From: Archangium violaceum
GTDB taxonomy: Bacteria; Myxococcota; Myxococcia; Myxococcales; Myxococcaceae
DNA length: 64,000 bases
NCBI RefSeq assembly: GCF_016887565.1
Contig: NZ_CP069396.1
Span: 11,452,001-11,516,000 of the forward strand
Direction of reading: 5' to 3'
Each line of letters begins with the position of its first letter. Positions within the stretch are counted from its first letter, which is position 1. The notes beneath the pieces were generated by a model. That model ran no database searches. It was not told the DNA's origin and saw only the letters and a list, made by a program, of their open reading frames with translations. Of this stretch, positions 1 through 64,000 are shown in pieces. The translations under genes and the position numbers were made by a program.

Positions 1-351
1 CAGCAGGTAGCGGAGGCTCCACTCCTGGGCCAGACGCACCATGGCGTCGTAGACGGCGGTGTCGCCGTGCGGGTGGTACTTACCAATCACGTCACCCACC
101 ACGCGCGCGCTCTTCTTGTAGGCACGGTTGTGGTAGTTGCCCAGGTCGTTCATCGCGTACAGCACGCGGCGATGCACGGGCTTGAGGCCGTCACGGACGT
201 CGGGCAGCGCGCGCCCGATGATGACGGACATCGAGTAGTCGAGATACGAACGGCGCATCTCGTCTTCGATGTTGACGGGGATGAGTTCTCCCACGCTGCC
301 CTGAGGAGGAGCGGGGGGCGTTGCCGGCTTGTCGGTGGTGTCGTCGGCCAT
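1..351 (-). CDS. gyrA: DNA gyrase subunit A, N-terminal part (cut by window edge)
   Basis: Only the first 117 residues are in the window; the gene continues past position 1. After a proline-rich extension of about 25 residues comes the GyrA winged-helix start, with the [14 protein letters not shown] block at residues 49-62 and the quinolone-resistance region [12 protein letters not shown] at 91-102. GyrA is the DNA-cleaving subunit of type II topoisomerase; its active-site tyrosine would lie just beyond the edge. Thr98 sits where E. coli has Ser83 and Asp102 matches E. coli Asp87. The ATG at 351 is the only start that gives an intact N-terminus. Identification is secure from the sequence. Confidence 0.97.
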
Positions 352-536
352 GAAATCGAGGGTCAGGGGTGGGGCCCGCACGATGGGGGCCCGTCAGGGT
401 AACGTGCCTACGTAACCCCCGGATTTTCCAGCGTCAACAAGGGAAACACGGGGGTGACGAGGGGTAGGCGGAAAGAGGAGCCAGAAGTCGCCTGGCTGGG
501 GGGCATCGGACACCTCGTCCGACCCCATCCGAACCT

Positions 537-1691
537 CTAACCGATGACCGAGCGCGCTTGTTGCACCAGATTCACCAGGCGTGACGAATCCCTCCACCCG
601 CGCAGGGCGGAGCTTCCAATTCCGTGCCTCTGGATGAGTTCCCGGAGGACTCCGCGAACCCGCTCGCCATCCGCGCCGCCGCGCGACTCATCCGCCCGCC
701 AGGCCAGCTCCTCCAGGCGAGCCCAGCGCGCGGCCAGCCAGCGCTCCTCCTCGGGAATATCCTGGCGCTGAGCGTCCCACAGCTCATAGGCCACTTCGAT
801 CAGTGCCGCCCGGGCGTCCGCCAGGCGTTCCGTGGCCAACAGCCGGATGCGCGGGACGTACTCGCGCTCGAACATCCACCAGAGCACCTCGGGGAACTCG
901 GCGTCCTCGAGCACCAGCGGGGCCACCCGAGCCTGGGCCATCCGGCTCAGCAGGGCATGGGCCTCCTGGAACCAGTAGGCGGCGTGCAACAGGCGCTCGG
1001 GGCCGTTGCGCGGCGGGTGGAGCGGCGCCCGGGTGGACTGCTTGCGGAAATCCTCCACCATGCCGCCAATCGCATCCACTCCGGAGAGCCGGTTCCACAA
1101 CGACACCAGCGCCGCCTGTCCTCTCGGCCACCACAGGCTCAGCTCCTCCCGTTGCGCGCTCGTGAACGGGATGCGGCCCGTGATTGGCAGGGGCCGCGCG
1201 AAGAGCGACTCCAGCAGCTCCCCGAAGGCCGAGGCCTCCCGGAGCGCCGGCAGCGTGTCCGGGAGCACCTCCACCGCCGTGCTCCACCGCTGCTGGGGCG
1301 GCACCATGCGCGGGATGGTGAGCAGCCAGTCCTCCAGGGCCACCATCAGGCTCCCGAGGGGCTCTTGGGCGCTCCGCCCCAGCTTGCGAGCCAGGTCCCG
1401 GGCGAGCTGGTCCCTCAGCGAGCGCACCTCGAAGATGCCGCGGACGGTGGGGTTGCTGGTGGGCCAGGACTCGGCCTCGGCGCGGCGGACGGCGTAGGCG
1501 AGCACCTCGTCCACCTTCTGCTGATGGGCCGCCACCTCGCGCAGGAGGGGCATCTGCTTGCGCAGCGCCGCCTCCCACCCGGAATCGGCCAGGGCCAGCA
1601 CCAGGCCGTAGTAGCGCTTCCGGGCGGGCTCCAGCACCACTCCCCGGCCCTCCAGGCGCAACTGGTACTCGTCCTCGACGGGTGCTCCCAT
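537..1691 (-). CDS. hypothetical protein, 384 aa
   Basis: I do not recognise a family. The predicted protein is soluble, rich in Trp, Arg and Leu, largely helical in appearance, and has no signal peptide or membrane segment. An upstream extension of the frame to 1781 is possible, but the ATG at 1691 (MGAPVEDEYQ) is preferred because the extension is Arg/Pro-rich out-of-frame-like sequence. It lies 185 bp upstream of gyrA and about 25 bp downstream of the Lys/Ala-rich TPR gene, all on the same strand, so it may be co-transcribed with the latter. No function can be assigned. Confidence 0.75.
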   Translation of the reverse strand: MGAPVEDEYQLRLEGRGVVLEPARKRYYGLVLALADSGWEAALRKQMPLLREVAAHQQKVDEVLAYAVRRAEAESWPTSNPTVRGIFEVRSLRDQLARDLARKLGRSAQEPLGSLMVALEDWLLTIPRMVPPQQRWSTAVEVLPDTLPALREASAFGELLESLFARPLPITGRIPFTSAQREELSLWWPRGQAALVSLWNRLSGVDAIGGMVEDFRKQSTRAPLHPPRNGPERLLHAAYWFQEAHALLSRMAQARVAPLVLEDAEFPEVLWWMFEREYVPRIRLLATERLADARAALIEVAYELWDAQRQDIPEEERWLAARWARLEELAWRADESRGGADGERVRGVLRELIQRHGIGSSALRGWRDSSRLVNLVQQARSVIG

Positions 1692-1716
1692 GGTGGACGC
1701 AGTATAGCCCCGGGGC

Positions 1717-2523
1717 TCAGCTCGCCTGGGCCAGCGGATCCTTGGGACGCAGCGGGGTGGCGAGCCGCTCGGCCTCGGCACCCAGGGGACCCTCCGGGTC
1801 CAGCGACTTCGCGCGCTCGAAGGCGGCGAGGGCGCCCTCCCGGTCCCCCCTCAGCTTGAGCGCCACGCCCACGTTGAGGTGCGCGCCGACGTTGTCGCGG
1901 TCCATGGCGAGCGCCTCGCGGAAGTGGGCCAGGGCATCGTCCAGGTCACCAGCCAGCAGGGCCTCCTTGCCGGCCTGCACGCGCTTGTCCGCGTCGTTGA
2001 CGAACTCCACCTGCAGCAGGCTGCCGCCGGCCACGGTGACGATGAGCGCGCGGAGGATGCCACCCCAGTAGAAGGTGAGGCCCTCGGCGGCCACCACGGC
2101 GGCGATGGGCAGATCCGGCAGCAGCTGCTTGCCCCGGAACTTGAAGCGCACCTTGGTGTAGCGGCCCTTGTTGGCCCAGTGGACGAGCTCCTCGCGCATC
2201 TTGCGCAGGCTCTCCTCCACCCGCTTGGGGTCGATCTCGAAGGGCAGCGCGCGACCGCCCTCCACGGGCTCCCCGGCCGGCAGGGCCTTCATCTCGGGCG
2301 TCTCGGGCGTCTCGAGCGCCTCGCTCGGAGCGGTCTGCTCGGGCGCGGGGGGCGCCACCGGGGCGGCGCGCTTCTTCGCGGCGGCGGGTTTCTTCGCCGG
2401 AGCCACACGCTTCTTCACGGACGCGGGGCGCTTCTTCGCGGGGGCGGCGCTCTTCTTCTTCGGAGCCGCTCGGACGGCCTTCTTCTGGCTCGCCGAGGCC
2501 TTGCGGGGTGCGGTCTTCGCCAT
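1717..2523 (-). CDS. Lys/Ala/Pro-rich (histone H1-like) protein with C-terminal TPR
   Basis: 268 aa. Residues 1-60 are a run of short KKxxAP/KKRxA units resembling histone H1 tails and the basic tails of some bacterial DNA-binding proteins. A central globular part follows, and the C-terminus (about 195-260) contains tetratricopeptide repeats of the kind ALAHFREALAMDRDNVGAHLNVGVA. TPRs mediate protein contacts; the basic tail could bind nucleic acid, but that is inference. The ATG at 2523 begins exactly at the basic tail (MAKTAPRK). The gene is divergent from the DUF1579 gene at 2714. Confidence 0.8.
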   Translation of the reverse strand: MAKTAPRKASASQKKAVRAAPKKKSAAPAKKRPASVKKRVAPAKKPAAAKKRAAPVAPPAPEQTAPSEALETPETPEMKALPAGEPVEGGRALPFEIDPKRVEESLRKMREELVHWANKGRYTKVRFKFRGKQLLPDLPIAAVVAAEGLTFYWGGILRALIVTVAGGSLLQVEFVNDADKRVQAGKEALLAGDLDDALAHFREALAMDRDNVGAHLNVGVALKLRGDREGALAAFERAKSLDPEGPLGAEAERLATPLRPKDPLAQAS

Positions 2524-2572
2524 GGACGCGACTCTAACCAGTCGCGGGCCGGCTTGCTCGTCGAGGCGCACC

Positions 2573-2593
2573 GACATGTCGATCCGACACGTC
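2573..2593. promoter_or_regulatory. 21-bp imperfect palindrome, candidate enhancer site
   Basis: GACATGTCG, then ATC, then CGACACGTC: nine-base arms with one mismatch. It lies about 70-90 bp upstream of the predicted -24 element at 2664, a usual distance for binding of a sigma54 activator. A second inverted repeat, GTCTG-N6-CAGAC, lies at 2634-2649. Which protein binds is unknown. Confidence 0.35.
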
Positions 2594-2663
2594 AACGCCG
2601 CGTCAATGAGCAGTCTGAAGGGCGGCGTCCGGCGTCTGGCCCGTCAGACACGCGTGCTTTGCA

Positions 2664-2679
2664 TGGCATGCGCTTTGCG
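2664..2679 (+). promoter_or_regulatory. sigma54 (-24/-12) promoter of the DUF1579 gene
   Basis: TGGCATGCGCTTTGCG matches the TGGCAC-N5-TTGC consensus closely, with GG and GC separated by exactly ten bases. The predicted transcript would begin near 2690, about 24 nt before the ATG at 2714. Confidence 0.55.
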
Positions 2680-2713
2680 TCTGAATCCGGATATCGAGGA
2701 GAGAGAAGAAGTC

Positions 2714-3265
2714 ATGGACACGAGCAGGAAGACGGCGTTGGCAACCGACTCGCGGATCGACCCCCAGGCCGAACGCTTCATGGAAGAGACGGTCCACCAC
2801 GCCCAACCCTGTTCCGCTCACGCGCTCCTGGCCTCGTGGGCCGGTACCTGGAAGGTGCGGACGAGGAACTGGATGGGCTCGTGGGTGGAGTCGACGGGCA
2901 CGGTGAAGATGCGGATGACGCTCGGCGGGCGCTACCTCGAGGAGACCTATACCAGCACCGTCCTGGGCCATTCCTTCGAGGGACGCACCGTCTACGGCTA
3001 CGACAACGCCCAGGACGTGTTCGTGATGATGACGTACGGCAGCATGGGCACGGGCCTCACCCTGCGCGAGGGCACGCTCGATGCGAGCGGCAGGGTCATC
3101 ACCTTCCGGAACGCGACCGGCGGGAGCGAGCGCGTGGTGATTCGCATGGAGGGCCCCAACGCGCTCGTCGCGGAGATGTTCGATGGGGAGCCGGGCCCCG
3201 ATGAGGTGCGGGTGGTGGAAGCCAGGTACACCCGCGCTCGCTCCGTCTGGGGACTCGGCACCTGA
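2714..3265 (+). CDS. DUF1579 family protein
   Basis: 183 aa, a lipocalin-like beta-rich protein of the DUF1579 family, recognised from the GTWKVRTRNWMG opening near residue 45, the LGGRYLEETY strand and the FEGRTVYGYDNAQDVFVMM block. Function in this family is unknown. A purine-rich ribosome site (GGAGAGAGAAG) precedes the ATG, and a sigma54-type promoter lies just upstream, which suggests induction by an enhancer-binding activator, as in development or stress. It converges on ung with a 12-bp gap. Confidence 0.85.
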   Translation: MDTSRKTALATDSRIDPQAERFMEETVHHAQPCSAHALLASWAGTWKVRTRNWMGSWVESTGTVKMRMTLGGRYLEETYTSTVLGHSFEGRTVYGYDNAQDVFVMMTYGSMGTGLTLREGTLDASGRVITFRNATGGSERVVIRMEGPNALVAEMFDGEPGPDEVRVVEARYTRARSVWGLGT

Positions 3266-3277
3266 GGCATCCCCCCC

Positions 3278-3961
3278 TCACGCCGGCAGGCGCCAGTCGA
3301 TGGGCTCGCGCCCCGCCTTCTTCAGCGCCTCGTTGGTGAGGCTGAAGGGCTTGCTCCCGAAGAAGCCCTTCTTCGCCGACAGCGGCGAGGGATGCGGTGC
3401 CTTCAGGACGATGTGCCGCGAGGTGTCGATGAGCGCCTCCTTCTTCTGCGCGTAGCTGCCCCACAGCAGGAACACCACCGGCTCCGGCTCGTCGCTCACC
3501 TTCTGGATGACCGCGTCGGTGAAGGCCTCCCAGCCGTGCCCCTCGTGGGCGTTGGCCTGCCCCTCGCGCACCGTCAGCACCGCGTTGAGCAGCAGCACCC
3601 CCTGCTTCGCCCACGGCACCAGCGAGCCGTCCTTCGGCTTCGGCACGCCCAGGTCGCTCTGGAGCTCCTTGAAGATGTTCACCAGCGAGGGCGGTGGCTT
3701 CACCCCCGGCTGCACCGAGAACGCCAGCCCGTGCGCCTGTCCCGGCCCGTGGTACGGGTCCTGCCCGAGCAACAGCACCTTCACCTCGTCGTACGGCGTC
3801 AGCCGGAAGGCCGAGAACAGGTCCTCCTCGGACGGGTACACCGTGTGCTCGCGCCGCTCCCGCGTGACGAACGCCTCCAGCTCCGCGAACCCAGGGCTCG
3901 CCAGCACGTCCTTCAGCACCTTCTTCCAGTCCGCCGGCAGCCGGTCCTTCATCGCACCCAT
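3278..3961 (-). CDS. ung: uracil-DNA glycosylase (family 1)
   Basis: 227 aa, normal length for the family. It removes uracil from DNA as the first step of base excision repair. The water-activating motif GQDPYH is at residues 66-71 (Asp68 catalytic) and the DNA-intercalating motif HPSPLS is at 190-195; LLLNAVLTV is also conserved. Two starts are possible, Met1 or Met4 (MKDRLP). It stands alone between a convergent DUF1579 gene and a divergent glycosyltransferase-like gene. Confidence 0.97.
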
Positions 3962-4152
3962 CGCGCCTCCGAGTCAGGGCTCATCACCTACGGAGCACCC
4001 GTCCACCCTACTTCAGCGGTCATGTGGCGTGGGTGTCTTTTTCACGTCGGTCCGATTCACGGTGGGTCGAGCATTCCAGGCCGGGCCATACCTCGCGTAT
4101 TGAGGAGTCGAGGATGCGCCCCGGGTGGACCGGGGCGGGAGGAGGTCTACAC

Positions 4153-4986
4153 ATGGGAGCGCCGAGACTCGCGTTCACGGTGATGCACGCCGCCTTCGAT
4201 CCCACACGGGTGGAGCTGGCGCGGAGGTTGGAGGAGCGGTTGCGCCAGTCGCTGGGCACGAGGGACGTGCTCCACGTGGAGCGGGACACCGTGCGCCGTG
4301 GCGTGTGGAACGTGGCCAGCGCGTGCTGGCGGTGGGGCATCGCCCAGGCCGAGCACGGCATCACCCACGTGGTGCTGCTCAATGACGACGCCGTGCCCTG
4401 CGCCGGCTTCGTGGAGGCGGTCCGCGCGGCGCTGGCCGTGAGGCCTCGGCACCCCGTCTGCTTCTACGCGAACCATGAGACGGCGCGGCTCGCGTACGAG
4501 CAGGGAGATGCGTGGTGGACCTCGGACGATGGGCTGGTGGGTGTGACGTGCGCTCTTCCGGTGGAGCTGGCGCGCGACTTCCTGGAGTGGGAGCACGCCT
4601 CGCTGGTGGAGCGCCCCCCTCCGGGGCTCTCGGACGACGGGCGGCTCAACGTGTGGGCCATGGCGCACGAGCGGAAGATCTGGCACGCCAGGGGCCTCGT
4701 GGAGCATGCCATCCCGGACGAGAGCCTCATCGGCAACCAGGGGCATGAGGGGCGCACCTCGCTCACGCCCCTGCCGGCCAGTGAGGAGGAGGCCCGTGCC
4801 ATCGACTGGACCCGGGGGCTGGAGGAGCCGCTGCACGTGCTGGTGTACGGGGTCTCTCCCATCCACCTGCTGAGGGAGATCAAGCCCGAGGTGCGCTCCC
4901 GGATGGGGCTGGAGCAGGTCGTCGATCGCCTCTGGGGCGAGGCGGCACCCCGGGCGCGTGAGTTCTACGGCCGCATGAGGCCGTGA
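4153..4986 (+). CDS. glycosyltransferase-like protein (GT-A-type DD motif)
   Basis: 277 aa. The block THVVLLNDDAVPCAGF at about residues 71-86 resembles the strand and metal-binding acidic motif of family 2 (GT-A) glycosyltransferases, and the flanking helix and PRHPVCFY strand fit that fold. The rest is divergent, so substrate and activity are unknown. The ATG at 4153 is supported by GGGAGGAGGT seven bases upstream; the open frame reaches to 4024 but lacks a better start. A strong hairpin at 5040-5062 follows the gene. Confidence 0.6.
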   Translation: MGAPRLAFTVMHAAFDPTRVELARRLEERLRQSLGTRDVLHVERDTVRRGVWNVASACWRWGIAQAEHGITHVVLLNDDAVPCAGFVEAVRAALAVRPRHPVCFYANHETARLAYEQGDAWWTSDDGLVGVTCALPVELARDFLEWEHASLVERPPPGLSDDGRLNVWAMAHERKIWHARGLVEHAIPDESLIGNQGHEGRTSLTPLPASEEEARAIDWTRGLEEPLHVLVYGVSPIHLLREIKPEVRSRMGLEQVVDRLWGEAAPRAREFYGRMRP

Positions 4987-5039
4987 CACAGGCGGAACAC
5001 CCGCGTTTCCCCCCGTCCGCCGCCCCACCTGACAAGCAA

Positions 5040-5062
5040 CCGAGCCCTCCTCTTGGGCTCGG
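5040..5062 (+). terminator. hairpin between the glycosyltransferase-like gene and the CpaF-type gene
   Basis: CCGAGCCC and GGGCTCGG form a perfect 8-bp stem with a 7-nt loop, 54 bp after the upstream stop and 30 bp before the downstream start. There is no T tract, so it may be a weak or Rho-aided terminator or a leader hairpin. Confidence 0.5.
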
Positions 5063-5091
5063 GCCATTGTCGGGCTACCCTCGGGGACGCC

Positions 5092-6861
5092 ATGTCGATG
5101 TACAACGAGTCGCTCCGCGCGTTCCTCAAGCCCGTCCTCCCCTATCTCGACGACCCGTCGGTCTCAGAGATCATGATCAACGGGCCCACCGATGTCTGGA
5201 TCGAACGCAAGGGCAAGGTCTCCAAGACCGATGCCACGTTCACCGAGGAAGGTCTGATCGGCGCCGCGCGCAACATGGCGCAGTTCGTCGGCCGCCTCCT
5301 CAACGACGAGCGTCCCCGCCTCGACGCGCGCCTGCCCGACGGCAGCCGCATCCACGTCGTCATCCCGCCCATCGCCCGCAAGGGCACCACCATCTCCATC
5401 CGCAAGTTCTTCAAGGACAAGCTCACCATCGAGTCCTTGATCAAGTTCAAGTCGATGACCAAGGAGATGGCGCGCCTCATCGACGCGGGCATCCACACCA
5501 AGCTCAACATGCTGGTGTCCGGCGGCACGGGCTCGGGCAAGACGACCCTGCTCAACATCGTCTCCTCCCTCATCCCCGACGAGGAGCGCATCCTCACCAT
5601 CGAGGACTCGGCCGAGCTCCAGCTCAACCAGTCCCACCTCGTCCCCTTCGAGAGCCGGCCCCCGGACAAGTTCGGCAAGGGCGGCGTGGACATGGGAGAC
5701 CTGCTGCACTCGGCCCTGCGTCTGCGCCCGGACCGCATCGTCGTGGGCGAGGTGCGCGGCGGCGAGGCCTTCCACCTCGTTCAGGCGATGAACACGGGCC
5801 ACGGCGGTTCGCTCGCCACCACCCACGCCAACACCCCCACGGACACGCTGCGCCGCATCGAGTCGCTGTGCCTCATGTCCGGCATCGAGCTGCCCATGGT
5901 GGCCATCCGCGCCCAGGTGGCCAGCGCCATCAACTTCGTCATCTGCTGCGAGCGCCTCCACGACGGCAGCCGCAAGACGATTGCCCTCTCCGAGGTGCTC
6001 CCGCTCAGCGAGAAGGGCGAGTACCGCACCCAGGACATCTTCGTCTTCACCCCGGTGACGAAGGACGAGGACGGCCACATCCTCGGCTACCACGCGCCCA
6101 CCGGCATCATCCCCACCTTCGTGGACAGGGCGCGCGCCTACGGCTTCTCCGACCTGGACGAGTCCTTCTTCGACCCGGCCACCTACGGCCTGCCCCCGCC
6201 CCCCTCCTTCCGCCTGGGCGAGACGTACGCCGTGCGCTGGGCCCCCTCGCTCAAGCACCGCGAGCGCGGCGAGCGCGACCCGGACAGCTTCAAGAAGGAG
6301 TGGCTGGCCTTCGAGCAGCGGCTCAAGGACGAGGCCCACGACGCCAAGGACGGCAAGCCCCCGGCGCCCGCCACCCCGGCGGTGCAGGTGCAGGTGCCCG
6401 CCAACCTGCCCACCCCGCCCAAGGCGCCCGCCGCCCGCGGCGGCCCCGCCCTCCGGCCCAACCTTCCCGCCAACAAGCCCCCTCCTCCCCCGGATGACGA
6501 CCGGACGCCGCCGCCCACGCGCAACCCCTTCGCCTCCGAGGAGGATGGACCCGGCGCCCCGGACGACGAGCCCAAGGTGCAGGTGGCCGCGGACCTCCTG
6601 GCCGAGGACGAGACCCAGGGCCGCGGCATCGTCCCGCCGCGCCCCACCCGCTCGTCCACGCCCCAGCCGCAGCGCTCGGGCCCCACCACCGGCGTCCGCC
6701 CCGCGATGGCTCCTCCCGCCCGCCGGCCCGCCGCCATGCCCCCCGCCCGGCCCGCCCTCGCCCCTCCCGTGCCCGACGAGGACCTGGAGGACGAGCCCCG
6801 GGAGCTGGACAACTCCGAGAAGACACACATCCGGCCCATGCCGGACAAGCCGCGCCGCTGA
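5092..6861 (+). CDS. CpaF/TadA-type secretion ATPase with long Pro-rich tail
   Basis: 589 aa. Residues 1-420 are a type II/IV secretion ATPase of the CpaF (TadA) subfamily: GGTGSGKTT Walker A at about 143-151, an EDSAELQL Asp box, LRPDRIVVGEVRGGEAF Walker B, and the TGHGGSLATTHAN His box. Such ATPases power Tad/Flp pili or related export. Residues 430-589 are a disordered Pro/Ala/Asp-rich tail, unusual for CpaF. No other tad genes are nearby, so this is an orphan copy whose partner machine is unknown. The ATG at 5092 (MSMYNES) fits the family N-terminus better than the earlier Met in the open frame. Confidence 0.92.
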   Translation: MSMYNESLRAFLKPVLPYLDDPSVSEIMINGPTDVWIERKGKVSKTDATFTEEGLIGAARNMAQFVGRLLNDERPRLDARLPDGSRIHVVIPPIARKGTTISIRKFFKDKLTIESLIKFKSMTKEMARLIDAGIHTKLNMLVSGGTGSGKTTLLNIVSSLIPDEERILTIEDSAELQLNQSHLVPFESRPPDKFGKGGVDMGDLLHSALRLRPDRIVVGEVRGGEAFHLVQAMNTGHGGSLATTHANTPTDTLRRIESLCLMSGIELPMVAIRAQVASAINFVICCERLHDGSRKTIALSEVLPLSEKGEYRTQDIFVFTPVTKDEDGHILGYHAPTGIIPTFVDRARAYGFSDLDESFFDPATYGLPPPPSFRLGETYAVRWAPSLKHRERGERDPDSFKKEWLAFEQRLKDEAHDAKDGKPPAPATPAVQVQVPANLPTPPKAPAARGGPALRPNLPANKPPPPPDDDRTPPPTRNPFASEEDGPGAPDDEPKVQVAADLLAEDETQGRGIVPPRPTRSSTPQPQRSGPTTGVRPAMAPPARRPAAMPPARPALAPPVPDEDLEDEPRELDNSEKTHIRPMPDKPRR

Positions 6862-6952
6862 GCCCCTCCGGGCGCCTCCGCCCATCGCGCACCCGGCGTC
6901 ACTGACGGTACGTCTCCTTGCGGCAAGCGCTACATGAGGGGAAAGTGGCGCC

Positions 6953-7858
6953 GTGTTCCTTCCACTCCTCGCCACGCTCGCCGTGCTCGGCCAGGCGCCC
7001 GCGTCCTCCGAGGCGCCCCTCACCGTGCTGATCGCCCCGCCCGAGGCCGCGGGCGTCCCCTCCCACATCATCTCCTTCGCCCAGGAGCATGTGGCCGAGC
7101 AGCTCAAGACGCAGGGCCTGCAGGTGGTCCTCACCTCGGACTTGTCCCAGCTGCTGTCGCCCGCCCAGCGCAAGTCGGTGCTCGGGTGCAACCGGCTGGA
7201 GCCCGCCTGCCGCATCACCCTGGGCGAGGCGGCCGAGGCCGACGTGGTGATGATCACCGAGCTGGTGCAGTTCCTCAGCGGCTACCGGGTGGGACTCAAG
7301 GCCTACGCCACGCGCGACGGCGAGCTGCTCGCCGAGCACTACGAGCCCGGAGTCCGCGAGGACCTGTTGCTCGACGCGCTCACCCGGGCCAGTGAACGGG
7401 TGGTGCCCCCGGTGCTCCAGGCCCTGCGCCCGACGCAGGCCCCCATCGTCGAGACGCCGCTGCCGGAGCTCACCCCGGTGCAGCCCCCCACGCAGCCGAA
7501 ACCCGAGCTGACGGCCACCCGCTCGGGCCCGCCGGGCTGGGCCTGGGTGCCCGCCGCCGGAGGCGCGGTGATGCTGGGCGTGGGGACGGTCTTCCTCGTG
7601 AAGGCGGGCCAGGACTACCAGGAGCTGAAGGACCAGAAGTTCGAGGACCTCGAACGCGGTGCCCAGCTCAAGGAGTCCGGCCAGAGAGCGCAGAACCTGA
7701 GCCGGATCGCCTATGCGGTGGGCGCGGCGGGCGTGGTGACGAGCGGGCTCATCTATCTGCTGTCGGGCAAGGACAAGAAAGAGGCGGTGGAGGTACGACC
7801 CACCGCTTCCGTGGGAAATGGCGGCGGGATGGTGGGGCTGGTGGGGACACTGCCGTGA
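6953..7858 (+). CDS. hypothetical envelope protein with N-terminal signal and two C-terminal membrane segments
   Basis: 301 aa, GTG start at 6953 preceded by a purine-rich GAGGGGAAAG. It begins with a short hydrophobic leader (FLPLLATLAVLG), then a domain of about 120 residues that resembles the periplasmic substrate-level domains seen beside TonB/PEGA-type lipoproteins (PPEAAGVPSHIISFAQEHVAEQL), a Pro-rich linker and two hydrophobic segments near 196-218 and 238-256. It overlaps the following glycine-rich lipoprotein start by the sequence GTGA, suggesting coupled translation. Function unknown. Confidence 0.75.
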   Translation: MFLPLLATLAVLGQAPASSEAPLTVLIAPPEAAGVPSHIISFAQEHVAEQLKTQGLQVVLTSDLSQLLSPAQRKSVLGCNRLEPACRITLGEAAEADVVMITELVQFLSGYRVGLKAYATRDGELLAEHYEPGVREDLLLDALTRASERVVPPVLQALRPTQAPIVETPLPELTPVQPPTQPKPELTATRSGPPGWAWVPAAGGAVMLGVGTVFLVKAGQDYQELKDQKFEDLERGAQLKESGQRAQNLSRIAYAVGAAGVVTSGLIYLLSGKDKKEAVEVRPTASVGNGGGMVGLVGTLP

Positions 7859-9474
7859 GGATGCACATGCTCGAGACGAAGAAGCTGTTCGCCGCGGGGC
7901 TCGCGCTGGCGTCGCTGGCCACCACCGGCTGTTTTGACTTCGACACGGCGTTCACCGAGTGCGTGAGGAATGGGCACTGCAATCCGCCCTCCGGCACATG
8001 CGACCCCACGCTGCCGGACCCGCTGGATGACGCCTTCGCCGACGCCAACTGCGACGGCGTGGATGGTGATGCCGACGCCGGCTTCTTCGTCGACCCCGTC
8101 GCCGGTCAGAACGTCAATCCCGGTACCCTCAAGGCTCCGTTCAGGACCCTCTCGTACGCCCTTCCGTTCGCCGCCGATGCCGGCAAGGTGCTCTACCTCG
8201 CACAGGGCACCTACAACGAGCCGGCGCTCCGGCTCGAGCGGCCCGTGTCGCTCCGTGGCGGCTATTCCAGGCTCGAGGACGGCGGCTGGGCTCGCGGCAA
8301 TGAGTTCGACACCCGCATCAACGGCGGCCCCATCGGCCTGACGGTGAGCGGGTTGGAGGACGCCACGCTCGTGCTGGATCGCCTGCACATCACTTCCTCC
8401 ACGCCTCCCGATGCCGGAGGGGCCTCCATCGGGCTGCGGGTGCTCAACTCGCTCGACGTGCAATTGAATCATGTGACCGTGGAAGCAGGGCGCGGCGCGG
8501 ATGGACTGCCGGGTAGTTCGCCCGTGCTAAACCCCCAGGCGGGTGCGGATGGCGGGCCGGGGCAGAGCACCAGCGAAGCCACACAGAACACCCGCGCCGA
8601 TGGTGGCTCTCCTGGCGTCAACAGTTGCGGCGCTGGCATTCAGGGAGGCCGGGGTGGGCAGGGCGGAACCAACGCTCAACTCGCCGCCAATGGAGAAGGA
8701 GGAATTCCCTTCGCTGACGGAGGTATCGCCGGAGTGCGGCAGGAAGAGAGCTGCCCCGGAGGTACGTGCAAATGCCTTGGAGATCCAGGCGGAAGGGGCC
8801 TGGATGGCGTTGAAGGAGATGCCGGAACGGACGGCACGTCGGGAGATGGCATCGGCCAGTTGGAGGGCAACACCTGGATCGCGCATGGCAGCGCGGATGG
8901 TGGTTCTGGCTCTCCAGGCGGAGGGGGTGGCGGAGGTGGCGGCGGGAGCTATTGTGTCGTCAACGCCGTGAGCCAGGCGTACTCGGAAGGTGGCGGTGGA
9001 GGGGGTGGTGGCGCGGGCGGCTGCCCCGGCCTCGGCGCGAGCGGTGGCAGCGGTGGAGGTGCCTCCATCGCCGTGCTGCTCATCAATGGGCGAGTGAAGT
9101 TGGAGTCTTCCATGCTCAAGACGGCTGGCGGTGGACAAGGGGGACGTGGCGGCACAGGTGGCAACGGCGGTGCCGGCGGCAAGGGAGGACCCGGCGGGTC
9201 GGCCTACACGCATCGAGTCTCTCTCTCCCCAACACTCAGCGCGGAGAGCACCGGGGGCACAGGCGGCAATGGTGGCAATGGCGGCAACGGTGGCCGCGGA
9301 GGTCATGGCGGCAACGGCGGAGGTGGACCGTCCGTGGGCATCTGGTGCGACTCCAGCTCGTCCTTCTCCCAGGAGCGTACGGTCTTTTCCCTCGGCGACG
9401 GAGGCATGCCGGGCAATGGCCCCGCTCCGACAGGCGAACCGGGCATCATGGAAGAGCAGTACCGGTGTCAGTAA
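7855..9474 (+). CDS. glycine-rich lipoprotein with DUF1565-like domain, paralogue 1
   Basis: 539 aa. A lipoprotein signal ends at LATTGC. An acidic Cys-containing segment (ANCDGVDGDADAGFFVDP) is followed by a DUF1565/pectate-lyase-like motif (FRTLSYALPFAADAGKVLYLAQGTYNEPAL). From about residue 225 to the end the protein is more than 40% glycine in GGxGG runs, interrupted by a conserved block (SGGGASIAVLLINGRV). It is probably an outer-membrane or cell-surface protein; no enzymatic role is evident. Starts at 7855 (GTG, overlapping the preceding stop), 7861 or 7867 (both ATG) are possible. First of three tandem paralogues. Confidence 0.85.
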   Translation: MRMHMLETKKLFAAGLALASLATTGCFDFDTAFTECVRNGHCNPPSGTCDPTLPDPLDDAFADANCDGVDGDADAGFFVDPVAGQNVNPGTLKAPFRTLSYALPFAADAGKVLYLAQGTYNEPALRLERPVSLRGGYSRLEDGGWARGNEFDTRINGGPIGLTVSGLEDATLVLDRLHITSSTPPDAGGASIGLRVLNSLDVQLNHVTVEAGRGADGLPGSSPVLNPQAGADGGPGQSTSEATQNTRADGGSPGVNSCGAGIQGGRGGQGGTNAQLAANGEGGIPFADGGIAGVRQEESCPGGTCKCLGDPGGRGLDGVEGDAGTDGTSGDGIGQLEGNTWIAHGSADGGSGSPGGGGGGGGGGSYCVVNAVSQAYSEGGGGGGGGAGGCPGLGASGGSGGGASIAVLLINGRVKLESSMLKTAGGGQGGRGGTGGNGGAGGKGGPGGSAYTHRVSLSPTLSAESTGGTGGNGGNGGNGGRGGHGGNGGGGPSVGIWCDSSSSFSQERTVFSLGDGGMPGNGPAPTGEPGIMEEQYRCQ

Positions 9475-9495
9475 GAGCTGGCATGCTCAGTCCCC

Positions 9496-9543
9496 AACCC
9501 GGTGCTTCGGCGTCCTCCATGTGAGGGCACCAGGCACCGGGTT
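9496..9543 (+). terminator. terminator after glycine-rich lipoprotein 1
   Basis: AACCCGGTGC and GCACCGGGTT form a perfect 10-bp stem around a 28-nt loop, followed by TTCTTCATTT. The same structure recurs after the second paralogue. Confidence 0.7.
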
Positions 9544-9581
9544 TCTTCATTTCAGAACGCAGTCTCCGTACGGAGCACCCG

Positions 9582-11183
9582 ATGAAGCGCCTCATATCCT
9601 GGCTCGCCCTGCCCTTGCTCGTGGCCGGCTGCACCACACCCGGCTCCGGTGAGGAGCCCGGCCCCTCCTGCCCCGATGCAACGGCGTGTCCCTGCCAGCC
9701 CGGCCAGACAGACCTGCCGGACGACTCCTTCCAGGACTCCAACTGTGATGGCGTGGACGGCACCGCCAGTGCCGCCCTCTTCGTCGACCCCACCTCCGGC
9801 CAGGACATCAACACCGGTACCCGCGAGGCTCCGCTCAAGACCCTCTCGTATGCCATCCAACGCGCCGCCAACCAGGGCAAGGCGCTCTACCTGGCCCAGG
9901 GCACCTATGACGAGCCAGCACTCGTGCTCGACAAGCCCGTGTCTCTCTACGGCGGCTACTCCGGCGTGAGTGGCGGCTGGGCTCGCGGCAACTACACCAC
10001 CCAACTGCGTGGCGGCGGCGTCGGCCTGACGGTGAGCGGGCTGGGCAAGGACGCTGGCGTCACCCTCGAGCGCATGCGCATCACCTCCGCTTCGGCCACC
10101 GACGCAGGTGCTCCGTCCATCGGCGTGCGGGTGATGTACTCGGGGGGAGTGAAGCTGCGCTACGTGGAGGTGCTGGCCGGGGCCGGTGCTCCGGGGACTC
10201 CAGGCTCCACTCCTCCACCCAACCCCCAGGGCGGTGTGCAGGGTGGCATGGGGCAGAGCACCACCAATGAAGCCACACCGAACACGCGAGCCGGTGGTGG
10301 CGCGCCTGGTGTCGGCGGCTGTAGCTCCGACCTGGCGGGCCGAGGTGGACAGGGCGGTGTCTACGGTGTGGAGCCCACCCGGGGCGAGGCGGGCATTCCC
10401 GCCTCTGACGGGGGAACTGCCGGACCCAACGTGGTCTTGAACAACTGCCCGACCACCATCCCCACCTGCCAGTGCAACGGGATTGCAGGTGGCAAGGGCC
10501 AGGATGGCGTCGAGGGTGAGGCTGGCACGGATGGCCGCGCGGGTGATGGCATCGGCCGGTTGGCGGGCGACTCCTGGATGGCGAATGTCGGCGGGGATGG
10601 CGGGCTCGGCCATCCCGGAGGAGCAGGCGGCGGCGGTGGCGGCGGCAGTTACTGTAGCACCGAATGGCTGCGGGCGACCGAGGCGTCGGGTGGGGGCGGC
10701 GGGGGAGGAGGTACGGGGGGTTGCCCGGGAACGGGGGCAACTGGTGGCAGCGGCGGTGGCGCCTCCATCGCCGTGCTGCTCATCAACGGACTCGTGGAGT
10801 TGGAGTCCGCCACGCTCAAAACGACCGGCGGTGGACAGGGAGGTGCCGGTGCGCAGGGTGGCTCCGGTGGTCCCGGCGGCCTCGGAGGAGCCGGGGGGAC
10901 GGGCTACACACAAAGGACCGATTTCACGGTGAATGGTACGCCGTATCGCGCGGAATCCATCGGAGGCCCGGGCGGTGCGGGCGGCAACGGGGGAGTAGGA
11001 GGCCGCGGTGGCCATGGTGGCAACGGGGGCGGTGGCCCTTCCGTGGGTGTCTGGTGTGATGCCACCTCGACCTTCACCCAACGGGACACGGTCTTCGACC
11101 TCGGTCCCGGAGGCCGGCCCGGCAACGGTCCCGCCCCCACCGGCGAAACGGGCCTCCGGGGCCAGTCCTACCAGTGCCAGTAG
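9582..11183 (+). CDS. glycine-rich lipoprotein with DUF1565-like domain, paralogue 2
   Basis: 533 aa. The lipobox LLVAGC falls in MKRLISWLALPLLVAGC. Then come a PxCPCQPGQTD motif, DSNCDGVDG, and the DUF1565-like motif with LYLAQGTYDEPALVL and SLYGGYSG. The C-terminal two thirds are GGxGG repeats, with the SGGGASIAVLLINGLVELESATLKT block and a closing region ending in SYQCQ. It is nearly identical to paralogue 3 over the first 200 codons and more divergent in the glycine-rich middle, where units have been gained and lost. Likely surface-exposed; function unknown. Confidence 0.87.
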   Translation: MKRLISWLALPLLVAGCTTPGSGEEPGPSCPDATACPCQPGQTDLPDDSFQDSNCDGVDGTASAALFVDPTSGQDINTGTREAPLKTLSYAIQRAANQGKALYLAQGTYDEPALVLDKPVSLYGGYSGVSGGWARGNYTTQLRGGGVGLTVSGLGKDAGVTLERMRITSASATDAGAPSIGVRVMYSGGVKLRYVEVLAGAGAPGTPGSTPPPNPQGGVQGGMGQSTTNEATPNTRAGGGAPGVGGCSSDLAGRGGQGGVYGVEPTRGEAGIPASDGGTAGPNVVLNNCPTTIPTCQCNGIAGGKGQDGVEGEAGTDGRAGDGIGRLAGDSWMANVGGDGGLGHPGGAGGGGGGGSYCSTEWLRATEASGGGGGGGGTGGCPGTGATGGSGGGASIAVLLINGLVELESATLKTTGGGQGGAGAQGGSGGPGGLGGAGGTGYTQRTDFTVNGTPYRAESIGGPGGAGGNGGVGGRGGHGGNGGGGPSVGVWCDATSTFTQRDTVFDLGPGGRPGNGPAPTGETGLRGQSYQCQ

Positions 11184-11204
11184 GGACTGGCATGCTCGGT
11201 TCCC

Positions 11205-11250
11205 ACCCGGTGCTTCGGTGTCCTCCATGTGAGAACGCCCTGCGCCGGGT
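11205..11250 (+). terminator. terminator after glycine-rich lipoprotein 2 (duplicated copy)
   Basis: ACCCGGTGC pairs with GCGCCGGGT, followed by TTCTCCATTT. Compared with the copy at 9496-9543, the right arm carries A to G, turning a U-A pair into a U-G wobble, so pairing is retained although the sequence has drifted. Confidence 0.65.
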
Positions 11251-11289
11251 TTCTCCATTTCAAGACGCAGTCCCCGTACGGAGCACACG

Positions 11290-12873
11290 ATGAAGCGCCT
11301 CATGCCCTGGCTCGCCCTGCCCTTGCTCGTGGCCGGCTGCACCACACCCGGCTCCGGTGAGGAGCCTGGCCCTTCCTGCCCCGACGCAGCGGCGTGTCCC
11401 TGTCAGCCCGGCCAGACAGACCTGCCGGACGACTCCTTCCAGGACTCCAACTGCGATGGCGTGGACGGCACCGCCAGTGCCGCCCTCTTCGTCGACCCCG
11501 CCTCCGGCCAGGACATCAACACCGGCACCCGTGAGGCTCCGCTCAAGACCCTCTCGTACGCCCTCCAGCGCGTCGCCAACCAGGGCAAGGCGCTCTACCT
11601 GGCCCAGGGTACCTATGACGAGCCGTCGCTCGTGCTCGACAAGCCCGTGTCTCTCTACGGCGGCTACTCCGGTGTGGAGGGCGGCTGGGCTCGCGGCAAC
11701 TACACCACCCATCTGCGTGGCGGCGGCGTCGGCCTGACGGTGAGCGGGCTGGGCAAGGACGCTGGCATCACCCTCGAGCGCATGCGCATCACCTCCGCTT
11801 CGGCCACCGACGCGGGCACTCCGTCCATCGGCGTGCGGGTGATGTACTCGGGGGGAGTGAAGCTGCGCTATGTGGAGGTGCTGGCCGGAGCCGGTGCACC
11901 GGGCACTCCAGGCTCCACTCCTCCACCCAACCTCCAGGGGGGCGTGGATGGCGGCGTGGGGCAGAGCACATTCCAGGCGACCTCTCCCACGCGTGCCGAT
12001 GGTGGCGCTCCTGGCGTCGGTGGCTGCAGTTCCGACCCGGCGGGCCGTGGTGGACAGGGCGGTGACTTCCTCACATCCGCCACCGACGGGGAATCAGGCA
12101 TCCCCTCCGCTGACGGGGGCATCGCAGGAGGACGGCGGGAAGAGAGCTGTCCCGGCACTTGTCAGTGCATCGGGAATCCTGGGGGCAAGGGACAGGATGG
12201 CGCCGAGGGTGCGCCCGGAACGGACGGTACCCCAGGCGATGGCATTGGCCAGTTGCAGGGTGACTCCTGGATGGCGCATGTCGGCGCGACTGGCGGACCA
12301 GGCGCTCCTGGTGGAGGAGGCGGCGGGGGTGGAGGAGGTGGCTACTGTGAACTCACGACTTCGACCAGCGTGATCTCGCAGGGTGGCGGTGGAGGAGGTG
12401 GGGGCACGGGCGGCTGCCCGGGGATGGGAGCAACTGGAGGCAGTGGCGGTGGCGCCTCCATCGCCGTGCTGCTCATCAACGGACTCGTGGAGTTGGAGTC
12501 CGCCACGCTCAAGACGACGGGTGGAGGACAGGGAGGTGCCGGTGCGCACGGCGGTGCTGGCGGTCCTGGTGGCCGCGGCGGAGCCGGGGGGACTGCCTAC
12601 ACGCGCACGAGCAATTACTCAGGGCTTGTGGTGGATAGCACCGGAGGCCCGGGTGGTGCGGGCGGTAACGGGGGAGTGGGAGGCCGCGGCGGCCACGGTG
12701 GCAACGGAGGCGGTGGCCCCTCCGTGGGTGTCTGGTGTGATGCCACCTCGACCTTCATCCAGCGGGACACGGTCTTCGACCTCGGTCCCGGAGGCCGGCC
12801 CGGCAACGGTCCCGCCCCCACCGGCGAGACAGGCCTCCGGGGCCAGTCCTACCAGTGCCCCTCCGCCCCATGA
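11290..12873 (+). CDS. glycine-rich lipoprotein with DUF1565-like domain, paralogue 3
   Basis: 527 aa, same architecture as its two upstream neighbours: lipobox LLVAGC, Cys-rich opening, DUF1565-like beta-helix motif, then GGxGG repeats with the conserved ASIAVLLINGLVELESA block. The DNA, including the 107-bp intergenic spacer and the GTACGGAGCAC ribosome-site region, is duplicated from the copy at 9582. Its C-terminus differs slightly (SYQCPSAP instead of SYQCQ), and no matching terminator follows. The central segment (GRREESCPGTCQC) is closer to paralogue 1 than to paralogue 2, hinting at gene conversion among the three. Confidence 0.87.
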   Translation: MKRLMPWLALPLLVAGCTTPGSGEEPGPSCPDAAACPCQPGQTDLPDDSFQDSNCDGVDGTASAALFVDPASGQDINTGTREAPLKTLSYALQRVANQGKALYLAQGTYDEPSLVLDKPVSLYGGYSGVEGGWARGNYTTHLRGGGVGLTVSGLGKDAGITLERMRITSASATDAGTPSIGVRVMYSGGVKLRYVEVLAGAGAPGTPGSTPPPNLQGGVDGGVGQSTFQATSPTRADGGAPGVGGCSSDPAGRGGQGGDFLTSATDGESGIPSADGGIAGGRREESCPGTCQCIGNPGGKGQDGAEGAPGTDGTPGDGIGQLQGDSWMAHVGATGGPGAPGGGGGGGGGGGYCELTTSTSVISQGGGGGGGGTGGCPGMGATGGSGGGASIAVLLINGLVELESATLKTTGGGQGGAGAHGGAGGPGGRGGAGGTAYTRTSNYSGLVVDSTGGPGGAGGNGGVGGRGGHGGNGGGGPSVGVWCDATSTFIQRDTVFDLGPGGRPGNGPAPTGETGLRGQSYQCPSAP

Positions 12874-12960
12874 GAAGGTGAGCCCCTGCTGATCCACCCC
12901 TCCTGCTCGCTCGCTTGTGGGAATCCGCCCCCGGTCTGCTAGCCTGGGGCTCCTTCCCCG

Positions 12961-14715
12961 ATGGCTGATCCTCGTACCTGCGAAACTTGCGGTCTCGCCG
13001 TCCCGGCGGACACGGACTTCTGCCCGCGTGACGGCACCGTGCTGCTGGGCTCCTCCACGTCGTCGCTCTTCCCCGACGATCAGGCGAGCTCCCGGCGTAC
13101 CTCGCCCGGAAGGACCGTGCACGTCATGGAAGACCCCTCCGCGCAGGATCCCCTGGTCGGTCTGAAGCTGGGTGAGTACGAGCTGCGCCAGCGCATCGGC
13201 GTGGGTGGCATGGGCCTGGTGTACGACGGCATCCAGCCCCTCATCGGCAAGCGCGTGGCGGTGAAGGTGCTGCGCCCGGAGCTGGCCGCCGCCGAGGAGC
13301 AGGTGGCGCGTCTGCTCGCCGAGGCCCGCGCCGTCAACGCCATCCGCCACCGGGGCATCGTCGACATCTTCGGCTTCGGCCAGGTCCCCGATGGCCGCCA
13401 GTACATCATCATGGAGTACCTCGAGGGCGTCGCCCTCGACGCGTACCTGGCCGAGAAGGGCCGGCTGCCCGTCTCCGAGGTGCTCGACATCCTCGACGAG
13501 GTGCTCAGCGCCCTGGGCGCCGCGCACGGGGCCGGTGTCGTCCACCGCGACCTCAAGCCGAGCAACATCTTCCTCGTGCAGCAGCCGGACGGCTCGCGCT
13601 ACGTGAAGCTGCTGGACTTCGGTCTGGCCAAGATGGGCCTGCCCGCCGGCCGCACCGCGCAGACGCGCACGGACATGGTGGTGGGCACCCCGGAGTACAT
13701 GGCGCCCGAGCAGGCCCGCGGCCAGCCCGTGGGCCCCATGACGGACCTCTACGCCCTGGGCGTGGTGGCCTTCGAGATGGTCACCGGCCGGCTGCCCTTC
13801 ACCGGCTCCTCCCCGGTGGACCTGCTGATGAAGCACGTGGACGCGCGGCCCCCGAGGCCCTCGGAGTTCGTCTCCGAGCTGCCCGCCGCCCTCGACGCCT
13901 TCGTCCTCCAGATGCTCACCAAGGACCCGGAGGCGCGTCCCGGGTCCGCCGAGCAGCTGCGCCGCCAGCTCCTGCGGCTGCGCGATGCCCTCCACACCCC
14001 GGTGCATCCCCCGGCCCCGGCCCCGCAGGCCAAGCCCACGGTCCCGGAGCACCCCGTCAAGGTGCACCCGGAGAACCCGGAGCCGACCGCGCCCTCGAAG
14101 GTCTCCACCCCGCCCCCGGCTCCCGAGGCGGCGCGGCCCGAGCCCGCTCCCGAGGACGTGCGCACCCCGGCGGTCGCCTCTCCGCTCAAGCGCCTGCTGC
14201 CCGTGGGCCTGGGCGCCGTCGCGCTGGCGGCCGTCGGTGGCATCGTGTTCGCCCTGCGCGAGCCACCGCCCACTCCTCCGCCCCAGGTCACCGTCACGCA
14301 GCCGAAGCCCCAGCCCGCGCCGGAGGTCCAGCCCTCCACGGGGACGACCCAGGCCCAGCAGGGCACTCCGGCCACGCCCCCCGACGCGGGCACCGGCCTG
14401 GCCGTGACGCAGCCGGAGAAGCCCGCGGACAACGCGGTGCAGCCGGTGGCCCATCACGAGACCTCGGACACGCCAACGGTGGTGCCCAAGGCCCGCCCGG
14501 CCCCTACCCAGGCCGCGCTCCTGCGCCGCATCGAGCAGCTCGAGCGCCAGGTGGCCACCGGATTCGGCAGGGACGGCCAGAAGCTGAGCCCGGCCACGCA
14601 CTCCACCCTCGAGAAGCTCCGCAGGAAGGCCGAGACGGCGGGGACTCCGGAACAGCGCCGCGAGATGGCCTCGCAGCTGGACAGCTGGGAGAAGCTGTTC
14701 CTGCGCCGCAAGTGA
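12961..14715 (+). CDS. Ser/Thr protein kinase with N-terminal zinc ribbon and transmembrane segment
   Basis: 584 aa. A CxxC...CPRDG zinc ribbon is at residues 7-25. A complete Hanks-type kinase domain follows at about 73-345: glycine loop GVGGMG 80-85, Lys102, HRDLKPSN with catalytic Asp197, DFG at 219-221, and the activation-loop APE. After a Pro-rich linker a single membrane helix spans about 412-432, then a Pro/Gln-rich and finally a charged, helical extracytoplasmic tail. All catalytic residues are present, so it should be active. No ribosome site is obvious; a TAGCCT -10-like box about 20 bp before the ATG suggests a very short leader. Confidence 0.93.
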   Translation: MADPRTCETCGLAVPADTDFCPRDGTVLLGSSTSSLFPDDQASSRRTSPGRTVHVMEDPSAQDPLVGLKLGEYELRQRIGVGGMGLVYDGIQPLIGKRVAVKVLRPELAAAEEQVARLLAEARAVNAIRHRGIVDIFGFGQVPDGRQYIIMEYLEGVALDAYLAEKGRLPVSEVLDILDEVLSALGAAHGAGVVHRDLKPSNIFLVQQPDGSRYVKLLDFGLAKMGLPAGRTAQTRTDMVVGTPEYMAPEQARGQPVGPMTDLYALGVVAFEMVTGRLPFTGSSPVDLLMKHVDARPPRPSEFVSELPAALDAFVLQMLTKDPEARPGSAEQLRRQLLRLRDALHTPVHPPAPAPQAKPTVPEHPVKVHPENPEPTAPSKVSTPPPAPEAARPEPAPEDVRTPAVASPLKRLLPVGLGAVALAAVGGIVFALREPPPTPPPQVTVTQPKPQPAPEVQPSTGTTQAQQGTPATPPDAGTGLAVTQPEKPADNAVQPVAHHETSDTPTVVPKARPAPTQAALLRRIEQLERQVATGFGRDGQKLSPATHSTLEKLRRKAETAGTPEQRREMASQLDSWEKLFLRRK

Positions 14716-14720
14716 AGCGG

Positions 14721-14742
14721 GCCCGGCCCCTGGCCAGGCCCC
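14721..14742. terminator. candidate bidirectional terminator between convergent genes
   Basis: A GC-rich self-complementary stretch built around CCTGGCCAGG with flanking GGCC/GGCCC lies between the kinase stop and the convergent transglycosylase-like gene. It lacks a T tract and is called mainly from position and symmetry. Confidence 0.4.
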
Positions 14743-14751
14743 TTCGCCTCC

Positions 14752-15519
14752 TCAGCGCACGCAGTCCACCGGCTGGGACCGGGCGTTGGACGCCCGCTCC
14801 TCGGTGACGAGCTTGTAGGCCGCCAGGTCGTCCAGCAGCACGTCCCGGTTCTGCCGGATGAGGCTCGCGTTCCGGCAGAAGACGGCGTCCTGGTAGAAGG
14901 AGTGGGGCGGCAGGGTGAGCGCCAGCTCGGCCAGCTCCGGCAACTGGAGCGTGTCCAGCTCGCGCCTGAACACCTTGAACGCCGCGTCCTCCACCCCGAC
15001 GATGCCCCGGTCGAAGTAGAGGGCCGACAGGTCATAGGCGATGAGCTGATCCTTCTGCAGGAAGGAATGCAGGCGGTGGGTGGCCACCGTCAGCTCCACG
15101 TTGCCCTGGATGCCGAGAGCCATGGCCAGCCGCGTGGCGATGAGCCGCTCGCAGGCGCCGTCTCCCGGTGGCTCGGAGCCGAAGGTGAGCAGGGAGAAGA
15201 GACGCCAGGCCCAGGCGGGGCCGTCCTCGCGCGGCGTCTGGAAGTAGGTGGGGCACCCGAGCTGCGCGATGTAGAGGGCCACCAGGTCCTTGGGCAGGCG
15301 CGCGAACTCCGGCCGCTTGTATTCGATGGAGCGCGAGCGGTCGAACGTGCCCGCGCGCAGGCTCATGCGCTCGCCCTCGATGGAGTTGCGCAGCTGCTTC
15401 TCCAGGTCGAACTCCGTCTCCAGCTGGGGCAGCTTGCTGGCGGCATGGAGGTACACGGCCGGCAGCGCCACGCCCGCCAGCCCGATGAGGAACAGCACCA
15501 ACCAGAGCAGGGTCTTCAC
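14752..15519 (-). CDS. degenerate family-51 transglycosylase-like membrane protein
   Basis: 255 aa with one N-terminal membrane helix (residues 3-26). The body follows the outline of the GT51 peptidoglycan glycosyltransferase domain: KDLVALYIAQLGCPTYF where the family has ALIAIEDRRFYEH, then LIATRLAMALG, KDQLIAYDLSALYFDRGIVGVEDAAFKVF for ELLEYYLNxIYFGxxxYGIEAAA, and LPELAELALTLPPHSFY for the LTLAEAALLAGLP segment. The motif-1 catalytic Glu-Asp is replaced by Gln-Leu, so polymerase activity is unlikely. There is no transpeptidase domain. It may be a regulatory or scaffolding pseudoenzyme of wall synthesis (inference). Confidence 0.65.
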   Translation of the reverse strand: MKTLLWLVLFLIGLAGVALPAVYLHAASKLPQLETEFDLEKQLRNSIEGERMSLRAGTFDRSRSIEYKRPEFARLPKDLVALYIAQLGCPTYFQTPREDGPAWAWRLFSLLTFGSEPPGDGACERLIATRLAMALGIQGNVELTVATHRLHSFLQKDQLIAYDLSALYFDRGIVGVEDAAFKVFRRELDTLQLPELAELALTLPPHSFYQDAVFCRNASLIRQNRDVLLDDLAAYKLVTEERASNARSQPVDCVR

Positions 15520-15578
15520 GCCCCCCAGGTTATCAAAGGGCGACGCCGGGCCGGGTCCGGGTTAAATCTCCCCCTGAC

Positions 15579-16271
15579 ATGAACGACTGGCACCCCACCA
15601 CCGTGGCGGCCGTGCTCCCCGCCGCGGAGGGCCTCACCGAGCTCGTCCTGGACATCGGCGGCACCCCTCTGGTGGGTACCCACCGCACCCCGGGGCAGTA
15701 CGTGCGCCTGGCCCTGCCCGAGGTGGGCGAGAGCATGTTCGCCATCGCCTCGCCGCCCGAGCCCTTCAGCACCCGCTGGGAGTTCCTCCTCAAGGGAGGC
15801 AGCCCGCTGCCGGACGCCCTCGTGCGGCTGGAGCCCGGGGCGAAGGTGCACAGCAAGCGTCCCGAGGGCCGTGGCTTTCCCCTCCCCCAGGCGCGAGGGA
15901 GGGATCTGCTCCTCTTCGCCACCGGCTCGGGCATCTCCCCCATCCGCTCCGTCATCGAGAGCATCCGCCAGGAGCGGGGCTCCTACGGGCAGGTGACGCT
16001 CTACTTCGGGGCGCGCACCCCGCAGGCCTTCGCCTACGAGAAGGAGCTGCACCATTGGGAGGCAGCGGGCATCCGCGTGGTGCGCACGGTGAGCCAGCCG
16101 GGCGCGAGCGGCTGGCAGGGCCTCACCGGCTACGTGCAGACCCACCTGGGCGAGCAGCCGGCGGCGGACACCCTGGCCTTCTTGTGCGGCCAGTCCGGCA
16201 TGGTGCAGGAAGTCATCGAGGCGCTGCGCACCCTCGGGCTGCCCCGCGAGGCCATCCACCTCAACTACTGA
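15579..16271 (+). CDS. ferredoxin-NADP+ reductase-like flavoprotein
   Basis: 230 aa. An N-terminal FAD-binding beta barrel (about 1-95) is followed by an NAD(P)-binding domain with LLLFATGSGISPIRSVIES (109-127), YFGARTPQAFAYEKEL, and the C-terminal FLCGQSGMVQEV motif typical of the ferredoxin reductase/phenol hydroxylase reductase superfamily. It lacks an iron-sulphur domain and any membrane segment, so it should pass electrons between NAD(P)H and a separate partner. Its last 7 bp overlap the 3' end of the convergent WD40 gene. The partner is unknown. Confidence 0.85.
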   Translation: MNDWHPTTVAAVLPAAEGLTELVLDIGGTPLVGTHRTPGQYVRLALPEVGESMFAIASPPEPFSTRWEFLLKGGSPLPDALVRLEPGAKVHSKRPEGRGFPLPQARGRDLLLFATGSGISPIRSVIESIRQERGSYGQVTLYFGARTPQAFAYEKELHHWEAAGIRVVRTVSQPGASGWQGLTGYVQTHLGEQPAADTLAFLCGQSGMVQEVIEALRTLGLPREAIHLNY

Positions 16272-17869
16272 CGCCACTCCACGGTGGGAGCGGCGTAGCG
16301 CACGGTGAAGAGGGCCGCGGCCGGCTCGCTCTCCTGATTGCCCGTGGCCTTCTGCGGCGTCCACGCGGCCACGCCCACCCACTGCCCATCCGGGCTGAAG
16401 CGCACCCGGCGCACGGACCAGCCGAACGTCCGCTCCGCCACCGGATTCTCCGCACCGTCACGCCACACGTAGAGCTGCTTGTCCCAGCCGCCGCTCGCCA
16501 ACGCGCGCCCGTCCGGCGAGATGCCCGCGGTGGCCACCACGCCCCGGTGCCGCGTCCACTTGCGCAGCACCTGCCCGTTCCTCGCGTCCACCAGCGCCAC
16601 GGCGTTCTGCTCGGAGAACGGCTCCACGAGGCCCTTCTTCTCGCGCTCGTAGATGGTGCGGGTGCGCTCGGCCTTGCCCTCGGAGAGCGCCACGCCCAGG
16701 CGCTTGCCGGCCGCGTCCACGGTGACGTCGTTGACGTGGGCCTCGTACGTGAAGGTGGCGCGCGGCGCGAACACCAGCCCCCGCTCCTCCTCCTGCGTCC
16801 CCGCGGCCGGTGCCTTCAGCGTGAGGACGACCTCGCCCGTGGACTCGTCGAAGGCCACGTCGACGCGCTCGGAGAAGGGCGCGCCCAGCACGCCCGCCAC
16901 GTTCTGCGGCAGACACGCGTCACACACCGCCACGTCCACCTCCAACTCCAGGCCCTTGAGGCGCAGGTGCTGGCCCCGCGCCACGCGCGCCAGGTTGGAG
17001 CCGAGCGCCGAGGGCAGCGTCACCGAGTCCTGAAGGAAGGCCGTGTCGATGCCCGCCGCCGCCGCCGCCTGCGTGCCCAGCACGATGGCGGGAGTGCGCG
17101 CATCCAGCGCGAAGGCCACCGGGGACTTCCCGTTGACGGTGCCTCCCACCACGGCATGGCCCCCGCGCCGCTCGAAGCGCAGCCGCGTCTGGTCCCTCCG
17201 CAGCGTCTCCTCGCGGGTGTCGAAGACCCGGATGTGCTTGTCCCAGCTCCCCGAGTACAGCGTCCCGTCCGCCGCGAAGGCGAGCGCGCTCACCCTGTCC
17301 TGGTGGGGCCGCACCTCGAAGGAGAACCCCAGGTCCGCCACGCGCAGCGCGGTGACGAGCCCCAGGGCGCTGCCCACCACGAGGTAGCGCCCAGCCGGGT
17401 GGAAGGCCACCGTGGTGAGGGGCTCCTCGGTGCGCAGGCTGGCCTTCTGCGCGCCCGTGACCGCGTCATACAGGCGCACCATGCCGTCCCAGCCCGCGCT
17501 CGCCAGCAGCGTGCCGTCCGGCGAGAAGGCCAGCGCCTCCAGGTCGAACTCGGCGGGGTTGACGCCCGCGTTCACCACGGGCGCCAGCACCGGCTTCAAC
17601 GTCCACAGCGCGAGCTGGTACTCGCGAGCACCCAGGTGCGAGTAAGCCACCCGCGAGGACTCCGGCGAGAAGGCCAGCGTCCAGACGAAGTCCTTCCGGT
17701 CGAGCACGGTGGAGTCATCCAGGCCCGCCACCTCGCCCGCCAGGTACGCTCCCGGCTTGGACTCCAGCCGCGAAACGATCTCCGGAGCCAGGGCCGGCGC
17801 GGCGTGCTCACAGCCCGCCAGCGCCAGCAGTCCCACCACGGCCAGCGCGCGCGGCGCGACGGTCCTCAC
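16265..17869 (-). CDS. WD40-repeat lipoprotein with inserted retropepsin-like domain
   Basis: 534 aa. The GTG start at 17869 overlaps the upstream stop as GTGA. A lipobox, LALAGC, gives Cys20. WD40 blades occupy about 55-218 (LAFSPDGTLLASAGWDGMVRLY, GTLYSGSWDKHIRVFD) and 375-530 (ISPDGRALASGGWDKQLYVW). Between them, about 225-353, is a different domain. VVGGTVNGKSPVAFALDARTP and NVAGVLGAPFSERVDVAFD match the two ends of a gag-like aspartyl protease fold, but the catalytic Asp-Thr-Gly reads Asp-Ala-Arg. It is probably a periplasmic or outer-membrane interaction protein, translated together with the LppC-like lipoprotein. Confidence 0.85.
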   Translation of the reverse strand: MRTVAPRALAVVGLLALAGCEHAAPALAPEIVSRLESKPGAYLAGEVAGLDDSTVLDRKDFVWTLAFSPESSRVAYSHLGAREYQLALWTLKPVLAPVVNAGVNPAEFDLEALAFSPDGTLLASAGWDGMVRLYDAVTGAQKASLRTEEPLTTVAFHPAGRYLVVGSALGLVTALRVADLGFSFEVRPHQDRVSALAFAADGTLYSGSWDKHIRVFDTREETLRRDQTRLRFERRGGHAVVGGTVNGKSPVAFALDARTPAIVLGTQAAAAAGIDTAFLQDSVTLPSALGSNLARVARGQHLRLKGLELEVDVAVCDACLPQNVAGVLGAPFSERVDVAFDESTGEVVLTLKAPAAGTQEEERGLVFAPRATFTYEAHVNDVTVDAAGKRLGVALSEGKAERTRTIYEREKKGLVEPFSEQNAVALVDARNGQVLRKWTRHRGVVATAGISPDGRALASGGWDKQLYVWRDGAENPVAERTFGWSVRRVRFSPDGQWVGVAAWTPQKATGNQESEPAAALFTVRYAAPTVEWRQ

Positions 17870-20052
17870 GAGCCCCCCAGCGCCGCCGTCTTCTCCGGTG
17901 GCACCTCGGTGACGCCCTTGTTGTCCACCGCGAGCAGGAACAGGGGCTTGCGCGCCTCCCGCTTCTCGTCGAAGGCCGTCTTGCCGGTGGCGCCGTCGAA
18001 GTCCTTCAGGGTGGCCAGGGCCTCGCGGAACTCGCCGCGGCTCCGCGGCGCCTGCTTCGACTCGAGGATCTGCCTCACCATGCGCGCCGAGTCGTAGCCG
18101 TAGGCCTCCAGCAGGCTCGGGTCCTGGTTGCCGTTGGCCTGGCGGTAGGCCTTCACGAAGCGCTGCGTGGCCGGCCGCTGCGAGTCCACGAAGAAGCCGT
18201 CCACGTACACCGAGCAGGTGACGAACTTGCCCCCGCGCTCGACGAGCTCGGGCAGGCCGCTGGCCCCCTTGGTGCTGCTCCACGCGTTGGTGCCCAGCAG
18301 CATCACCGTCTTGAGGTCCTTCTTGCCCGTCGTCTTGCGGATGCGCTCCAGGTCGCGTGAGTCGCACGCGTTGGTGACGATGTCCTCCACCGCCAGCGCC
18401 GGAGCCACCAGGCTCACCCGCTTCCACTCGTCGGGGATGAAGATGGCCTCGAAGTCGATGATGGGCTCCACGCCGCCCTTCATCTTCTCCATCGCCTTGC
18501 GCTTGCGGAACGCGTCCTGGCCGCTCGTCTGCTGCTGCACCTCGCGCACGCCCTCGATGTAGTCGAGCCGGTCCTCCAGGTAGTAGCGGCCCACCAGCTT
18601 CTTGGCCTCGTTGGTGAACGTGGTCTGGTCGTGGTCGTACGACTCGGCGCCCCGCACCTGCCCCCCGCTCTCCACCACGTGGTCCCAGAAGTCGTTGGCC
18701 AGCTCCACGCCGTAGGGGAGGTTCGGGTAGAGCACCGCGAAGCTCTTGAAGCCCTTCTGCTTCATCGCGAAGTCGGCGATGGCCCGCGCCTGCGCCGAGT
18801 TCGTCAGCATGTTGCGGAAGACGTAGGCACCGATGTCGGTGATGTCTTCCTGGCGCGTGAGGGTGAGCAGCGGCACCTGCAGCTCCTCGGCCACCAGCGC
18901 CGCGCGGCGCGACTCATCCGAGGTGATGGGGCCCAGCACCGCGATGGCCCCCTCGTCGAAGGCCAGCTGCTCCATCACCTGGCCGGTGGTGTTCACGTCG
19001 CCCTGGGTGTCCTTGACGACCAGCTCGATGTCGCTGCCGGCCAGCCCCAGCTTCACACCCCGCAGCACCGCCTCGCCCACGGCCTTGTACTTGCCGGACA
19101 TGGGCAGCACCAGGCCCACCGTCTTCGGCTGCACCTCCACGCGGCGGGTGGCACGCGCGAGCAGCTCGCGGGCCTGTCCGGCGAACGGGTGGTTGGGCGC
19201 CTCCGCCAGGAAGCGGTTGAGCGTCTCCTCCAGCCGCGTCCAGTCCCGCAGGTGGTAGTAGACGCGCGCCAGCTTGAACGTCAGCACCGGCCAGGCGGGG
19301 TTGGACGTGGACAGCCCCTCCATCACCCGGGCGATGTCCATGAAGCCCGCGCGGCCCTCCACCAACTGCTGCACCCGCGCCGCCGCGGCCTGCTGCGCCT
19401 CGGGCGTCTGCGCGTTGCCGGCCAGGTCCACGGCGATCTGCAACGACTGTCCGAAGAGGCCCGCCTTCTCGGCGGCCTTCGCGGAGTCCTCGAGCAGCTG
19501 CGTGCGCTCGGCGCCCTCGGCACGCTCGGCGAGGCTGTAGAGCGTCTGGTACGCGTCGCGGTAGGCCCCCACCTCCAGCGCGGCCCGGCCCAGGCGGCGC
19601 TTGGCGTCCTGCGCCTGCGGATGCAGCGGGTTCTCGAAGAGCAGCTCGTTGAAGCTCTTGCGCGCGTTGACGTAGTCCTGGGAGTCGTAGAAGAGCACGC
19701 CCGCCCGGTAGAGGGCCTCCTGGCCCGCCGTCGTCTCCGGGTACGACTTGCGCACCGCGAGGAAGGACTCGGCGGCCTGCTTGCGCGGCGCCGTCTCCGA
19801 CTGCTGGATGGCCTGGGCCAGCGCCTGGTCCGCCCGCGCGTCCTTGCGCGCCTCGACGGAGGGCTTCGTCGGGAACGGGTCCCCCCGGGGGACGTCGTCC
19901 TGGTTGGAGCCGGAAGAAGAGCCGGAGGAAGAGCCATGCGAGGAGCCACCGCCCACGGCGGTAGGCGTCTTGCACGCGGTCATCAGCAGCACCAGCGCGA
20001 ACAGCAGCGCGCGGCGCGGAGAAGGGCGGACGTCCATGGTGTGGGGGTGCAT
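17866..20052 (-). CDS. LppC-like lipoprotein: TPR region plus periplasmic ligand-binding domain
   Basis: 728 aa. Lipobox LLMTAC, then a Ser/Gly linker, TPR-like repeats (about 75-315), and a type 1 periplasmic binding fold beginning VGLVLPMSGKYKAVGEAVLRGVKLGL and continuing through GAIAVLGPITSDESRRAALVAEELQVPLLTLT to LLEAYGYDSARMV. The order TPR then ligand-binding fold matches LppC/LpoA, the outer-membrane activator of penicillin-binding protein 1A. The similarity is architectural and a branched-chain amino-acid-type sensor role is also possible. Start may be the ATG at 20052 or 20037 (MDVRPS). It is translationally coupled to the WD40 lipoprotein. Confidence 0.85.
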   Translation of the reverse strand: MHPHTMDVRPSPRRALLFALVLLMTACKTPTAVGGGSSHGSSSGSSSGSNQDDVPRGDPFPTKPSVEARKDARADQALAQAIQQSETAPRKQAAESFLAVRKSYPETTAGQEALYRAGVLFYDSQDYVNARKSFNELLFENPLHPQAQDAKRRLGRAALEVGAYRDAYQTLYSLAERAEGAERTQLLEDSAKAAEKAGLFGQSLQIAVDLAGNAQTPEAQQAAAARVQQLVEGRAGFMDIARVMEGLSTSNPAWPVLTFKLARVYYHLRDWTRLEETLNRFLAEAPNHPFAGQARELLARATRRVEVQPKTVGLVLPMSGKYKAVGEAVLRGVKLGLAGSDIELVVKDTQGDVNTTGQVMEQLAFDEGAIAVLGPITSDESRRAALVAEELQVPLLTLTRQEDITDIGAYVFRNMLTNSAQARAIADFAMKQKGFKSFAVLYPNLPYGVELANDFWDHVVESGGQVRGAESYDHDQTTFTNEAKKLVGRYYLEDRLDYIEGVREVQQQTSGQDAFRKRKAMEKMKGGVEPIIDFEAIFIPDEWKRVSLVAPALAVEDIVTNACDSRDLERIRKTTGKKDLKTVMLLGTNAWSSTKGASGLPELVERGGKFVTCSVYVDGFFVDSQRPATQRFVKAYRQANGNQDPSLLEAYGYDSARMVRQILESKQAPRSRGEFREALATLKDFDGATGKTAFDEKREARKPLFLLAVDNKGVTEVPPEKTAALGGS

Positions 20053-20342
20053 AGCAGTGGGGCGCGCCTCCGTCGACAGTCGAGCGGGGGGTGGGTCTCC
20101 CTCCTTCGCCCGATGGGTCCTGCACCAGACGTGCCGCCCTGGAGCCCCGAGCGCCCACCCCGGACATGGAAGGCCGTGGGCCCCGAAGCCCGTGGGCCCC
20201 GAGCCACGGTCGTGTGGGCCCGGGTACTCGCCCGCCTGCTCGGGGGACGGCGAGGAGGGCGCTCCCAGGGAGGGGCCCCCGATTGCGGCCCCCACCCCCC
20301 ATCCCAACCGTTGAGGCTTGGACCTTCACCGAGGAGCTGGCG

Positions 20343-20552
20343 ATGGCGGGCACGAGGAAGCTGAGGGAGGGCTACGGAAGCACGAGCGAGCAGCGGCAGC
20401 GCAACCTGGAAGGCGACGCCTTCGAGGAGCGGGCGCCGCACACTCCGGAGGAGAGCGAGGCGGCCCGGGGCTCGCCGGACAAGGGAGGGCACGTGGTGCA
20501 CGTGGATGCCCTGCCGGAGCCGCTCGACCTGGACGACCCCCCCGAGAAGTGA
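20343..20552 (+). CDS. small hypothetical protein, 69 aa
   Basis: A short, charged and probably disordered protein (MAGTRKLREGYG, ending PLDLDDPPEK). The ATG at 20343 follows GAGGAGCTGG, a reasonable ribosome site, and the stop lies 21 bp before the next gene, so the two are likely an operon. No family is recognised. Codon choice keeps G or C in the third position, as in real genes here. Confidence 0.6.
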   Translation: MAGTRKLREGYGSTSEQRQRNLEGDAFEERAPHTPEESEAARGSPDKGGHVVHVDALPEPLDLDDPPEK

Positions 20553-20573
20553 AGGACCCATCCGGAGCCAGCC

Positions 20574-21212
20574 ATGTCCCAGCCCAAACGGATTCGTGCA
20601 GGAATGGTGGTGAAGAGCCGCGCCGGAGAGCCCCTCGGGCGGGTGCTCAGCGTGGATGACGAGGGCTTCGTCCTGGAGCGCAGGGTGGTCATCACCCGGG
20701 AGCACCGGGTACGGCTCGACGAGGTCCACGCGTTGGAGGCCGACGGCGTGGTCATCCACCACGACCGGACGCCCCCGCTCCACGCGGATGCGAAGGACCT
20801 CACCGAGGTCTTCTGGTCCGCCCGGCGCGCACGTGACGAACAGAAGCCCCTGGACGAGCGGGAGACCCGGTGGAGCGGGGTGCCGCAGCGCATCGTCGCG
20901 GTGACCGAGCACGCCGAGGCCTACCCCGTCCAGGTGGAGCGGGGCACCGTCAGCAACCCCCGCTACGTGCCCATGTCCGAGGAGCGGTTGCCCCTGCCCC
21001 CCACTCCGGACGAGGAGGAGCCGCGCCCCTTCCGGAGCCAGGAGGAGACGCCGAGAGCCCCTCCACCGAAGCGCTCGTCACGCTCGCGCTGGAATCGCGG
21101 AGTGCTGCAGCTGACCGAGGGGCTCGTGGCGCGCTACGCCGCCCGGCCCTTCATCGCAGCCACCTCGCTGTTCGAGCGGCTGCGCGGCGCGTGGTCCTTC
21201 GCGGAGCACTGA
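20574..21212 (+). CDS. PRC-barrel/DUF2171-like protein with disordered and C-terminal helical region
   Basis: 212 aa. Residues 5-65 (IRAGMVVKSRAGEPLGRVLSVDDEGFVLER) form the short beta barrel pattern of PRC-barrel/DUF2171 proteins. A Pro/Glu/Arg-rich linker follows, and the C-terminus (about 175-212) is a possible amphipathic helix (FIAATSLFERLRGAW). The paralogous barrels occur in photosynthetic reaction-centre H subunits, RimM and stress proteins, so a specific role cannot be given. It is co-oriented with the 69-aa gene and convergent with the methyltransferase. Confidence 0.65.
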   Translation: MSQPKRIRAGMVVKSRAGEPLGRVLSVDDEGFVLERRVVITREHRVRLDEVHALEADGVVIHHDRTPPLHADAKDLTEVFWSARRARDEQKPLDERETRWSGVPQRIVAVTEHAEAYPVQVERGTVSNPRYVPMSEERLPLPPTPDEEEPRPFRSQEETPRAPPPKRSSRSRWNRGVLQLTEGLVARYAARPFIAATSLFERLRGAWSFAEH

Positions 21213-21218
21213 GCGCCC

Positions 21219-22319
21219 TCAGCCCTCGGATGCGGGGACCGGGCGGCGTCCCACCGCCAGGTCCCTCATCCCGCGCGCGCCGTTGAAGAAGAGGCGGATG
21301 TCCGACAGGCCCGCGGTCCGGAGCATCCCCTCCATCTCCTCCGGCGTGAAGTTGTCGCCCCCCGTGCTGAGCAGCATGAACAGCGACAGGAGCGCGGGCA
21401 GCAACGGCCCCCTCCGCTCGGGATGGAACAGCGTCTCGCTGACGAGCAGCAGCCCCCCCGGACGCAGCAGGGACACCGCCCGGGAGAGGATGCGCGCGCG
21501 CTCCTCCGCCACGAAGTCGCCAATCACTCCCGACAGCAGGAGGGCATCGGCCGGCTCCAGGGTGCCCCCCAGGTCCTCGCGCAGGTCCGCCACCGTGCAG
21601 CGGATGCGGCCGGTGAGCCCGGCACGCGCGATGCGCTCGGCGGCGTACGCCCGCGCGGGCGGCGTGTCGACGAGCTCGATGGACAGGTGCGGCACCGCCT
21701 GGGCCAGCTCGATGGCCACCTGCCCTCCCCCGCCCCCGAGGTCCACCAGCCGGCGCACCCCGGTGAAGTCCACCTGCTCGGCGATGAGCCCGCCCACCCC
21801 ACGGCTCGCGATGTCCATGGCCCGCATGAGGAGCGCGTACTCGTCCGGGTGCCGGGCCAGCTCCGTGTACGCCTCACCGGCATGACGCGCGGGGTCGACG
21901 AAGGGCCAGTGCTCGAACTGGGATTGACCACTTCGCACCGCCGCGCCCAGGTGCGCGAACAGCGAGTCCACGTGACGGCGCTGGTGCTGGAGGAACGGCA
22001 CGAGCGAGTCCTCTCCGTCCGAGGTGAGCACCGCCGCCGCCAGGGGTCCATTGCGGAAGCGCGGGCCCACCTCCTGCTCGACGAGCCCGAGCGCCACCAG
22101 CGCCGTGAGGAGCCGCCTCGCTCCCTCCCCGGAGATACCCGCCCGGGCCGCCAGCTCCTGGGCATCGAGAGGACCCGCGGCCAGGTGGTCGAAGAGCCGC
22201 AGGTCCAGCGCCGCGCCGAGCACCGAGCCCAGTATCGGAGCGCAGGAGAGGAGCTGAAGGGTGGCCGGCGTGCACGGCACCGGCTCGCCTCGAAAGCCGA
22301 GCGTCGCGTCTCCACTCAT
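21219..22319 (-). CDS. O-methyltransferase (plant-type/acetylserotonin family) of the prenyltransferase operon
   Basis: 366 aa. An N-terminal winged-helix dimerisation domain (about 20-90, LFDHLAAGPLDAQELAARAGISGEGARRLLTALVALGLVE) is followed by a class I SAM-binding domain starting VRRLVDLGGGGGQVAIELAQAVP and including LLSGVIGDF and LLRPGGLLLVSE. This is the family 2 O-methyltransferase architecture, common in natural-product tailoring of hydroxyl groups on aromatic compounds; N-methylation is also known. The ATG overlaps the upstream stop by 4 bp (ATGA), so it is the last gene of a tightly coupled three-gene operon. Confidence 0.9.
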   Translation of the reverse strand: MSGDATLGFRGEPVPCTPATLQLLSCAPILGSVLGAALDLRLFDHLAAGPLDAQELAARAGISGEGARRLLTALVALGLVEQEVGPRFRNGPLAAAVLTSDGEDSLVPFLQHQRRHVDSLFAHLGAAVRSGQSQFEHWPFVDPARHAGEAYTELARHPDEYALLMRAMDIASRGVGGLIAEQVDFTGVRRLVDLGGGGGQVAIELAQAVPHLSIELVDTPPARAYAAERIARAGLTGRIRCTVADLREDLGGTLEPADALLLSGVIGDFVAEERARILSRAVSLLRPGGLLLVSETLFHPERRGPLLPALLSLFMLLSTGGDNFTPEEMEGMLRTAGLSDIRLFFNGARGMRDLAVGRRPVPASEG

Positions 22320-23461
22320 CGCCGGGACAGACGTGCGAGCTCGTCGATGACGCGATCGCACTCCTCCTCCGTGTTGCACGGGTGGGGCGAGACGCGGACT
22401 CCCGCCCCCGGCCGGGTGTCGATGTCGATGCCAAGCGCCGCCATCCGCTCGACGAGCACCGCCCCGTCCTCCATGTCGAAGCAGAGCATCCCACCGCGCC
22501 GCTCGGGCTCGCGCGGCGTCTTCACCGGGAGCCCCGCGTCGTGCGCCCGGGCCATCATCCGCGTGGTGAGCGCCACGCTGCGCTCCCTCAGCCGCTCCAC
22601 GCCCGTCTCCAGCACGAAGCGCAGGCCCGCGCGGCCGGTGTAGATGGGCTCGATGGCGGGCGTCCCCTGCTGGAAGCGCGCGCTCCCCGGCGCGGGCTCG
22701 TACGTCTCCGCGAATCCCACCATCTCCCGATGGCCGATCCACCCCGGGAAGGCCGGCTCGAGCCGCTCGGCCAGCGCGGGCCGCACGTACAGGAAGGCCA
22801 GCCCCAGACCGCCGCCTCCCAGCCACTTGTGGGTGCCCCCCACCACGACATCCGCGCCGAGCCGCCGCACGTCCACCGGCACCACGCCCACCGCCTGGTA
22901 CGCGTCCAGCACCACGAGGGCCCCCGCGTCGTGCGCCGCCTTCACCACCGGCGCGACCTCCAGGAGCGCCCCGGTGCGCGGCGACACCAGCGACAGCGCC
23001 ACGATGGCCACCCGCTCGTCCAGGTGCCGCAGCACCTCCTCCGGCCGCAGCAACACCCCGTCCTCCGGCCGCAGCTCCTCGACGGAGAAGCCCCGGCGCG
23101 CCTGCGCGGACCACAGGTAGCGCGAGGAGTGGAAGTCGATGGCGCTATAGAGGATGCGGTGACGCTCCGGACGCGGCGACACCGCGGAGGCGATGGCCGC
23201 CTGCGCCGCGGTGACGCTGTCGCGGAGCGCCACCGAGCCCGGCTCGGCCCCGAGCAGCTGCTCGAGCAGCCGGGAGAACTCGCCCATGCGCTCGATCCAC
23301 ACCGGAAGGGAGCGGTTGCGCAACCCCAGCGTCCGGGCGTACTCGAGCAGGTCCACGTACATCTCCGAGGGCGTGGGGCCGAGGCACTGCGTGGCGAAGT
23401 AGGTGCGCTCGGAGAACAGCGGGAAGCGGGCGCGCAGCGCGGCGAAGTCCGAGGCGCTCAT
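22316..23461 (-). CDS. kynureninase-like PLP-dependent enzyme (aminotransferase class V)
   Basis: 381 aa. Fold type I PLP enzyme: substrate/cofactor strand VVLDAYQAVGVVPVD with Asp186, and the Schiff-base lysine in GGTHKWLGG (Lys212). Several blocks resemble kynureninase more than cysteine desulphurases: GWIGHREM, SARFQQGTPAIEPIY, TPREPERRGGMLCF, and IDTRPGAGVRVSPHP near the end. Kynureninases cleave the side chain of kynurenines to anthranilates plus alanine; class V members also epimerise or eliminate. The exact reaction here is unknown. Both ends overlap neighbours by ATGA, so it is co-translated with the prenyltransferase-oxygenase fusion and the methyltransferase. Confidence 0.88.
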   Translation of the reverse strand: MSASDFAALRARFPLFSERTYFATQCLGPTPSEMYVDLLEYARTLGLRNRSLPVWIERMGEFSRLLEQLLGAEPGSVALRDSVTAAQAAIASAVSPRPERHRILYSAIDFHSSRYLWSAQARRGFSVEELRPEDGVLLRPEEVLRHLDERVAIVALSLVSPRTGALLEVAPVVKAAHDAGALVVLDAYQAVGVVPVDVRRLGADVVVGGTHKWLGGGGLGLAFLYVRPALAERLEPAFPGWIGHREMVGFAETYEPAPGSARFQQGTPAIEPIYTGRAGLRFVLETGVERLRERSVALTTRMMARAHDAGLPVKTPREPERRGGMLCFDMEDGAVLVERMAALGIDIDTRPGAGVRVSPHPCNTEEECDRVIDELARLSRR

Positions 23462-25239
23462 GGGTAGCACTGGCGGTACAGCGCGTCGAAGAAGGCGCGC
23501 GACGCGGTGGCCACCGCCTTCGCGCCACGCCAGGCGGCCTCGCTCGCCGGGCCCGTGGGGATGAGCCGCGCCATGTCCATGGACTCGCTGGCGTGCTCCA
23601 CCTCCAGGTGCTCGTGCAGGTGCAGCCACTCGAGCGCGGAGGGAGGAATCTGCGTCTGGCGGCGGAACTGGTCCGCGACGAACGTGTCCACCTGCTTGCC
23701 GTACACCTCGACCACCAGGCTCGCCCCCACCCCTTCGTAGGGCTCGGCGCTCACGTAGCAGCGCTCCAGCTCCGCGCCGAGCGCGTGACCCGGCGCGAGC
23801 ACCTCCTGTGTCTCCGGTGGCGCCCAGGGCGCGAGCACCTCGAACATCCGCTCGAAGAGTCCCCGGTGGGCGCGCGTGAAGTCGCCATCGCCCAGCTCGT
23901 CGTTGAGCTGCTTCGCCAGCACGCTTCGGATGCGCTCGTCCGTCGCTCGGGCGGTGAGCCACGCCAGCCGGCGAGGAAACTCCCGGGTGATGCCCACGCG
24001 AAAGTTGGCCAGCAGGCGGGCCAGCACCTCCAGGCGCACCGGCTCGCGCTGCATCCGCGTGAAGAACGGGTGGTCCGCCACCGAGTGCGTCTCGAAGTGG
24101 TCGACGATCTCCGTCGCCGGCCGTGCCACCTCCACCGCGGGTGGCTCGCGCGACGGCTGCCGCATCATCCCGTACGTCTCCGGTGAGAAGTAGACCGTCA
24201 CCCGGGGCCGCCCCTGCCACCGCACCGCGGCATAGGTGTGGATGCCCGTACCGGCCTCCAGCGGACGGTGGGCCGAGGCCTCCAGCGCTCCCAGGTACGG
24301 CCCGGTGGCCAGCCCCTGGCTGTCGAGATAGCCGGTGATGCGCTGGCGGATCTCCCGGTCGTCACGCGCGTGGTGCGACATGGGGAAGTACACCGTCACG
24401 GCCTGGGGTCGCGCATCGGAGGGGTCCGTGAAGCTCAGGCATGTCACCAGCCCCTTGCCACCATAGGGGCCCTCGCCGCCACCGGCCATCTGCCGGCAGA
24501 ACTCGGCGGCGACTCCCGGCTGGTGGTGACGCCCCAGCGCGCACACCTCTTCGAGGAACGACGCGGTCGCGCGGTGGTGGCGGAAGTAGAGCTTCGCCCG
24601 GGCATCGGCACGCGGCGACAGGTCGAGCGCGAAGTAGACGGGCTCGTCCATTCCCACCTCGCGGCGCCCCATCACCTCGGCCACCGAGGACCAGGCCGCG
24701 TGGAAGCCGATGCGGTGCAGCGCCTCCTCGGTGAGCCGGGCCGCCCGTCCCGGACCCTGGGCCAGGAGGTTGAAGTACGCCTTGAAGTCCACCGGGTGCC
24801 CCGGGCTGAACGCGGCCGAGTACCACGCGACGAACCGGCCCCGCGCGTCCTCCGGCATCAACAGCCCCTCCAGCGCGCGCAGCCGCTCGAGGTGCAGGCC
24901 CTGGGTCCGCGCGAGTTCCTCGTGCAGGCGCAGGCTCGCGGCGCGGTTGGCGCTCAGCGAGAACGGCGCGTCCATGGGCTCCACCAACACGCGCAGCTGC
25001 GGCCCCTCGGCGTCGATGGCCACCGACAGTTCGAAGGGCGAATGGTCGTCACACACGTCCGAGGGCCAGGGCGGAGCCTCTCCCACCGGCAGCGCGCCCC
25101 AGCTCGAGGCCAGCGTCAGGAAGATGTCCCGCATCGCCTGGGTGGAGGGCTCGTCGAACCCCAGCGCCCGGGCGAGCGCCGTCATCCGTTCACTCCCCGA
25201 GGCGATGAGCGTTCCAGCGAGAAGACCGTGCTCCCGCAT
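23458..25239 (-). CDS. fusion of DMATS-type aromatic prenyltransferase and haem-oxygenase-like diiron enzyme
   Basis: 593 aa. Residues 1-360 show the ABBA prenyltransferase repeats: SPFELSVAID (Glu70, the position of the indole-contacting Glu in DMATS enzymes) and the repeated basic/YF strands VYFALDLS (201-208), AKLYFR (215-220), VTVYFPM (281-287) and RVTVYFSPETY (346-356). Residues 375-593 match the haem-oxygenase-like iron-containing redox fold (PF14518 type). Expected metal ligands are Glu448, His458, Glu511, His542, Glu546 and His549 (HxxxExxH). The start at 25239 follows GAGGAGGAG. Likely role: prenylation of an aromatic amino acid, then iron-dependent oxidation, feeding the two downstream enzymes. 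Confidence 0.82.
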   Translation of the reverse strand: MREHGLLAGTLIASGSERMTALARALGFDEPSTQAMRDIFLTLASSWGALPVGEAPPWPSDVCDDHSPFELSVAIDAEGPQLRVLVEPMDAPFSLSANRAASLRLHEELARTQGLHLERLRALEGLLMPEDARGRFVAWYSAAFSPGHPVDFKAYFNLLAQGPGRAARLTEEALHRIGFHAAWSSVAEVMGRREVGMDEPVYFALDLSPRADARAKLYFRHHRATASFLEEVCALGRHHQPGVAAEFCRQMAGGGEGPYGGKGLVTCLSFTDPSDARPQAVTVYFPMSHHARDDREIRQRITGYLDSQGLATGPYLGALEASAHRPLEAGTGIHTYAAVRWQGRPRVTVYFSPETYGMMRQPSREPPAVEVARPATEIVDHFETHSVADHPFFTRMQREPVRLEVLARLLANFRVGITREFPRRLAWLTARATDERIRSVLAKQLNDELGDGDFTRAHRGLFERMFEVLAPWAPPETQEVLAPGHALGAELERCYVSAEPYEGVGASLVVEVYGKQVDTFVADQFRRQTQIPPSALEWLHLHEHLEVEHASESMDMARLIPTGPASEAAWRGAKAVATASRAFFDALYRQCYP

Positions 25240-25262
25240 GTGACTCCTCCTCAAAAGAGTGA

Positions 25263-25301
25263 GGGAGGGCGCCGCGTTCCAGGCGGAACGCCGTCCCTCC
25301 C
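25263..25301 (-). promoter_or_regulatory. leader hairpin upstream of the prenyltransferase operon
   Basis: GCGTTCC-N4-GGAACGC nested inside GGGAGGG...CCCTCCC, ending 24 bp upstream of the start codon; the downstream strand then reads CTCTTTTGAGGAGG before the ATG. A stem this strong just before the ribosome site could attenuate transcription or modulate initiation. It could also simply be a 5' UTR structure. Confidence 0.45.
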
Positions 25302-25562
25302 CCCTCAGGTGACTCAATTTCTCGAAAAGTAAACGTTGGCTCGTGTGGCTGTCTATGAGCGGGGGTCGCACCACCGCAATCGCTCGCACGCACCGTGAGA
25401 GCGCGAGGAGGGGATGCGCGAAAGGAGCCAACGTCGCGCGCGGCTCACCGCACACACGCAGCGGAATCCCCCGCCGGCATCTCCCGAGCGGGTGAGGAGG
25501 GACCCACCGGGAGTGGTCTCCGACACCTGTCTGACCGTCACCACGACCCGAGAGGAGGACCC

Positions 25563-25625
25563 TCCGGGCGCGGTTTCCGCCAACTGGTCCGACTGTCGGA
25601 CCAGTTGGCGCGAAGCGGGCCCGGA
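25563..25625. repeat. nested palindromic (REP-like) element, copy 1
   Basis: Inner perfect palindrome at 25578-25610: 16-base arms containing AACTGGTCCGAC and its complement around a single central T. Outer arms TCCGGGC (25563-25569) and GCCCGGA (25619-25625). The same core and similar flanks recur at 36502-36564. It begins 5 bp after the stop of the large kinase gene on the minus strand, so it may also serve as its terminator. Confidence 0.7.
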
Positions 25626-25629
25626 AGGC

Positions 25630-28600
25630 TCAGGCGCTCACGGAGGCGGAGGCGAGCACCACCGGGGCGGGCACCACGGCCGCGCGGCGAGGCTGAAGCG
25701 CGCGCCGCAGCTTCGCCACCAGCACGTCCGGATTGACCGGGTACATGAGGACATCGTCCGCGCCCGCGTCCAGCCCGGCCTCCACCAACCCGGGGTCCTC
25801 CGGAGGGGCCAGCACGAAGATGGGCAGGGAGGCGGTGTCCGCCGAGGAGCGCAGCGAGCGCGTGAGCGCGGCGCCGTCCCCATCCGGCAGTTGAGAGGCC
25901 ACCACCAGCGCCTGACTGCCCTGCGCCAGCAGCGTGCGGGCCCGCGCCGCGGAGTCGGCGAGCACCACCCGCACCCCGTCCGCCAGGAAGCGCGCCTGGA
26001 GGGCCGAGGCCCGCGCCGTGTTGGGCTCGGCGAGCACCACCGTGTGCGCGGCGCTCTCGCCCAGCACCAGCTCCATCACCTCCGCGGAGAGGGCCTCCAG
26101 GGCCACCGCGGGCAGGCGGTTCTCGGTGCGCAGCTTGACGAGCGACTGCGACGCGGCCGAGGCCACCGGCGTGGCCGTCCCCGCCACCTCCAGCAGCGAC
26201 ACCGCCGCGGCCAGGGCCAGCGTGGCCCGGTTGGCGTTGTCGGACAGCGGCGGAGCGTCCCGGGTGCAGGCGCCGATGAGCCCCGCCAGCTCGCCCGCGT
26301 CACGGCCGAGGATGGCGCGCACCGACTCGCGCGAGGGCCGGGAGAAGCGCTCCTCCGACTCCTGGCAGGCCGCGAGCGCCAGCGCATAGGCCACCGCGGA
26401 AGCCCGCTCGGCCTCCGCGCGCCCCGCGCCCAGCCGCCGGGCCACGCGCCGCGCCAGCTTGGCGAGCGCCGCGCCCTGCACTCCCACCCCACCGAGCTCC
26501 GCGAGCGCCGCGTCCACCACGCGCGCGTGCAACCGCGCCGCGCGGCCGAGCGGACCGGCCTCTCCTCCGAGCGCCTCGGCCAGCGAGGGCAGCACGCGCA
26601 CCTCCATCGAGGGCGCCACCGTCATCAACCTCGCCACCAACGACGGCGCGTCCGGCACCGTGTCCGCGGCCACCAGCGCCACCTCCGTACCGCCGAGGGC
26701 CACCGCCTTCTCCACGTCCGCGGCGCTGCTGCCGGAGGCCGCCACGCCCTGGCGCGTGAGCAGCCGCACCGCCGCCTCGCGCAGCTCCTCGTCGTCCGAC
26801 ACCACCAGCATGGTGCGCGCCAGCGAGGCGGGCGCGAGCGTCGGCGGAGGCCGCGGCGCCGGCTCGGGCACGGGCGGTGGCGGCAGGGGCGGCGGCGCGG
26901 GGACGGCGGAGACCTCCTCGAAGGCGGACTCGTCCAGCAGGCGCTCGCGCGTGCGGGTGTGCTTGTCGGCGTAGGGCGTGACGCCCGCCTGCGTCTCCGA
27001 GCCCGCCAGCGGCATCATGTTGGACCAGTCATCCATCTGGTCCGGGTCATCTCCCCGGTAGAAGCGGCCGATGGCGCGGCGGATGGCTCCCTCGGTGGCG
27101 TAGATGCCGCGCACGGGACAGCCGGTGATGAACTTGAGCTCGTCCAGGCGCGCCAGGTCGCGAGGCTCGCGCATGGCGCACACCAGCTCCTTGGACTGCT
27201 GGGCCACCGGCACCGCCTCGAGCCGCTCGGCCTTCTCCAGCGGCAGCAGCGCCAGCAGGCCCTTGGGCACCGGCATGGTGCGCAGCACCTTGTCCGACAC
27301 GAACGCGATGCCTCCCTGCTCGCTGAGGGCTCGCACCACGTCCTCGTCGGTGAGGATGCCCTCGGCCACGAGCAGCTCGCCGATGCGCCCGCCGGTGCGC
27401 TTCTGCCGCTCCAGCGCGCCCTTGAGCTGCGACTCCGACAGCTTGCCGGCCGCCACCAGCATCTCCCCCAGCTTGCGGCGCCCCGTGCGCATCACACGCG
27501 TGGGCACCTGCATGGCCACGGAGGAGCCCACCGCGCTCATCGTCATCGAGCGCGCGCCGGTCGGCGACACATGTGGAATGGATGAAGGGCCCACCCCGCT
27601 CAGCGTCATCGCGCGGGCGCCGGCCGGCGGAGGCACCTGCATCGTGACGGAGGTGCCCGCGCGCGCCTCGGGCGGCGGGGGCGGAGGCTGCGTCCGGCCC
27701 GCGTCCCCCACGCTGCGCATGGAGGGAATCGACGGCGTGCCCGGGCGCGGGCCTCCGGGAAACGGCGGGCGCGAGCGCACCGAGGTGAGCGTCGGCGGCC
27801 GCTGCATCCCCGCGTCCGAGCCCAGGCGGATCTCCTCGCCCCGCACCTCGCCCGAGCCCTCCAGCGGCGAGTGGCGGTCGGGGAAGCAGCGCGAGAAGAG
27901 CGCCGCCACGTCCTGCGGGCCCACGCGCAGCCGGTGGTCGAAGAGGAAGTTCTGCAGCGCGTCCGAGATGTCGCGCGCCCGCTGGAAGCGCGCCGTCGGG
28001 TTCTCCGCCAGCGCCCGGGTGACGATGCTCCACAGCGCCGGCGGCACGCCCGGCAGCGGCGACAGCGCCTTCACGTCGAACTGGGCGATGTTGCGCAGCG
28101 TCTGGAAGTAGTCCGTCCCCCCGAAGAGCTGCTTGCCGGCGAGCAGCTCGTACAGCATCAGCCCGATGAGGAAGAGGTCCGCGCGCTGGTCCACCTCGGC
28201 GCCCTTCACCTGCTCCGGCGCCAGGTACCCCGCCTTGCCCTTCACCACGCCCACCTGCGTGCCGTTCTGCGCGTTGGCCGCCTTGGCGATGCCGAAGTCC
28301 GCCAGCTTCACCTCGCCGCTGCTGGCCACCATCACGTTGGACGGGTTCACGTCCCGGTGGATGATGTTGAGCGGCCGGCCCGCCGCGTCCGAGCGCCCGT
28401 GCGCGTACGCCAGCCCCTCGGTCACCTGCTGGACGATGAAGCACACCTCGCGCAGCCCCAGCGGCACCTGGTGGGACGCCGAGCCCCGCTGCACCGCCCG
28501 CAGGTTCTCCCCGTCCACGAACTCCATCACCATGTAGTACTGCCCGTTGATGGCCCCCAGGTCGAACACCTGCACCACGTTGGCGTGCTGCAGGCACACC

Positions 28601-28776
28601 GTCAGCTTCGCCTCGCGCAGGAACAGCTCCACGAACTCCCGGTCCTGGGCGAGCGACGGAAGGATGCGCTTCACGGCCACCGGCTTCTCGAAGCCCTCGG
28701 CTCCGACCACCTTGGCCAGGAACACCTCCGCCATCCCGCCGGCCGCGAGCTTGCGGATGAGTCGGTATGTGGCCAT
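25630..28776 (-). CDS. large Ser/Thr protein kinase with MshEN and degenerate receiver-like domains
   Basis: 1048 aa. Hanks kinase domain at about 4-275 (AAGGMAEVF loop, Lys36, HRDVNPSN with Asp142, DFG 160-162, GYLAPEQ). The usual Lys after HRDx is Asn144, as in several myxobacterial kinases. A Pro-rich linker with repeated SMT/PSIP segments follows. Then an MshEN-type GspE N-terminal domain (about 425-570: RKLGEMLVAAGKLSESQL, IGELLVAEGILTDEDVVRAL), known in other proteins to bind cyclic di-GMP. Two receiver-like regions follow (about 705-800 and 930-1040); both lack the phospho-acceptor Asp at the expected strand. It is head-to-head with the FHA-domain activator. Confidence 0.9.
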   Translation of the reverse strand: MATYRLIRKLAAGGMAEVFLAKVVGAEGFEKPVAVKRILPSLAQDREFVELFLREAKLTVCLQHANVVQVFDLGAINGQYYMVMEFVDGENLRAVQRGSASHQVPLGLREVCFIVQQVTEGLAYAHGRSDAAGRPLNIIHRDVNPSNVMVASSGEVKLADFGIAKAANAQNGTQVGVVKGKAGYLAPEQVKGAEVDQRADLFLIGLMLYELLAGKQLFGGTDYFQTLRNIAQFDVKALSPLPGVPPALWSIVTRALAENPTARFQRARDISDALQNFLFDHRLRVGPQDVAALFSRCFPDRHSPLEGSGEVRGEEIRLGSDAGMQRPPTLTSVRSRPPFPGGPRPGTPSIPSMRSVGDAGRTQPPPPPPEARAGTSVTMQVPPPAGARAMTLSGVGPSSIPHVSPTGARSMTMSAVGSSVAMQVPTRVMRTGRRKLGEMLVAAGKLSESQLKGALERQKRTGGRIGELLVAEGILTDEDVVRALSEQGGIAFVSDKVLRTMPVPKGLLALLPLEKAERLEAVPVAQQSKELVCAMREPRDLARLDELKFITGCPVRGIYATEGAIRRAIGRFYRGDDPDQMDDWSNMMPLAGSETQAGVTPYADKHTRTRERLLDESAFEEVSAVPAPPPLPPPPVPEPAPRPPPTLAPASLARTMLVVSDDEELREAAVRLLTRQGVAASGSSAADVEKAVALGGTEVALVAADTVPDAPSLVARLMTVAPSMEVRVLPSLAEALGGEAGPLGRAARLHARVVDAALAELGGVGVQGAALAKLARRVARRLGAGRAEAERASAVAYALALAACQESEERFSRPSRESVRAILGRDAGELAGLIGACTRDAPPLSDNANRATLALAAAVSLLEVAGTATPVASAASQSLVKLRTENRLPAVALEALSAEVMELVLGESAAHTVVLAEPNTARASALQARFLADGVRVVLADSAARARTLLAQGSQALVVASQLPDGDGAALTRSLRSSADTASLPIFVLAPPEDPGLVEAGLDAGADDVLMYPVNPDVLVAKLRRALQPRRAAVVPAPVVLASASVSA

Positions 28777-29096
28777 GCCGGCACCTCCCCCATCTCCCTA
28801 GGTTGCGTGCTCGGTATGCTCACGGGAGGGCGTCTTGGTGAGTCCCCTTCGCCCCGGGACGCCAGGAACGTCCACCCGCGGGCACTCCCATGACGCATCG
28901 CGCCCCTACCTCGTTCACCGGTGGTCAGCGGCCTACGACTCCAGGGAAGGTGGGGCGCTCTGCGGCACGGGAGGAGCTGGCGGCACATGCCCCTTCACCC
29001 CCGGGGCGCCGCGTCTCGTTGGATCAGAAAATTCGACGAGGACAACAGGTGAAGTGCGAGGGACGCGGCGGGTAGGGCGTGGTAGCGTGTCCTTCC
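28777..29096. other. 320-bp divergent intergenic region
   Basis: Lies between the two head-to-head signalling genes. A 61-codon open frame (28890-29075) has no ribosome site and poor codon character, so I do not call it. The only AT-richer stretch is around 29020-29045, with an inverted CTCGT...ACGAG. Promoters for both genes must lie here but I see no clear consensus. Confidence 0.5.
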
Positions 29097-30473
<1,377 letters not shown>

Positions 30474-30557
30474 CGGCAGTCACCGGAAAGAGGCGCCCGG
30501 TAGTTGGATCGCCTCTTGCAGTGGGTTGGGGACGTCTCCATCGCGGGAAGGGTCCCC

Positions 30558-31742
30558 ATGAACGTCGGCAGGCTGGCGCAGGCAGTGGTTGCTCGGGCGG
30601 GAACGCAGGGCCAGCGGCTCGAGCAGGGTCCCCGGCGCGAGTCGGCGAAGCCTGAGCAGGCCCGGAAGTCCTCGCCGGGCGGCGCTCCCGCGGGCAAGTC
30701 CGCTCCCGGCGGCGACGCCGGAGCCGCCCGGGGCGCGCGGCGCCAGGAGGGGATGGAGGTCCGCGGTGATGCCGCCGGGGCGTCCCAGGGTGGCTTCGAG
30801 GGCGTGGCGGACAAGCACGGCGTGGCCGACAAGCAGAAGGCCCCGTGGAAGCCCCAGACCGACCCGGCCCGTTTCGCGTCCCAGGGCCAGGCGCCCCTCG
30901 CGCGCGAGACGCCGGCCCCGGCGACCCCCGAGCTCTCCCGGGAGCAGGCCGCCGTCGACAAGGATGCCCCTGGCGCCGAGCGCCGGGCCGTCATGGGCCG
31001 CGCGCAGCTGCGCGCCGCGGTGGTGGATCGCCTCGTCCGGGGCCTGACGGACCTCCAGGTCCGGCTGAGCGACTTCCTGAAGAGCCCCGCCCGCCGGCAG
31101 GGTGTCGTCAGCCTGTCGCTGGTGTTGAGCGAGAGCTCCGTCACCCACGAGCTGTGGCAGGAGCCGATGTCCACGCCCGAGGGCCGGATGCGCCTGATCC
31201 AGATGCTGGGCCTTCCGCTGGAGACGGACGACGGCTCGGTGGCGCGGGTGCTGGTGGACGAGGTGCGTCAGGCCTTCAAGGACTTCCACGCCAGTGTCGC
31301 GGGCCGCAAGTGCCGGCAGGAGTACGCGGAGCTGATGCGGCGCTTCGAGGAGGCGAACGTGCTGCCCGTGGTGGCCGGCCACGACACCGGGCCGATGGTG
31401 GCCGAGCTCACCCGGCTGGGCGTGCGGCTCGAGAGGGACTTCACCCTGTCACTGCTGGTGGACCCGCACACCATCGCGGTGGGGTTCCTCCCCGACGAGG
31501 GCTCCGCCACCCAGGTCATGGTCACCGGCCTGAACGCGCAACAGCTCGGCGCGCTCATCGCCCAGATGCGCCGTCTCAACAACCGGCTCTCCAACCGGCA
31601 GGTGCGCATCCTCCTGCACCGCCTCACCTTCGACGTGGTGAAGGAGTGCCGCAGGAGCCTGGGACAGGCCGAGGTGCGCCACGCCCAGGAGTTGGCGCTC
31701 CAGCACCTGCGGCTCCAGGCCTACGAGTACTGCCTGCCCTGA
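30558..31742 (+). CDS. hypothetical protein, 394 aa, low-complexity N-terminus
   Basis: The first 135 residues are Gly/Ala/Lys/Pro-rich and probably disordered; residues 140-394 look folded, mostly helical (RAQLRAAVVDRLVRGLTDLQVRLSDFL ... VSLSLVLSESSVTHELW ... LGALIAQMRRLNNRLSNRQVRILL is spread through this part). No signal peptide or membrane helix and no recognised family. The ATG at 30558 has a GGGAAGGG ribosome site; the earlier Met in the frame lacks one. It lies 84 bp after the FHA activator, same strand, and 235 bp before the M4 protease. Confidence 0.75.
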   Translation: MNVGRLAQAVVARAGTQGQRLEQGPRRESAKPEQARKSSPGGAPAGKSAPGGDAGAARGARRQEGMEVRGDAAGASQGGFEGVADKHGVADKQKAPWKPQTDPARFASQGQAPLARETPAPATPELSREQAAVDKDAPGAERRAVMGRAQLRAAVVDRLVRGLTDLQVRLSDFLKSPARRQGVVSLSLVLSESSVTHELWQEPMSTPEGRMRLIQMLGLPLETDDGSVARVLVDEVRQAFKDFHASVAGRKCRQEYAELMRRFEEANVLPVVAGHDTGPMVAELTRLGVRLERDFTLSLLVDPHTIAVGFLPDEGSATQVMVTGLNAQQLGALIAQMRRLNNRLSNRQVRILLHRLTFDVVKECRRSLGQAEVRHAQELALQHLRLQAYEYCLP

Positions 31743-31750
31743 CTCCAGAG

Positions 31751-31825
31751 TGGTGACGGTCGTCACCAGGTGATGACAGCCGTCACCCGGGTCCCCCCCG
31801 GTTTCGATGGTGACAGCCGTCACCA
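31751..31825 (+). promoter_or_regulatory. three 18-bp palindromic sites upstream of the M4 protease promoter
   Basis: TGGTGACGGTCGTCACCA at 31751-31768, TGATGACAGCCGTCACCC at 31771-31788 and TGGTGACAGCCGTCACCA at 31808-31825. The start-to-start spacing is 20 and 37 bp. The outer two have 7- to 8-base complementary arms; the middle one carries mismatches. They end 72 bp upstream of the predicted -24 element, the usual position for a sigma54 enhancer array. Confidence 0.7.
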
Positions 31826-31896
31826 GTCTCACTGGAAGAGCCCCCGTCAGCGGGCAAAACCCCGTCTCTTCGGGCACTTTTCGATGACGCGGCGCG

Positions 31897-31912
31897 TGGC
31901 ACACATCCTGCT
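31897..31912 (+). promoter_or_regulatory. sigma54 (-24/-12) promoter of the M4 protease gene
   Basis: TGGCACACATCCTGCT: TGGCAC followed by CTGCT with the GG and GC dinucleotides exactly ten bases apart (consensus TGGCAC-N5-TTGCW, one mismatch). Transcription would start near 31924, giving a leader of about 50 nt. Confidence 0.65.
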
Positions 31913-31976
31913 CTAGTCTGTGCGCAACAACCACTCAGTGGGTGCGGGACACCCATCCAACCACAGCGAGCACACC

Positions 31977-33803
31977 ATGCAGATCCCCACGCAGTTCCAG
32001 AAGCCCTCCCTGCCCCCCACCACCGCGCCGTCCCTCTCCCGCGCCCCCGAGGCGAAGCTCCAGACGCCCTCGGCGAGGGCCACGGACCGCGCCACCTCCG
32101 GCTTCGAGGCGCGCTCGAGCTTCGCTCCGGCCAGCAAGTCCCCGGTGGCGCTCACGGACACCCCCGCTCCCACGAGCAAGGGCGCCCTGCCCCTGAACAG
32201 CCCGCAGGCCCAGGCCGCCATCCAGAAGACGCTCGACTTCGTCCAGCGGGGGCAGCCGGGTGCGGCGAGCCGGGGCCTGGTGCCCACCACGGATGCCTCC
32301 AAGACCCTGTCGCCCCGCGCCGTCGAGCGTGACGCGTTGGGTATGACGCATGTGCGCATGGATCGCGTGCACGAGGGCGTGAAGGTCTTCGGCGAGCAGG
32401 TCATCGGCCACCTCGACCGCGAGGGCAAGGTGGCGGGCCTCACCGGCAATGTCTCCTCCATCCCGGCCGGGCTGGGCAAGACGGAGCCGAAGCTGTCGGC
32501 CAAGGAGGCCCTGGCGGTGGCCCAGAAGGACTTCGCGGGCCGGACGGACCGGGAGCCCTCGGTGCAGCGCGCCATCTACCAGGCGAAGGATGGCAGCTAC
32601 CACTCGGCCTTCCACGTGGAGCTCACCAACACCTCGAAGCTCCAGGGGAGCGAGCGCCCGCGGCGGATGAACTACCTGGTCGACGCCAACTCGGGCGAGC
32701 TGCTCGAGAAGTTCAACCAGATCGGCGGCATCGAGCTACCCCACAAGGGGGGCGCCCAGGCCGCGTCCGCGAAGAGCGCCACGCCGGCCCCGGCGTCGGG
32801 CAAGGTCTCCACGCCGGACACCGAGCCCACGAGCAAGGCGGATGACACCACGCTCTACAGCGGCAAGGTGGACCTCTCCACCACGAAGAACAAGGACGGC
32901 ACCTACAGCCTGGAGGACAGCACGCGCGGCAAGGGCGTGGTGACGTACGACGCGCAGAACAAGGAGGAGGCCAGCAACCCGGTGAAGATCACCGACAAGA
33001 ACAACGTGTGGGGCGAGTCGGCGGACCCCACGCGCAACCGCTCCGCGGTGGACGCGCACTACGGCGCGGAGATGACGTACGACTTCCTCAAGAACGTGCT
33101 GGGCCGCGACTCGCTGGATGGCAAGGGCGAGAAGCTCGTGTCCAACGTGCACATCGGCACCGACTTCGTGAACGCGTACTGGGACGGCAAGCAGATGAAC
33201 TACGGCGATGGAGACGGGAAGGACGCGGGCCCGCTCACCACGCTGGACATCGCCGGCCATGAAATCGCCCACGGCCTGACCGAGCGCACCGCCGGCCTCA
33301 TCTACAGCGGCGAGTCCGGGGGCCTCAACGAGGCGATGAGCGACATCATCGGCACGGGCGTGGAGTGGTACGCCAGCCAGAAGAACAAGGCGGTGGAGTT
33401 CGACTGGAAGATGGGCGAGGACGCGTGGACGCCGGCCAATGGCGACGGGGACGCGCTGCGCTACATGGATGACCCGACGAAGGACGGCTACTCCATCGAC
33501 AACTACAAGAACTTCCCGAAGCAGACGGAGGTGCACGGCTCGAGCGGCATCGCCAACAACGCCTTCTATCTGCTGGTCAACGGCGGCACCAACCGCACCT
33601 CGGGCCAGCAGGTGAAGGAGGGCCTCGGGATGGAGAAGGGCCTCCAGGTCTACTACCGGGCCCTGGAGCACTACATGACGCCGAAGACCACCTTCGCCCA
33701 GGCGCGTCAGGCGACCGTCCAGGCCGCGACGGACCTCTTCGGGGCCAACTCCGCGGAGCTGCAGAAGGTGAAGGACAGCTGGAGCGCGGTGGGCGTGAAC
33801 TGA
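31977..33803 (+). CDS. M4-family (thermolysin-like) zinc metallopeptidase
   Basis: 608 aa. N-terminal Ser/Pro/Ala-rich segment, FTP-type propeptide region (RVHEGVKVFGEQVIGHLD near residue 130), then the catalytic domain. Zinc ligands His428 and His432 in HEIAH and Glu452 in GLNEAMSD; the catalytic His lies in HGSSGIANNAFY. All key residues are present, so it should be an active extracellular endopeptidase after propeptide removal. No typical Sec signal is visible at the chosen ATG or in any in-frame extension, so the export route is unclear. A sigma54 promoter with three upstream palindromes points to regulated expression, as for predatory or developmental proteases. Confidence 0.95.
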   Translation: MQIPTQFQKPSLPPTTAPSLSRAPEAKLQTPSARATDRATSGFEARSSFAPASKSPVALTDTPAPTSKGALPLNSPQAQAAIQKTLDFVQRGQPGAASRGLVPTTDASKTLSPRAVERDALGMTHVRMDRVHEGVKVFGEQVIGHLDREGKVAGLTGNVSSIPAGLGKTEPKLSAKEALAVAQKDFAGRTDREPSVQRAIYQAKDGSYHSAFHVELTNTSKLQGSERPRRMNYLVDANSGELLEKFNQIGGIELPHKGGAQAASAKSATPAPASGKVSTPDTEPTSKADDTTLYSGKVDLSTTKNKDGTYSLEDSTRGKGVVTYDAQNKEEASNPVKITDKNNVWGESADPTRNRSAVDAHYGAEMTYDFLKNVLGRDSLDGKGEKLVSNVHIGTDFVNAYWDGKQMNYGDGDGKDAGPLTTLDIAGHEIAHGLTERTAGLIYSGESGGLNEAMSDIIGTGVEWYASQKNKAVEFDWKMGEDAWTPANGDGDALRYMDDPTKDGYSIDNYKNFPKQTEVHGSSGIANNAFYLLVNGGTNRTSGQQVKEGLGMEKGLQVYYRALEHYMTPKTTFAQARQATVQAATDLFGANSAELQKVKDSWSAVGVN

Positions 33804-33806
33804 ACG

Positions 33807-33835
33807 GGTGCCGATGACCCGAAAAATCGGGCACC
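33807..33835 (+). terminator. terminator after the M4 protease gene
   Basis: Nested stem: outer GGTGC...GCACC and inner CCCGA-AAAA-TCGGG, starting a few bases after the stop. No T tract follows. Confidence 0.5.
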
Positions 33836-33879
33836 GCTCTCCTGGGTGGGTGGCAACGGTCCGCTGCACAGGAGAGCCC

Positions 33880-35349
33880 ATGAAACGTTCGATTCGCTCC
33901 GCCGCCTTCCTCGCGGCCATCCAGCTGTTTGGCACTGCTTGCGGTGGGCAGGACACGCTTCCTCTGGAGCTGGAGGAAGGGACCCTGACCGCCGCCGCCT
34001 GCTCCGAGTGGGCGGAAGGCAATACCTACACGGCCGGGCAGGCCGTCACCTATCAGGGCGCGGCGTACACGGCGCTGGTCACCCACACCGCCTATGTCGG
34101 TACCAACTGGAACCCCAGGGACACCCCGTCCCTGTGGTCGCCCGGGGGCAACTGCGGCACGCCCGCGTTCACCGTGAGCCTGTCGGCGAGCCCGACCACG
34201 CTCACCGCGGCGGGCAGCATCGGCCTGACGGCGCAGCTGAGCGGCGGCACGGGCACGAAGGTGGAGTTCTACCGGGGCAGCACGCTGCTGGGCACGGACA
34301 CCAACGGCGCGGATGGCTGGAAGGCCTCGGACGCGTTCAGCGCGTCGACGCAGAACGGCACCTACAGCTACACGGCCAAGGCGTACACCTCCACCACCAA
34401 CGCGACCAGCTCGGCGGTGAGCGTGACGGTCAACATCGGCGGGCAGCCGCCGCCCAGCAGCATTCCGAAGCACGCGCTCATCGGCTACTGGCAGAACTTC
34501 GACAACGGCGCCAAGACGCTGCGCATCCGCGACGTGCCGGCCGCCTACGACGTCATCATCGTGGCCTTCGCCGAGCAGACCGCCATCCCCGGCCAGGTCA
34601 CCTTCGCCGTGGATCCGGGCCTCTCCAACGCCCTGGGCGGCTACTCCAAGGCGGACTTCATCGCCGACGTCCGCGCCAAGCAGGCCGCGGGCAAGAAGGT
34701 CGTCCTCTCCATCGGCGGCGAGCGTGGCAACGTCACCATCAACAGCTCGGCGACCGTCACCGCCTTCGTCGACAGCTTCTACGCGCTGATGAACGAGTAC
34801 GGCTTCGACGGGCTCGACATCGACCTGGAGCACGGCATCGACGCCGCCAACCTGAGCACCGCCTCGCGGCAGCTCGCCAATAAGGTCGGCTCGCGCTTCG
34901 TGCTTACCATGGCCCCCCAGACGCTCGATGTGCAGACGGGCGGCCGGTACATGCCGCTCATCAACAACACCAAGGACATCATCACCATCGTCCACACCCA
35001 GTACTACAACTCGGGCGCCATGCTGGGCCGCGATGGCAAGGTGTACAGCCAGGGCACGGTGGACTTCATCACCGCGCAGGCGGACCTGCTCCTGGCCACC
35101 CTGCGCGCCGACCAGGTCGCGCTCGGCGTGCCGGCCACCGCGCAGGGCGCTGGCAGCGGCTACGTGAGCCCCTCGGTGGTCAACGCGGCCCTGAGCTGCC
35201 TGGCCCTGGGCACCAACTGCGGCAGCTACAAGCCCGTGGCGAAGTACGAGGCCATCCGCGGCGTGATGGACTGGTCCATCAGCTGGGACGGCACCAGCAA
35301 CTGGGCCTTCTCCAACGCCGTGGAGCCGCACCTGAACTCGCTGCCCTGA
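33880..35349 (+). CDS. secreted GH18 chitinase with CBM5/12-type and Ig-like domains
   Basis: 489 aa. A lipoprotein-like signal ends at FGTAC. A small aromatic-rich carbohydrate-binding module of the CBM5/12 type spans about 40-90 (WAEGNTYTAGQAVTYQGAAYTAL). A bacterial Ig-like domain spans 95-188, and a GH18 catalytic barrel runs from about 196. The active-site motif DGLDIDLE is at 310-317 with Glu317 as general acid; SIGG and MAPQT strands are also present. It should degrade chitin in fungal or insect prey material. Ribosome site GGAGAG precedes the ATG. It lies directly after the M4 protease, so both belong to the lytic repertoire. Confidence 0.95.
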   Translation: MKRSIRSAAFLAAIQLFGTACGGQDTLPLELEEGTLTAAACSEWAEGNTYTAGQAVTYQGAAYTALVTHTAYVGTNWNPRDTPSLWSPGGNCGTPAFTVSLSASPTTLTAAGSIGLTAQLSGGTGTKVEFYRGSTLLGTDTNGADGWKASDAFSASTQNGTYSYTAKAYTSTTNATSSAVSVTVNIGGQPPPSSIPKHALIGYWQNFDNGAKTLRIRDVPAAYDVIIVAFAEQTAIPGQVTFAVDPGLSNALGGYSKADFIADVRAKQAAGKKVVLSIGGERGNVTINSSATVTAFVDSFYALMNEYGFDGLDIDLEHGIDAANLSTASRQLANKVGSRFVLTMAPQTLDVQTGGRYMPLINNTKDIITIVHTQYYNSGAMLGRDGKVYSQGTVDFITAQADLLLATLRADQVALGVPATAQGAGSGYVSPSVVNAALSCLALGTNCGSYKPVAKYEAIRGVMDWSISWDGTSNWAFSNAVEPHLNSLP

Positions 35350-35362
35350 GTGGCGGCACGAG

Positions 35363-35387
35363 GGCCCGGTGGCGGTTGCACCGGGCC
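35363..35387 (+). terminator. terminator after the chitinase gene
   Basis: GGCCCGGTG and CACCGGGCC form a perfect 9-bp stem with a 7-nt loop followed by TGTTTC, 14 bp after the stop. Confidence 0.75.
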
Positions 35388-35430
35388 TGTTTCACCCCGG
35401 CGGCGCGGCTCGTGGTAGGCAGGGGAGGCA

Positions 35431-36501
<1,071 letters not shown>

Positions 36502-36564
36502 CCCGGGCGCGCGCCGCGCGAACTGGTCTGACTGTCAGACCAGTTGGTGAAAAACGCGCCCGGG
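36502..36564. repeat. nested palindromic (REP-like) element, copy 2
   Basis: Inner perfect palindrome at 36521-36545: arm AACTGGTCTGAC, a central T, then its complement. Outer arms CCCGGGCGCG (36502-36511) and CGCGCCCGGG (36555-36564). The core differs from copy 1 (25578-25610) only by a compensating C/T and G/A pair, so symmetry is retained. It sits between the stops of two convergent genes. Confidence 0.7.
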
Positions 36565-36602
36565 AGGCGCTCCGGTCACGGCAACTTCCGGGAGCGAAGC
36601 CG

Positions 36603-38426
36603 TCAGGGGATGGGGTAGCTCAACCCGTACCCGATGGGGTAGAGGCTCGAGGAGGGCTTGCCCGCCTCCGGGATGTTCACGGGCAGCAGGCCGGTGGGGT
36701 TGATCACCCCCAGCAGAACCTTGGCGAGCGCCCGCATGGAGACGGGACGGTAGCCATAGGTGGCCACGACGGTGGGCGCGTCTCCCAGGTAGCCCACGTC
36801 GTAGGGCTCGCGCACCGAGACGACCACCACCGGCTTCTGCGTGGAGCGCAGCGCGCTGACCAGCTGCAACTGGGACGGGTTCTCCCAGGCCCGCGAGGTC
36901 AACACCACGACGACATCCACCTGCTCGGCCGCCGCCACCGCCTGGTCGATGGCCGACTGGGCCGGGGCGATGCCCGTCTGCAGCACCTGCGCGGAGACCC
37001 ACCGCTTCGACAACTCCTCCCCCAGCGCCGCGGTGGTCGCCACGCCCCAGCCGGTGACCAGCACCTTGCTCACCGGCGCCTTCAGCGGCAGCACCCGCGC
37101 GTCGTTGCGCAGCAGGGTGATGGAGCGGGCCGTGATGGACTCGGCCGCGTCCAGGTGGCTGGCGGCTCCCACCTGCGCCAGAGCCGCCTCATCGACCAGG
37201 GGCTCGGCCAGCAGACCGCGCTTCTGCTTGAGGGCGAGGATGCGGCCCACGGCCTCGTCCAGCCGCTCCTGACTGAGCTCGCCCCCGCGCACCGCCGCCA
37301 GCACGGCGTTGTAGGCCACGTCGATCTTCGGCGGCATGAGGAGCAGGTCCACGCCGGCCTTGAGGGCCTCCACCGGCACGCGCGCGTCGCTCTCGTCACC
37401 GAAGGGCCGCGCGCCCGCCATGGCGAGCGAATCGCTGACCACCACGCCCGTGTAGCCCAGCTGGCCGCGCAGCAGGTCCGTCAGGATGGGCCGGCTCAGC
37501 GTCGCGGGCAGCCCCGAGGCATCCAACGAGGGCACCACGATGTGGGCGCTCATGATGGCATCCACCCCCGCGTCGATGGCCGCCACGAACGGCGGCAGGT
37601 CCACCGCGTCGAGCTGCTGCGTGCTGCGGGAGATGATGGGCAGCCCGAAGTGGCTGTCGACATCGGTGTCCCCATGACCGGGGAAGTGCTTGGCGGAGGC
37701 GGCGATGCCCCCGGCCTGCATGCCGCGGATCTGCGTCTGGACGAAGCCGGACACCAGCGCGGGGTCCACCCCGAAGGAGCGCACGCCGATGACGGGGTTG
37801 AGCGGGTTGCTGTTGACGTCCGCGACCGGACCGAAGTTCTGGTTGATGCCCAGGGCGCGCAGCTCGCGCCCGGTGATGCGCGCGGCCTCGTGGGCGTCCT
37901 GGAGGCGGCGGGTCGCTCCGAGCGCCATGCTGCCCGGGAACTGGGTGACCGGCTCACCCACGCGCGTCACCACGCCGTGCTCCTGGTCCGTGGCGATGAG
38001 CAGCGGAATGCCCGGCGCCTGGCGCATCGCCACCTGCTGGAGCCCCCTGGAGAGCGCGGAGATCTGCCGGGGGTTGTTCAGGTTGTTGGACCAGGTGAAG
38101 TAGATGATGCCGCCCAGGTGGTAGCGCGAGATGAGCTGCTCGGCGTTGTCCACCCCGTGGTCCTTCTGGTTGGACGCGATCATGCTCGCGTTCGGATCCG
38201 CGGCCTGCTCTCCGTAGGCGTACGTCATGAAGAGCTGACCCACCTTCTCCTCGAGGGTCATGTCCTTCAGCCGGCAGGGCACCCAGTCCGCCGCATGGAT
38301 GTCGTCCTTCTGCTGGCAGGGCGTGGGGGGCGGGGTGACTTCATCCTTGCCACAACCCGTGCTTCCGAATGACAGACAGACGAGTGCCGCCGTCAGCAGC
38401 ACGTGCTTCCGCTGATGCTCCACCAT
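36603..38426 (-). CDS. GH3-family lipoprotein (NagZ-like beta-N-acetylhexosaminidase or beta-glycosidase)
   Basis: 607 aa. Lipobox at FGSTGC (Cys25). The GH3 barrel has LIATDQEHG, QNFGPVADVN, the His-containing KHFPGHGDTDVDSH (246-259) that marks the NagZ branch, and the nucleophile in VVSDSLAM (Asp332). A C-terminal GH3 second domain follows (about 430-600, VVVLTSRAWENPSQ and a final GLLPVNIPE). NagZ-type enzymes remove N-acetylglucosamine from wall fragments. With a lipid anchor and the second domain, it may instead act outside the cell on chito-oligosaccharides, fitting the nearby chitinase (inference). Start supported by AGAGGAACGAGGA. Confidence 0.9.
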   Translation of the reverse strand: MVEHQRKHVLLTAALVCLSFGSTGCGKDEVTPPPTPCQQKDDIHAADWVPCRLKDMTLEEKVGQLFMTYAYGEQAADPNASMIASNQKDHGVDNAEQLISRYHLGGIIYFTWSNNLNNPRQISALSRGLQQVAMRQAPGIPLLIATDQEHGVVTRVGEPVTQFPGSMALGATRRLQDAHEAARITGRELRALGINQNFGPVADVNSNPLNPVIGVRSFGVDPALVSGFVQTQIRGMQAGGIAASAKHFPGHGDTDVDSHFGLPIISRSTQQLDAVDLPPFVAAIDAGVDAIMSAHIVVPSLDASGLPATLSRPILTDLLRGQLGYTGVVVSDSLAMAGARPFGDESDARVPVEALKAGVDLLLMPPKIDVAYNAVLAAVRGGELSQERLDEAVGRILALKQKRGLLAEPLVDEAALAQVGAASHLDAAESITARSITLLRNDARVLPLKAPVSKVLVTGWGVATTAALGEELSKRWVSAQVLQTGIAPAQSAIDQAVAAAEQVDVVVVLTSRAWENPSQLQLVSALRSTQKPVVVVSVREPYDVGYLGDAPTVVATYGYRPVSMRALAKVLLGVINPTGLLPVNIPEAGKPSSSLYPIGYGLSYPIP

Positions 38427-38525
38427 TCCTCGTTCCTCTTCTCGCAGGGCCGCTGACCGTCCACGGCCGGGGGGCCGGAAAGATGCCTCACCGCGCTGAC
38501 AAGAAGGAGGGGGAAGGAGTCCCGC

Positions 38526-39146
38526 TCACTTCCTATTGTTGGAGGACTTACCGGAGCCCTTGCGCAGCCGCGCCGTGACAGTGACCAGCGAGTCCCGAGG
38601 GCACGGGGTGCGGTGCGTCGCCTTCTGGAAGCCCCGCAGGGTGAACTCGACGACGAGCGTCCTGCCCGGCACGCAGTCGAGCCCCACCGTCACGGGGGTG
38701 TCGCCCTGGTCCACGCCATTCACCCGGACGTTGGCACCGGAAGGTTGCGACTCGAGCGACAGGAGGGCCCCCTTGAAGGCGGTGCGCTCCTCCCGGGTCG
38801 GCTTCTCCGTCTCCGGGGGTGGCTCCCCCTCGGAGGCGGCGGGCTCGTCCCCGCCCGGCTTCGAGGCAGGAGTGGGCTCGGAGCTCGAAGAGGCGGAGGT
38901 GGGCGAGAGGGTGATGAGGCGAGGCGTGGAGGACACCTCCCCCCTCAGCAACGGGAGGACGAACAACCCGGCCGCGGCCAGCCCGCAGAGCGCGGAGGCC
39001 AGCTTCAGCACCGCGGCCACCAGCTCCCCCGCCGAGGCCGTCGGCCTGGGGGGCTTCCCCACCGGACCGACGGAAGACCGCGGCGAGCCCGCCTGGACCG
39101 CGCCAGTCTCCTCGGGCCGAGAGCCCGGCTGCATCGCGCCGTTCAC
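38526..39146 (-). CDS. membrane-anchored PEGA-domain protein
   Basis: 206 aa. One membrane helix at about 43-68 is followed by a Ser/Pro/Glu-rich linker and a C-terminal PEGA domain (LLSLESQPSGANVRVNGVDQGDTPV then LVVEFTLRGFQ, the repeated GxxP and EFxxRGF pattern). PEGA domains occur in surface-layer and envelope proteins and next to kinases. It starts 25 bp after the secretion-ATPase gene, same strand, so the two probably form an operon. Confidence 0.82.
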   Translation of the reverse strand: MNGAMQPGSRPEETGAVQAGSPRSSVGPVGKPPRPTASAGELVAAVLKLASALCGLAAAGLFVLPLLRGEVSSTPRLITLSPTSASSSSEPTPASKPGGDEPAASEGEPPPETEKPTREERTAFKGALLSLESQPSGANVRVNGVDQGDTPVTVGLDCVPGRTLVVEFTLRGFQKATHRTPCPRDSLVTVTARLRKGSGKSSNNRK

Positions 39147-39170
39147 GTGTCCACCTCCGACGCCCGGGTT

Positions 39171-40697
39171 TCAGCCGACCACACGGAAGACCTCGCGCAG
39201 GGTCGTGGCCCCGGCCCGCGCACGCTCCAGGCCCGCCGCGAGCAGCGGCACCATGCCCTCCTTCACGGCGGCATCGTGCGTCTGGGACGTGGGCACCTTG
39301 GTGTTGATGCACTCGCGGATGGTCGGGGTGACGGTCAGCACCTCGTAGAGGGCGGTGCGTCCCAGGAAGCCCGAGCCGCCGCACTTCGCGCACCCCGACG
39401 CCCCGTAGAACGGGCCCGCGGTGGGCAGCCCCGCCGCGTTGAGCCGGAGGACCTCCTCGTGCTCGGGCTGGAAGGGGACGCGGCAATGCGGGCACAGCGT
39501 GCGCACCAGCCGCTGCGAGATGCTGGCCACCGAGGCGGACGCGAGCAGGAAGGGCTCCACCCCCATCTCGATGAGCCGGTTGAAGACGCCCGCCGCCGAG
39601 TTCGCATGCACCGTCGTCAGCAGCAGGTGTCCGCTCAACCCCGCCTGGATGGCCGTGCGCGCCGTCTCCGCGTCGCGAATCTCTCCCACCATGATGACGT
39701 TGGGATCCTGCCGGAGCACGGACCGCAGGCCCTGGGCGAAGGTGAAGCCCTGCTCGGTGTTCACCTGCGTCTGGGAGAAGAGCGGCACATCGAACTCCAC
39801 CGGATCCTCGATGGTGGCGATGCGCGTCATGTCACCGCGCGTCCGCTTGATGTAGCCCAGCGAGGCATACAGCGTCGTCGTCTTGCCGCTGCCCGTGGCT
39901 CCCGCCACGAAGATGACGCCCTGCGGCCGGTCGAGCACCCGCTGGTAGGGCCCGAGGATGGCCGGCGGGAAGCCCAGGTTGGACAGCTCCGGCAGCCGCA
40001 CGCTGCTGCGCGCGATGCGCAGCGCCACCGACTCGCCGTGGTTGGTGGGCAGCAGCGACACGCGGATGTCCGCGGGGCCGTCCGGCGTGCCGAAGGCGAA
40101 GTGGCCGTCCTGGGGCCGATCGCTGCGGAAGAGCACCACCTTGGCCAGCACCTTGAAGCGGTTGATGAGGCGCGGGTGGTGCTCCCGCGGAATCATCATC
40201 ACCTCCTCGAGCACGCCGTGGATGCGGTAGGCGATGCGCGTGCCCGTCTCCAGCGGGTGGACGTGCACATCGCTCGCGCCGATGCTGATGGCCCCCTCCA
40301 TCAGGACATCCACGAAGGCGATCATGTCCGGCTCGGAGCGGGCGATGTAGCCGCGCAGGGACTGCCGCAGCTCCTCCAGCATCTCGCGCACCACGGACGC
40401 CACGTCCGCGTCCACCACCGCCAGCGGCGACAGGGCCTGCCGCTGGGGGAGGGAACGCTCGGAGCGCCGGGAGCGGGCCTCCACGAACGCGCCCGCCGTC
40501 CCCAGCGCGAGCGCCAGACCCACGCTGCCCAGCAGGGCCGGCGTGAGCGCCAGCCCGAGGAACTGGAGCCCCACCCGGCGCGCGACCTCCACGTCCTGGA
40601 TGGGATTCTGGAACCACCACAGGCCCACGCCGCCCAGGAGCAACAGCAGGGCCAGGACCCAGGCCGCTCGAGCGGCTCTGCGCAAAGGCTGGAGCAT
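39171..40697 (-). CDS. orphan GspE/PilB-type ATPase with N-terminal membrane segments
   Basis: 508 aa from the ATG at 40697; a GTG at 40706 would add three residues. Two hydrophobic segments at about 10-30 and 44-66 precede the ATPase: GASDVHVHP, RIAYRIHGVLEEV, Walker A GATGSGKTTTLY, Asp box ATIEDPVEF, Walker B IMVGEIRDAETA, HLLLTTVHANSAAGVFNRL, and the zinc site CPHCRVPF...CAKCGGSGF. GspE/PilB ATPases are normally soluble; membrane anchoring is unusual. No type II secretion or type IV pilus genes are nearby; the PEGA protein is the only partner in the operon. Confidence 0.9.
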   Translation of the reverse strand: MLQPLRRAARAAWVLALLLLLGGVGLWWFQNPIQDVEVARRVGLQFLGLALTPALLGSVGLALALGTAGAFVEARSRRSERSLPQRQALSPLAVVDADVASVVREMLEELRQSLRGYIARSEPDMIAFVDVLMEGAISIGASDVHVHPLETGTRIAYRIHGVLEEVMMIPREHHPRLINRFKVLAKVVLFRSDRPQDGHFAFGTPDGPADIRVSLLPTNHGESVALRIARSSVRLPELSNLGFPPAILGPYQRVLDRPQGVIFVAGATGSGKTTTLYASLGYIKRTRGDMTRIATIEDPVEFDVPLFSQTQVNTEQGFTFAQGLRSVLRQDPNVIMVGEIRDAETARTAIQAGLSGHLLLTTVHANSAAGVFNRLIEMGVEPFLLASASVASISQRLVRTLCPHCRVPFQPEHEEVLRLNAAGLPTAGPFYGASGCAKCGGSGFLGRTALYEVLTVTPTIRECINTKVPTSQTHDAAVKEGMVPLLAAGLERARAGATTLREVFRVVG

Positions 40698-40734
40698 TCG
40701 GGCCACGAGGCTAACAGAACCCGTGGCCCGTCAC

Positions 40735-40769
40735 ACCCTCACCCCGTCCCTCTCCCAGAGGGAGAGGGT
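40735..40769. repeat. 34-bp CCCTCACCCC-type hairpin repeat, copy 1
   Basis: ACCCTCACCCCG followed by a hairpin CCCTCTCCC-AGA-GGGAGAGGG, abutting the dnaJ stop. It belongs to the interspersed repeat whose spurious translations read LTPTLSQRER in many proteobacterial genomes. An inverted copy with one mismatch lies at 47998-48031. It probably also ends dnaJ transcription. Confidence 0.75.
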
Positions 40770-41896
40770 CAGCCGAAGAGCTCACGCACCTTGTCGAAGA
40801 AGTTCTTCGACTGCGGGTGCGCCTCCTCACCGCTCAGCTCGGCGAACTTCTCGAGCAGCTCGCGCTGCTTGCCCGACAGCCCCGTCGGCGTCTCCACGAT
40901 GACCCGCACGTGCTGGTCCCCGCGCTGCCCGCTGTGCAGGTGCGGAATCCCCTTGCCCTTCAGCCGGAACACCTTCCCCGACTGCGAGCCCTCGGGAATC
41001 GTCATCTTCACCTTCCCGTCCAGCGTGGGCACGTCGATCTTGGCTCCCAACGCCGCCTGCGTGAACGAGATGGGCACCTCGCAGAAGACGTCGTAGTCCT
41101 CGCGCTGGAAGAGCGGGTGCTCGCGCACGATGACCGTCACGTACAGGTCGCCCGGAGGTCCTCCCCGGTCTCCCGGCTCGCCCAGGCCTCCCAGCCTCAC
41201 CCGCGTGCCATTGTCCACACCCGCCGGGATGTTGACCTCGATGACCTCCTCGGAGGGCACCTTGCCCGAGCCCCGGCACTTGGCGCACGGGTCCGGCACC
41301 ACCGCGCCCGTGCCGCCGCAGTCACTGCACGGCCGGGACACCGCGAAGAAGCCCTGCGTGAAGCGCAGCTCGCCCGAGCCTCCGCACGTCCCGCACGCCT
41401 TGGGCCCCGCGCCGCTCTTGCTGCCCGAGCCGCTGCACGTCTCGCACTTCTTCGGCCGCGGAATCGGCACCTTCGGACGGCAGCCGAACGCCGCCTCCTC
41501 GAAGGAAATCTCCAGGTTGAAGCGCAGGTCCGCGCCCCGGTTGTTCACCCGGCCGCGTCCTCCCCTCCCACCGAAGATGTCCCCGAAAATCTCCCCGAAG
41601 ATGTCGTTGATGTTGACGCCCTGGAACCCGCCGAACGGGTCTCCGCCTCCGGCGCCACCCACGCCCGCGTGGCCGAACCGGTCATACCGGGCCCGCCGCT
41701 CCGGGTCGCTCAGCACCTCATAGGCTTCCGAGGCCTCCTTGAACTTCTCCTCGGCCTCCTTGTTTCCGGGGTTCCGGTCCGGGTGGAACTGCAGGGCCAC
41801 CTTGCGAAAAGCGCTTTTCAGCTCTTGCGCCGAGACGTTCTTCTGGACGCCCAGTACCTCGTAGTAGTCGCGTTTCTGTCCCGCCGCCGCTGGCAT
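40769..41896 (-). CDS. dnaJ: chaperone protein DnaJ
   Basis: 375 aa, full length. J domain at about 10-75 with HPDRNPG, a Gly/Phe-rich linker with GGDPFGGF, four zinc-binding CxxCxGxG repeats between about 145 and 215 ([32 protein letters not shown]), and the C-terminal substrate-binding domains. It stimulates DnaK ATPase. Neither dnaK nor grpE is adjacent. A promoter and a palindrome immediately upstream are described separately. Confidence 0.97.
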
Positions 41897-41926
41897 TGCG
41901 TCAAACCCCTGGATTTATTGAACTTT

Positions 41927-41940
41927 CTACGCTCGCGTAG
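41927..41940. promoter_or_regulatory. palindrome at the dnaJ transcription start
   Basis: CTACGC-TC-GCGTAG, a perfect 6-base-arm palindrome located 31-44 bp upstream of the dnaJ ATG and just downstream of the predicted -10 box. It would overlap the first bases of the transcript, a repressor-type position. It is not a CIRCE element. Confidence 0.45.
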
Positions 41941-41951
41941 TCTTCGAAGTC

Positions 41952-41979
41952 ACTATAACGCAGGCGAGAGGTCCGGCAA
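41952..41979 (-). promoter_or_regulatory. candidate housekeeping-type promoter of dnaJ
   Basis: On the minus strand TTGCCG (plus-strand 41974-41979) and TATAGT (41952-41957) separated by 16 bp, in a locally AT-richer region. Transcription would begin near 41945. Confidence 0.45.
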
Positions 41980-41982
41980 TCC

Positions 41983-42011
41983 GGGCCCGCCCCGCTGAGC
42001 GGGGCGGGCCC
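41983..42011 (-). terminator. strong GC hairpin after the 147-aa gene
   Basis: GGGCCCGCCCCGC and its complement form a perfect 13-bp stem with a 3-nt loop, 26 bp after the stop of the upstream minus-strand gene and just before the dnaJ promoter. There is no T tract, as is common in this GC-rich genome. Confidence 0.6.
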
Positions 42012-42037
42012 TCGGGTCCACGCGTGAAACGTCGGGC

Positions 42038-42481
42038 TCAGACAGTCCAGACCCGATTGGCCGTCAGCTCCATGCGAGCAAGCCGCCGCTTGAGCACCGG
42101 ATCCACCGCTCCCCGGGGGGCCCACTTGGGGACCACGAAGTGAAGCTCCGCGTTGTAGAGCTTCGCGGCGCTGGACAGCAGGCTCCAGCGATTCTCCGTC
42201 GTGGGGTCCTCCACCATGCCCGGCGTGACGATCTCCAGGATGATGGGGGTGCGCGCCGAGTCGGACTGCCGACAGGTGAAGTCCGGCCGGTGGTCCTCGA
42301 TGGTGCCCGAGAGGATGGGCGGAGGCATGAAGCCGGGCAACCTGGCTTTGATGTCCGTGCAGCCGATGGTGCGGAAGTACTCCGCCATCAGCCACAGGAG
42401 CCGACGACGCTCTTCGTTATCGACCACGGGCTCACAGCCCGGACTGAACAGCGTCTCTTTCCCAGTGTTGTTGGTGTCCAT
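42038..42481 (-). CDS. hypothetical protein, 147 aa, possible PD-(D/E)xK-like fold
   Basis: The ATG at 42481 (MDTNNTGKE) is preferred over upstream starts, which run into the promoter of the divergent ABC gene. The strand order HRPDFTC...TPIILEIVTPG resembles the PD-(D/E)xK nuclease core, but the catalytic Lys position is Val-Thr, so any activity is doubtful. The N-terminus contains ERRRLLWLMAEYFRTIGC. No recognised family. It is probably transcribed alone, ending at the hairpin 41983-42011. Confidence 0.65.
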   Translation of the reverse strand: MDTNNTGKETLFSPGCEPVVDNEERRRLLWLMAEYFRTIGCTDIKARLPGFMPPPILSGTIEDHRPDFTCRQSDSARTPIILEIVTPGMVEDPTTENRWSLLSSAAKLYNAELHFVVPKWAPRGAVDPVLKRRLARMELTANRVWTV

Positions 42482-42623
42482 GGCTAGCGAAAAGCTGTCC
42501 GCCCCTTCCCGGCGGAGCAATGAAAGGGCCAACCCGGATTGAGTGCCGGGCAGCAGGGCGGGCGGGGAGGCACGCGGTGCTGTCGTACAGTGGGCTTTGC
42601 CCGGCAGCGGACAGGATGCGAAG

Positions 42624-44399
42624 GTGCGCACCTCCGTGGCCCCCCGTCCTCCTCCGCACGTCTACCGCCGTCTGCTGGGCTACCTCCGGCCCTACCGGGG
42701 CCTGCTGCTCGCGGGCCTGGGCGCCTCGCTCGTGGCCGCCGCCGCCACCTCCGCCTACGCCTGGTTGGTGGGGCCGCTGCTGCGCGCCGTCCTCACCGGC
42801 GCCCCCGTGGAGCTCGCGGGCATGACGCTGCCCGGAGAGCGCCTGCTGCGCGTGCTCCCCCTCATGGTGGTGGCCGTGGCCGTGGTGAAGGCGACGGCCA
42901 GCTTCCTCCAGGGTGGGTGGATGCAGCGGCTGGGCCAGCGGGTGATGGCGGACCTGCGCGCCTTCCTCTACTCGCGGCTGCTCGCCCAGCCCCCCGCGTT
43001 CTTCGAGCGGCGGCACTCGGGCGAGCTCCTCACCCGCTTCACCGCGGACGTGCCCCTGGTGGAGTTCTCCGTCACCCAGGCGCTCTCCTCCTATTTGAAG
43101 GACGGGTTGCAGATCCTCTCGCTGCTCACCGCCTGCTTCCTCATCGACGCGAAGCTCTTCCTCCTCACCTTCGTGGTGATGCCCCTCACGGTGCTGCCGG
43201 TGCGCAGCTTCGCGCGCTCGCTCAAGAAGGTGGCCAACCGCTCGCAGAACAGCCTCGGCGCGCTCACCGCGCTCGCCGCGGAGCAGCTACAGGCCCTGCC
43301 CGTGGTGCAGGCCCATGACGGCGCGCCCCGGGCGCTGAAGGCCTTCGAGGCCGAGTCGGAGCGCTACCTCGGGGAGATGCGCCGCTCGCTCTTCCTGCGC
43401 GGCGCGTACAGCCCCACGGTGGAGGTGATGGGCATCCTCGGCGTGGCGCTGGCGGTGGCCTGGGGCGCCCGCGCGGTGGCGGCGGACCCGGCGCTCTCCG
43501 GGCGGCTGCTCTCCTTCATCGCCGCGGTGCTCCTGCTCTACCAGCCGGTGAAGTCGCTCAGCGGCACGCTCTCCCAGGTGCTCACGGGCCTGGTGGCGGC
43601 CGAGCGGCTCTTCTCGCTGGCGGACTCGCCGGTGCCCCCGGACGAGGGTCAGGAGGCCGCGCCCCTCGGCCGCGCGCTGACGCTGGAGGGGGTGCGCGCC
43701 ACCTACGCGGATGGCCGCGAGGCGCTGCGCGGGGTGGACCTCACCGTGCCGGCGGGCGCCCGGGTGGCGGTGGTGGGCGCCTCGGGCGCGGGCAAGACGA
43801 CACTCTTCTCCGTGCTGCTGGGCTTCCTGCCGCCGAGCGGTGGCACGGTGCGTTGGGACGGCACGCCGCTGTCCCAGCTCAAGCCCTCCAGCGTGCGCGC
43901 CCAGATGGCATGGGTGCCCCAGGAGCCGGTGCTCTTCTCCGGCAGCGTGCGGCACAACCTGCTGCTGGGCCGCCCCGAGGCCACCGACGCCGAGCTGTGG
44001 GAGGCGCTGCGGCTGGCGCACGCGGAGGACTTCGTGCGCGCCCTGCCCGGCGGCATGGACGAGCCGGTGGGCGAGCGCGGTGCGCGCCTGTCCGGTGGAC
44101 AGCGGCAGCGGCTCGTCCTGGCGCGGGCCTTCCTGCGCCAACCCTCGGTGCTGCTGCTCGACGAGCCCACCAGCGCCCTGGACGCCCAGAGCGAGGCCGC
44201 GGTGGGCGCGGGGCTGGCGGCACTGATGAAGGGCCGCACGGTGCTCGTCATCGCCCACCGCCTGTCCACGGTGCGAGACGCCGACCTCATCGTCGTCCTG
44301 GAGGCCGGCCAGGTGGTGGAGGCGGGCACCCACACCGAGCTTGTCGCCAGAGGTGGGCGTTACACCCAGCTCCTGGGTGAAGGCGCCGTCGCCGCCTGA
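42624..44399 (+). CDS. ABC exporter, fused membrane and ATPase domains (MsbA-like)
   Basis: 591 aa from the GTG at 42624; the open frame extends to 42543. Six predicted membrane helices in about 1-310, including the substrate-exporter coupling region FFERRHSGELLTRFTADV. The nucleotide-binding domain has Walker A GASGAGKTT, the Q-loop WVPQEP, signature LSGGQRQRL, Walker B LLLDEPTSALD and H-loop IAHRLST. Such half-transporters dimerise to export lipids, peptides or drugs; the cargo cannot be told. A hairpin terminator follows. Divergent from the 147-aa gene. Confidence 0.92.
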   Translation: MRTSVAPRPPPHVYRRLLGYLRPYRGLLLAGLGASLVAAAATSAYAWLVGPLLRAVLTGAPVELAGMTLPGERLLRVLPLMVVAVAVVKATASFLQGGWMQRLGQRVMADLRAFLYSRLLAQPPAFFERRHSGELLTRFTADVPLVEFSVTQALSSYLKDGLQILSLLTACFLIDAKLFLLTFVVMPLTVLPVRSFARSLKKVANRSQNSLGALTALAAEQLQALPVVQAHDGAPRALKAFEAESERYLGEMRRSLFLRGAYSPTVEVMGILGVALAVAWGARAVAADPALSGRLLSFIAAVLLLYQPVKSLSGTLSQVLTGLVAAERLFSLADSPVPPDEGQEAAPLGRALTLEGVRATYADGREALRGVDLTVPAGARVAVVGASGAGKTTLFSVLLGFLPPSGGTVRWDGTPLSQLKPSSVRAQMAWVPQEPVLFSGSVRHNLLLGRPEATDAELWEALRLAHAEDFVRALPGGMDEPVGERGARLSGGQRQRLVLARAFLRQPSVLLLDEPTSALDAQSEAAVGAGLAALMKGRTVLVIAHRLSTVRDADLIVVLEAGQVVEAGTHTELVARGGRYTQLLGEGAVAA

Positions 44400-44401
44400 T
44401 A

Positions 44402-44419
44402 GCGGACACGGTTGTCCGC
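44402..44419 (+). terminator. terminator after the ABC exporter
   Basis: GCGGACA and TGTCCGC form a perfect 7-bp stem with a 4-nt loop, 3 bp after the stop, followed by CTTCCTGT. Confidence 0.6.
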
Positions 44420-44519
44420 CTTCCTGTCAGCGCTTCAACCCAATGCCCCGTGGATACGTTCACGGCCAGGCAGGGAAACCAGATTCTTGCCCCAATTCTG
44501 GAATTCCTGGCGGATGCCG

Positions 44520-44525
44520 TATAGT
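44520..44525 (+). promoter_or_regulatory. -10 box (TATAGT) suggesting a leaderless transcript
   Basis: TATAGT ends 8 bp before the ATG of the next gene. A weak -35 (TTCTGG at 44496-44501) has an 18-bp spacer. The start of transcription would coincide with the ATG at 44534. Confidence 0.4.
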
Positions 44526-44533
44526 CTTACAGC

Positions 44534-45496
44534 ATGTTGGTCCCCGCGAAGCTGAACACCGTCTCCGGCCTGCTCGTCGCCACGCTCCCCGCGGTGGCGG
44601 TGGTGGGCTTCGGTTCCGCCCTCCTGTCGTTCGTCGGTGGTCGCACCGAGGTGTGGCGCATGGCGGACACAGCGGGGCCGTACAGCCTGTTGATGGCGGC
44701 GGCGGTGCTGGGAGTGATGGTGGTGCTGTCGATGCTGCTGAGCATGGGCTTGACGGGACGGCACGCGCCGCTGGTGGTGCTGGTGGGCATCGCCACGCTG
44801 CCGTGGTTCCTGGGCATCGCCGGCACGGACGAGGCGATGGAGCGGGTGCTGGCGGCACTGCCGGACGTGGGCAGCGGAGACGCGCTGAGCGTGCTGGTGG
44901 CGGGCACCGGCGAGGCCATGGTGACGCGGCTGCTGGGGGCGTGGGCGAGCGCGGCGCTGCTGGTGGGGGTGGCGGTGGGGCTCGTGCTGCTGCGCGGGCG
45001 CGCGGCGCTGGTGGGCGAGGGCGCCGGACAGCTGCTGGGCGCCGCGCTGAGCCTGGCGCTGGGGAGCATCGCGCTGCTGGTGGCGCTCGAGGCGCACCAG
45101 CTCTTCCAGATGCTCACGACGATCGCCACGCAGGCCCCGGAGGCGCGCGCTGGCTTCATCACCTCGGGCACCGAGCGGCTGGCCCACCTGGAGGATCTGC
45201 GCTCGGCGGCGCTGGTGGTCCTGGCCATCCTGGCGCTCTCGCTGGTGTCGTGGCAGTTCTACCTCCGCCCCCAGGCGGTGTCCCAGTGGGCGGGCAGCCT
45301 CATGCTCGCGGGGCTCTCCGCCGCCGTGCTGCTGCTGGACGCGCGCCCGCTGGAGCTGGCCGCCCGGGGCGCTCGGGAGGCCGGCCTGTCGCGCACCCTT
45401 CTTCCCCTGCTGGTGCGCAGCAGCTCGGCGAACGCGCTCGGTACCCTGCCCTCCGGCACCCTGCCGTCGCTCGGTGGCATCCGGACGTCGCGGTGA
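44534..45496 (+). CDS. hypothetical polytopic membrane protein (about seven helices)
   Basis: 320 aa. Hydrophobic segments lie at about 10-32, 48-70, 76-95, 130-155, 170-195, 222-247 and 255-273, with a short non-membrane tail ending PSLGGIRTSR. There are no catalytic or transport motifs I recognise. The TATAGT box so close to the ATG, and no ribosome site, suggest leaderless translation. It is convergent with the tail-anchored protein gene, with a 30-bp gap. Confidence 0.75.
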   Translation: MLVPAKLNTVSGLLVATLPAVAVVGFGSALLSFVGGRTEVWRMADTAGPYSLLMAAAVLGVMVVLSMLLSMGLTGRHAPLVVLVGIATLPWFLGIAGTDEAMERVLAALPDVGSGDALSVLVAGTGEAMVTRLLGAWASAALLVGVAVGLVLLRGRAALVGEGAGQLLGAALSLALGSIALLVALEAHQLFQMLTTIATQAPEARAGFITSGTERLAHLEDLRSAALVVLAILALSLVSWQFYLRPQAVSQWAGSLMLAGLSAAVLLLDARPLELAARGAREAGLSRTLLPLLVRSSSANALGTLPSGTLPSLGGIRTSR

Positions 45497-45526
45497 GCAC
45501 GCGGCCCACCCGGGCCAGCGAGGTAC

Positions 45527-46186
45527 TCAGACGAGCCAGAGGAGCAGCACCACGCCCAGCACGAACCCCAGCCCGAGGACGATGAGCATCGTCAGGCCCT
45601 CCGTCTTCTGCCTGCGCAGCATGACGGGGTCGACGGGCGGAACGTTGGGGAGCCGGATGGGGGCGGGCGGGGCCGGCGCGGCGGGAGGAGCCGGAGCGTG
45701 AGCCTGGGCACTGGACGCGGCTTGCGCGGCGGGAGCGGGCGCGACGGGAGCGGAAGACGCGGCCTGGGCGCCCCCGGCGAGCACGAGTCCCTGGCGCGCG
45801 AGCGCGAGCACGCGCTGGATGTGTTGGATGTAGCGATCCTCGCCCTGGTAGTCCTCGAGGGCGAGCGCGGCGCGCAGCAGCCGCGCGGGGACGGGCTCGG
45901 CGTCCGGGTGGACGACACTGGCCGCGGCGCGCGCGGCCCCATCCTGCTCCACCCGTCCGGTGCGCAGGCCCACGCCGCTCATCCACACGCAGTGCTCGCC
46001 CAGCAGCGTCAACTCCTGGCGCTGCACCTTCCCCTCGCTGTCCACGAAGGAGAGCAGCTCCGCGCCCTGGGGCGACAGGTGCCACACGGAGCGCTGTCCA
46101 CCGTCTCCGGGAGGCCCCTCCACCGGGCGCGCCTGGTACAGCGCCAGGACGGCGGCCTTCATTCTCTCCGACGACGATTCGCTCAT
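45527..46186 (-). CDS. hypothetical tail-anchored membrane protein
   Basis: 219 aa. Residues 1-130 form a globular N-terminal region (SVWHLSPQGAELLSFVDSEG, DRYIQHIQRVLALARQG). An Ala/Pro-rich linker (about 140-180) then leads to a single C-terminal helix, TMLIVLGLGFVLGVVLLLWLV, that ends the protein. The main domain would therefore be cytoplasmic and anchored by its tail. No family recognised. Divergent from the 74-aa gene. Confidence 0.75.
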   Translation of the reverse strand: MSESSSERMKAAVLALYQARPVEGPPGDGGQRSVWHLSPQGAELLSFVDSEGKVQRQELTLLGEHCVWMSGVGLRTGRVEQDGAARAAASVVHPDAEPVPARLLRAALALEDYQGEDRYIQHIQRVLALARQGLVLAGGAQAASSAPVAPAPAAQAASSAQAHAPAPPAAPAPPAPIRLPNVPPVDPVMLRRQKTEGLTMLIVLGLGFVLGVVLLLWLV

Positions 46187-46323
46187 GGACGGGGCGTCAG
46201 CCTAGGGTGGGATGGACGGAAACGGAAGGCCGGGCATGCCTCTGGCTCCCCGCTCGGCCTACCCGGGGAGGCCCGGGCCATGGCCCCCAGGCATTCCTAT
46301 GGTTGCCCTGGAGGAACCCACAC

Positions 46324-46548
46324 ATGGCCATCATCCTGCCCGAGACACCCATCCAGGCGCCCTTCGTGGTGCCCGCCAACCGCACGGAGGTGACGGGCGA
46401 GCCGGAGCGGAAGGGAGGGGGATATGACCCGCGCTTTCCGGACGTGAGCTGGGACGGCACGGCCCAGCACGGAGGCGGCCACGTGCCGGAGGACTACCAG
46501 TGGCCCAGCAACCCCAAGCAGCACCAGGACGACCTGATGGGCGAGTAG
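46324..46548 (+). CDS. small hypothetical protein, 74 aa
   Basis: The ATG at 46324 has a good ribosome site (GGAGG about 8 bp upstream). The product is hydrophilic with many Pro, Gly and His (VPANRTEVTGEPERKGGGYD, HVPEDYQWPSNPKQHQDD) and no membrane segment. No family recognised. The frame extends upstream to 46207, but that part lacks a ribosome site. It sits 61 bp before the next gene on the same strand. Confidence 0.55.
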   Translation: MAIILPETPIQAPFVVPANRTEVTGEPERKGGGYDPRFPDVSWDGTAQHGGGHVPEDYQWPSNPKQHQDDLMGE

Positions 46549-46609
46549 TGGAAACGACCGCACGGAGTCACGTGCCTCCCCGCCGTCCGGGCGCTACGGT
46601 GTGCACCTC

Positions 46610-47374
46610 ATGAGTCGCTCCCGCTCCAAGCGAATGGATTTCGTCCACCACTTCGAGGGCGCGCAGGTGCTCGACGGGCTGATGGAGCTCGCGGGCACGG
46701 CGCACGACAGCCTCACGGTGCTGGCGCACATGCGGCAGGCCCACGCGGAGGGGCGCCCCTCGGGGGAGGCCATCTCCGGCCTCTTCGAGCGCGAGCCGCG
46801 CTTCGAGTCCCCGGAGCTGGCGCGCCGGCTCTTCCAGAACCTGCTGGGCCTGTGGGACCTGGTGGAGGAAGGCAAGTCGGTGCGGCTGGAGGAGGAGCCA
46901 CGGGCGCCGAGGCCCAAGAAGCAGAAGACGGAGGCGCCCCGGCCCTTCGCCCCGGGCGAGCCGGACACGGCATTCGTGGAGGCGGCCTGGCGTTATCTGG
47001 AAGACGACGAGCGGGGGCGGACGCGGCTGCACGATGCGTTCGAAAACAAGCAGGACGCGCTGCTGGGTGCCCTTGACGGGGCGGGGCTCACGGACGAAGG
47101 ATATGCCGTCGCCCGACACCTGCTGTTCGAGCTGCATGCCATGCTGGAGCTCGGTTGGCCGCAAGGGCTGGCGAGCGTGGCCGCCAGGGCGATGGAAGAA
47201 CCGGGCACGGAGAATCCGCCAGTGCCCGCGGCCCTCACCGCGTACGCGGACGAGGCGCTGTTCGAGGCGGAGCAGGACGAGGAGCACCCCCTGACACCCG
47301 AGGAGCTGACGAAGGTCCGCACCCTGGTGAAGCGCGGCACGGTGGCGCTGTGGAGTGCTCGGAAGGGAAAGTGA
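46610..47374 (+). CDS. hypothetical protein, 254 aa
   Basis: Starts at the ATG 46610 (MSRSRSKRMDF); a GTG at 46601 is an alternative. It is an acidic, helical protein with a Lys/Arg-rich hinge (EEPRAPRPKKQKTEAPR at about 90-108) between two helical halves. Neither half matches a family I know. The next gene follows after 3 bp, so they are co-transcribed and may act together. Confidence 0.75.
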   Translation: MSRSRSKRMDFVHHFEGAQVLDGLMELAGTAHDSLTVLAHMRQAHAEGRPSGEAISGLFEREPRFESPELARRLFQNLLGLWDLVEEGKSVRLEEEPRAPRPKKQKTEAPRPFAPGEPDTAFVEAAWRYLEDDERGRTRLHDAFENKQDALLGALDGAGLTDEGYAVARHLLFELHAMLELGWPQGLASVAARAMEEPGTENPPVPAALTAYADEALFEAEQDEEHPLTPEELTKVRTLVKRGTVALWSARKGK

Positions 47375-47377
47375 AGA

Positions 47378-47950
47378 ATGGCACGTGACAAGGACGACGA
47401 TCGGGGCGGAGGGGGCTTCTCCGGCAAGCGGACGAAGTCGTGGAGGGAGATCGACGCGTCGCGAGGCAAGGGCCGCGGGCACACGTCCCGGCAGGACGAT
47501 CCGGCGCAGCAGCGAATCGAGCGCAGCGCGTCGTACCAGAAGTACAAGGCGGCGGCGGACGCGCTGTTCACGGGGGGCGAGCTGCCGGAGGGTCTGGCGA
47601 AGACCTTCGACCCGGAGGGCAAGCGCAAGGCGCAGAAGCAGGCGATGCAGAAGCTGATGGAGTCCGCGGAGGATCCGCGAGCCTGGGCGCAGGGCGTGCT
47701 GGACTACCTGGAGAAGTACCCGGAGCTGCCGGAGGACCCGTACTTCCTGGACAGCCTGCTGGGACATCCGCGGGAGCGGATCGTGGACAAGGCGCTGGCG
47801 AGGCTGGAGGGGCTGGAGGCGGAGGGCAAGCTGGTGAAGACGAAGGTGCCCAAGAGCCTGGATCAGCGGCTGAAGGGAATCGAGCTGACGAGCCTGGACC
47901 CGGACATGCAGGGTCGGGCGAAGACGTTGCGAGAAAAGCTGCGAGTCTGA
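47378..47950 (+). CDS. hypothetical protein, 190 aa, partner of the upstream gene
   Basis: A basic Gly/Arg-rich N-terminus (DKDDDRGGGGFSGKRTKSWREIDASRGKG) precedes helical repeats with Leu-Pro motifs (YLEKYPELPEDPYFLDSLLGH) and a C-terminal KSLDQRLKGIELTSLDPDMQGRAKTLR segment, all given here in parts. No recognised domain. A basic, flexible start may indicate nucleic-acid or ribosome contact, but that is only inference. It is 3 bp from the upstream gene and followed by the CCCTCACCCC-type repeat. Confidence 0.75.
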   Translation: MARDKDDDRGGGGFSGKRTKSWREIDASRGKGRGHTSRQDDPAQQRIERSASYQKYKAAADALFTGGELPEGLAKTFDPEGKRKAQKQAMQKLMESAEDPRAWAQGVLDYLEKYPELPEDPYFLDSLLGHPRERIVDKALARLEGLEAEGKLVKTKVPKSLDQRLKGIELTSLDPDMQGRAKTLREKLRV

Positions 47951-47997
47951 CGCGCGCCCCACCCCACCCCATCCCGCCCACCACTCCCACTCCCACT

Positions 47998-48031
47998 CCC
48001 TCTCCCTCTGGGAGAGGGTCGGGGTGAGGGT
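47998..48031. repeat. 34-bp CCCTCACCCC-type hairpin repeat, copy 2 (inverted)
   Basis: Reverse complement of the copy at 40735-40769 with one mismatch (A for T after CCCCG). It contains the same CCCTCTCCC/GGGAGAGGG stem and lies between the stops of two convergent genes. Just upstream, 47985-48000 carries three tandem CCACTC/CCCACT-like units. Confidence 0.75.
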
Positions 48032-48048
48032 ATACGCGCCTCGGGTTC

Positions 48049-49299
48049 CTACCCCACGAGAGGCAACGCGAGCGGCACGAGGGCCGTGGGAGGGTCGACC
48101 ATGTGGAGCACGCGCATCATGCGCTGATGAGCATCCGGGTCGTAGGTGGCGCGGAGCGTGACACGGTCGACCAGGAGGCTGCTGAGTGACATGGCGAGGC
48201 GGCGGGTGGCGCTCACGTTCTCCAAAGAGCACCCGGGCACGCGGAGATCCTCACTGGCGGCGGAGAGCCAGGGGCCCTCGACGAGCTCATTGAAGGCCTT
48301 CTGAGAGGTGCGCCCGTCGCGAGCCAGTTGCCGTCCGAGCTCGAGCGCGGACAGCATGCCCACGGTCATGCCCTGCCCATAAACGGGATTGAAGGCGCAC
48401 AGAGCATCCCCGAGCATGACGAGGTTGTCGGCCTGGAGCGACGAGCTCAGGACGCGAGTGCCGGCCATCCTGCGGAAGCAGTGGATGGGACCGAGGAACT
48501 CGGCGTCGGGGAGGACCTGTGCGAGGGCGGGGTCCCGCAAGGAGCGCGCGTAGTCGAGGAAGCCCTCGCGGTCGCCCGGGGGCAGCTCGTTGCCGGAGCC
48601 GACCAGCAGCGCCAGGAACAACCCGTTCTCGATGGGAACGAGCCCGCCGCCGCGGAGGAACCGAGGGGGACACACCTGCACGTAGATCTGCCGGAACGGC
48701 AGCCGCTCGGCGTGGGGGACACGCACCACGCAGGTGGAGTAGCTCGCCCGGGCATCCACCTTCTCGAGCACGGCCTGGGAGCGGAAGGGGCCGTTGCGGC
48801 CCGAGGCATCGACGAAGAGCGAGGCCTCCAGCTCGCGACCATCGCCAGCCTTCACGGCCAGGATGCGGCGCCGCGAGGAGTCCCAGCGGAACGTCCCGGC
48901 CTCGAAGCGCTCGACGAGCTCGATGCGAGGGTTGCTGGCGACGCGAGCACGAACCGTCTTCTCCAGGAGCCCGCGGCTGCACGAGCGCGAGGTGATTTCG
49001 GAGGGAGGACGCGGGAAGGCGCCGAAGCGACCGACCCAGTAGCAACCGGGGCCCCAATCCAGCCACGCGGCGCCGGCGCGGGTCAGGTCGTCGTCGATGC
49101 CCGGGAAGAGCTCGCCGAGCGCCATCCAACCGCGCCGCAGCAACACGTGGACGTGGTCCACCTGGGGCACGCCCCGGCGCGCGTGCTGGACGTCCTGACC
49201 ATCCTTGTCCACCAGCAGGACGCGCTCGAAGTGCCGGGACAGCACGGTCGCCGCCGACAGACCCGCGATCCCACCGCCAATCACCACTGCTCTCGACAT
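48049..49299 (-). CDS. FAD-dependent monooxygenase/epoxidase-like protein
   Basis: 416 aa. Dinucleotide-binding VIGGGIAGLSAA (6-17), the second FAD motif region LFVDASGRNGPF, and the GD motif NLVMLGDALCAFNPVYGQGM (about 297-316) place it among class A flavin monooxygenases. The PVYGQGMTVGMLSALELG pattern is shared with squalene epoxidase-like and polyether-epoxidase-like members. Substrate is unknown. There is no membrane anchor and no reductase neighbour, as expected for single-component enzymes of this class. The ATG at 49299 begins directly at the FAD motif. Confidence 0.88.
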   Translation of the reverse strand: MSRAVVIGGGIAGLSAATVLSRHFERVLLVDKDGQDVQHARRGVPQVDHVHVLLRRGWMALGELFPGIDDDLTRAGAAWLDWGPGCYWVGRFGAFPRPPSEITSRSCSRGLLEKTVRARVASNPRIELVERFEAGTFRWDSSRRRILAVKAGDGRELEASLFVDASGRNGPFRSQAVLEKVDARASYSTCVVRVPHAERLPFRQIYVQVCPPRFLRGGGLVPIENGLFLALLVGSGNELPPGDREGFLDYARSLRDPALAQVLPDAEFLGPIHCFRRMAGTRVLSSSLQADNLVMLGDALCAFNPVYGQGMTVGMLSALELGRQLARDGRTSQKAFNELVEGPWLSAASEDLRVPGCSLENVSATRRLAMSLSSLLVDRVTLRATYDPDAHQRMMRVLHMVDPPTALVPLALPLVG

Positions 49300-49383
49300 G
49301 TACAGGGCCCCCAGGGTGCTCCCATTCAGGGAGACAGCGTCTGGGGGCCGGACGATAGCCGATCCGCGTGGGAGCGCGGAGGC

Positions 49384-52300
49384 TCAGCGGTTGATGACGA
49401 AGCCGCAGGCGGAGTCGAGCACCACCTTCGCGCCCGCCAGTGCCGTCAACAAACGCTCGTAGTGCGTGCGCTCGGCGGAGAGCTGCGCCTCCACGGCCTT
49501 CTCCTCCAGCCCCTGGTGCGTGAGCGACAGCCGCATCCGCTCCAGCGCCGCGTCACGCTCGGACTCGATGGCCTTGCGCGCCCGCGCCTGCAGCTTGGCC
49601 AGGTCGGCCTCGGCGGCCTTCTGCGCCACGGGCACGCCCTTCTCCACGAAGGCACCGAAGCCCGGGAAGAGCCGCAGCCACTCGTCCCCCTTGAGCGACT
49701 TGCCGTCGGCCTCCAGCGCGGACAGCACCGCCGCGTCGGCCTTGGGGCCCGTGGGGCCCTCCACCACCGCCACGTGCACCAGCGTGCGCTCCAGGAAGCG
49801 GGCGATCTGCCGGCTGGGCACCCGCGCGCCCGGCGAGGTGTCCTCGGGCTCCGGCATCTGCACGTGGTAGAGCAGCTCCACGCCCCGGGCCTTCATCGGC
49901 CCACGCTTCTCGATGAAGCGCGCCCCGCTGCGCCCATAGGGCCCGTCGCGAAGGAAGCCGAACAGCGCCTCGACGATGGGATGGCCGGTGGCGAAGTACT
50001 CCAGCTCCTCGGCTTCCACGGCCGTGTCGCGCCAGAAGGAGCCCAGCACCGTCCGGTCCTCGGTGATGTCGATGCCCGGAAGCCCCTCCACCTTCAGCGC
50101 GTGGCCGAACTGCAAGGCGCACTGGAAGGCATCCACCTGCTCGTCCGTGTCCACGCCGATGCCCACCCGGCGCGCCAGCTCCGTCACCGTCTCCTCGAGC
50201 TTCTCGTCCAGGTCGCGCGCCACGCTCCACAGGCCCTCGTCGAGGCTCTGCTCCTCCTCCTCGTCGGGCTCCACGCCCATGCGCTCCTGGGCGCGCGTCA
50301 CCAGCCGAGCCACGGCCTCGCGGTCGAACGAGCGGATGTCCAGCAGCGGGTCATACGCGCGCTTCACCTGCGCCCGCGCCGCCTCCACCTTCTCCTTCAG
50401 CTCGGCGGCGTACGCCACGCGAGACTCGCGCGGCAGCAGGGCCAGCTCCGTGAGCCGCTCCTCCACCTCCTCCAGCACGGCGTCCAGGCCGCCCACCGTC
50501 TCGCCGAACACGCCCACCGCGTCCGCCAGCAGCATCAGCACGTCCGCCGCCAGCGTGCCCACCGGGTCGAAGACGTGAATCTCCACGGGGTGGTTCTGCC
50601 CGATGCGGTCCAGGCGGCCGATGCGCTGCTCCACCGTGGACGGGCTCCACGGCAGGTCGTAGTGCACCAGGTGGTGCGCGAACTGGAAGTTGCGGCCCTC
50701 GCCGCCCACCTCGGTGCACAGCAGCACCTTGGGGCCCTCGGGGTCGCGGAAGCGCGCCACCTGCCGGTCCCGCTCCACCATGGGCAGGTCGCCATGGTAC
50801 GCGAGCGCTTCGATGCCCTCGCGGCCCAGCTCCGAGCGCAGGGCCTCCAGGGTGTCGCGGCTCTCGGTGAACACGAGCACCTTGGCGTTGGGCTCCGAGC
50901 CCCAGATGCGGCCGCGCAGCACGTCCAGGAAGGCGCCGAACTTCGCGTCGCGCGCGGGCAGCTTGAGGCTGCCGGCCACGCCCGCCAGGGCCTTGTTGGT
51001 GCGCAGGGCCTCGCCGAAGGCGGCGGGGCTCGACTCCAGGCGGCGCAGCAGGTTGCCCAGCGGCGCGCCGCGCAGGTTGGAGGACGCGAGCGCGGCCAGC
51101 GCGGCGTCCCGCGTCTTGAGCTCGTCCGCGGACAGCTTCACCGGGTGGCGGTGCAGGCGGCGCGTGGAGAAACCACCCACCACCGCGCGCCGGTTGCGCA
51201 CCAGCCGGTCCGACAGGCTGTACGTCTCCGCCAGGTGCTGCATCAGCGCGTCCCGATCCTTCTCCGTCTTCAGCTTCGGGTCATCCGGGAAGCGCGCCGC
51301 CAGGGCCTTCACCGCGCCCGCCGCGTCCTTGCCCTCCAGCAGCCCGCGCACCGCCGCGCTCAGCTCCTCCTGGCGCGCCAGCCGCTGCTCGAAGCCCTTC
51401 ACCGTGGGCGCCGTGGACGCATCAATCAACGTGAGCAGCCCGTGGTACTCGGCGGGGTCCAACTGCATGGGCGTCGCCGTGAGCAGCAGCAGGCCCCAGC
51501 TGTTGGCCGCCAGGCCCTCCGCGGCCTCGAAGGCCTTCTCGCCCTTGAGGTGGTGCGCCTCGTCGATGATGACCAGGTCCCAGAAGGCGCCCTCGTCGGC
51601 CACGGCCTCGCGGTGCTCCTCGCCGCGCGCCAGCATCTCCAGGCTCGTCACCACCAGCGGGAAGCGCGCCCACGGGGACACGCCCGGCATCTCCTTGAGC
51701 GACTGCGCGTACCGGTCCGAGTCCATCAGCGTGAAGAGCTGGTTGAACTTGTGGAACAGCTCCACCAGCCACTGCACGGTGAGGTGGCTGGGGGCCACCA
51801 CCAGCACGCGCCGCGCCAGGCCCGACAGGCGCAGGGCGCTGAACACCATGCCCGCTTCGATCGTCTTGCCCAGGCCCACCTCGTCGGCGAGCACGAAGCG
51901 GGGCCGGCGCGCGCTCAGCACGCGCTGCACCACGCCCACCTGGTGGGGCTTCACCATCACCCGGCTGGCCAGCAGCGCGCCCAGCGCGTCACAGCGCCGC
52001 TCGTCATCCAGCACCAGCGCCTGCTTGCGCAGGGTGAAGGCGCGCGCGTCCCCCACCCGCCCCTCGCGCAGCGTACTGAGCAGGTCCGAGCGCGGCGCGA
52101 GCGCATGCACCTCGGACTCCGGCAGCTCGTCCTCCTCGCCCGTGTCCGCGTAGCGGATGACGTAGCGGCGCAGGCCCCGGCCGCCCTCCTCCTCGCCCAG
52201 CACGGTGGCGCGCCGGCCCTTGGCCGTCTGCACCGGCTCGCCCTTCGTCAGGGCGTAGTGCACCAGGGCGCCACCCTTGGTGGACACCAGCACCGGCTCT

Positions 52301-52422
52301 CCCTCCCGGGCGGGGAAGAGGACGAGCGCCTTGGCGCCCTCGTCCTGCATCGACAGCAGATGTCCCACGCCCCACTCGGGCTGGGGGAGGTAGCGGACCT
52401 TGTTGCCAGGAACGAACGACAT
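49384..52422 (-). CDS. rapA: RapA-like SWI2/SNF2 ATPase (RNA polymerase recycling)
   Basis: 1012 aa, close to E. coli RapA (968). The N-terminus MSFVPGNKVRYLPQPEWGVGHL resembles the RapA Tudor-like domain. SNF2 motifs: DEVGLGKTIEAGM, VVAPSHLTVQW, IIDEAHHLKG, LLLTATPMQ, then helicase C domain with VLVFTESRDTLEAL, GGEGRNFQFAH and VEQRIGRLDRIGQ. The long C-terminal part has the coiled-coil and RapA C-terminal region. RapA frees stalled RNA polymerase; a related DNA-repair translocase cannot be excluded. The ATG at 52422 is chosen because it starts the conserved domain. Confidence 0.88.
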   Translation of the reverse strand: MSFVPGNKVRYLPQPEWGVGHLLSMQDEGAKALVLFPAREGEPVLVSTKGGALVHYALTKGEPVQTAKGRRATVLGEEEGGRGLRRYVIRYADTGEEDELPESEVHALAPRSDLLSTLREGRVGDARAFTLRKQALVLDDERRCDALGALLASRVMVKPHQVGVVQRVLSARRPRFVLADEVGLGKTIEAGMVFSALRLSGLARRVLVVAPSHLTVQWLVELFHKFNQLFTLMDSDRYAQSLKEMPGVSPWARFPLVVTSLEMLARGEEHREAVADEGAFWDLVIIDEAHHLKGEKAFEAAEGLAANSWGLLLLTATPMQLDPAEYHGLLTLIDASTAPTVKGFEQRLARQEELSAAVRGLLEGKDAAGAVKALAARFPDDPKLKTEKDRDALMQHLAETYSLSDRLVRNRRAVVGGFSTRRLHRHPVKLSADELKTRDAALAALASSNLRGAPLGNLLRRLESSPAAFGEALRTNKALAGVAGSLKLPARDAKFGAFLDVLRGRIWGSEPNAKVLVFTESRDTLEALRSELGREGIEALAYHGDLPMVERDRQVARFRDPEGPKVLLCTEVGGEGRNFQFAHHLVHYDLPWSPSTVEQRIGRLDRIGQNHPVEIHVFDPVGTLAADVLMLLADAVGVFGETVGGLDAVLEEVEERLTELALLPRESRVAYAAELKEKVEAARAQVKRAYDPLLDIRSFDREAVARLVTRAQERMGVEPDEEEEQSLDEGLWSVARDLDEKLEETVTELARRVGIGVDTDEQVDAFQCALQFGHALKVEGLPGIDITEDRTVLGSFWRDTAVEAEELEYFATGHPIVEALFGFLRDGPYGRSGARFIEKRGPMKARGVELLYHVQMPEPEDTSPGARVPSRQIARFLERTLVHVAVVEGPTGPKADAAVLSALEADGKSLKGDEWLRLFPGFGAFVEKGVPVAQKAAEADLAKLQARARKAIESERDAALERMRLSLTHQGLEEKAVEAQLSAERTHYERLLTALAGAKVVLDSACGFVINR

Positions 52423-52664
52423 GGTCGGAAACGGACCCTCACGGAATGAAAAGAAGGGGGTTCGCTCATAACCTCGCGAGCCCTTCCCGGCCATCCCGCG
52501 AACCCCTCGGATTTCGGTCCGGCCTCGTACTCCGGGGTGATGCCGCTGTCATCTAATGGACTCGCCCCTGCCCGGGAGGGCCATTCCTCCACAGACCCTC
52601 TACAGGCAAGGTGGAACGTGCCTGCGACCCTGCACGAAGGGGGGTTGCTGGGGGGGAGAGCCAC

Positions 52665-53570
52665 ATGCCGCTGCATCATCACCTCACCGCGCCGCGCGCG
52701 CGCGTGGGCCTGCTCGCGTCCGCCCTGTTGATGTTCACCCTGCTGACGGTGCCACTGCTGGCGCCGGGCTCCCTCCCAGGCGAAGGGACACCAGGCCCGC
52801 TGCTGCCGCTGCTCACGGGCCTGGGCGGGCTGGCCCTGGGGAGCGCGCTGAGCTGGAGGCTGCGCCTGACGCGGGACAACGCGCGGCTGCGCGCCCAGGT
52901 GCAGGGCGCCTTCGAGCTGGTGGGCGTGGCCGCGCACGACCTGGGCAACCCCCTGCTGGCGCTCCAGCTGCGCCTGTACCGGTTGCGCGGCCACCTCCCG
53001 CCGGACTCCCGGGCCCAGGAGGGCCTGGCCATCGCCGAGCGGGAGACACGCCGCATGGGCCTGCTGGTGCATGACCTGCTGGACCTCTCCCGGCTGTCGG
53101 CCGGCCGACTCTCCCTGGAGCGAGAGGAGCTGGACCTGGCCGCGCTCGCCCGCGAGGTGACCGAGCGCTTCGCCGACCAGGCCGCCGCCATGGGCAGCCC
53201 CCTGCGGCTCCACGCCCGGGGGCCGGTGCGCGGCCAGTGGGACCGCGAGCGCCTGGACCGGGTGGCCACCAACCTGCTGAGCAACGCCCTCAAGTTCGGC
53301 CAGGGCCAACCCATCGAAGTGGAGGTGCTCGCCGACGGGCCCCGCGCCCGGTTCGCGGTGCGCGACCATGGCGTGGGCATCCCTCCCGAGGCCCAGCAGC
53401 GCCTCTTCGGCCGCTTCGAGCGCCTGGGCGACACCGGCCGCCCCGGCTCCGGGCTCGGCCTCTACATCGTCCGCCAGCTCGTCGAGGCCCACGGCGGCAC
53501 CATCCACGTCTCCAGCCTCCCCGGCCAGGGCTCCACCTTCACCGTCGAGCTGCCCCAGGCCCACGCCTGA
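52665..53570 (+). CDS. membrane sensor histidine kinase
   Basis: 301 aa. Two N-terminal membrane helices (about 13-33 and 45-64) with a short loop. The HisKA domain has the phospho-acceptor His91 in AAHDLGNPLLAL, and a complete ATPase domain contains the N box NLLSNALKF, DHGVGIPPE and GSGLGLYIV. There is no sensory domain, so it probably senses through the membrane or a partner. No response regulator is adjacent. A GGGGGGAGAG ribosome site supports the ATG at 52665. Confidence 0.92.
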   Translation: MPLHHHLTAPRARVGLLASALLMFTLLTVPLLAPGSLPGEGTPGPLLPLLTGLGGLALGSALSWRLRLTRDNARLRAQVQGAFELVGVAAHDLGNPLLALQLRLYRLRGHLPPDSRAQEGLAIAERETRRMGLLVHDLLDLSRLSAGRLSLEREELDLAALAREVTERFADQAAAMGSPLRLHARGPVRGQWDRERLDRVATNLLSNALKFGQGQPIEVEVLADGPRARFAVRDHGVGIPPEAQQRLFGRFERLGDTGRPGSGLGLYIVRQLVEAHGGTIHVSSLPGQGSTFTVELPQAHA

Positions 53571-53577
53571 CGTGGCT

Positions 53578-53693
53578 GGACGTGGTGCGCCCTCCCACGC
53601 CCGAACCCCTCCGCCCACACGTGACGTGGTGAGTCCTCCCACGTCCGTCCACCGCGGGCCCACACCTGACGCGATGCGTCCTGTCAGAACCGC
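53578..53693. repeat. degenerate tandem repeat, about 2.5 units of 44-45 bp
   Basis: Units begin GACGTGGTGCGCCCTCCCACG (53579), here quoted in part, then GACGTGGTGAGTCCTCCC (53623) and GACGCGATGCGTCCTG (53668). Spacing is 44 and 45 bp, with the third unit most diverged. It starts a few bases after the histidine kinase stop. Confidence 0.5.
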
Positions 53694-53708
53694 ACAGTCA
53701 GGCGGGCT

Positions 53709-53734
53709 TTCGAGGGTAAATAATTACTCTCGAA
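53709..53734. promoter_or_regulatory. 26-bp near-perfect palindrome upstream of the cytochrome gene
   Basis: TTCGAGGGTAA and TTACTCTCGAA are complementary at 10 of 11 positions around a 4-bp AT centre, in an AT-rich stretch about 185 bp before the cytochrome ATG. It is operator-like in form, or it could be the terminator of the upstream kinase gene. Confidence 0.45.
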
Positions 53735-53786
53735 GTTGAAATTCCAGGCAGAAACCCTCTATTCTGTCGTTGCTTGAAAAAAGCCG

Positions 53787-53805
53787 TTCCCTGGGAAACA
53801 GGGAA
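53787..53805 (+). promoter_or_regulatory. hairpin in the leader of the cytochrome gene
   Basis: TTCCCTG-GGAAA-CAGGGAA, a 7-bp stem with a 5-nt loop, preceded by GCTTGAAAAAAGC. A CCTGGTAGGTAGG motif lies 25 bp downstream. It may be part of a structured 5' leader; it does not fit a riboswitch class that I can identify. Confidence 0.4.
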
Positions 53806-53916
53806 TAGCCCAAGCGCTTCGACTCCCCACCTGGTAGGTAGGAAAGAGGAGTCGGAGTCACGACACACGGCGGGGCGCGAGCGAGCCCGCCACCACGACA
53901 GCAATGGAGGGCCGCC

Positions 53917-55767
53917 ATGAGCGGATTTGGAGCGCTTTGTGTGCCGTCGCACTCGTCCGTCCGTGTCCCCGGGATGAAGGGGATCCGCCGCGGCGTGTGG
54001 CTCGCGGCCCTGGCCCTGCTCGGGACGGGCTGCGGTGAGCGCGAGGCGCTCGAGCTGGCCCCCGGCCTCGTGGCCCAGGCCCAGGCGCAGACCGAGGAGG
54101 CCCAGGCCGACACGCAGACCGAGGACCTGATGAAGCCCCGGCCGGTGGCGAAGCCGGTGGGCCTGGCGCTCGAGGTGGACAACGGCGTGGGCACGCCCCT
54201 GCGGGTGCGGGCCGGGCAGACCTTCTTCATCAATCAGATCGACCTGCGCGCCGCGATAACGGCCACGGAGGACCGGGGCGTGGACGGTCTGCGCCGCACG
54301 GGCGACTTCGCGTCGCTGGCCTGGCAGGGCACGGCGCTGGCCGACGCGGACCCCACCTTCTCGCTCAACGCGGACCAGACAACCTACACCCGCCGCCGCT
54401 TCTACCGCTCCTCACATTGGATGCAGAAGCCCAGCATCATCACCGTGATGCCCGTGGACGCCCGGGGCCGCCCCACCGGCCGCGTCATCCCCCTGAACCT
54501 GGGCAGCGAGGACCGGCGCAAGTTCAGCGACGACTTCTTCATCCGCCGCATGCGCGCCATCCAGTGGACGCGTGACTGCGGCTCGGCCACCTCCTGCGCC
54601 GGCGCGCACGCCTTCGAGGAGGAGGCACTGGTGGAGGTGCGCAACGCTCGCACCGGGGCCACCACCTTCAGCCTCTCGCCGGATACCCGCGCCCTGCTGG
54701 TGGACTGGACGGCGCGCTCGGGCGCCCCCTACCGCATCCCCGTGGAGCAGGTGCAGAGCTCCACCTGGTCCTACGGCTTCAACATCGACATCACGCCCGT
54801 CACCCCCCCGCGCGCGGATGGCACCTACGCCCCCGGCTCGGAGGTGACCTTCCGGATGACCTTCAGGGACGGAGCGGGCAAGCGCCTGCACCCGGAGGGC
54901 AGCCTGCCGACCTACAACGAGTTCCTCTCGGGCCAGGTCGAGTCCGGCCTCCAGTACTACCGGGGCTTCTCGGACGCCGCCACGACGTACTATCGTCGCA
55001 AGCACCGCGAGTGCAATTTGTCGGCGTCCATCATCGGGCCTGCCCAGAGCATCCAGCCCCTGCGCAACATCGTCGAGATGGAGGACTTCCTCGGTCCCGA
55101 GGAGTCCATCTCCATCGGTACGCCCGAGCGGGATGGAGTGTACGCACAGGCCATGACGGTGCCGCCGGCCAACAAGCTCTTCGGTGGCGCGTACGACCCG
55201 ACGCACGCGGGCTGGGACGCGCCGGTGCGGGACACCTTCACCAACAAGCTGCCGCTCAACGCGGAGCCCGGCACCTACCTGGTGACGGTGAAGGCCCGCC
55301 GCATCTACCTGGGCGAGGACGTCGCCGCCAGCCGCACCATCGAGATTCAAGTGGGCACCCGCCAGCACACCGAGGTGGAGCTCACCACGGGCAAGTGCGC
55401 CACCTGCCACACCGAGGGCGGCGAGCTGGGCAAGGTGCTGCATGCCCTGGACAACCGCGCCACGTGCGCCACCTGCCACGCCCCGCTCGCCTTCGAGCTG
55501 GAGGGGCCCATCGCGGTGCGCACCCACTTCGTCCACTCGCGCGGCCGCTTCGACGCCCCGCTGCAGCAGTGCTCCTCCTGCCACGTGAAGCAGGAGACCA
55601 CCCAGCGCACCAGCAAGTCCGCCTGCCTCTCGTGCCACACCAGCTACCCCGAGTCGCACGTGCAGAAGTTCGGGCCCATCCAGCACATGTACGTGGGCGG
55701 CGGGCGCGAGTCCTTCCAGCAGTGCACCGGCGCCTGCCACAAAACACACCCGGGCAGCGGCTTCTAG
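53917..55767 (+). CDS. multihaem c-type cytochrome lipoprotein (five haem motifs)
   Basis: 616 aa. The signal and lipobox LLGTGC (Cys39) come after a 19-residue N-terminal extension; the ATG at 53917 has GGAGG six bases upstream. An alternative start is Met20. Most of the protein (60-480) is beta-rich and unrecognised. The last 140 residues carry CATCH, CATCH, CSSCH, CLSCH and a variant CTGACH haem-attachment motif. So it is probably a pentahaem electron-transfer protein at the outer membrane or periplasm. No decahaem-type outer-membrane partners are present; the redox partner is unknown. Confidence 0.88.
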   Translation: MSGFGALCVPSHSSVRVPGMKGIRRGVWLAALALLGTGCGEREALELAPGLVAQAQAQTEEAQADTQTEDLMKPRPVAKPVGLALEVDNGVGTPLRVRAGQTFFINQIDLRAAITATEDRGVDGLRRTGDFASLAWQGTALADADPTFSLNADQTTYTRRRFYRSSHWMQKPSIITVMPVDARGRPTGRVIPLNLGSEDRRKFSDDFFIRRMRAIQWTRDCGSATSCAGAHAFEEEALVEVRNARTGATTFSLSPDTRALLVDWTARSGAPYRIPVEQVQSSTWSYGFNIDITPVTPPRADGTYAPGSEVTFRMTFRDGAGKRLHPEGSLPTYNEFLSGQVESGLQYYRGFSDAATTYYRRKHRECNLSASIIGPAQSIQPLRNIVEMEDFLGPEESISIGTPERDGVYAQAMTVPPANKLFGGAYDPTHAGWDAPVRDTFTNKLPLNAEPGTYLVTVKARRIYLGEDVAASRTIEIQVGTRQHTEVELTTGKCATCHTEGGELGKVLHALDNRATCATCHAPLAFELEGPIAVRTHFVHSRGRFDAPLQQCSSCHVKQETTQRTSKSACLSCHTSYPESHVQKFGPIQHMYVGGGRESFQQCTGACHKTHPGSGF

Positions 55768-55797
55768 CGCCGCCGCCCATCCCCCCGGAGGTCCTCC

Positions 55798-56958
55798 TTG
55801 GCAATCGTGAAGATGCAGACGGCTCGCACCACACTGTCCGACCCGCTCGCGGCCGCCGAGGACCTCGTCAAACAGCTGGAGGGAGTCAACCCCAAGCTCG
55901 TCACCCTCTTCGCCTCGAGAGACAGGGATCAGCAGGCGCTCAACCGCGCGGTGCGTGAGCGCCTGCCCGCTGGCACCCGCCTGGTGGGCGCCACCACCAA
56001 CGGCGAGCTGGACAACCACGGCATCTACCGCGGCAACGTGGTGCTGGGCGCGCTCTACGGCGACTTCGAGGTGGGCCTGGGCCTGGGCACCGGCCTCACC
56101 CTGGACGCGGTGGGCGCCGGCGCCATGGCCATGAAGCGCGCCGCGCAGGACCTGGGCGTGCGCCAGCAGGACATCGACTCGCGCAAGTTCGTCGGCCTCG
56201 TCATCGACGACGGCTTCCGTTACAAGAAGGAGGAGCTGCTGCTGGGCATCCTCGAGAAGAACCCCGCCCTCATCCTCGTGGGCGGTGGCGCTTCCGACCA
56301 CGAGTTGGACCCCGCCAAGCAGTCCGCCCTGCTCCACGTGGACGGCGAGGTGGCCACCGACTGCGTGCTGGTGGCCCTCTTCAAGACGAACGCTCCCTGG
56401 GCGGCCCTGCGCTCGCACTGGTACGTGCCCACCGGCGAGCGGCTCGTCATCACCAAGGTGGACGAGAGCGCCCAGCGCGCCCTGGAGATCGACGGCAAGC
56501 CCGCCGCCCTGCGCTACTCGGAGCTGCTCGGCATCCCCGTGGAGGAGCTGGAGTACGGCAAGCCCCGGGGCTTCGCCGCCCAGCCCACCGCCCTCAAGGT
56601 GGGCCGCGAGTACTTCATCCGCTCCCCCTGGAAGGCCCTGCCCGACCACTCCATCCTCTTCGCCAACCTCCTGGAGGAGGGCACCGAGCTGGAGCTCATG
56701 AAGCTGGGCGACATGGCCGGCCTCACCCGCTCCTTCTTCCAGGACGAGCTGCCCCGCCGCGTCCAGAATCCCCAGGCCGCCCTCCTCTTCCACTGCGGCG
56801 GCCGCATGTACTATTCCCACGTGGTTGGAACCACGGCCCAACTGGCCGACACCTTGCGTCACGCTCCCCCGGCGGCTGGAATGAACGTGAACTTCGAAAT
56901 CTACTCGGGGTTCCACATCAACACGACGCTGACGGTTCTCGCGTTCGGGGGTAACTGA
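55798..56958 (+). CDS. FIST-domain sensor protein
   Basis: 386 aa, TTG start at 55798 with GGAGGT at 55787-55792; the later ATG at 55813 has no ribosome site. The FIST N domain covers about 25-215 (RLVGATTNGELDNHGIY, VGGGASDHELD) and FIST C about 225-365 (ALRYSELLGIPVEELE, FHCGGRMYYSH). FIST proteins are ligand-sensing partners of histidine kinases or chemoreceptors; some (NosP) bind haem and sense nitric oxide. The next gene is a hybrid histidine kinase 3 bp away, the usual arrangement for these pairs. The ligand is not determined by sequence. Confidence 0.92.
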   Translation: MAIVKMQTARTTLSDPLAAAEDLVKQLEGVNPKLVTLFASRDRDQQALNRAVRERLPAGTRLVGATTNGELDNHGIYRGNVVLGALYGDFEVGLGLGTGLTLDAVGAGAMAMKRAAQDLGVRQQDIDSRKFVGLVIDDGFRYKKEELLLGILEKNPALILVGGGASDHELDPAKQSALLHVDGEVATDCVLVALFKTNAPWAALRSHWYVPTGERLVITKVDESAQRALEIDGKPAALRYSELLGIPVEELEYGKPRGFAAQPTALKVGREYFIRSPWKALPDHSILFANLLEEGTELELMKLGDMAGLTRSFFQDELPRRVQNPQAALLFHCGGRMYYSHVVGTTAQLADTLRHAPPAAGMNVNFEIYSGFHINTTLTVLAFGGN

Positions 56959-56961
56959 CCG

Positions 56962-59895
56962 ATGACCACCACACCGGCTCCCGCGATGTCGGGCCAGGAT
57001 ACGCCCCGGCTGCTCCTCGTGCTGGGCGAGGGCGAGGCTACCCAGGTGCTGGAGGTGCTGCGGCGCGCGGACGTGACGGTCGCCTCCGAGCGCGTGTCCA
57101 CCCCCGAGGAACTGAAGACCGCGCTGGAGAAGCCGTGGGAGCTGATCCTCTGCGCCGCGGAGGCGCCGGGGCTGGGATTGCGCGAGGTGGTGCCGCTGCT
57201 GCGCGACAAGGCCCCCGAGCGCCCCTTCATCGTCCTCTCCTCCCGCTTCGACGAGGAAGAGATGCGCGCCGTCATGGAGGAGGCCGGCGCCAGCAGCTAC
57301 CTGCAGATGGACCGGCTGCCCATGCTGGTGCCGGTGGTGCGCCGCGAGCTCAAGCGCATCGTCGAGCGCCGCCAGCACCAGCAGGCCGAGACGCAACAGC
57401 AGCACTCGCGCTGGCTGCTGGAGAAGATCGTCGACAACCTCCCCTTCGTCCTCTTCGCCAAGGACGCCGAGAAGCGGCAGCTCCAGGTGGTGAACAAGAC
57501 GCTGGCGGACATGTTCCAGATGTCCAAGGAGTGGCTGCTCGGCAAGACGGACCGGGACTACATGCCCCCGGAGATCGCCGAGTCCTTCATCGCCATCGAC
57601 ACGGAGATCATCACCACCAAGAAGATGAAGGTCTTCGAGGAGGTGGCGCGGGTGGGCACGGTGGACCGCATCTTCGCCACCCGCAAGCTGCCGCTCCTGG
57701 ATGACACCGGTGAGGTCCGCTACGTGCTGGGCATCACCGACGACATCACCGAGCACAAGCTGGCCGAGGAGAACCTGCGCAAGTCCCAGGCCGAGCTGCA
57801 GGAGGCCAACAAGCGCCTGGCGGAGAACCTGGAGGAGCTCAAGCGCAGCCGCGCCGTGTCCGCGCGCACGCTGGCCAGCTACCAGCAGCGCGCCCTGCAG
57901 ATGGAGATCATCCGTCAGCAGAACGAGGACCTGGACCGGCTGGCCACGGAGCTGGCCATCGCCAAGCGCAACGAGGAGGAGCGCGCGCGCGAGGCCGAGG
58001 CCGCCGCCCGCCTCAAGAGCGAGTTCCTCGCCAACTTCAGCCACGAGATCCGCACGCCGCTCAACGGCATCATCGGCTACTGCGACCTGCTGGCGCGCGA
58101 GGAGGGCAGCCGGCTCACGGCGCACGGCCGGCGCGACCTCAACGTGGTGAAGAAGAACGCGCAGACGCTGCTGGCGCTCATCAACGACATCCTCGACCTG
58201 TCGAAGATCGAAGCCGGCCGCGCGGAGATCGTCGTCGAGCGCGTGGACATGCAGGAGCTGGGCGAGGACTGCACCTCCACCGTGAAGGAGTACCTCAAGG
58301 GCAAGGACGTCGAGCTCACCCTGCACATCGACCCGCAGGTGCAGTACGTGCGCACGGACGCGCTCAAGCTGCGGCAGATCCTCCTCAACCTGCTGTCCAA
58401 CGCGGCCAAGTTCACCGAGTCCGGTGAGGTGGCGCTCAGCGTGCGCGCGGAGGGCACCGAGGCCGTCTTCACCGTGGAGGACACGGGCATCGGCATCCCG
58501 CCGGACCAGCTGCCCTTCATCTTCGAGAAGTTCCGCCAGGTGGACGGCTCCACCACGCGCAAGGTGGGCGGCACCGGGCTGGGGCTGGCCATCGTCCGGG
58601 AGCTGAGCAAGCTGCTGGGCGGCAACGTGTCCGTGCAGAGCACCCTGGGCCGCGGCACCACCTTCACCGTGCGGCTGGCCGGCATCCTCGAGGGCGAGGT
58701 GATGGGCGAGTCGCGCGAGCTGGACAAGCCCGTGGCCGTGCAGGACGTGGCCGCCTCGCTCGCGGCGGTGGCCCAGGGCGGCACCGTGCTGGTGGTGGAT
58801 GACGACGTGCTCGTGCAGCAGCTGGTGGCCGGGCAGCTCACCCCCGCGGGCTTCGAGGTGGTGACGGCCTCCGATGGCCTGGAGGCGCTCAAGAAGGCCC
58901 GCGAGCTGCGCCCGCAGGCCATCGTCCTGGACATCTACCTGCCCCGCCTGGACGGCTGGAGCGTGCTGTCCACCCTCAAGAGCGAGCCGGACCTGGCCCG
59001 CATCCCCGTCATCATCATCTCCGTGGAGGAGCAGCGGGCGCGCGGCTTCTCCCTGGGCGCGTGCGAGTACCTCGTCAAACCCATCGAGCCCGAGCACCTG
59101 GTGGAGGTGGTGCGCCGCAGCATCGGCACCACCACCGGCGTGGGCGAGGTGCTGGTGGTGGACGACGACGCCTCCACCCGCGAGCTCGTCAGCCGCTCCC
59201 TGCGCCGCGCCGGCTTCTCCACCACCGAGGCCCACAGCGGCGAGGACGCCCTGCTCAAGGCGCGCGTCTCCCCGCCCACCCTCGTGGTCCTCGACTTGAT
59301 GATGCCCAACCTGGACGGCTTCGAGGTGCTGCGCCGCCTGCGCGCCGAGAAGCTCCACGTCCCGGTGGTGGTCCTCACCGGCAAGACGCTCTCCGGCGAG
59401 GAACAGTCCGTGCTGCGCGACGGCTTCGCCGGCTTCGTCCAGAAGGGCGGCCACGCGCTCGAGGACGTCATCGGCCAGGCCAAGGGCCTGCTGCTCAAGC
59501 AGAGCGCGCAGCGCGCCGGCCGGCTGCCGCGCATCCTCTACGTCGAGGACAACCCACAGAACCGCGACATCGTCCGCCGCTACCTCGGCGGTCTGTACGA
59601 GGTGCTGGAGGCCGAGGACGGGGAGCTGGGCGTGGAGCGCGCCACGCGTGACTCACCGGACCTCATCCTGATGGACCTGTCGCTGCCTCGAGTGGACGGC
59701 TGGGAGGCCACCCGGCGCCTGCGCCAGATGCCCGCCGCGGCCTCCATCCCCGTCATCGCCGTCACCGCCCACGCCGGGCGCGAGTACCAGGAGAAGGCCA
59801 CGGCCGCCGGCTGCAACGCCTACCTCACGAAACCCCTGGATCGCGACCAGTTGCTGGATACCATCCGCAAGTATATTGGGAGAAATCATGCCTGA
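56962..59895 (+). CDS. hybrid histidine kinase with PAS and multiple receiver domains
   Basis: 977 aa, no membrane segment. N-terminal receiver-like domain (15-120) without the acceptor Asp, PAS/PAC (about 150-272: [27 protein letters not shown] is its core), a coiled coil, then HisKA with [19 protein letters not shown] and a full ATPase domain ([25 protein letters not shown]). Three C-terminal receivers follow, each with acceptor Asp: [38 protein letters not shown]. Presumably it signals for the FIST protein and passes phosphate to the overlapping single-domain regulator. Output beyond that is unknown. Confidence 0.95.
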
Positions 59896-60298
59896 CGTCG
59901 CGGCCCCCAAGGTCCGCATCCTCGTGGTGGACGATGATCCGGATCAGCTGGATCTCGTCCGCCGTACCTTGAGCTCGCACGGCGGCTTCGAGGTGCAGAC
60001 GCACAACTCGGCCCTGGGCGTATCCAATCTGGTGCGCAACGGAGAGCCGGATCTCGTCCTGCTGGACGTGAACTTCCCCGCGCTCAAGGGCGACCAGGTC
60101 GTCAGCCTGGCCCGCCGCTATGCGCCCCAGGGCACCAAGTTCATCCTCTACTCGGCCTCGGATGAGTCCCGGCTGCGCGCGCTCGCCCTGGCCTCGGGCG
60201 CGGACGGCTACCTCTCCAAGAGTGTCCAGGGGGCGGAGCTCATCCAGAAGCTCACCGCCTTCCGCAAGAAGCCGGGCGGCAGCACGCTGCTCGTCTGA
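59888..60298 (+). CDS. single-domain response regulator
   Basis: 136 aa. A complete receiver domain: acidic pocket VVDDDPDQ, acceptor in LVLLDVNFPALKG, and the conserved Lys in YLSKSVQG. No output domain, so it works by protein contact or phosphorelay. The ATG at 59888 overlaps the end of the hybrid kinase by 8 bp and has a GGGAGAA ribosome site, so it is the third gene of the FIST/kinase operon. Confidence 0.93.
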   Translation: MPDVAAPKVRILVVDDDPDQLDLVRRTLSSHGGFEVQTHNSALGVSNLVRNGEPDLVLLDVNFPALKGDQVVSLARRYAPQGTKFILYSASDESRLRALALASGADGYLSKSVQGAELIQKLTAFRKKPGGSTLLV

Positions 60299-60353
60299 AA
60301 GCGCCAGTCAAGGACCGGGGCGGAGTGGGAAGACCCCGCTCCGGCCCTGGGGA

Positions 60354-61037
60354 CTACGCGTGCTGCGCGTCCGCGGGGCGGGCGAGCCCCAGCTGACACG
60401 CCACCATCGCCATCTCCACGCGGTTCTGTACCCCCAGCTTGCGGTAGAGGTTGGAGACGTGTGCCTTCACCGTGCGCTCGGTGATGCCGAGCCGGGCGGA
60501 GATCTGCAGGTTGTCCGTACCGGCCGCCACCAACGTGAGCACTTCGCGCTCGCGCTCGGTGATGCGCCCGAGCAGCGCCGCGCGCGCGTCCCGCTCGGGA
60601 GACCGGGTCGCCGGAACCACGAACTCCGGCGGCACGAGCCACTCTCCACGCGCCACCTGCTCGACGGCGGCGAGCACCTCGTCGCAGCCCACGTTGAGCT
60701 TGCACAGATAGCCGACCGCCCCCGCCTGGAAGCAGCGCTCCACCAGCGGCATGTCACGGAAGGCCGAGAGCACGAGCGAGCGCGTGTTCGGATACTGGTC
60801 GCGCAGCTTCTCCACCAGCTCCAGGCCGTTGCCTACCTCCTCGGTATCCGAGCGCTCGAGCCGGAGGTCGACGATCGCCACGTCCGGCGCCTGCTGCTGG
60901 AGCTGCGCGAGGAAGCCCTCCACGTCCGCACCGCGCGCGACCACTTCCATCCCAGAGCTCTCGAACAGAGCGATCAAGCTCTCCCGGAAGACGCGCTGAT
61001 CCTCCAGGATTCCCACTCGAATCCGTTCCGTCGGCAC
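60354..61037 (-). CDS. NarL/LuxR-family response regulator
   Basis: 227 aa. Receiver domain at about 1-125 (GILEDQRVFRESL, acceptor in DVAIVDLRLE, conserved Lys in GYLCKLN). A LuxR-type HTH follows at about 160-222 (LTEREREVL pattern as ITEREREVLTLVAAG, then ERTVKAHVSNLYRKLGVQNR). The GTG at 61037 is chosen because AAAGGAG lies six bases upstream; longer starts at 61061 or 61082 would swallow it. It converges on the FIST operon and has no kinase of its own adjacent. Confidence 0.93.
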   Translation of the reverse strand: MPTERIRVGILEDQRVFRESLIALFESSGMEVVARGADVEGFLAQLQQQAPDVAIVDLRLERSDTEEVGNGLELVEKLRDQYPNTRSLVLSAFRDMPLVERCFQAGAVGYLCKLNVGCDEVLAAVEQVARGEWLVPPEFVVPATRSPERDARAALLGRITEREREVLTLVAAGTDNLQISARLGITERTVKAHVSNLYRKLGVQNRVEMAMVACQLGLARPADAQHA

Positions 61038-61221
61038 GAGGAACTCCTTTCCCGCGGACATCCCACCCGCACACCCATGCATGACCAGCGGAGTCTAGTC
61101 GTGCAATGGAAGAGGAGCCTTTCCATGCCCCGGTACTGTCCGCCAGGCGGCATTGCAACCGCCTCTCGGGGACCACCCGGACCTGGGAAGCATGCGGGAT
61201 GAACAGGGGAAGCGAGCGGGC

Positions 61222-61518
61222 TCATACCGGGAGCGAGGGGGGCAAGCAGACGGACACGCGCACGCGGCCGATCTGCTCCACTCGCACCTGCCGCCTGTCG
61301 GGCAGCAGGTGGAGGCGGACACAGCAGCCCGCGACATAGGTCCGCAAGCCATCCCCATCCCGTTGGGCAAGCTCCATCCAACGCGGGTCCGCGGGAGGCA
61401 GGTACTCGGCCACCTCGGCGATGCGCTGGAGGTGGGCCTGGAGCGAGACGCGAACGGGAGAGGGAAGCTCTTCCAGCAAGGGGGTCAGTGGCTTGTCGAT
61501 TCGTATGGTGAAAGGCAT
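61222..61518 (-). CDS. RelE/ParE-like toxin-fold protein, orphan
   Basis: 98 aa. The pattern LPSPVRVSLQAHLQRIAEVAE, then RTYVAGCCVRLHLLPDRRQVRVEQIGRVRV, resembles the helix-helix-sheet RelE/ParE fold. I see no partner antitoxin on either side, so it may be a solitary or inactivated member, or a chance resemblance. It is preceded by GAAGG at a normal distance from the ATG. Confidence 0.5.
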   Translation of the reverse strand: MPFTIRIDKPLTPLLEELPSPVRVSLQAHLQRIAEVAEYLPPADPRWMELAQRDGDGLRTYVAGCCVRLHLLPDRRQVRVEQIGRVRVSVCLPPSLPV

Positions 61519-61709
61519 TTGCCTTCACAGTCGACAGCAGGACCCTGGAAGGGAATTGTACCCGTGGACAGCCCTCCGCTCCCGCTTCCTCTCCACCTCT
61601 GACTGGCTGGGCCACGGCCATCCACGAAATGGGACGGCACTGACTGCGCAGGTAGTATCGCGAAGGTGTCCGCGGAAGTAGAGTCCACCAAGGCTCTACC
61701 CCCCGCGAG

Positions 61710-63065
61710 ATGCTTCCCATGCTTCCTGCCACGCATTCCGGCTCCCGACACGTCCGCGCCCCGCCGAGGTATGCCCGGCGGCTGCTCGACGCGCTCACGC
61801 CCCGGCGGCCTCCCGTCGCCTGCCTGGCGCTGATGGCCGTCAACTTCGCCGTCTTCCTCGTCGCTCAGGCGTGCGGCGGCGCGGAGTCCTACGTCATGCT
61901 GAAGCGGATGGGGGCGGGACTCAGCCCGGCCGCGCTCGGCCCCGAGCCCTGGCGCCTGCTGAGCGCGAGCTACCTGCACCAGGGGTGGCGGCACCTGCTG
62001 CTCAACTTCACCTCGCTGCTGCTGTGCGGCGTGTACCTGGAGGGGCTGATCGGCCGCTGGCGCCTGCTGCTGCTGTACACGGTGACCCTCCTGGTCTCCA
62101 ACACCCTGATGATGGGCTTCTACCCGCAGATGCTGTCGTTGGGCGCCTCTGGCGGCATCTGCGGCTTGTTGGGAGCGATGCTGGTGCTCTGCTACCGCCC
62201 GGGCCCGTGCGCGTGGTGGTGGCCCTGGTACTACCGGCTCGCGCCCGCCGCGTGCTGTCTCGGCGTCCTGGCCTCCACCCTCTACGGCGCATACGAGTGC
62301 GCACAACCGGGCACGAACTTCGCGCATCTGGCGGGAGGCACGGTGGGTGCGGTGCTCGCGCTGTCGGGCGCGTTGACGTGGGAGCTGATGCCGCCGGCCT
62401 TCAAGGAGGTACGGCGCGTGCGGGAGAGCGCGCGCATCTCGTGGTGGGTGACGCTGGCCTGCCTCTTCGTTGGAACCATGGCGGGGCGCCCCTGGCAGCT
62501 GCGGGAGAAGCAGCCCCTGGTGCGCGTGCAGGTGCCCGGGACACCCGTCTCCGTCGCCGTGCCCTCCGGGGCCGCGGCCCATGTCTCGACCGAGCGCTCC
62601 GAGGAGGACGACTCCTGGGTGAGGCTCACGTTCGGCGAGCCGATGACGGAGCCGGTGCTGGTGGAGGTGACCGTCGAGAGGATGGACGAGACGGTGACCG
62701 AGGAGGAACACGAGAAGAAGACATGGGAGCTGCAGGAGGAGCTCTACAAGGAGGTGGAGGAGTCACGGGACGAGCTCGAGAAACCGTGGTTCCGTCCCAT
62801 GGTGACCAGGCTGTACACGAAGCGGGTGGTGTACTCGGCGAGCTACTGGAACGAACTGTATTGGGTGCAGCGGTGGGTGATGCTCCGGGGAGAGTGGCGC
62901 ATCACCCTGCTGACGGTGAGGGCGCCCGGGATGCCCGCGAACTGGGAGGGCACGGAAGAGGACGTGTCCTCGAGCCTGGTGGTGGAGGAGCCGGGCGCGC
63001 CGCGTTGGGACACGTGCCAGGCGTGGAACACGGTCTGGGGCGGGGTGTGTCCTCGCCAGCCGTGA
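61710..63065 (+). CDS. rhomboid-family intramembrane serine protease with C-terminal domain
   Basis: 451 aa. Six membrane helices within about 35-235. Rhomboid motifs are HxxxN (His95-Asn99), WR (117-118), catalytic Ser147 in GASGG and His206 in NFAHLAGG. The catalytic pair is intact. A seventh hydrophobic stretch lies near 247-265, and the remaining 180 residues form a charged extramembrane domain with coiled-coil-like Glu/Lys runs (about 320-355), not typical of bacterial GlpG. Substrates are unknown. The ATG at 61710 or 61719 could be used. It is convergent with the DUF2381 gene, 10 bp apart. Confidence 0.9.
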   Translation: MLPMLPATHSGSRHVRAPPRYARRLLDALTPRRPPVACLALMAVNFAVFLVAQACGGAESYVMLKRMGAGLSPAALGPEPWRLLSASYLHQGWRHLLLNFTSLLLCGVYLEGLIGRWRLLLLYTVTLLVSNTLMMGFYPQMLSLGASGGICGLLGAMLVLCYRPGPCAWWWPWYYRLAPAACCLGVLASTLYGAYECAQPGTNFAHLAGGTVGAVLALSGALTWELMPPAFKEVRRVRESARISWWVTLACLFVGTMAGRPWQLREKQPLVRVQVPGTPVSVAVPSGAAAHVSTERSEEDDSWVRLTFGEPMTEPVLVEVTVERMDETVTEEEHEKKTWELQEELYKEVEESRDELEKPWFRPMVTRLYTKRVVYSASYWNELYWVQRWVMLRGEWRITLLTVRAPGMPANWEGTEEDVSSSLVVEEPGAPRWDTCQAWNTVWGGVCPRQP

Positions 63066-63075
63066 GAAGTCCCGC

Positions 63076-64000
63076 CTACGGGAACACCACGCCGCGCACG
63101 GTGACGGCGCGCGGCCCGTCCGCCTCCGTCAACGCGAGGAGGAAGGTTCCCCGGGACTGTGCTTGCGTGGCCTCCGCCTCCACCACGATACGGCCCAGTT
63201 TTCCCGGAGGAATGGGCTCGCGAGACCAGACCCTCAGCACGGGCAGCCGCGCACCTTCCTTGCTCACCAGCTCCGCCACCTCACCCACCGTCCAGGGCTG
63301 GGTGCCCGTGTTGTTCATCTTCAATTCCACCGCGACCCGAGCCACCGCCTCGGCGCGGTAGCTGTAGGCACTTCGTACCAGGAGGGCATCACCCGGGTGC
63401 TGGGTGATGTCCTTCTTGAGATTCCGCACCAAGAGAGTCTTGCCCTCTTTCACCAGCCCGGCGTCAAACAGGTCCGTGAGGCTCTCGTGACACCGAGGTT
63501 CCATCTGGGTGCGCGCCAGTTGGGCTTCACATCGCTCGGCTCGCTCGCGCTCCTGCCGTGCCTCCTGCTGAAAGGACCCTGCGGAACGAGGCCGACGGTC
63601 CACCCGCACCTCCTGCTCAGCCCGGGTGGGACGTGCCACCAACCGGAAGGTGACGCTCTCCGGCACCTCCCCGTCCGCGAAGCGCACCGTCAGCCACAAC
63701 GGCCTGTCCAGCTGCACATCCGAGGGCAGAAGCATGACCATGCCGCGCGCCTCGTTCACCGCCACCGCGACCAGCCGCTCGTCCTCCACCGCCACCCCAC
63801 CTCGTAAGAGCGGCGCGTTGAACACCAGGGAAGTGGAGTGGTGGGGACTGATGCCCACCTCGTACACCTGCCCGGCGTTGTCCGCCGTCAGCTCGAGGTG
63901 ACGCACGCCCTCCGTGTCCCAATCCGTCGACACGGGCTGCGCCAAGGCGGGCGCACCAGCGAGGACCGCGAGCAGCAAGGAGATGGCGGAGAGAGGAGTG
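63076..64000 (-). CDS. DUF2381 family exported protein, 5' end cut by window edge
   Basis: At least 308 codons. The frame stays open to the window end and reads through a signal peptide (SLLLAVLAGAPALAQ), so the true start lies beyond 64000; the TTG at 63978 would be inside the signal peptide. The body has a beta-rich N-terminal part, a central coiled segment (QEARQERERAERCEAQL) and C-terminal beta domain (VKMNNTGTQPW-like strand), as in the DUF2381 family, common in multiple copies in Myxococcus and relatives. Function unknown. Confidence 0.85.
   Translation of the reverse strand, partial: TPLSAISLLLAVLAGAPALAQPVSTDWDTEGVRHLELTADNAGQVYEVGISPHHSTSLVFNAPLLRGGVAVEDERLVAVAVNEARGMVMLLPSDVQLDRPLWLTVRFADGEVPESVTFRLVARPTRAEQEVRVDRRPRSAGSFQQEARQERERAERCEAQLARTQMEPRCHESLTDLFDAGLVKEGKTLLVRNLKKDITQHPGDALLVRSAYSYRAEAVARVAVELKMNNTGTQPWTVGEVAELVSKEGARLPVLRVWSREPIPPGKLGRIVVEAEATQAQSRGTFLLALTEADGPRAVTVRGVVFP

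Follow-up and report, generated by a model that had tools for sequence, protein, structure and literature searches.

A three-gene operon of Archangium violaceum encodes a DMATS-type prenyltransferase fused to a haem-oxygenase-like diiron domain

Prenyltransferases of the DMATS type are known in bacteria from PDB chains such as 6zrx/6zry, CymD (6os3), 6-DMATS (7w8u) and PriB (5inj), which are 362-405 residues long and too short to include a haem-oxygenase-like diiron (HDO) domain, and bacterial DMATS enzymes take acceptors besides tryptophan too. The HDO superfamily covers CADD and the pABA synthases, BesC, FlcD, HrmI, RohS and, via the literature, SznF, with the metal ligands E, H, E and H-x3-E-x2-H. 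Only about a dozen HDOs have been functionally validated according to passages of a review of the superfamily (PMC13108848), and a term search of the text of this review found neither 'prenyl' nor 'fus'. The tryptophan-nitrile synthase AetD acts on substituted L-tryptophan, as passages of PMC11611611 describe. We report here a locus of Archangium violaceum in which both kinds of domains are encoded by one gene, whose product is predicted to be a new bifunctional enzyme.

The window, i.e. the whole stretch of 64,000 nucleotides that we analysed, has the following features at this locus:

25239-23458, minus strand: DMATS-HDO fusion (P0001), 593 aa, intact open frame
24157..25239, minus strand: DMATS-type aromatic prenyltransferase domain of the fusion, aa 1 to about 361 (Pfam Trp_DMAT, phmmer)
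23458..24129, minus strand: haem-oxygenase-like diiron (HDO) domain of the fusion plus the stop codon, aa 371-593 (Pfam Haem_oxygenas_2, profile A3)
22316..23461, minus strand: kynureninase-like fold-type I PLP enzyme (P0002), 381 aa (Pfam Aminotran_5 and KYNU_C)
21219..22319, minus strand: Methyltransf_2-family SAM-dependent methyltransferase (P0003), 366 aa (Pfam Methyltransf_2 and Dimerisation)
25580..25608, no strand: perfect palindrome of 29 bp upstream of the operon, one copy of a repeat dispersed over the genome

The frames of the three minus-strand genes were found at exactly these coordinates, and both junctions (fusion/PLP enzyme and PLP enzyme/methyltransferase) are 4-nt ATGA overlaps, as the preliminary description had read them. 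A Shine-Dalgarno-like GAGGAGG lies 5' of the ATG of the fusion. The three genes are not chance reading frames, since orthologues with 93, 96 and 92% identity (fusion, PLP enzyme and methyltransferase) sit between the same neighbours in another genome of the genus, G005. The dN/dS ratios in this comparison are 0.26, 0.16 and 0.33, respectively, versus 0.14, 0.19 and 0.28 for three neighbour genes, so the methyltransferase is slightly above the range of the neighbours; the ratios against the relative L047 are 0.41 for the fusion and 0.28 for the methyltransferase. G003 of the same genus has an empty site, where the flanking kinase and the counterpart of the 20604 gene are ~90 bp apart and the operon is absent, and the flanking kinase was not found within 1.5 kb of flank in G001, G002 and G004. 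Pfam scans of 23 further ORFs of the window between 7855 and 49299 detected no NRPS or PKS families, in agreement with the earlier remark that none is nearby. The palindrome was rejected as an operator of this operon: its core motif has 67 sites genome-wide with at most 2 mismatches, versus 2 for the reversed control, and it is probably not operon-specific.

The N-terminal half of the fusion is a DMATS prenyltransferase by homology, as first proposed. It passes Pfam Trp_DMAT (PF11991) over aa 55-311 with E 3.1e-16 and 60.1 bits against a gathering threshold of 25, and the PDB matches of phmmer include 6zrx as the best one (E 3.1e-47) and CymD 6os3 (E 2.5e-43). The bacterial DMATS chains named above match over most of this half (widest aa 16-370) and have the DDH(S/T)PxE motif in common with it, where DDHSPFE of the fusion is aligned with DDHTPVE of 6zrx. 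The fusion differs from these chains in having the C-terminal HDO and in scoring below the cut-off of NCBIfam TIGR03429 (DMATS), with 128.9 bits versus 163.85; the fusion of G040 passes this model with 166.1 bits. Tryptophan would be the most likely acceptor of the DMATS half.

The C-terminal half is a diiron-type HDO domain according to Pfam, profile A3 and six predicted ligands, and the proposal that such a domain is fused to the prenyltransferase was thus upheld. It passes Pfam Haem_oxygenas_2 (PF14518) over aa 417-578 (E 8.8e-16, 58.6 bits versus gathering 28.9), and the HDO profile A3 matches CADD (1rcw, 2.5e-14), BesC (7twa, 2.3e-11), HrmI (1.2e-8) and PbrRohS (1.9e-7). The alignment gives E448, H458, E511, H542, E546 and H549 as candidate diiron ligands, i.e. 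a 3-His/3-carboxylate set with H-x3-(D/E)-x2-H, and E420 as an auxiliary candidate. The series E448-x9-H458, E511, H542-x3-E546-x2-H549 is retained in G000 (the genome of the window), G005, L047 and G040, the E511 column having been placed by eye because the MAFFT gap before it was judged misplaced. The domain shares its fold family and ligand series with the HDO superfamily but forms a lineage of its own, which in this analysis occurs in only four genomes, all from a single family, and differs in its tethering to a prenyltransferase, its E-x9-H spacing and the extra Glu420. AlphaFold2 modelling of the HDO domain from two sequences gave a mean pLDDT of 37.

The retained ligands bear on whether the fusion is merely structural, with the HDO half acting as a scaffold or regulator and not in catalysis, which we regard as very improbable. 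Relatives have seven fusions in which the HDO is N-terminal to the DMATS, and six of these lack at least two metal ligands, which shows that a DMATS can be joined to an HDO fold that is apparently inactive. However, the own lineage of the fusion HDO retains all six ligands, and no part is better conserved than the HDO between G000 and L047, with 84.5% identity versus 66.6% for the DMATS half.

The HDO might also be an N-oxygenase, which would oxidise an amine, either that of prenyl-tryptophan or that of an arylamine formed later, to a hydroxylamine, oxime or nitro group, with the methyltransferase capping the N-oxygen or another position; we consider this somewhat unlikely. Among the matches of profile A3 is RohS, which we take to be an N-oxygenase, though CADD, the pABA synthases, BesC and FlcD match the profile better. 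The spacing between the auxiliary position and the next ligand is 26 in SznF versus 28 in the fusion. The match to HrmI, an N-oxygenase according to passages of PMC13108848, would fit the idea, as would Glu420, which in the alignment of G000, G005 and L047 falls at the predicted auxiliary helix 2 position of the extra carboxylate ligands SznF E189 and RohS E93, where AetD has F48 (passages of PMC11611611 and PMC13108848); the 28 residues from Glu420 to the next ligand equal those from F48 to D76 of AetD. The same position is, however, aligned with a His in the G040 fusion.

The pairing of a DMATS with an HDO recurs elsewhere in the same genomes. 15 of the 18 DMATS matches of the family are fused to, or overlap, an HDO-fold partner, and 11 of those 15 partners are homologous to AetD. 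The exceptions are one DMATS in G053 (64% identical and with no fused HDO; an AetD-like gene lies at a distance of about 4.5 kb) as well as two in G103, for which no partner was found and whose genome gave no AetD-like match at E 1e-8. The genes were called with a simple script and some may be missed, e.g. the DMATS of L100 was uncalled. The fusion HDO resembles AetD as an HDO that would act on a substituted tryptophan, but it is not AetD-type: it has E-x9-H instead of the ligand pair D-x2-H. It was rejected as an AetD orthologue, AetD being absent among the 18 PDB matches of profile A3.

The DMATS-HDO fusion is a real gene fusion. Its full-length form is encoded in four of the 96 genomes of the family, i.e. 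G000, G005, G111 and G040, with identities down to 38%, and a contig scan with P0001, which may leave out records close to the genome of the window, gave one locus only. The preliminary description had staked its case on an N-terminal prenyltransferase and on neighbours that do not vary randomly; homology bore out the former, while the partners do vary in G040 and L047. L047 has the fusion and the methyltransferase with a 4-nt overlap and no PLP gene in the operon, and G040 has neither the PLP nor the methyltransferase gene beside the fusion, its partners being an FAD oxidase and a P450. Hence the three-gene set is found only in G000 and G005, and the pair of fusion and methyltransferase is retained in three of the four fusion loci. 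The PLP enzyme is dispensable and its step an accessory one, since L047 does without it.

P0002 is kynureninase-like at the family level, as had been proposed, but not a canonical kynureninase. Its best PDB match is the kynureninase 1qz9 (E 4.9e-35), Aminotran_5 and KYNU_C (PF22580, E 2.5e-12) both score above the Pfam cut-offs, and the PLP Lys212 and the C-terminal Arg356 are kept, as in kynureninase-like fold-type I enzymes. It does not pass NCBIfam TIGR01814 (kynureninase), with 89-90 bits versus a cut-off of 246.4, and was rejected as the canonical kynureninase of the genome given a 462-bit match to this model elsewhere; judged by sequence, a score below the cut-off would still be compatible with kynurenine cleavage by P0002. 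The Tyr before the PLP lysine is replaced by His211; this position is His or Val in ten aligned relatives of P0002 (L058 being distant), whereas genuine kynureninases from three relatives carry Tyr there.

The gene neighbourhoods link the P0002 family to tryptophan oxidation. Of 18 loci that encode relatives of P0002, 14 carry a TDO-like gene (PF03301) at most 1.5 kb away, 11 carry a Methyltransf_2 gene downstream, and 11 have all three genes; the 18 are 20 loci minus G000 and G005, with the similar-score matches in G012, G021 and G058 outside them. G058 has no TDO-like neighbour, and counting it would give 14/19. In this myxobacterial operon, described here, the PLP enzyme is ~36-41% identical to P0002 and has the same place before the methyltransferase, while a TDO-like gene stands in place of the DMATS-HDO and the methyltransferases are only distantly related. 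Since the relatives of P0002 adjoin a TDO-like gene and precede a methyltransferase, the DMATS-HDO fills the dioxygenase slot here.

This shared operon logic, with the DMATS-HDO in the TDO slot, would fit an HDO that replaces tryptophan 2,3-dioxygenase: it would open the indole ring of prenyl-tryptophan, the PLP enzyme would cleave prenyl-kynurenine to prenyl-anthranilate, and the methyltransferase would convert this to an ester or an N-methyl compound. In G058, G062 and G065 (3 of 20 genomes) TIGR01814 has no match other than the divergent PLP family, which may therefore act as the kynureninase of these genomes. However, section 4 and further passages of PMC13108848 name no HDO with TDO chemistry, the PLP gene is missing from L047, and the methyltransferases of the TDO operons share only 25-29% identity with P0003 (in matches longer than 250 aa), two of the 11 loci having no match at E 1e-5. 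We find TDO replacement unlikely. Both it and the N-oxygenase proposal are sharper versions of our preferred reading.

P0003 was described as an O-methyltransferase, which holds as a family label. It passes both Pfam Methyltransf_2 (PF00891; E 2.2e-25, 89.7 bits) and the dimerisation domain (50.1 bits), and its best PDB matches are DSYB, an MTHB methyltransferase and ASMT (E about 4e-28). The His in the LHDW motif of ASMT (4a6d), which we take to be the catalytic residue of COMT/ASMT-type O-methyltransferases, is aligned with the Gly of VIGDF in P0003 and with Ser (LSDF) in L047. O-methylation by P0003 is thus predicted at the family level only, as the usual catalytic His is missing. P0003 also matches SibL (4qvg, E 6.3e-24), and a methyltransferase of the SibL fold acts on a kynurenine in pyrrolobenzodiazepine pathways, which combine it with a kynureninase. 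To our knowledge, the clusters of these pathways include NRPS genes and lack both DMATS and HDO.

Our preferred reading, which we hold to be reasonably likely, is a dedicated small-molecule operon for a compact pathway that derives its product from tryptophan and includes a new bifunctional enzyme. We infer the following HDO reaction, order of steps and product. The DMATS half would prenylate an aromatic amino acid (most likely tryptophan) with a dimethylallyl group or a longer chain, and the HDO half tethered to it would oxidise the prenylated product with O2, at the amino-acid part or the ring. The kynureninase-like enzyme would then cleave the alpha-amino-acid side chain or trim it, and an O, N or C atom of the product would be capped by the methyltransferase. 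The fusion probably catalyses the opening steps of a small natural-product pathway that has not been described so far. No published pathway with this gene set was found in the open-access literature searched, in line with the preliminary description, which knew of none.

The chemistry of the fusion HDO is directly testable in one protein, since its predicted substrate is the product of its own DMATS half, and by the same logic the DMATS-AetD-like fusions in these genomes, one of which lies at about 3.587-3.589 Mb of G000:C1, are predicted to give prenyl-indole nitriles or related products. As a tentative possibility, myxobacteria may have evolved bifunctional prenyltransferase-HDO tryptophan enzymes at least twice, from separate HDO lineages, and the one described here may replace tryptophan dioxygenase as the first enzyme of an operon with a kynureninase-like enzyme and a methyltransferase, and open or N-oxidise prenyl-tryptophan, which would lead to a new three-gene prenylated aromatic scaffold.

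The preliminary description placed three minus-strand genes here, and open frames at exactly the following positions bear this out:

25239-23458, minus strand: fusion of a DMATS prenyltransferase with a C-terminal haem-oxygenase-like diiron (HDO) domain (P0001, 593 aa)
23461-22316, minus strand: kynureninase-like PLP enzyme (P0002, 381 aa)
22319-21219, minus strand: methyltransferase of the Methyltransf_2 family (P0003, 366 aa)

The ATGA overlaps that it had described are present at both junctions, i.e. fusion/PLP enzyme and PLP enzyme/methyltransferase. All three proteins match Pfam models above the curated cut-offs, i.e. Trp_DMAT and Haem_oxygenas_2 on the fusion, Aminotran_5 with KYNU_C on the PLP enzyme and Methyltransf_2 on the third gene. 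The genome is one contig of 13.2 Mb. A palindrome at window 25580-25608 (core TGGTCCGAC-N-GTCGGACCA) is a member of a dispersed repeat family, its core having 67 genomic sites at no more than 2 mismatches versus 2 for the reversed control.

The fusion is genuine, and it is old. At E up to 1e-12, P0001 has matches in 10 of the 195 phylum genomes searched, all of them in the window's family, and the fusion itself is present in 4 of the 96 family genomes, the window's own counted. Full-length relatives are 93% identical in the same-genus genome G005, 72-73% in L047 (a locus of a Myxococcaceae MAG, treated as one record with genome G111 because the matches in L047 and in G111:C210 have the same coordinates) and 38% in G040. 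The dN/dS values between the window's genome and G005 are 0.26, 0.16 and 0.33 for the fusion, PLP gene and methyltransferase, and 0.14, 0.19 and 0.28 for three neighbour genes; against L047 the fusion gives 0.41 and the methyltransferase 0.28.

G005 encodes all three genes, flanked by the same neighbours as in the window. L047 has the fusion and then, with a GTGA overlap, a methyltransferase 80.7% identical to ours, without the PLP gene, while in G040 the genes after the fusion encode a cytokinin-dehydrogenase-type FAD oxidase and a P450 (L019 8851-13419), a set of different tailoring enzymes for the same kind of fusion. The methyltransferase accompanies the fusion in three of the four loci and the PLP gene in two, so only the fusion is constant. 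The site is empty in the same-genus genome G003, where ~90 bp separate the flanking kinase from the gene at 20604; in G001, G002 and G004 this kinase was not found in the 1.5 kb of flank covered. The L047 operon is flanked by look-alikes, judged by first residues and order, of genes around window 48049-49299, where an FAD enzyme is encoded that matches FAD_binding_3 and, in part, Trp_halogenase.

The DMATS half falls short of the NCBIfam DMATS cut-off; its best PDB match is 6zrx (E 3e-47), followed by CymD, more DMATS chains, a 6-dimethylallyltryptophan synthase and PriB. Its DDHSPFE stretch (within aa 63-70 of the fusion) aligns to DDHTPVE of 6zrx, and we take the Glu of this stretch to be the catalytic base. 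The PDB matches of a nine-sequence HDO profile are CADD, pABA synthases, BesC, 3bjd (FlcD), HrmI and RohS. The candidate metal ligands from the alignment, E448, H458, E511, H542, E546 and H549, equal the E-H-E-H-(D/E)-H motif given in the accessible part of PMC11363339. Glu420 is 28 residues ahead of E448, as F48 is of D76 in AetD, the tryptophan-nitrile synthase of HDO fold, and SznF E189 and RohS E93 are additional iron ligands at the position matching F48 (PMC11611611, accessible part); Glu420 may be placed like these extra carboxylates. A fourth carboxylate was estimated for about a quarter of HDOs in the portion available of PMC13108848, and the G040 fusion has His at the Glu420 position.

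The family has 18 DMATS matches, spread over 10 genomes, and 15 of them have an HDO-fold partner, fused or overlapping; pairing of a prenyltransferase with an HDO is thus a theme of this family. The window's own HDO type is at the C-terminus of four, an AetD-like domain is at the C-terminus of two (one being the second DMATS of the window's genome) and at the N-terminus of seven (L024 only weakly so), and two share a 4-nt overlap with an AetD-like gene that is separate. An AetD-like gene is ~4.5 kb from the DMATS in G053, and no AetD-like partner was found for two G103 DMATS genes. AetD itself is matched by the AetD-like profile at E 2e-54. All six metal ligands and Tyr167 are retained in each of the six C-terminal or separate copies examined, and Phe48 in five; of the seven N-terminal copies, L024 keeps every ligand and the other six have each lost two or more. 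The loci are as follows.

DMATS fused to or overlapping an intact AetD homologue:
L025 8521-10281 (own genome, G000:C1 ~3587.0-3588.8 kb)
L026 8835-10661
L020 8549-10437
L021 8343-10171
DMATS with an N-terminal AetD-like domain, ligands lost:
L022 9265-11082
L023 8955-10784
L095 7111-8922
L096 7073-8923
L097 6325-8190
L098 7161-8987

Judged from sequence, DMATS with an intact AetD homologue is a candidate enzyme for converting prenyl-tryptophan to a prenyl-indole-nitrile (or skatole-like) product. In L023 a separate, intact AetD-like gene is 1.3 kb from the DMATS with the degenerate domain, and recruitment of this live enzyme might be what the dead domain does. The recurrent pairing supports the reading that the HDO would work on a prenylated amino acid. 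Some AetD-like genes, e.g. at L130, L132, L133 and L134, have no DMATS in the region read around them. A protein of ~197-201 aa recurs near AetD-like or DMATS genes (L130 6266-7629, L132 6291-7673, L133, L134, and likewise L018, L023, L095 and L097), with no match for the four scanned against NCBIfam and the two against Pfam; a small protein often near it resembles a PilZ protein, as assigned from the one scanned (L018 10723-11067).

The term kynureninase-like holds for the PLP enzyme at family level, its nearest solved structure being P. fluorescens kynureninase 1qz9 (E 4.9e-35), but the enzyme falls far short of the kynureninase model TIGR01814. A canonical kynureninase was rejected on this shortfall and because each of the six genus genomes, the window's own included, has a kynureninase of 462-475 bits elsewhere. 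In place of the Tyr that true kynureninases have ahead of the PLP lysine, P0002 has His and its aligned relatives have His or Val; the NSLG motif has Cys for Ser, and the C-terminal Arg is retained. Relatives (33-41% identity) are found in 21 of 98 genomes, G000 and G005 not counted. This divergent family is the sole kynureninase-model match in G058, G062 and G065 (3 of 20 genomes searched), which suggests that it may do the kynureninase job there. A tryptophan 2,3-dioxygenase (TDO)-like gene is within 1.5 kb of the relatives in 14 of 18 loci, and these neighbours tie the family to tryptophan oxidation. A Methyltransf_2 gene is downstream in 11 of the 18, and four (L031, L032, L035 and L036) have neither neighbour. 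The operon of TDO-like, kynureninase-like and Methyltransf_2 genes recurs in many myxobacteria (11/18 loci: L033, L034, L037-L045; e.g. L052 8415-11736). The DMATS-HDO gene of the window occupies the dioxygenase place of these operons, and since G000 has a separate TDO at C1:455772-456554, kynurenine could be supplied from outside the operon.

The best solved relatives of the methyltransferase are DSYB, an MTHB methyltransferase and a hydroxyindole O-methyltransferase (E about 4e-28), with SibL at E 6.3e-24. Where ASMT has the His of its LHDW stretch, the alignment shows Gly in P0003 and Ser in L047, so methylation may be on O or on another atom.

We found no publication with the three-gene set, and the preliminary description knew of none, though the literature coverage is incomplete and the absence is weak evidence. 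The tryptophan enzymes listed in the accessible text of the HDO review (PMC13108848) are AetD and SktA, and neither "prenyl" nor "fus" occurs in it. The accessible part of PMC6226438 describes a conserved indole prenyltransferase with rearranged or non-conserved neighbours in Enhygromyxa salina, so myxobacterial indole prenyltransferase genes exist beyond those shown by our phylum search. The operon is real, conserved and compact, and the architecture of its first gene, predicted to be bifunctional, is new. Each domain comes from a known family, and therefore the operon varies an existing theme.
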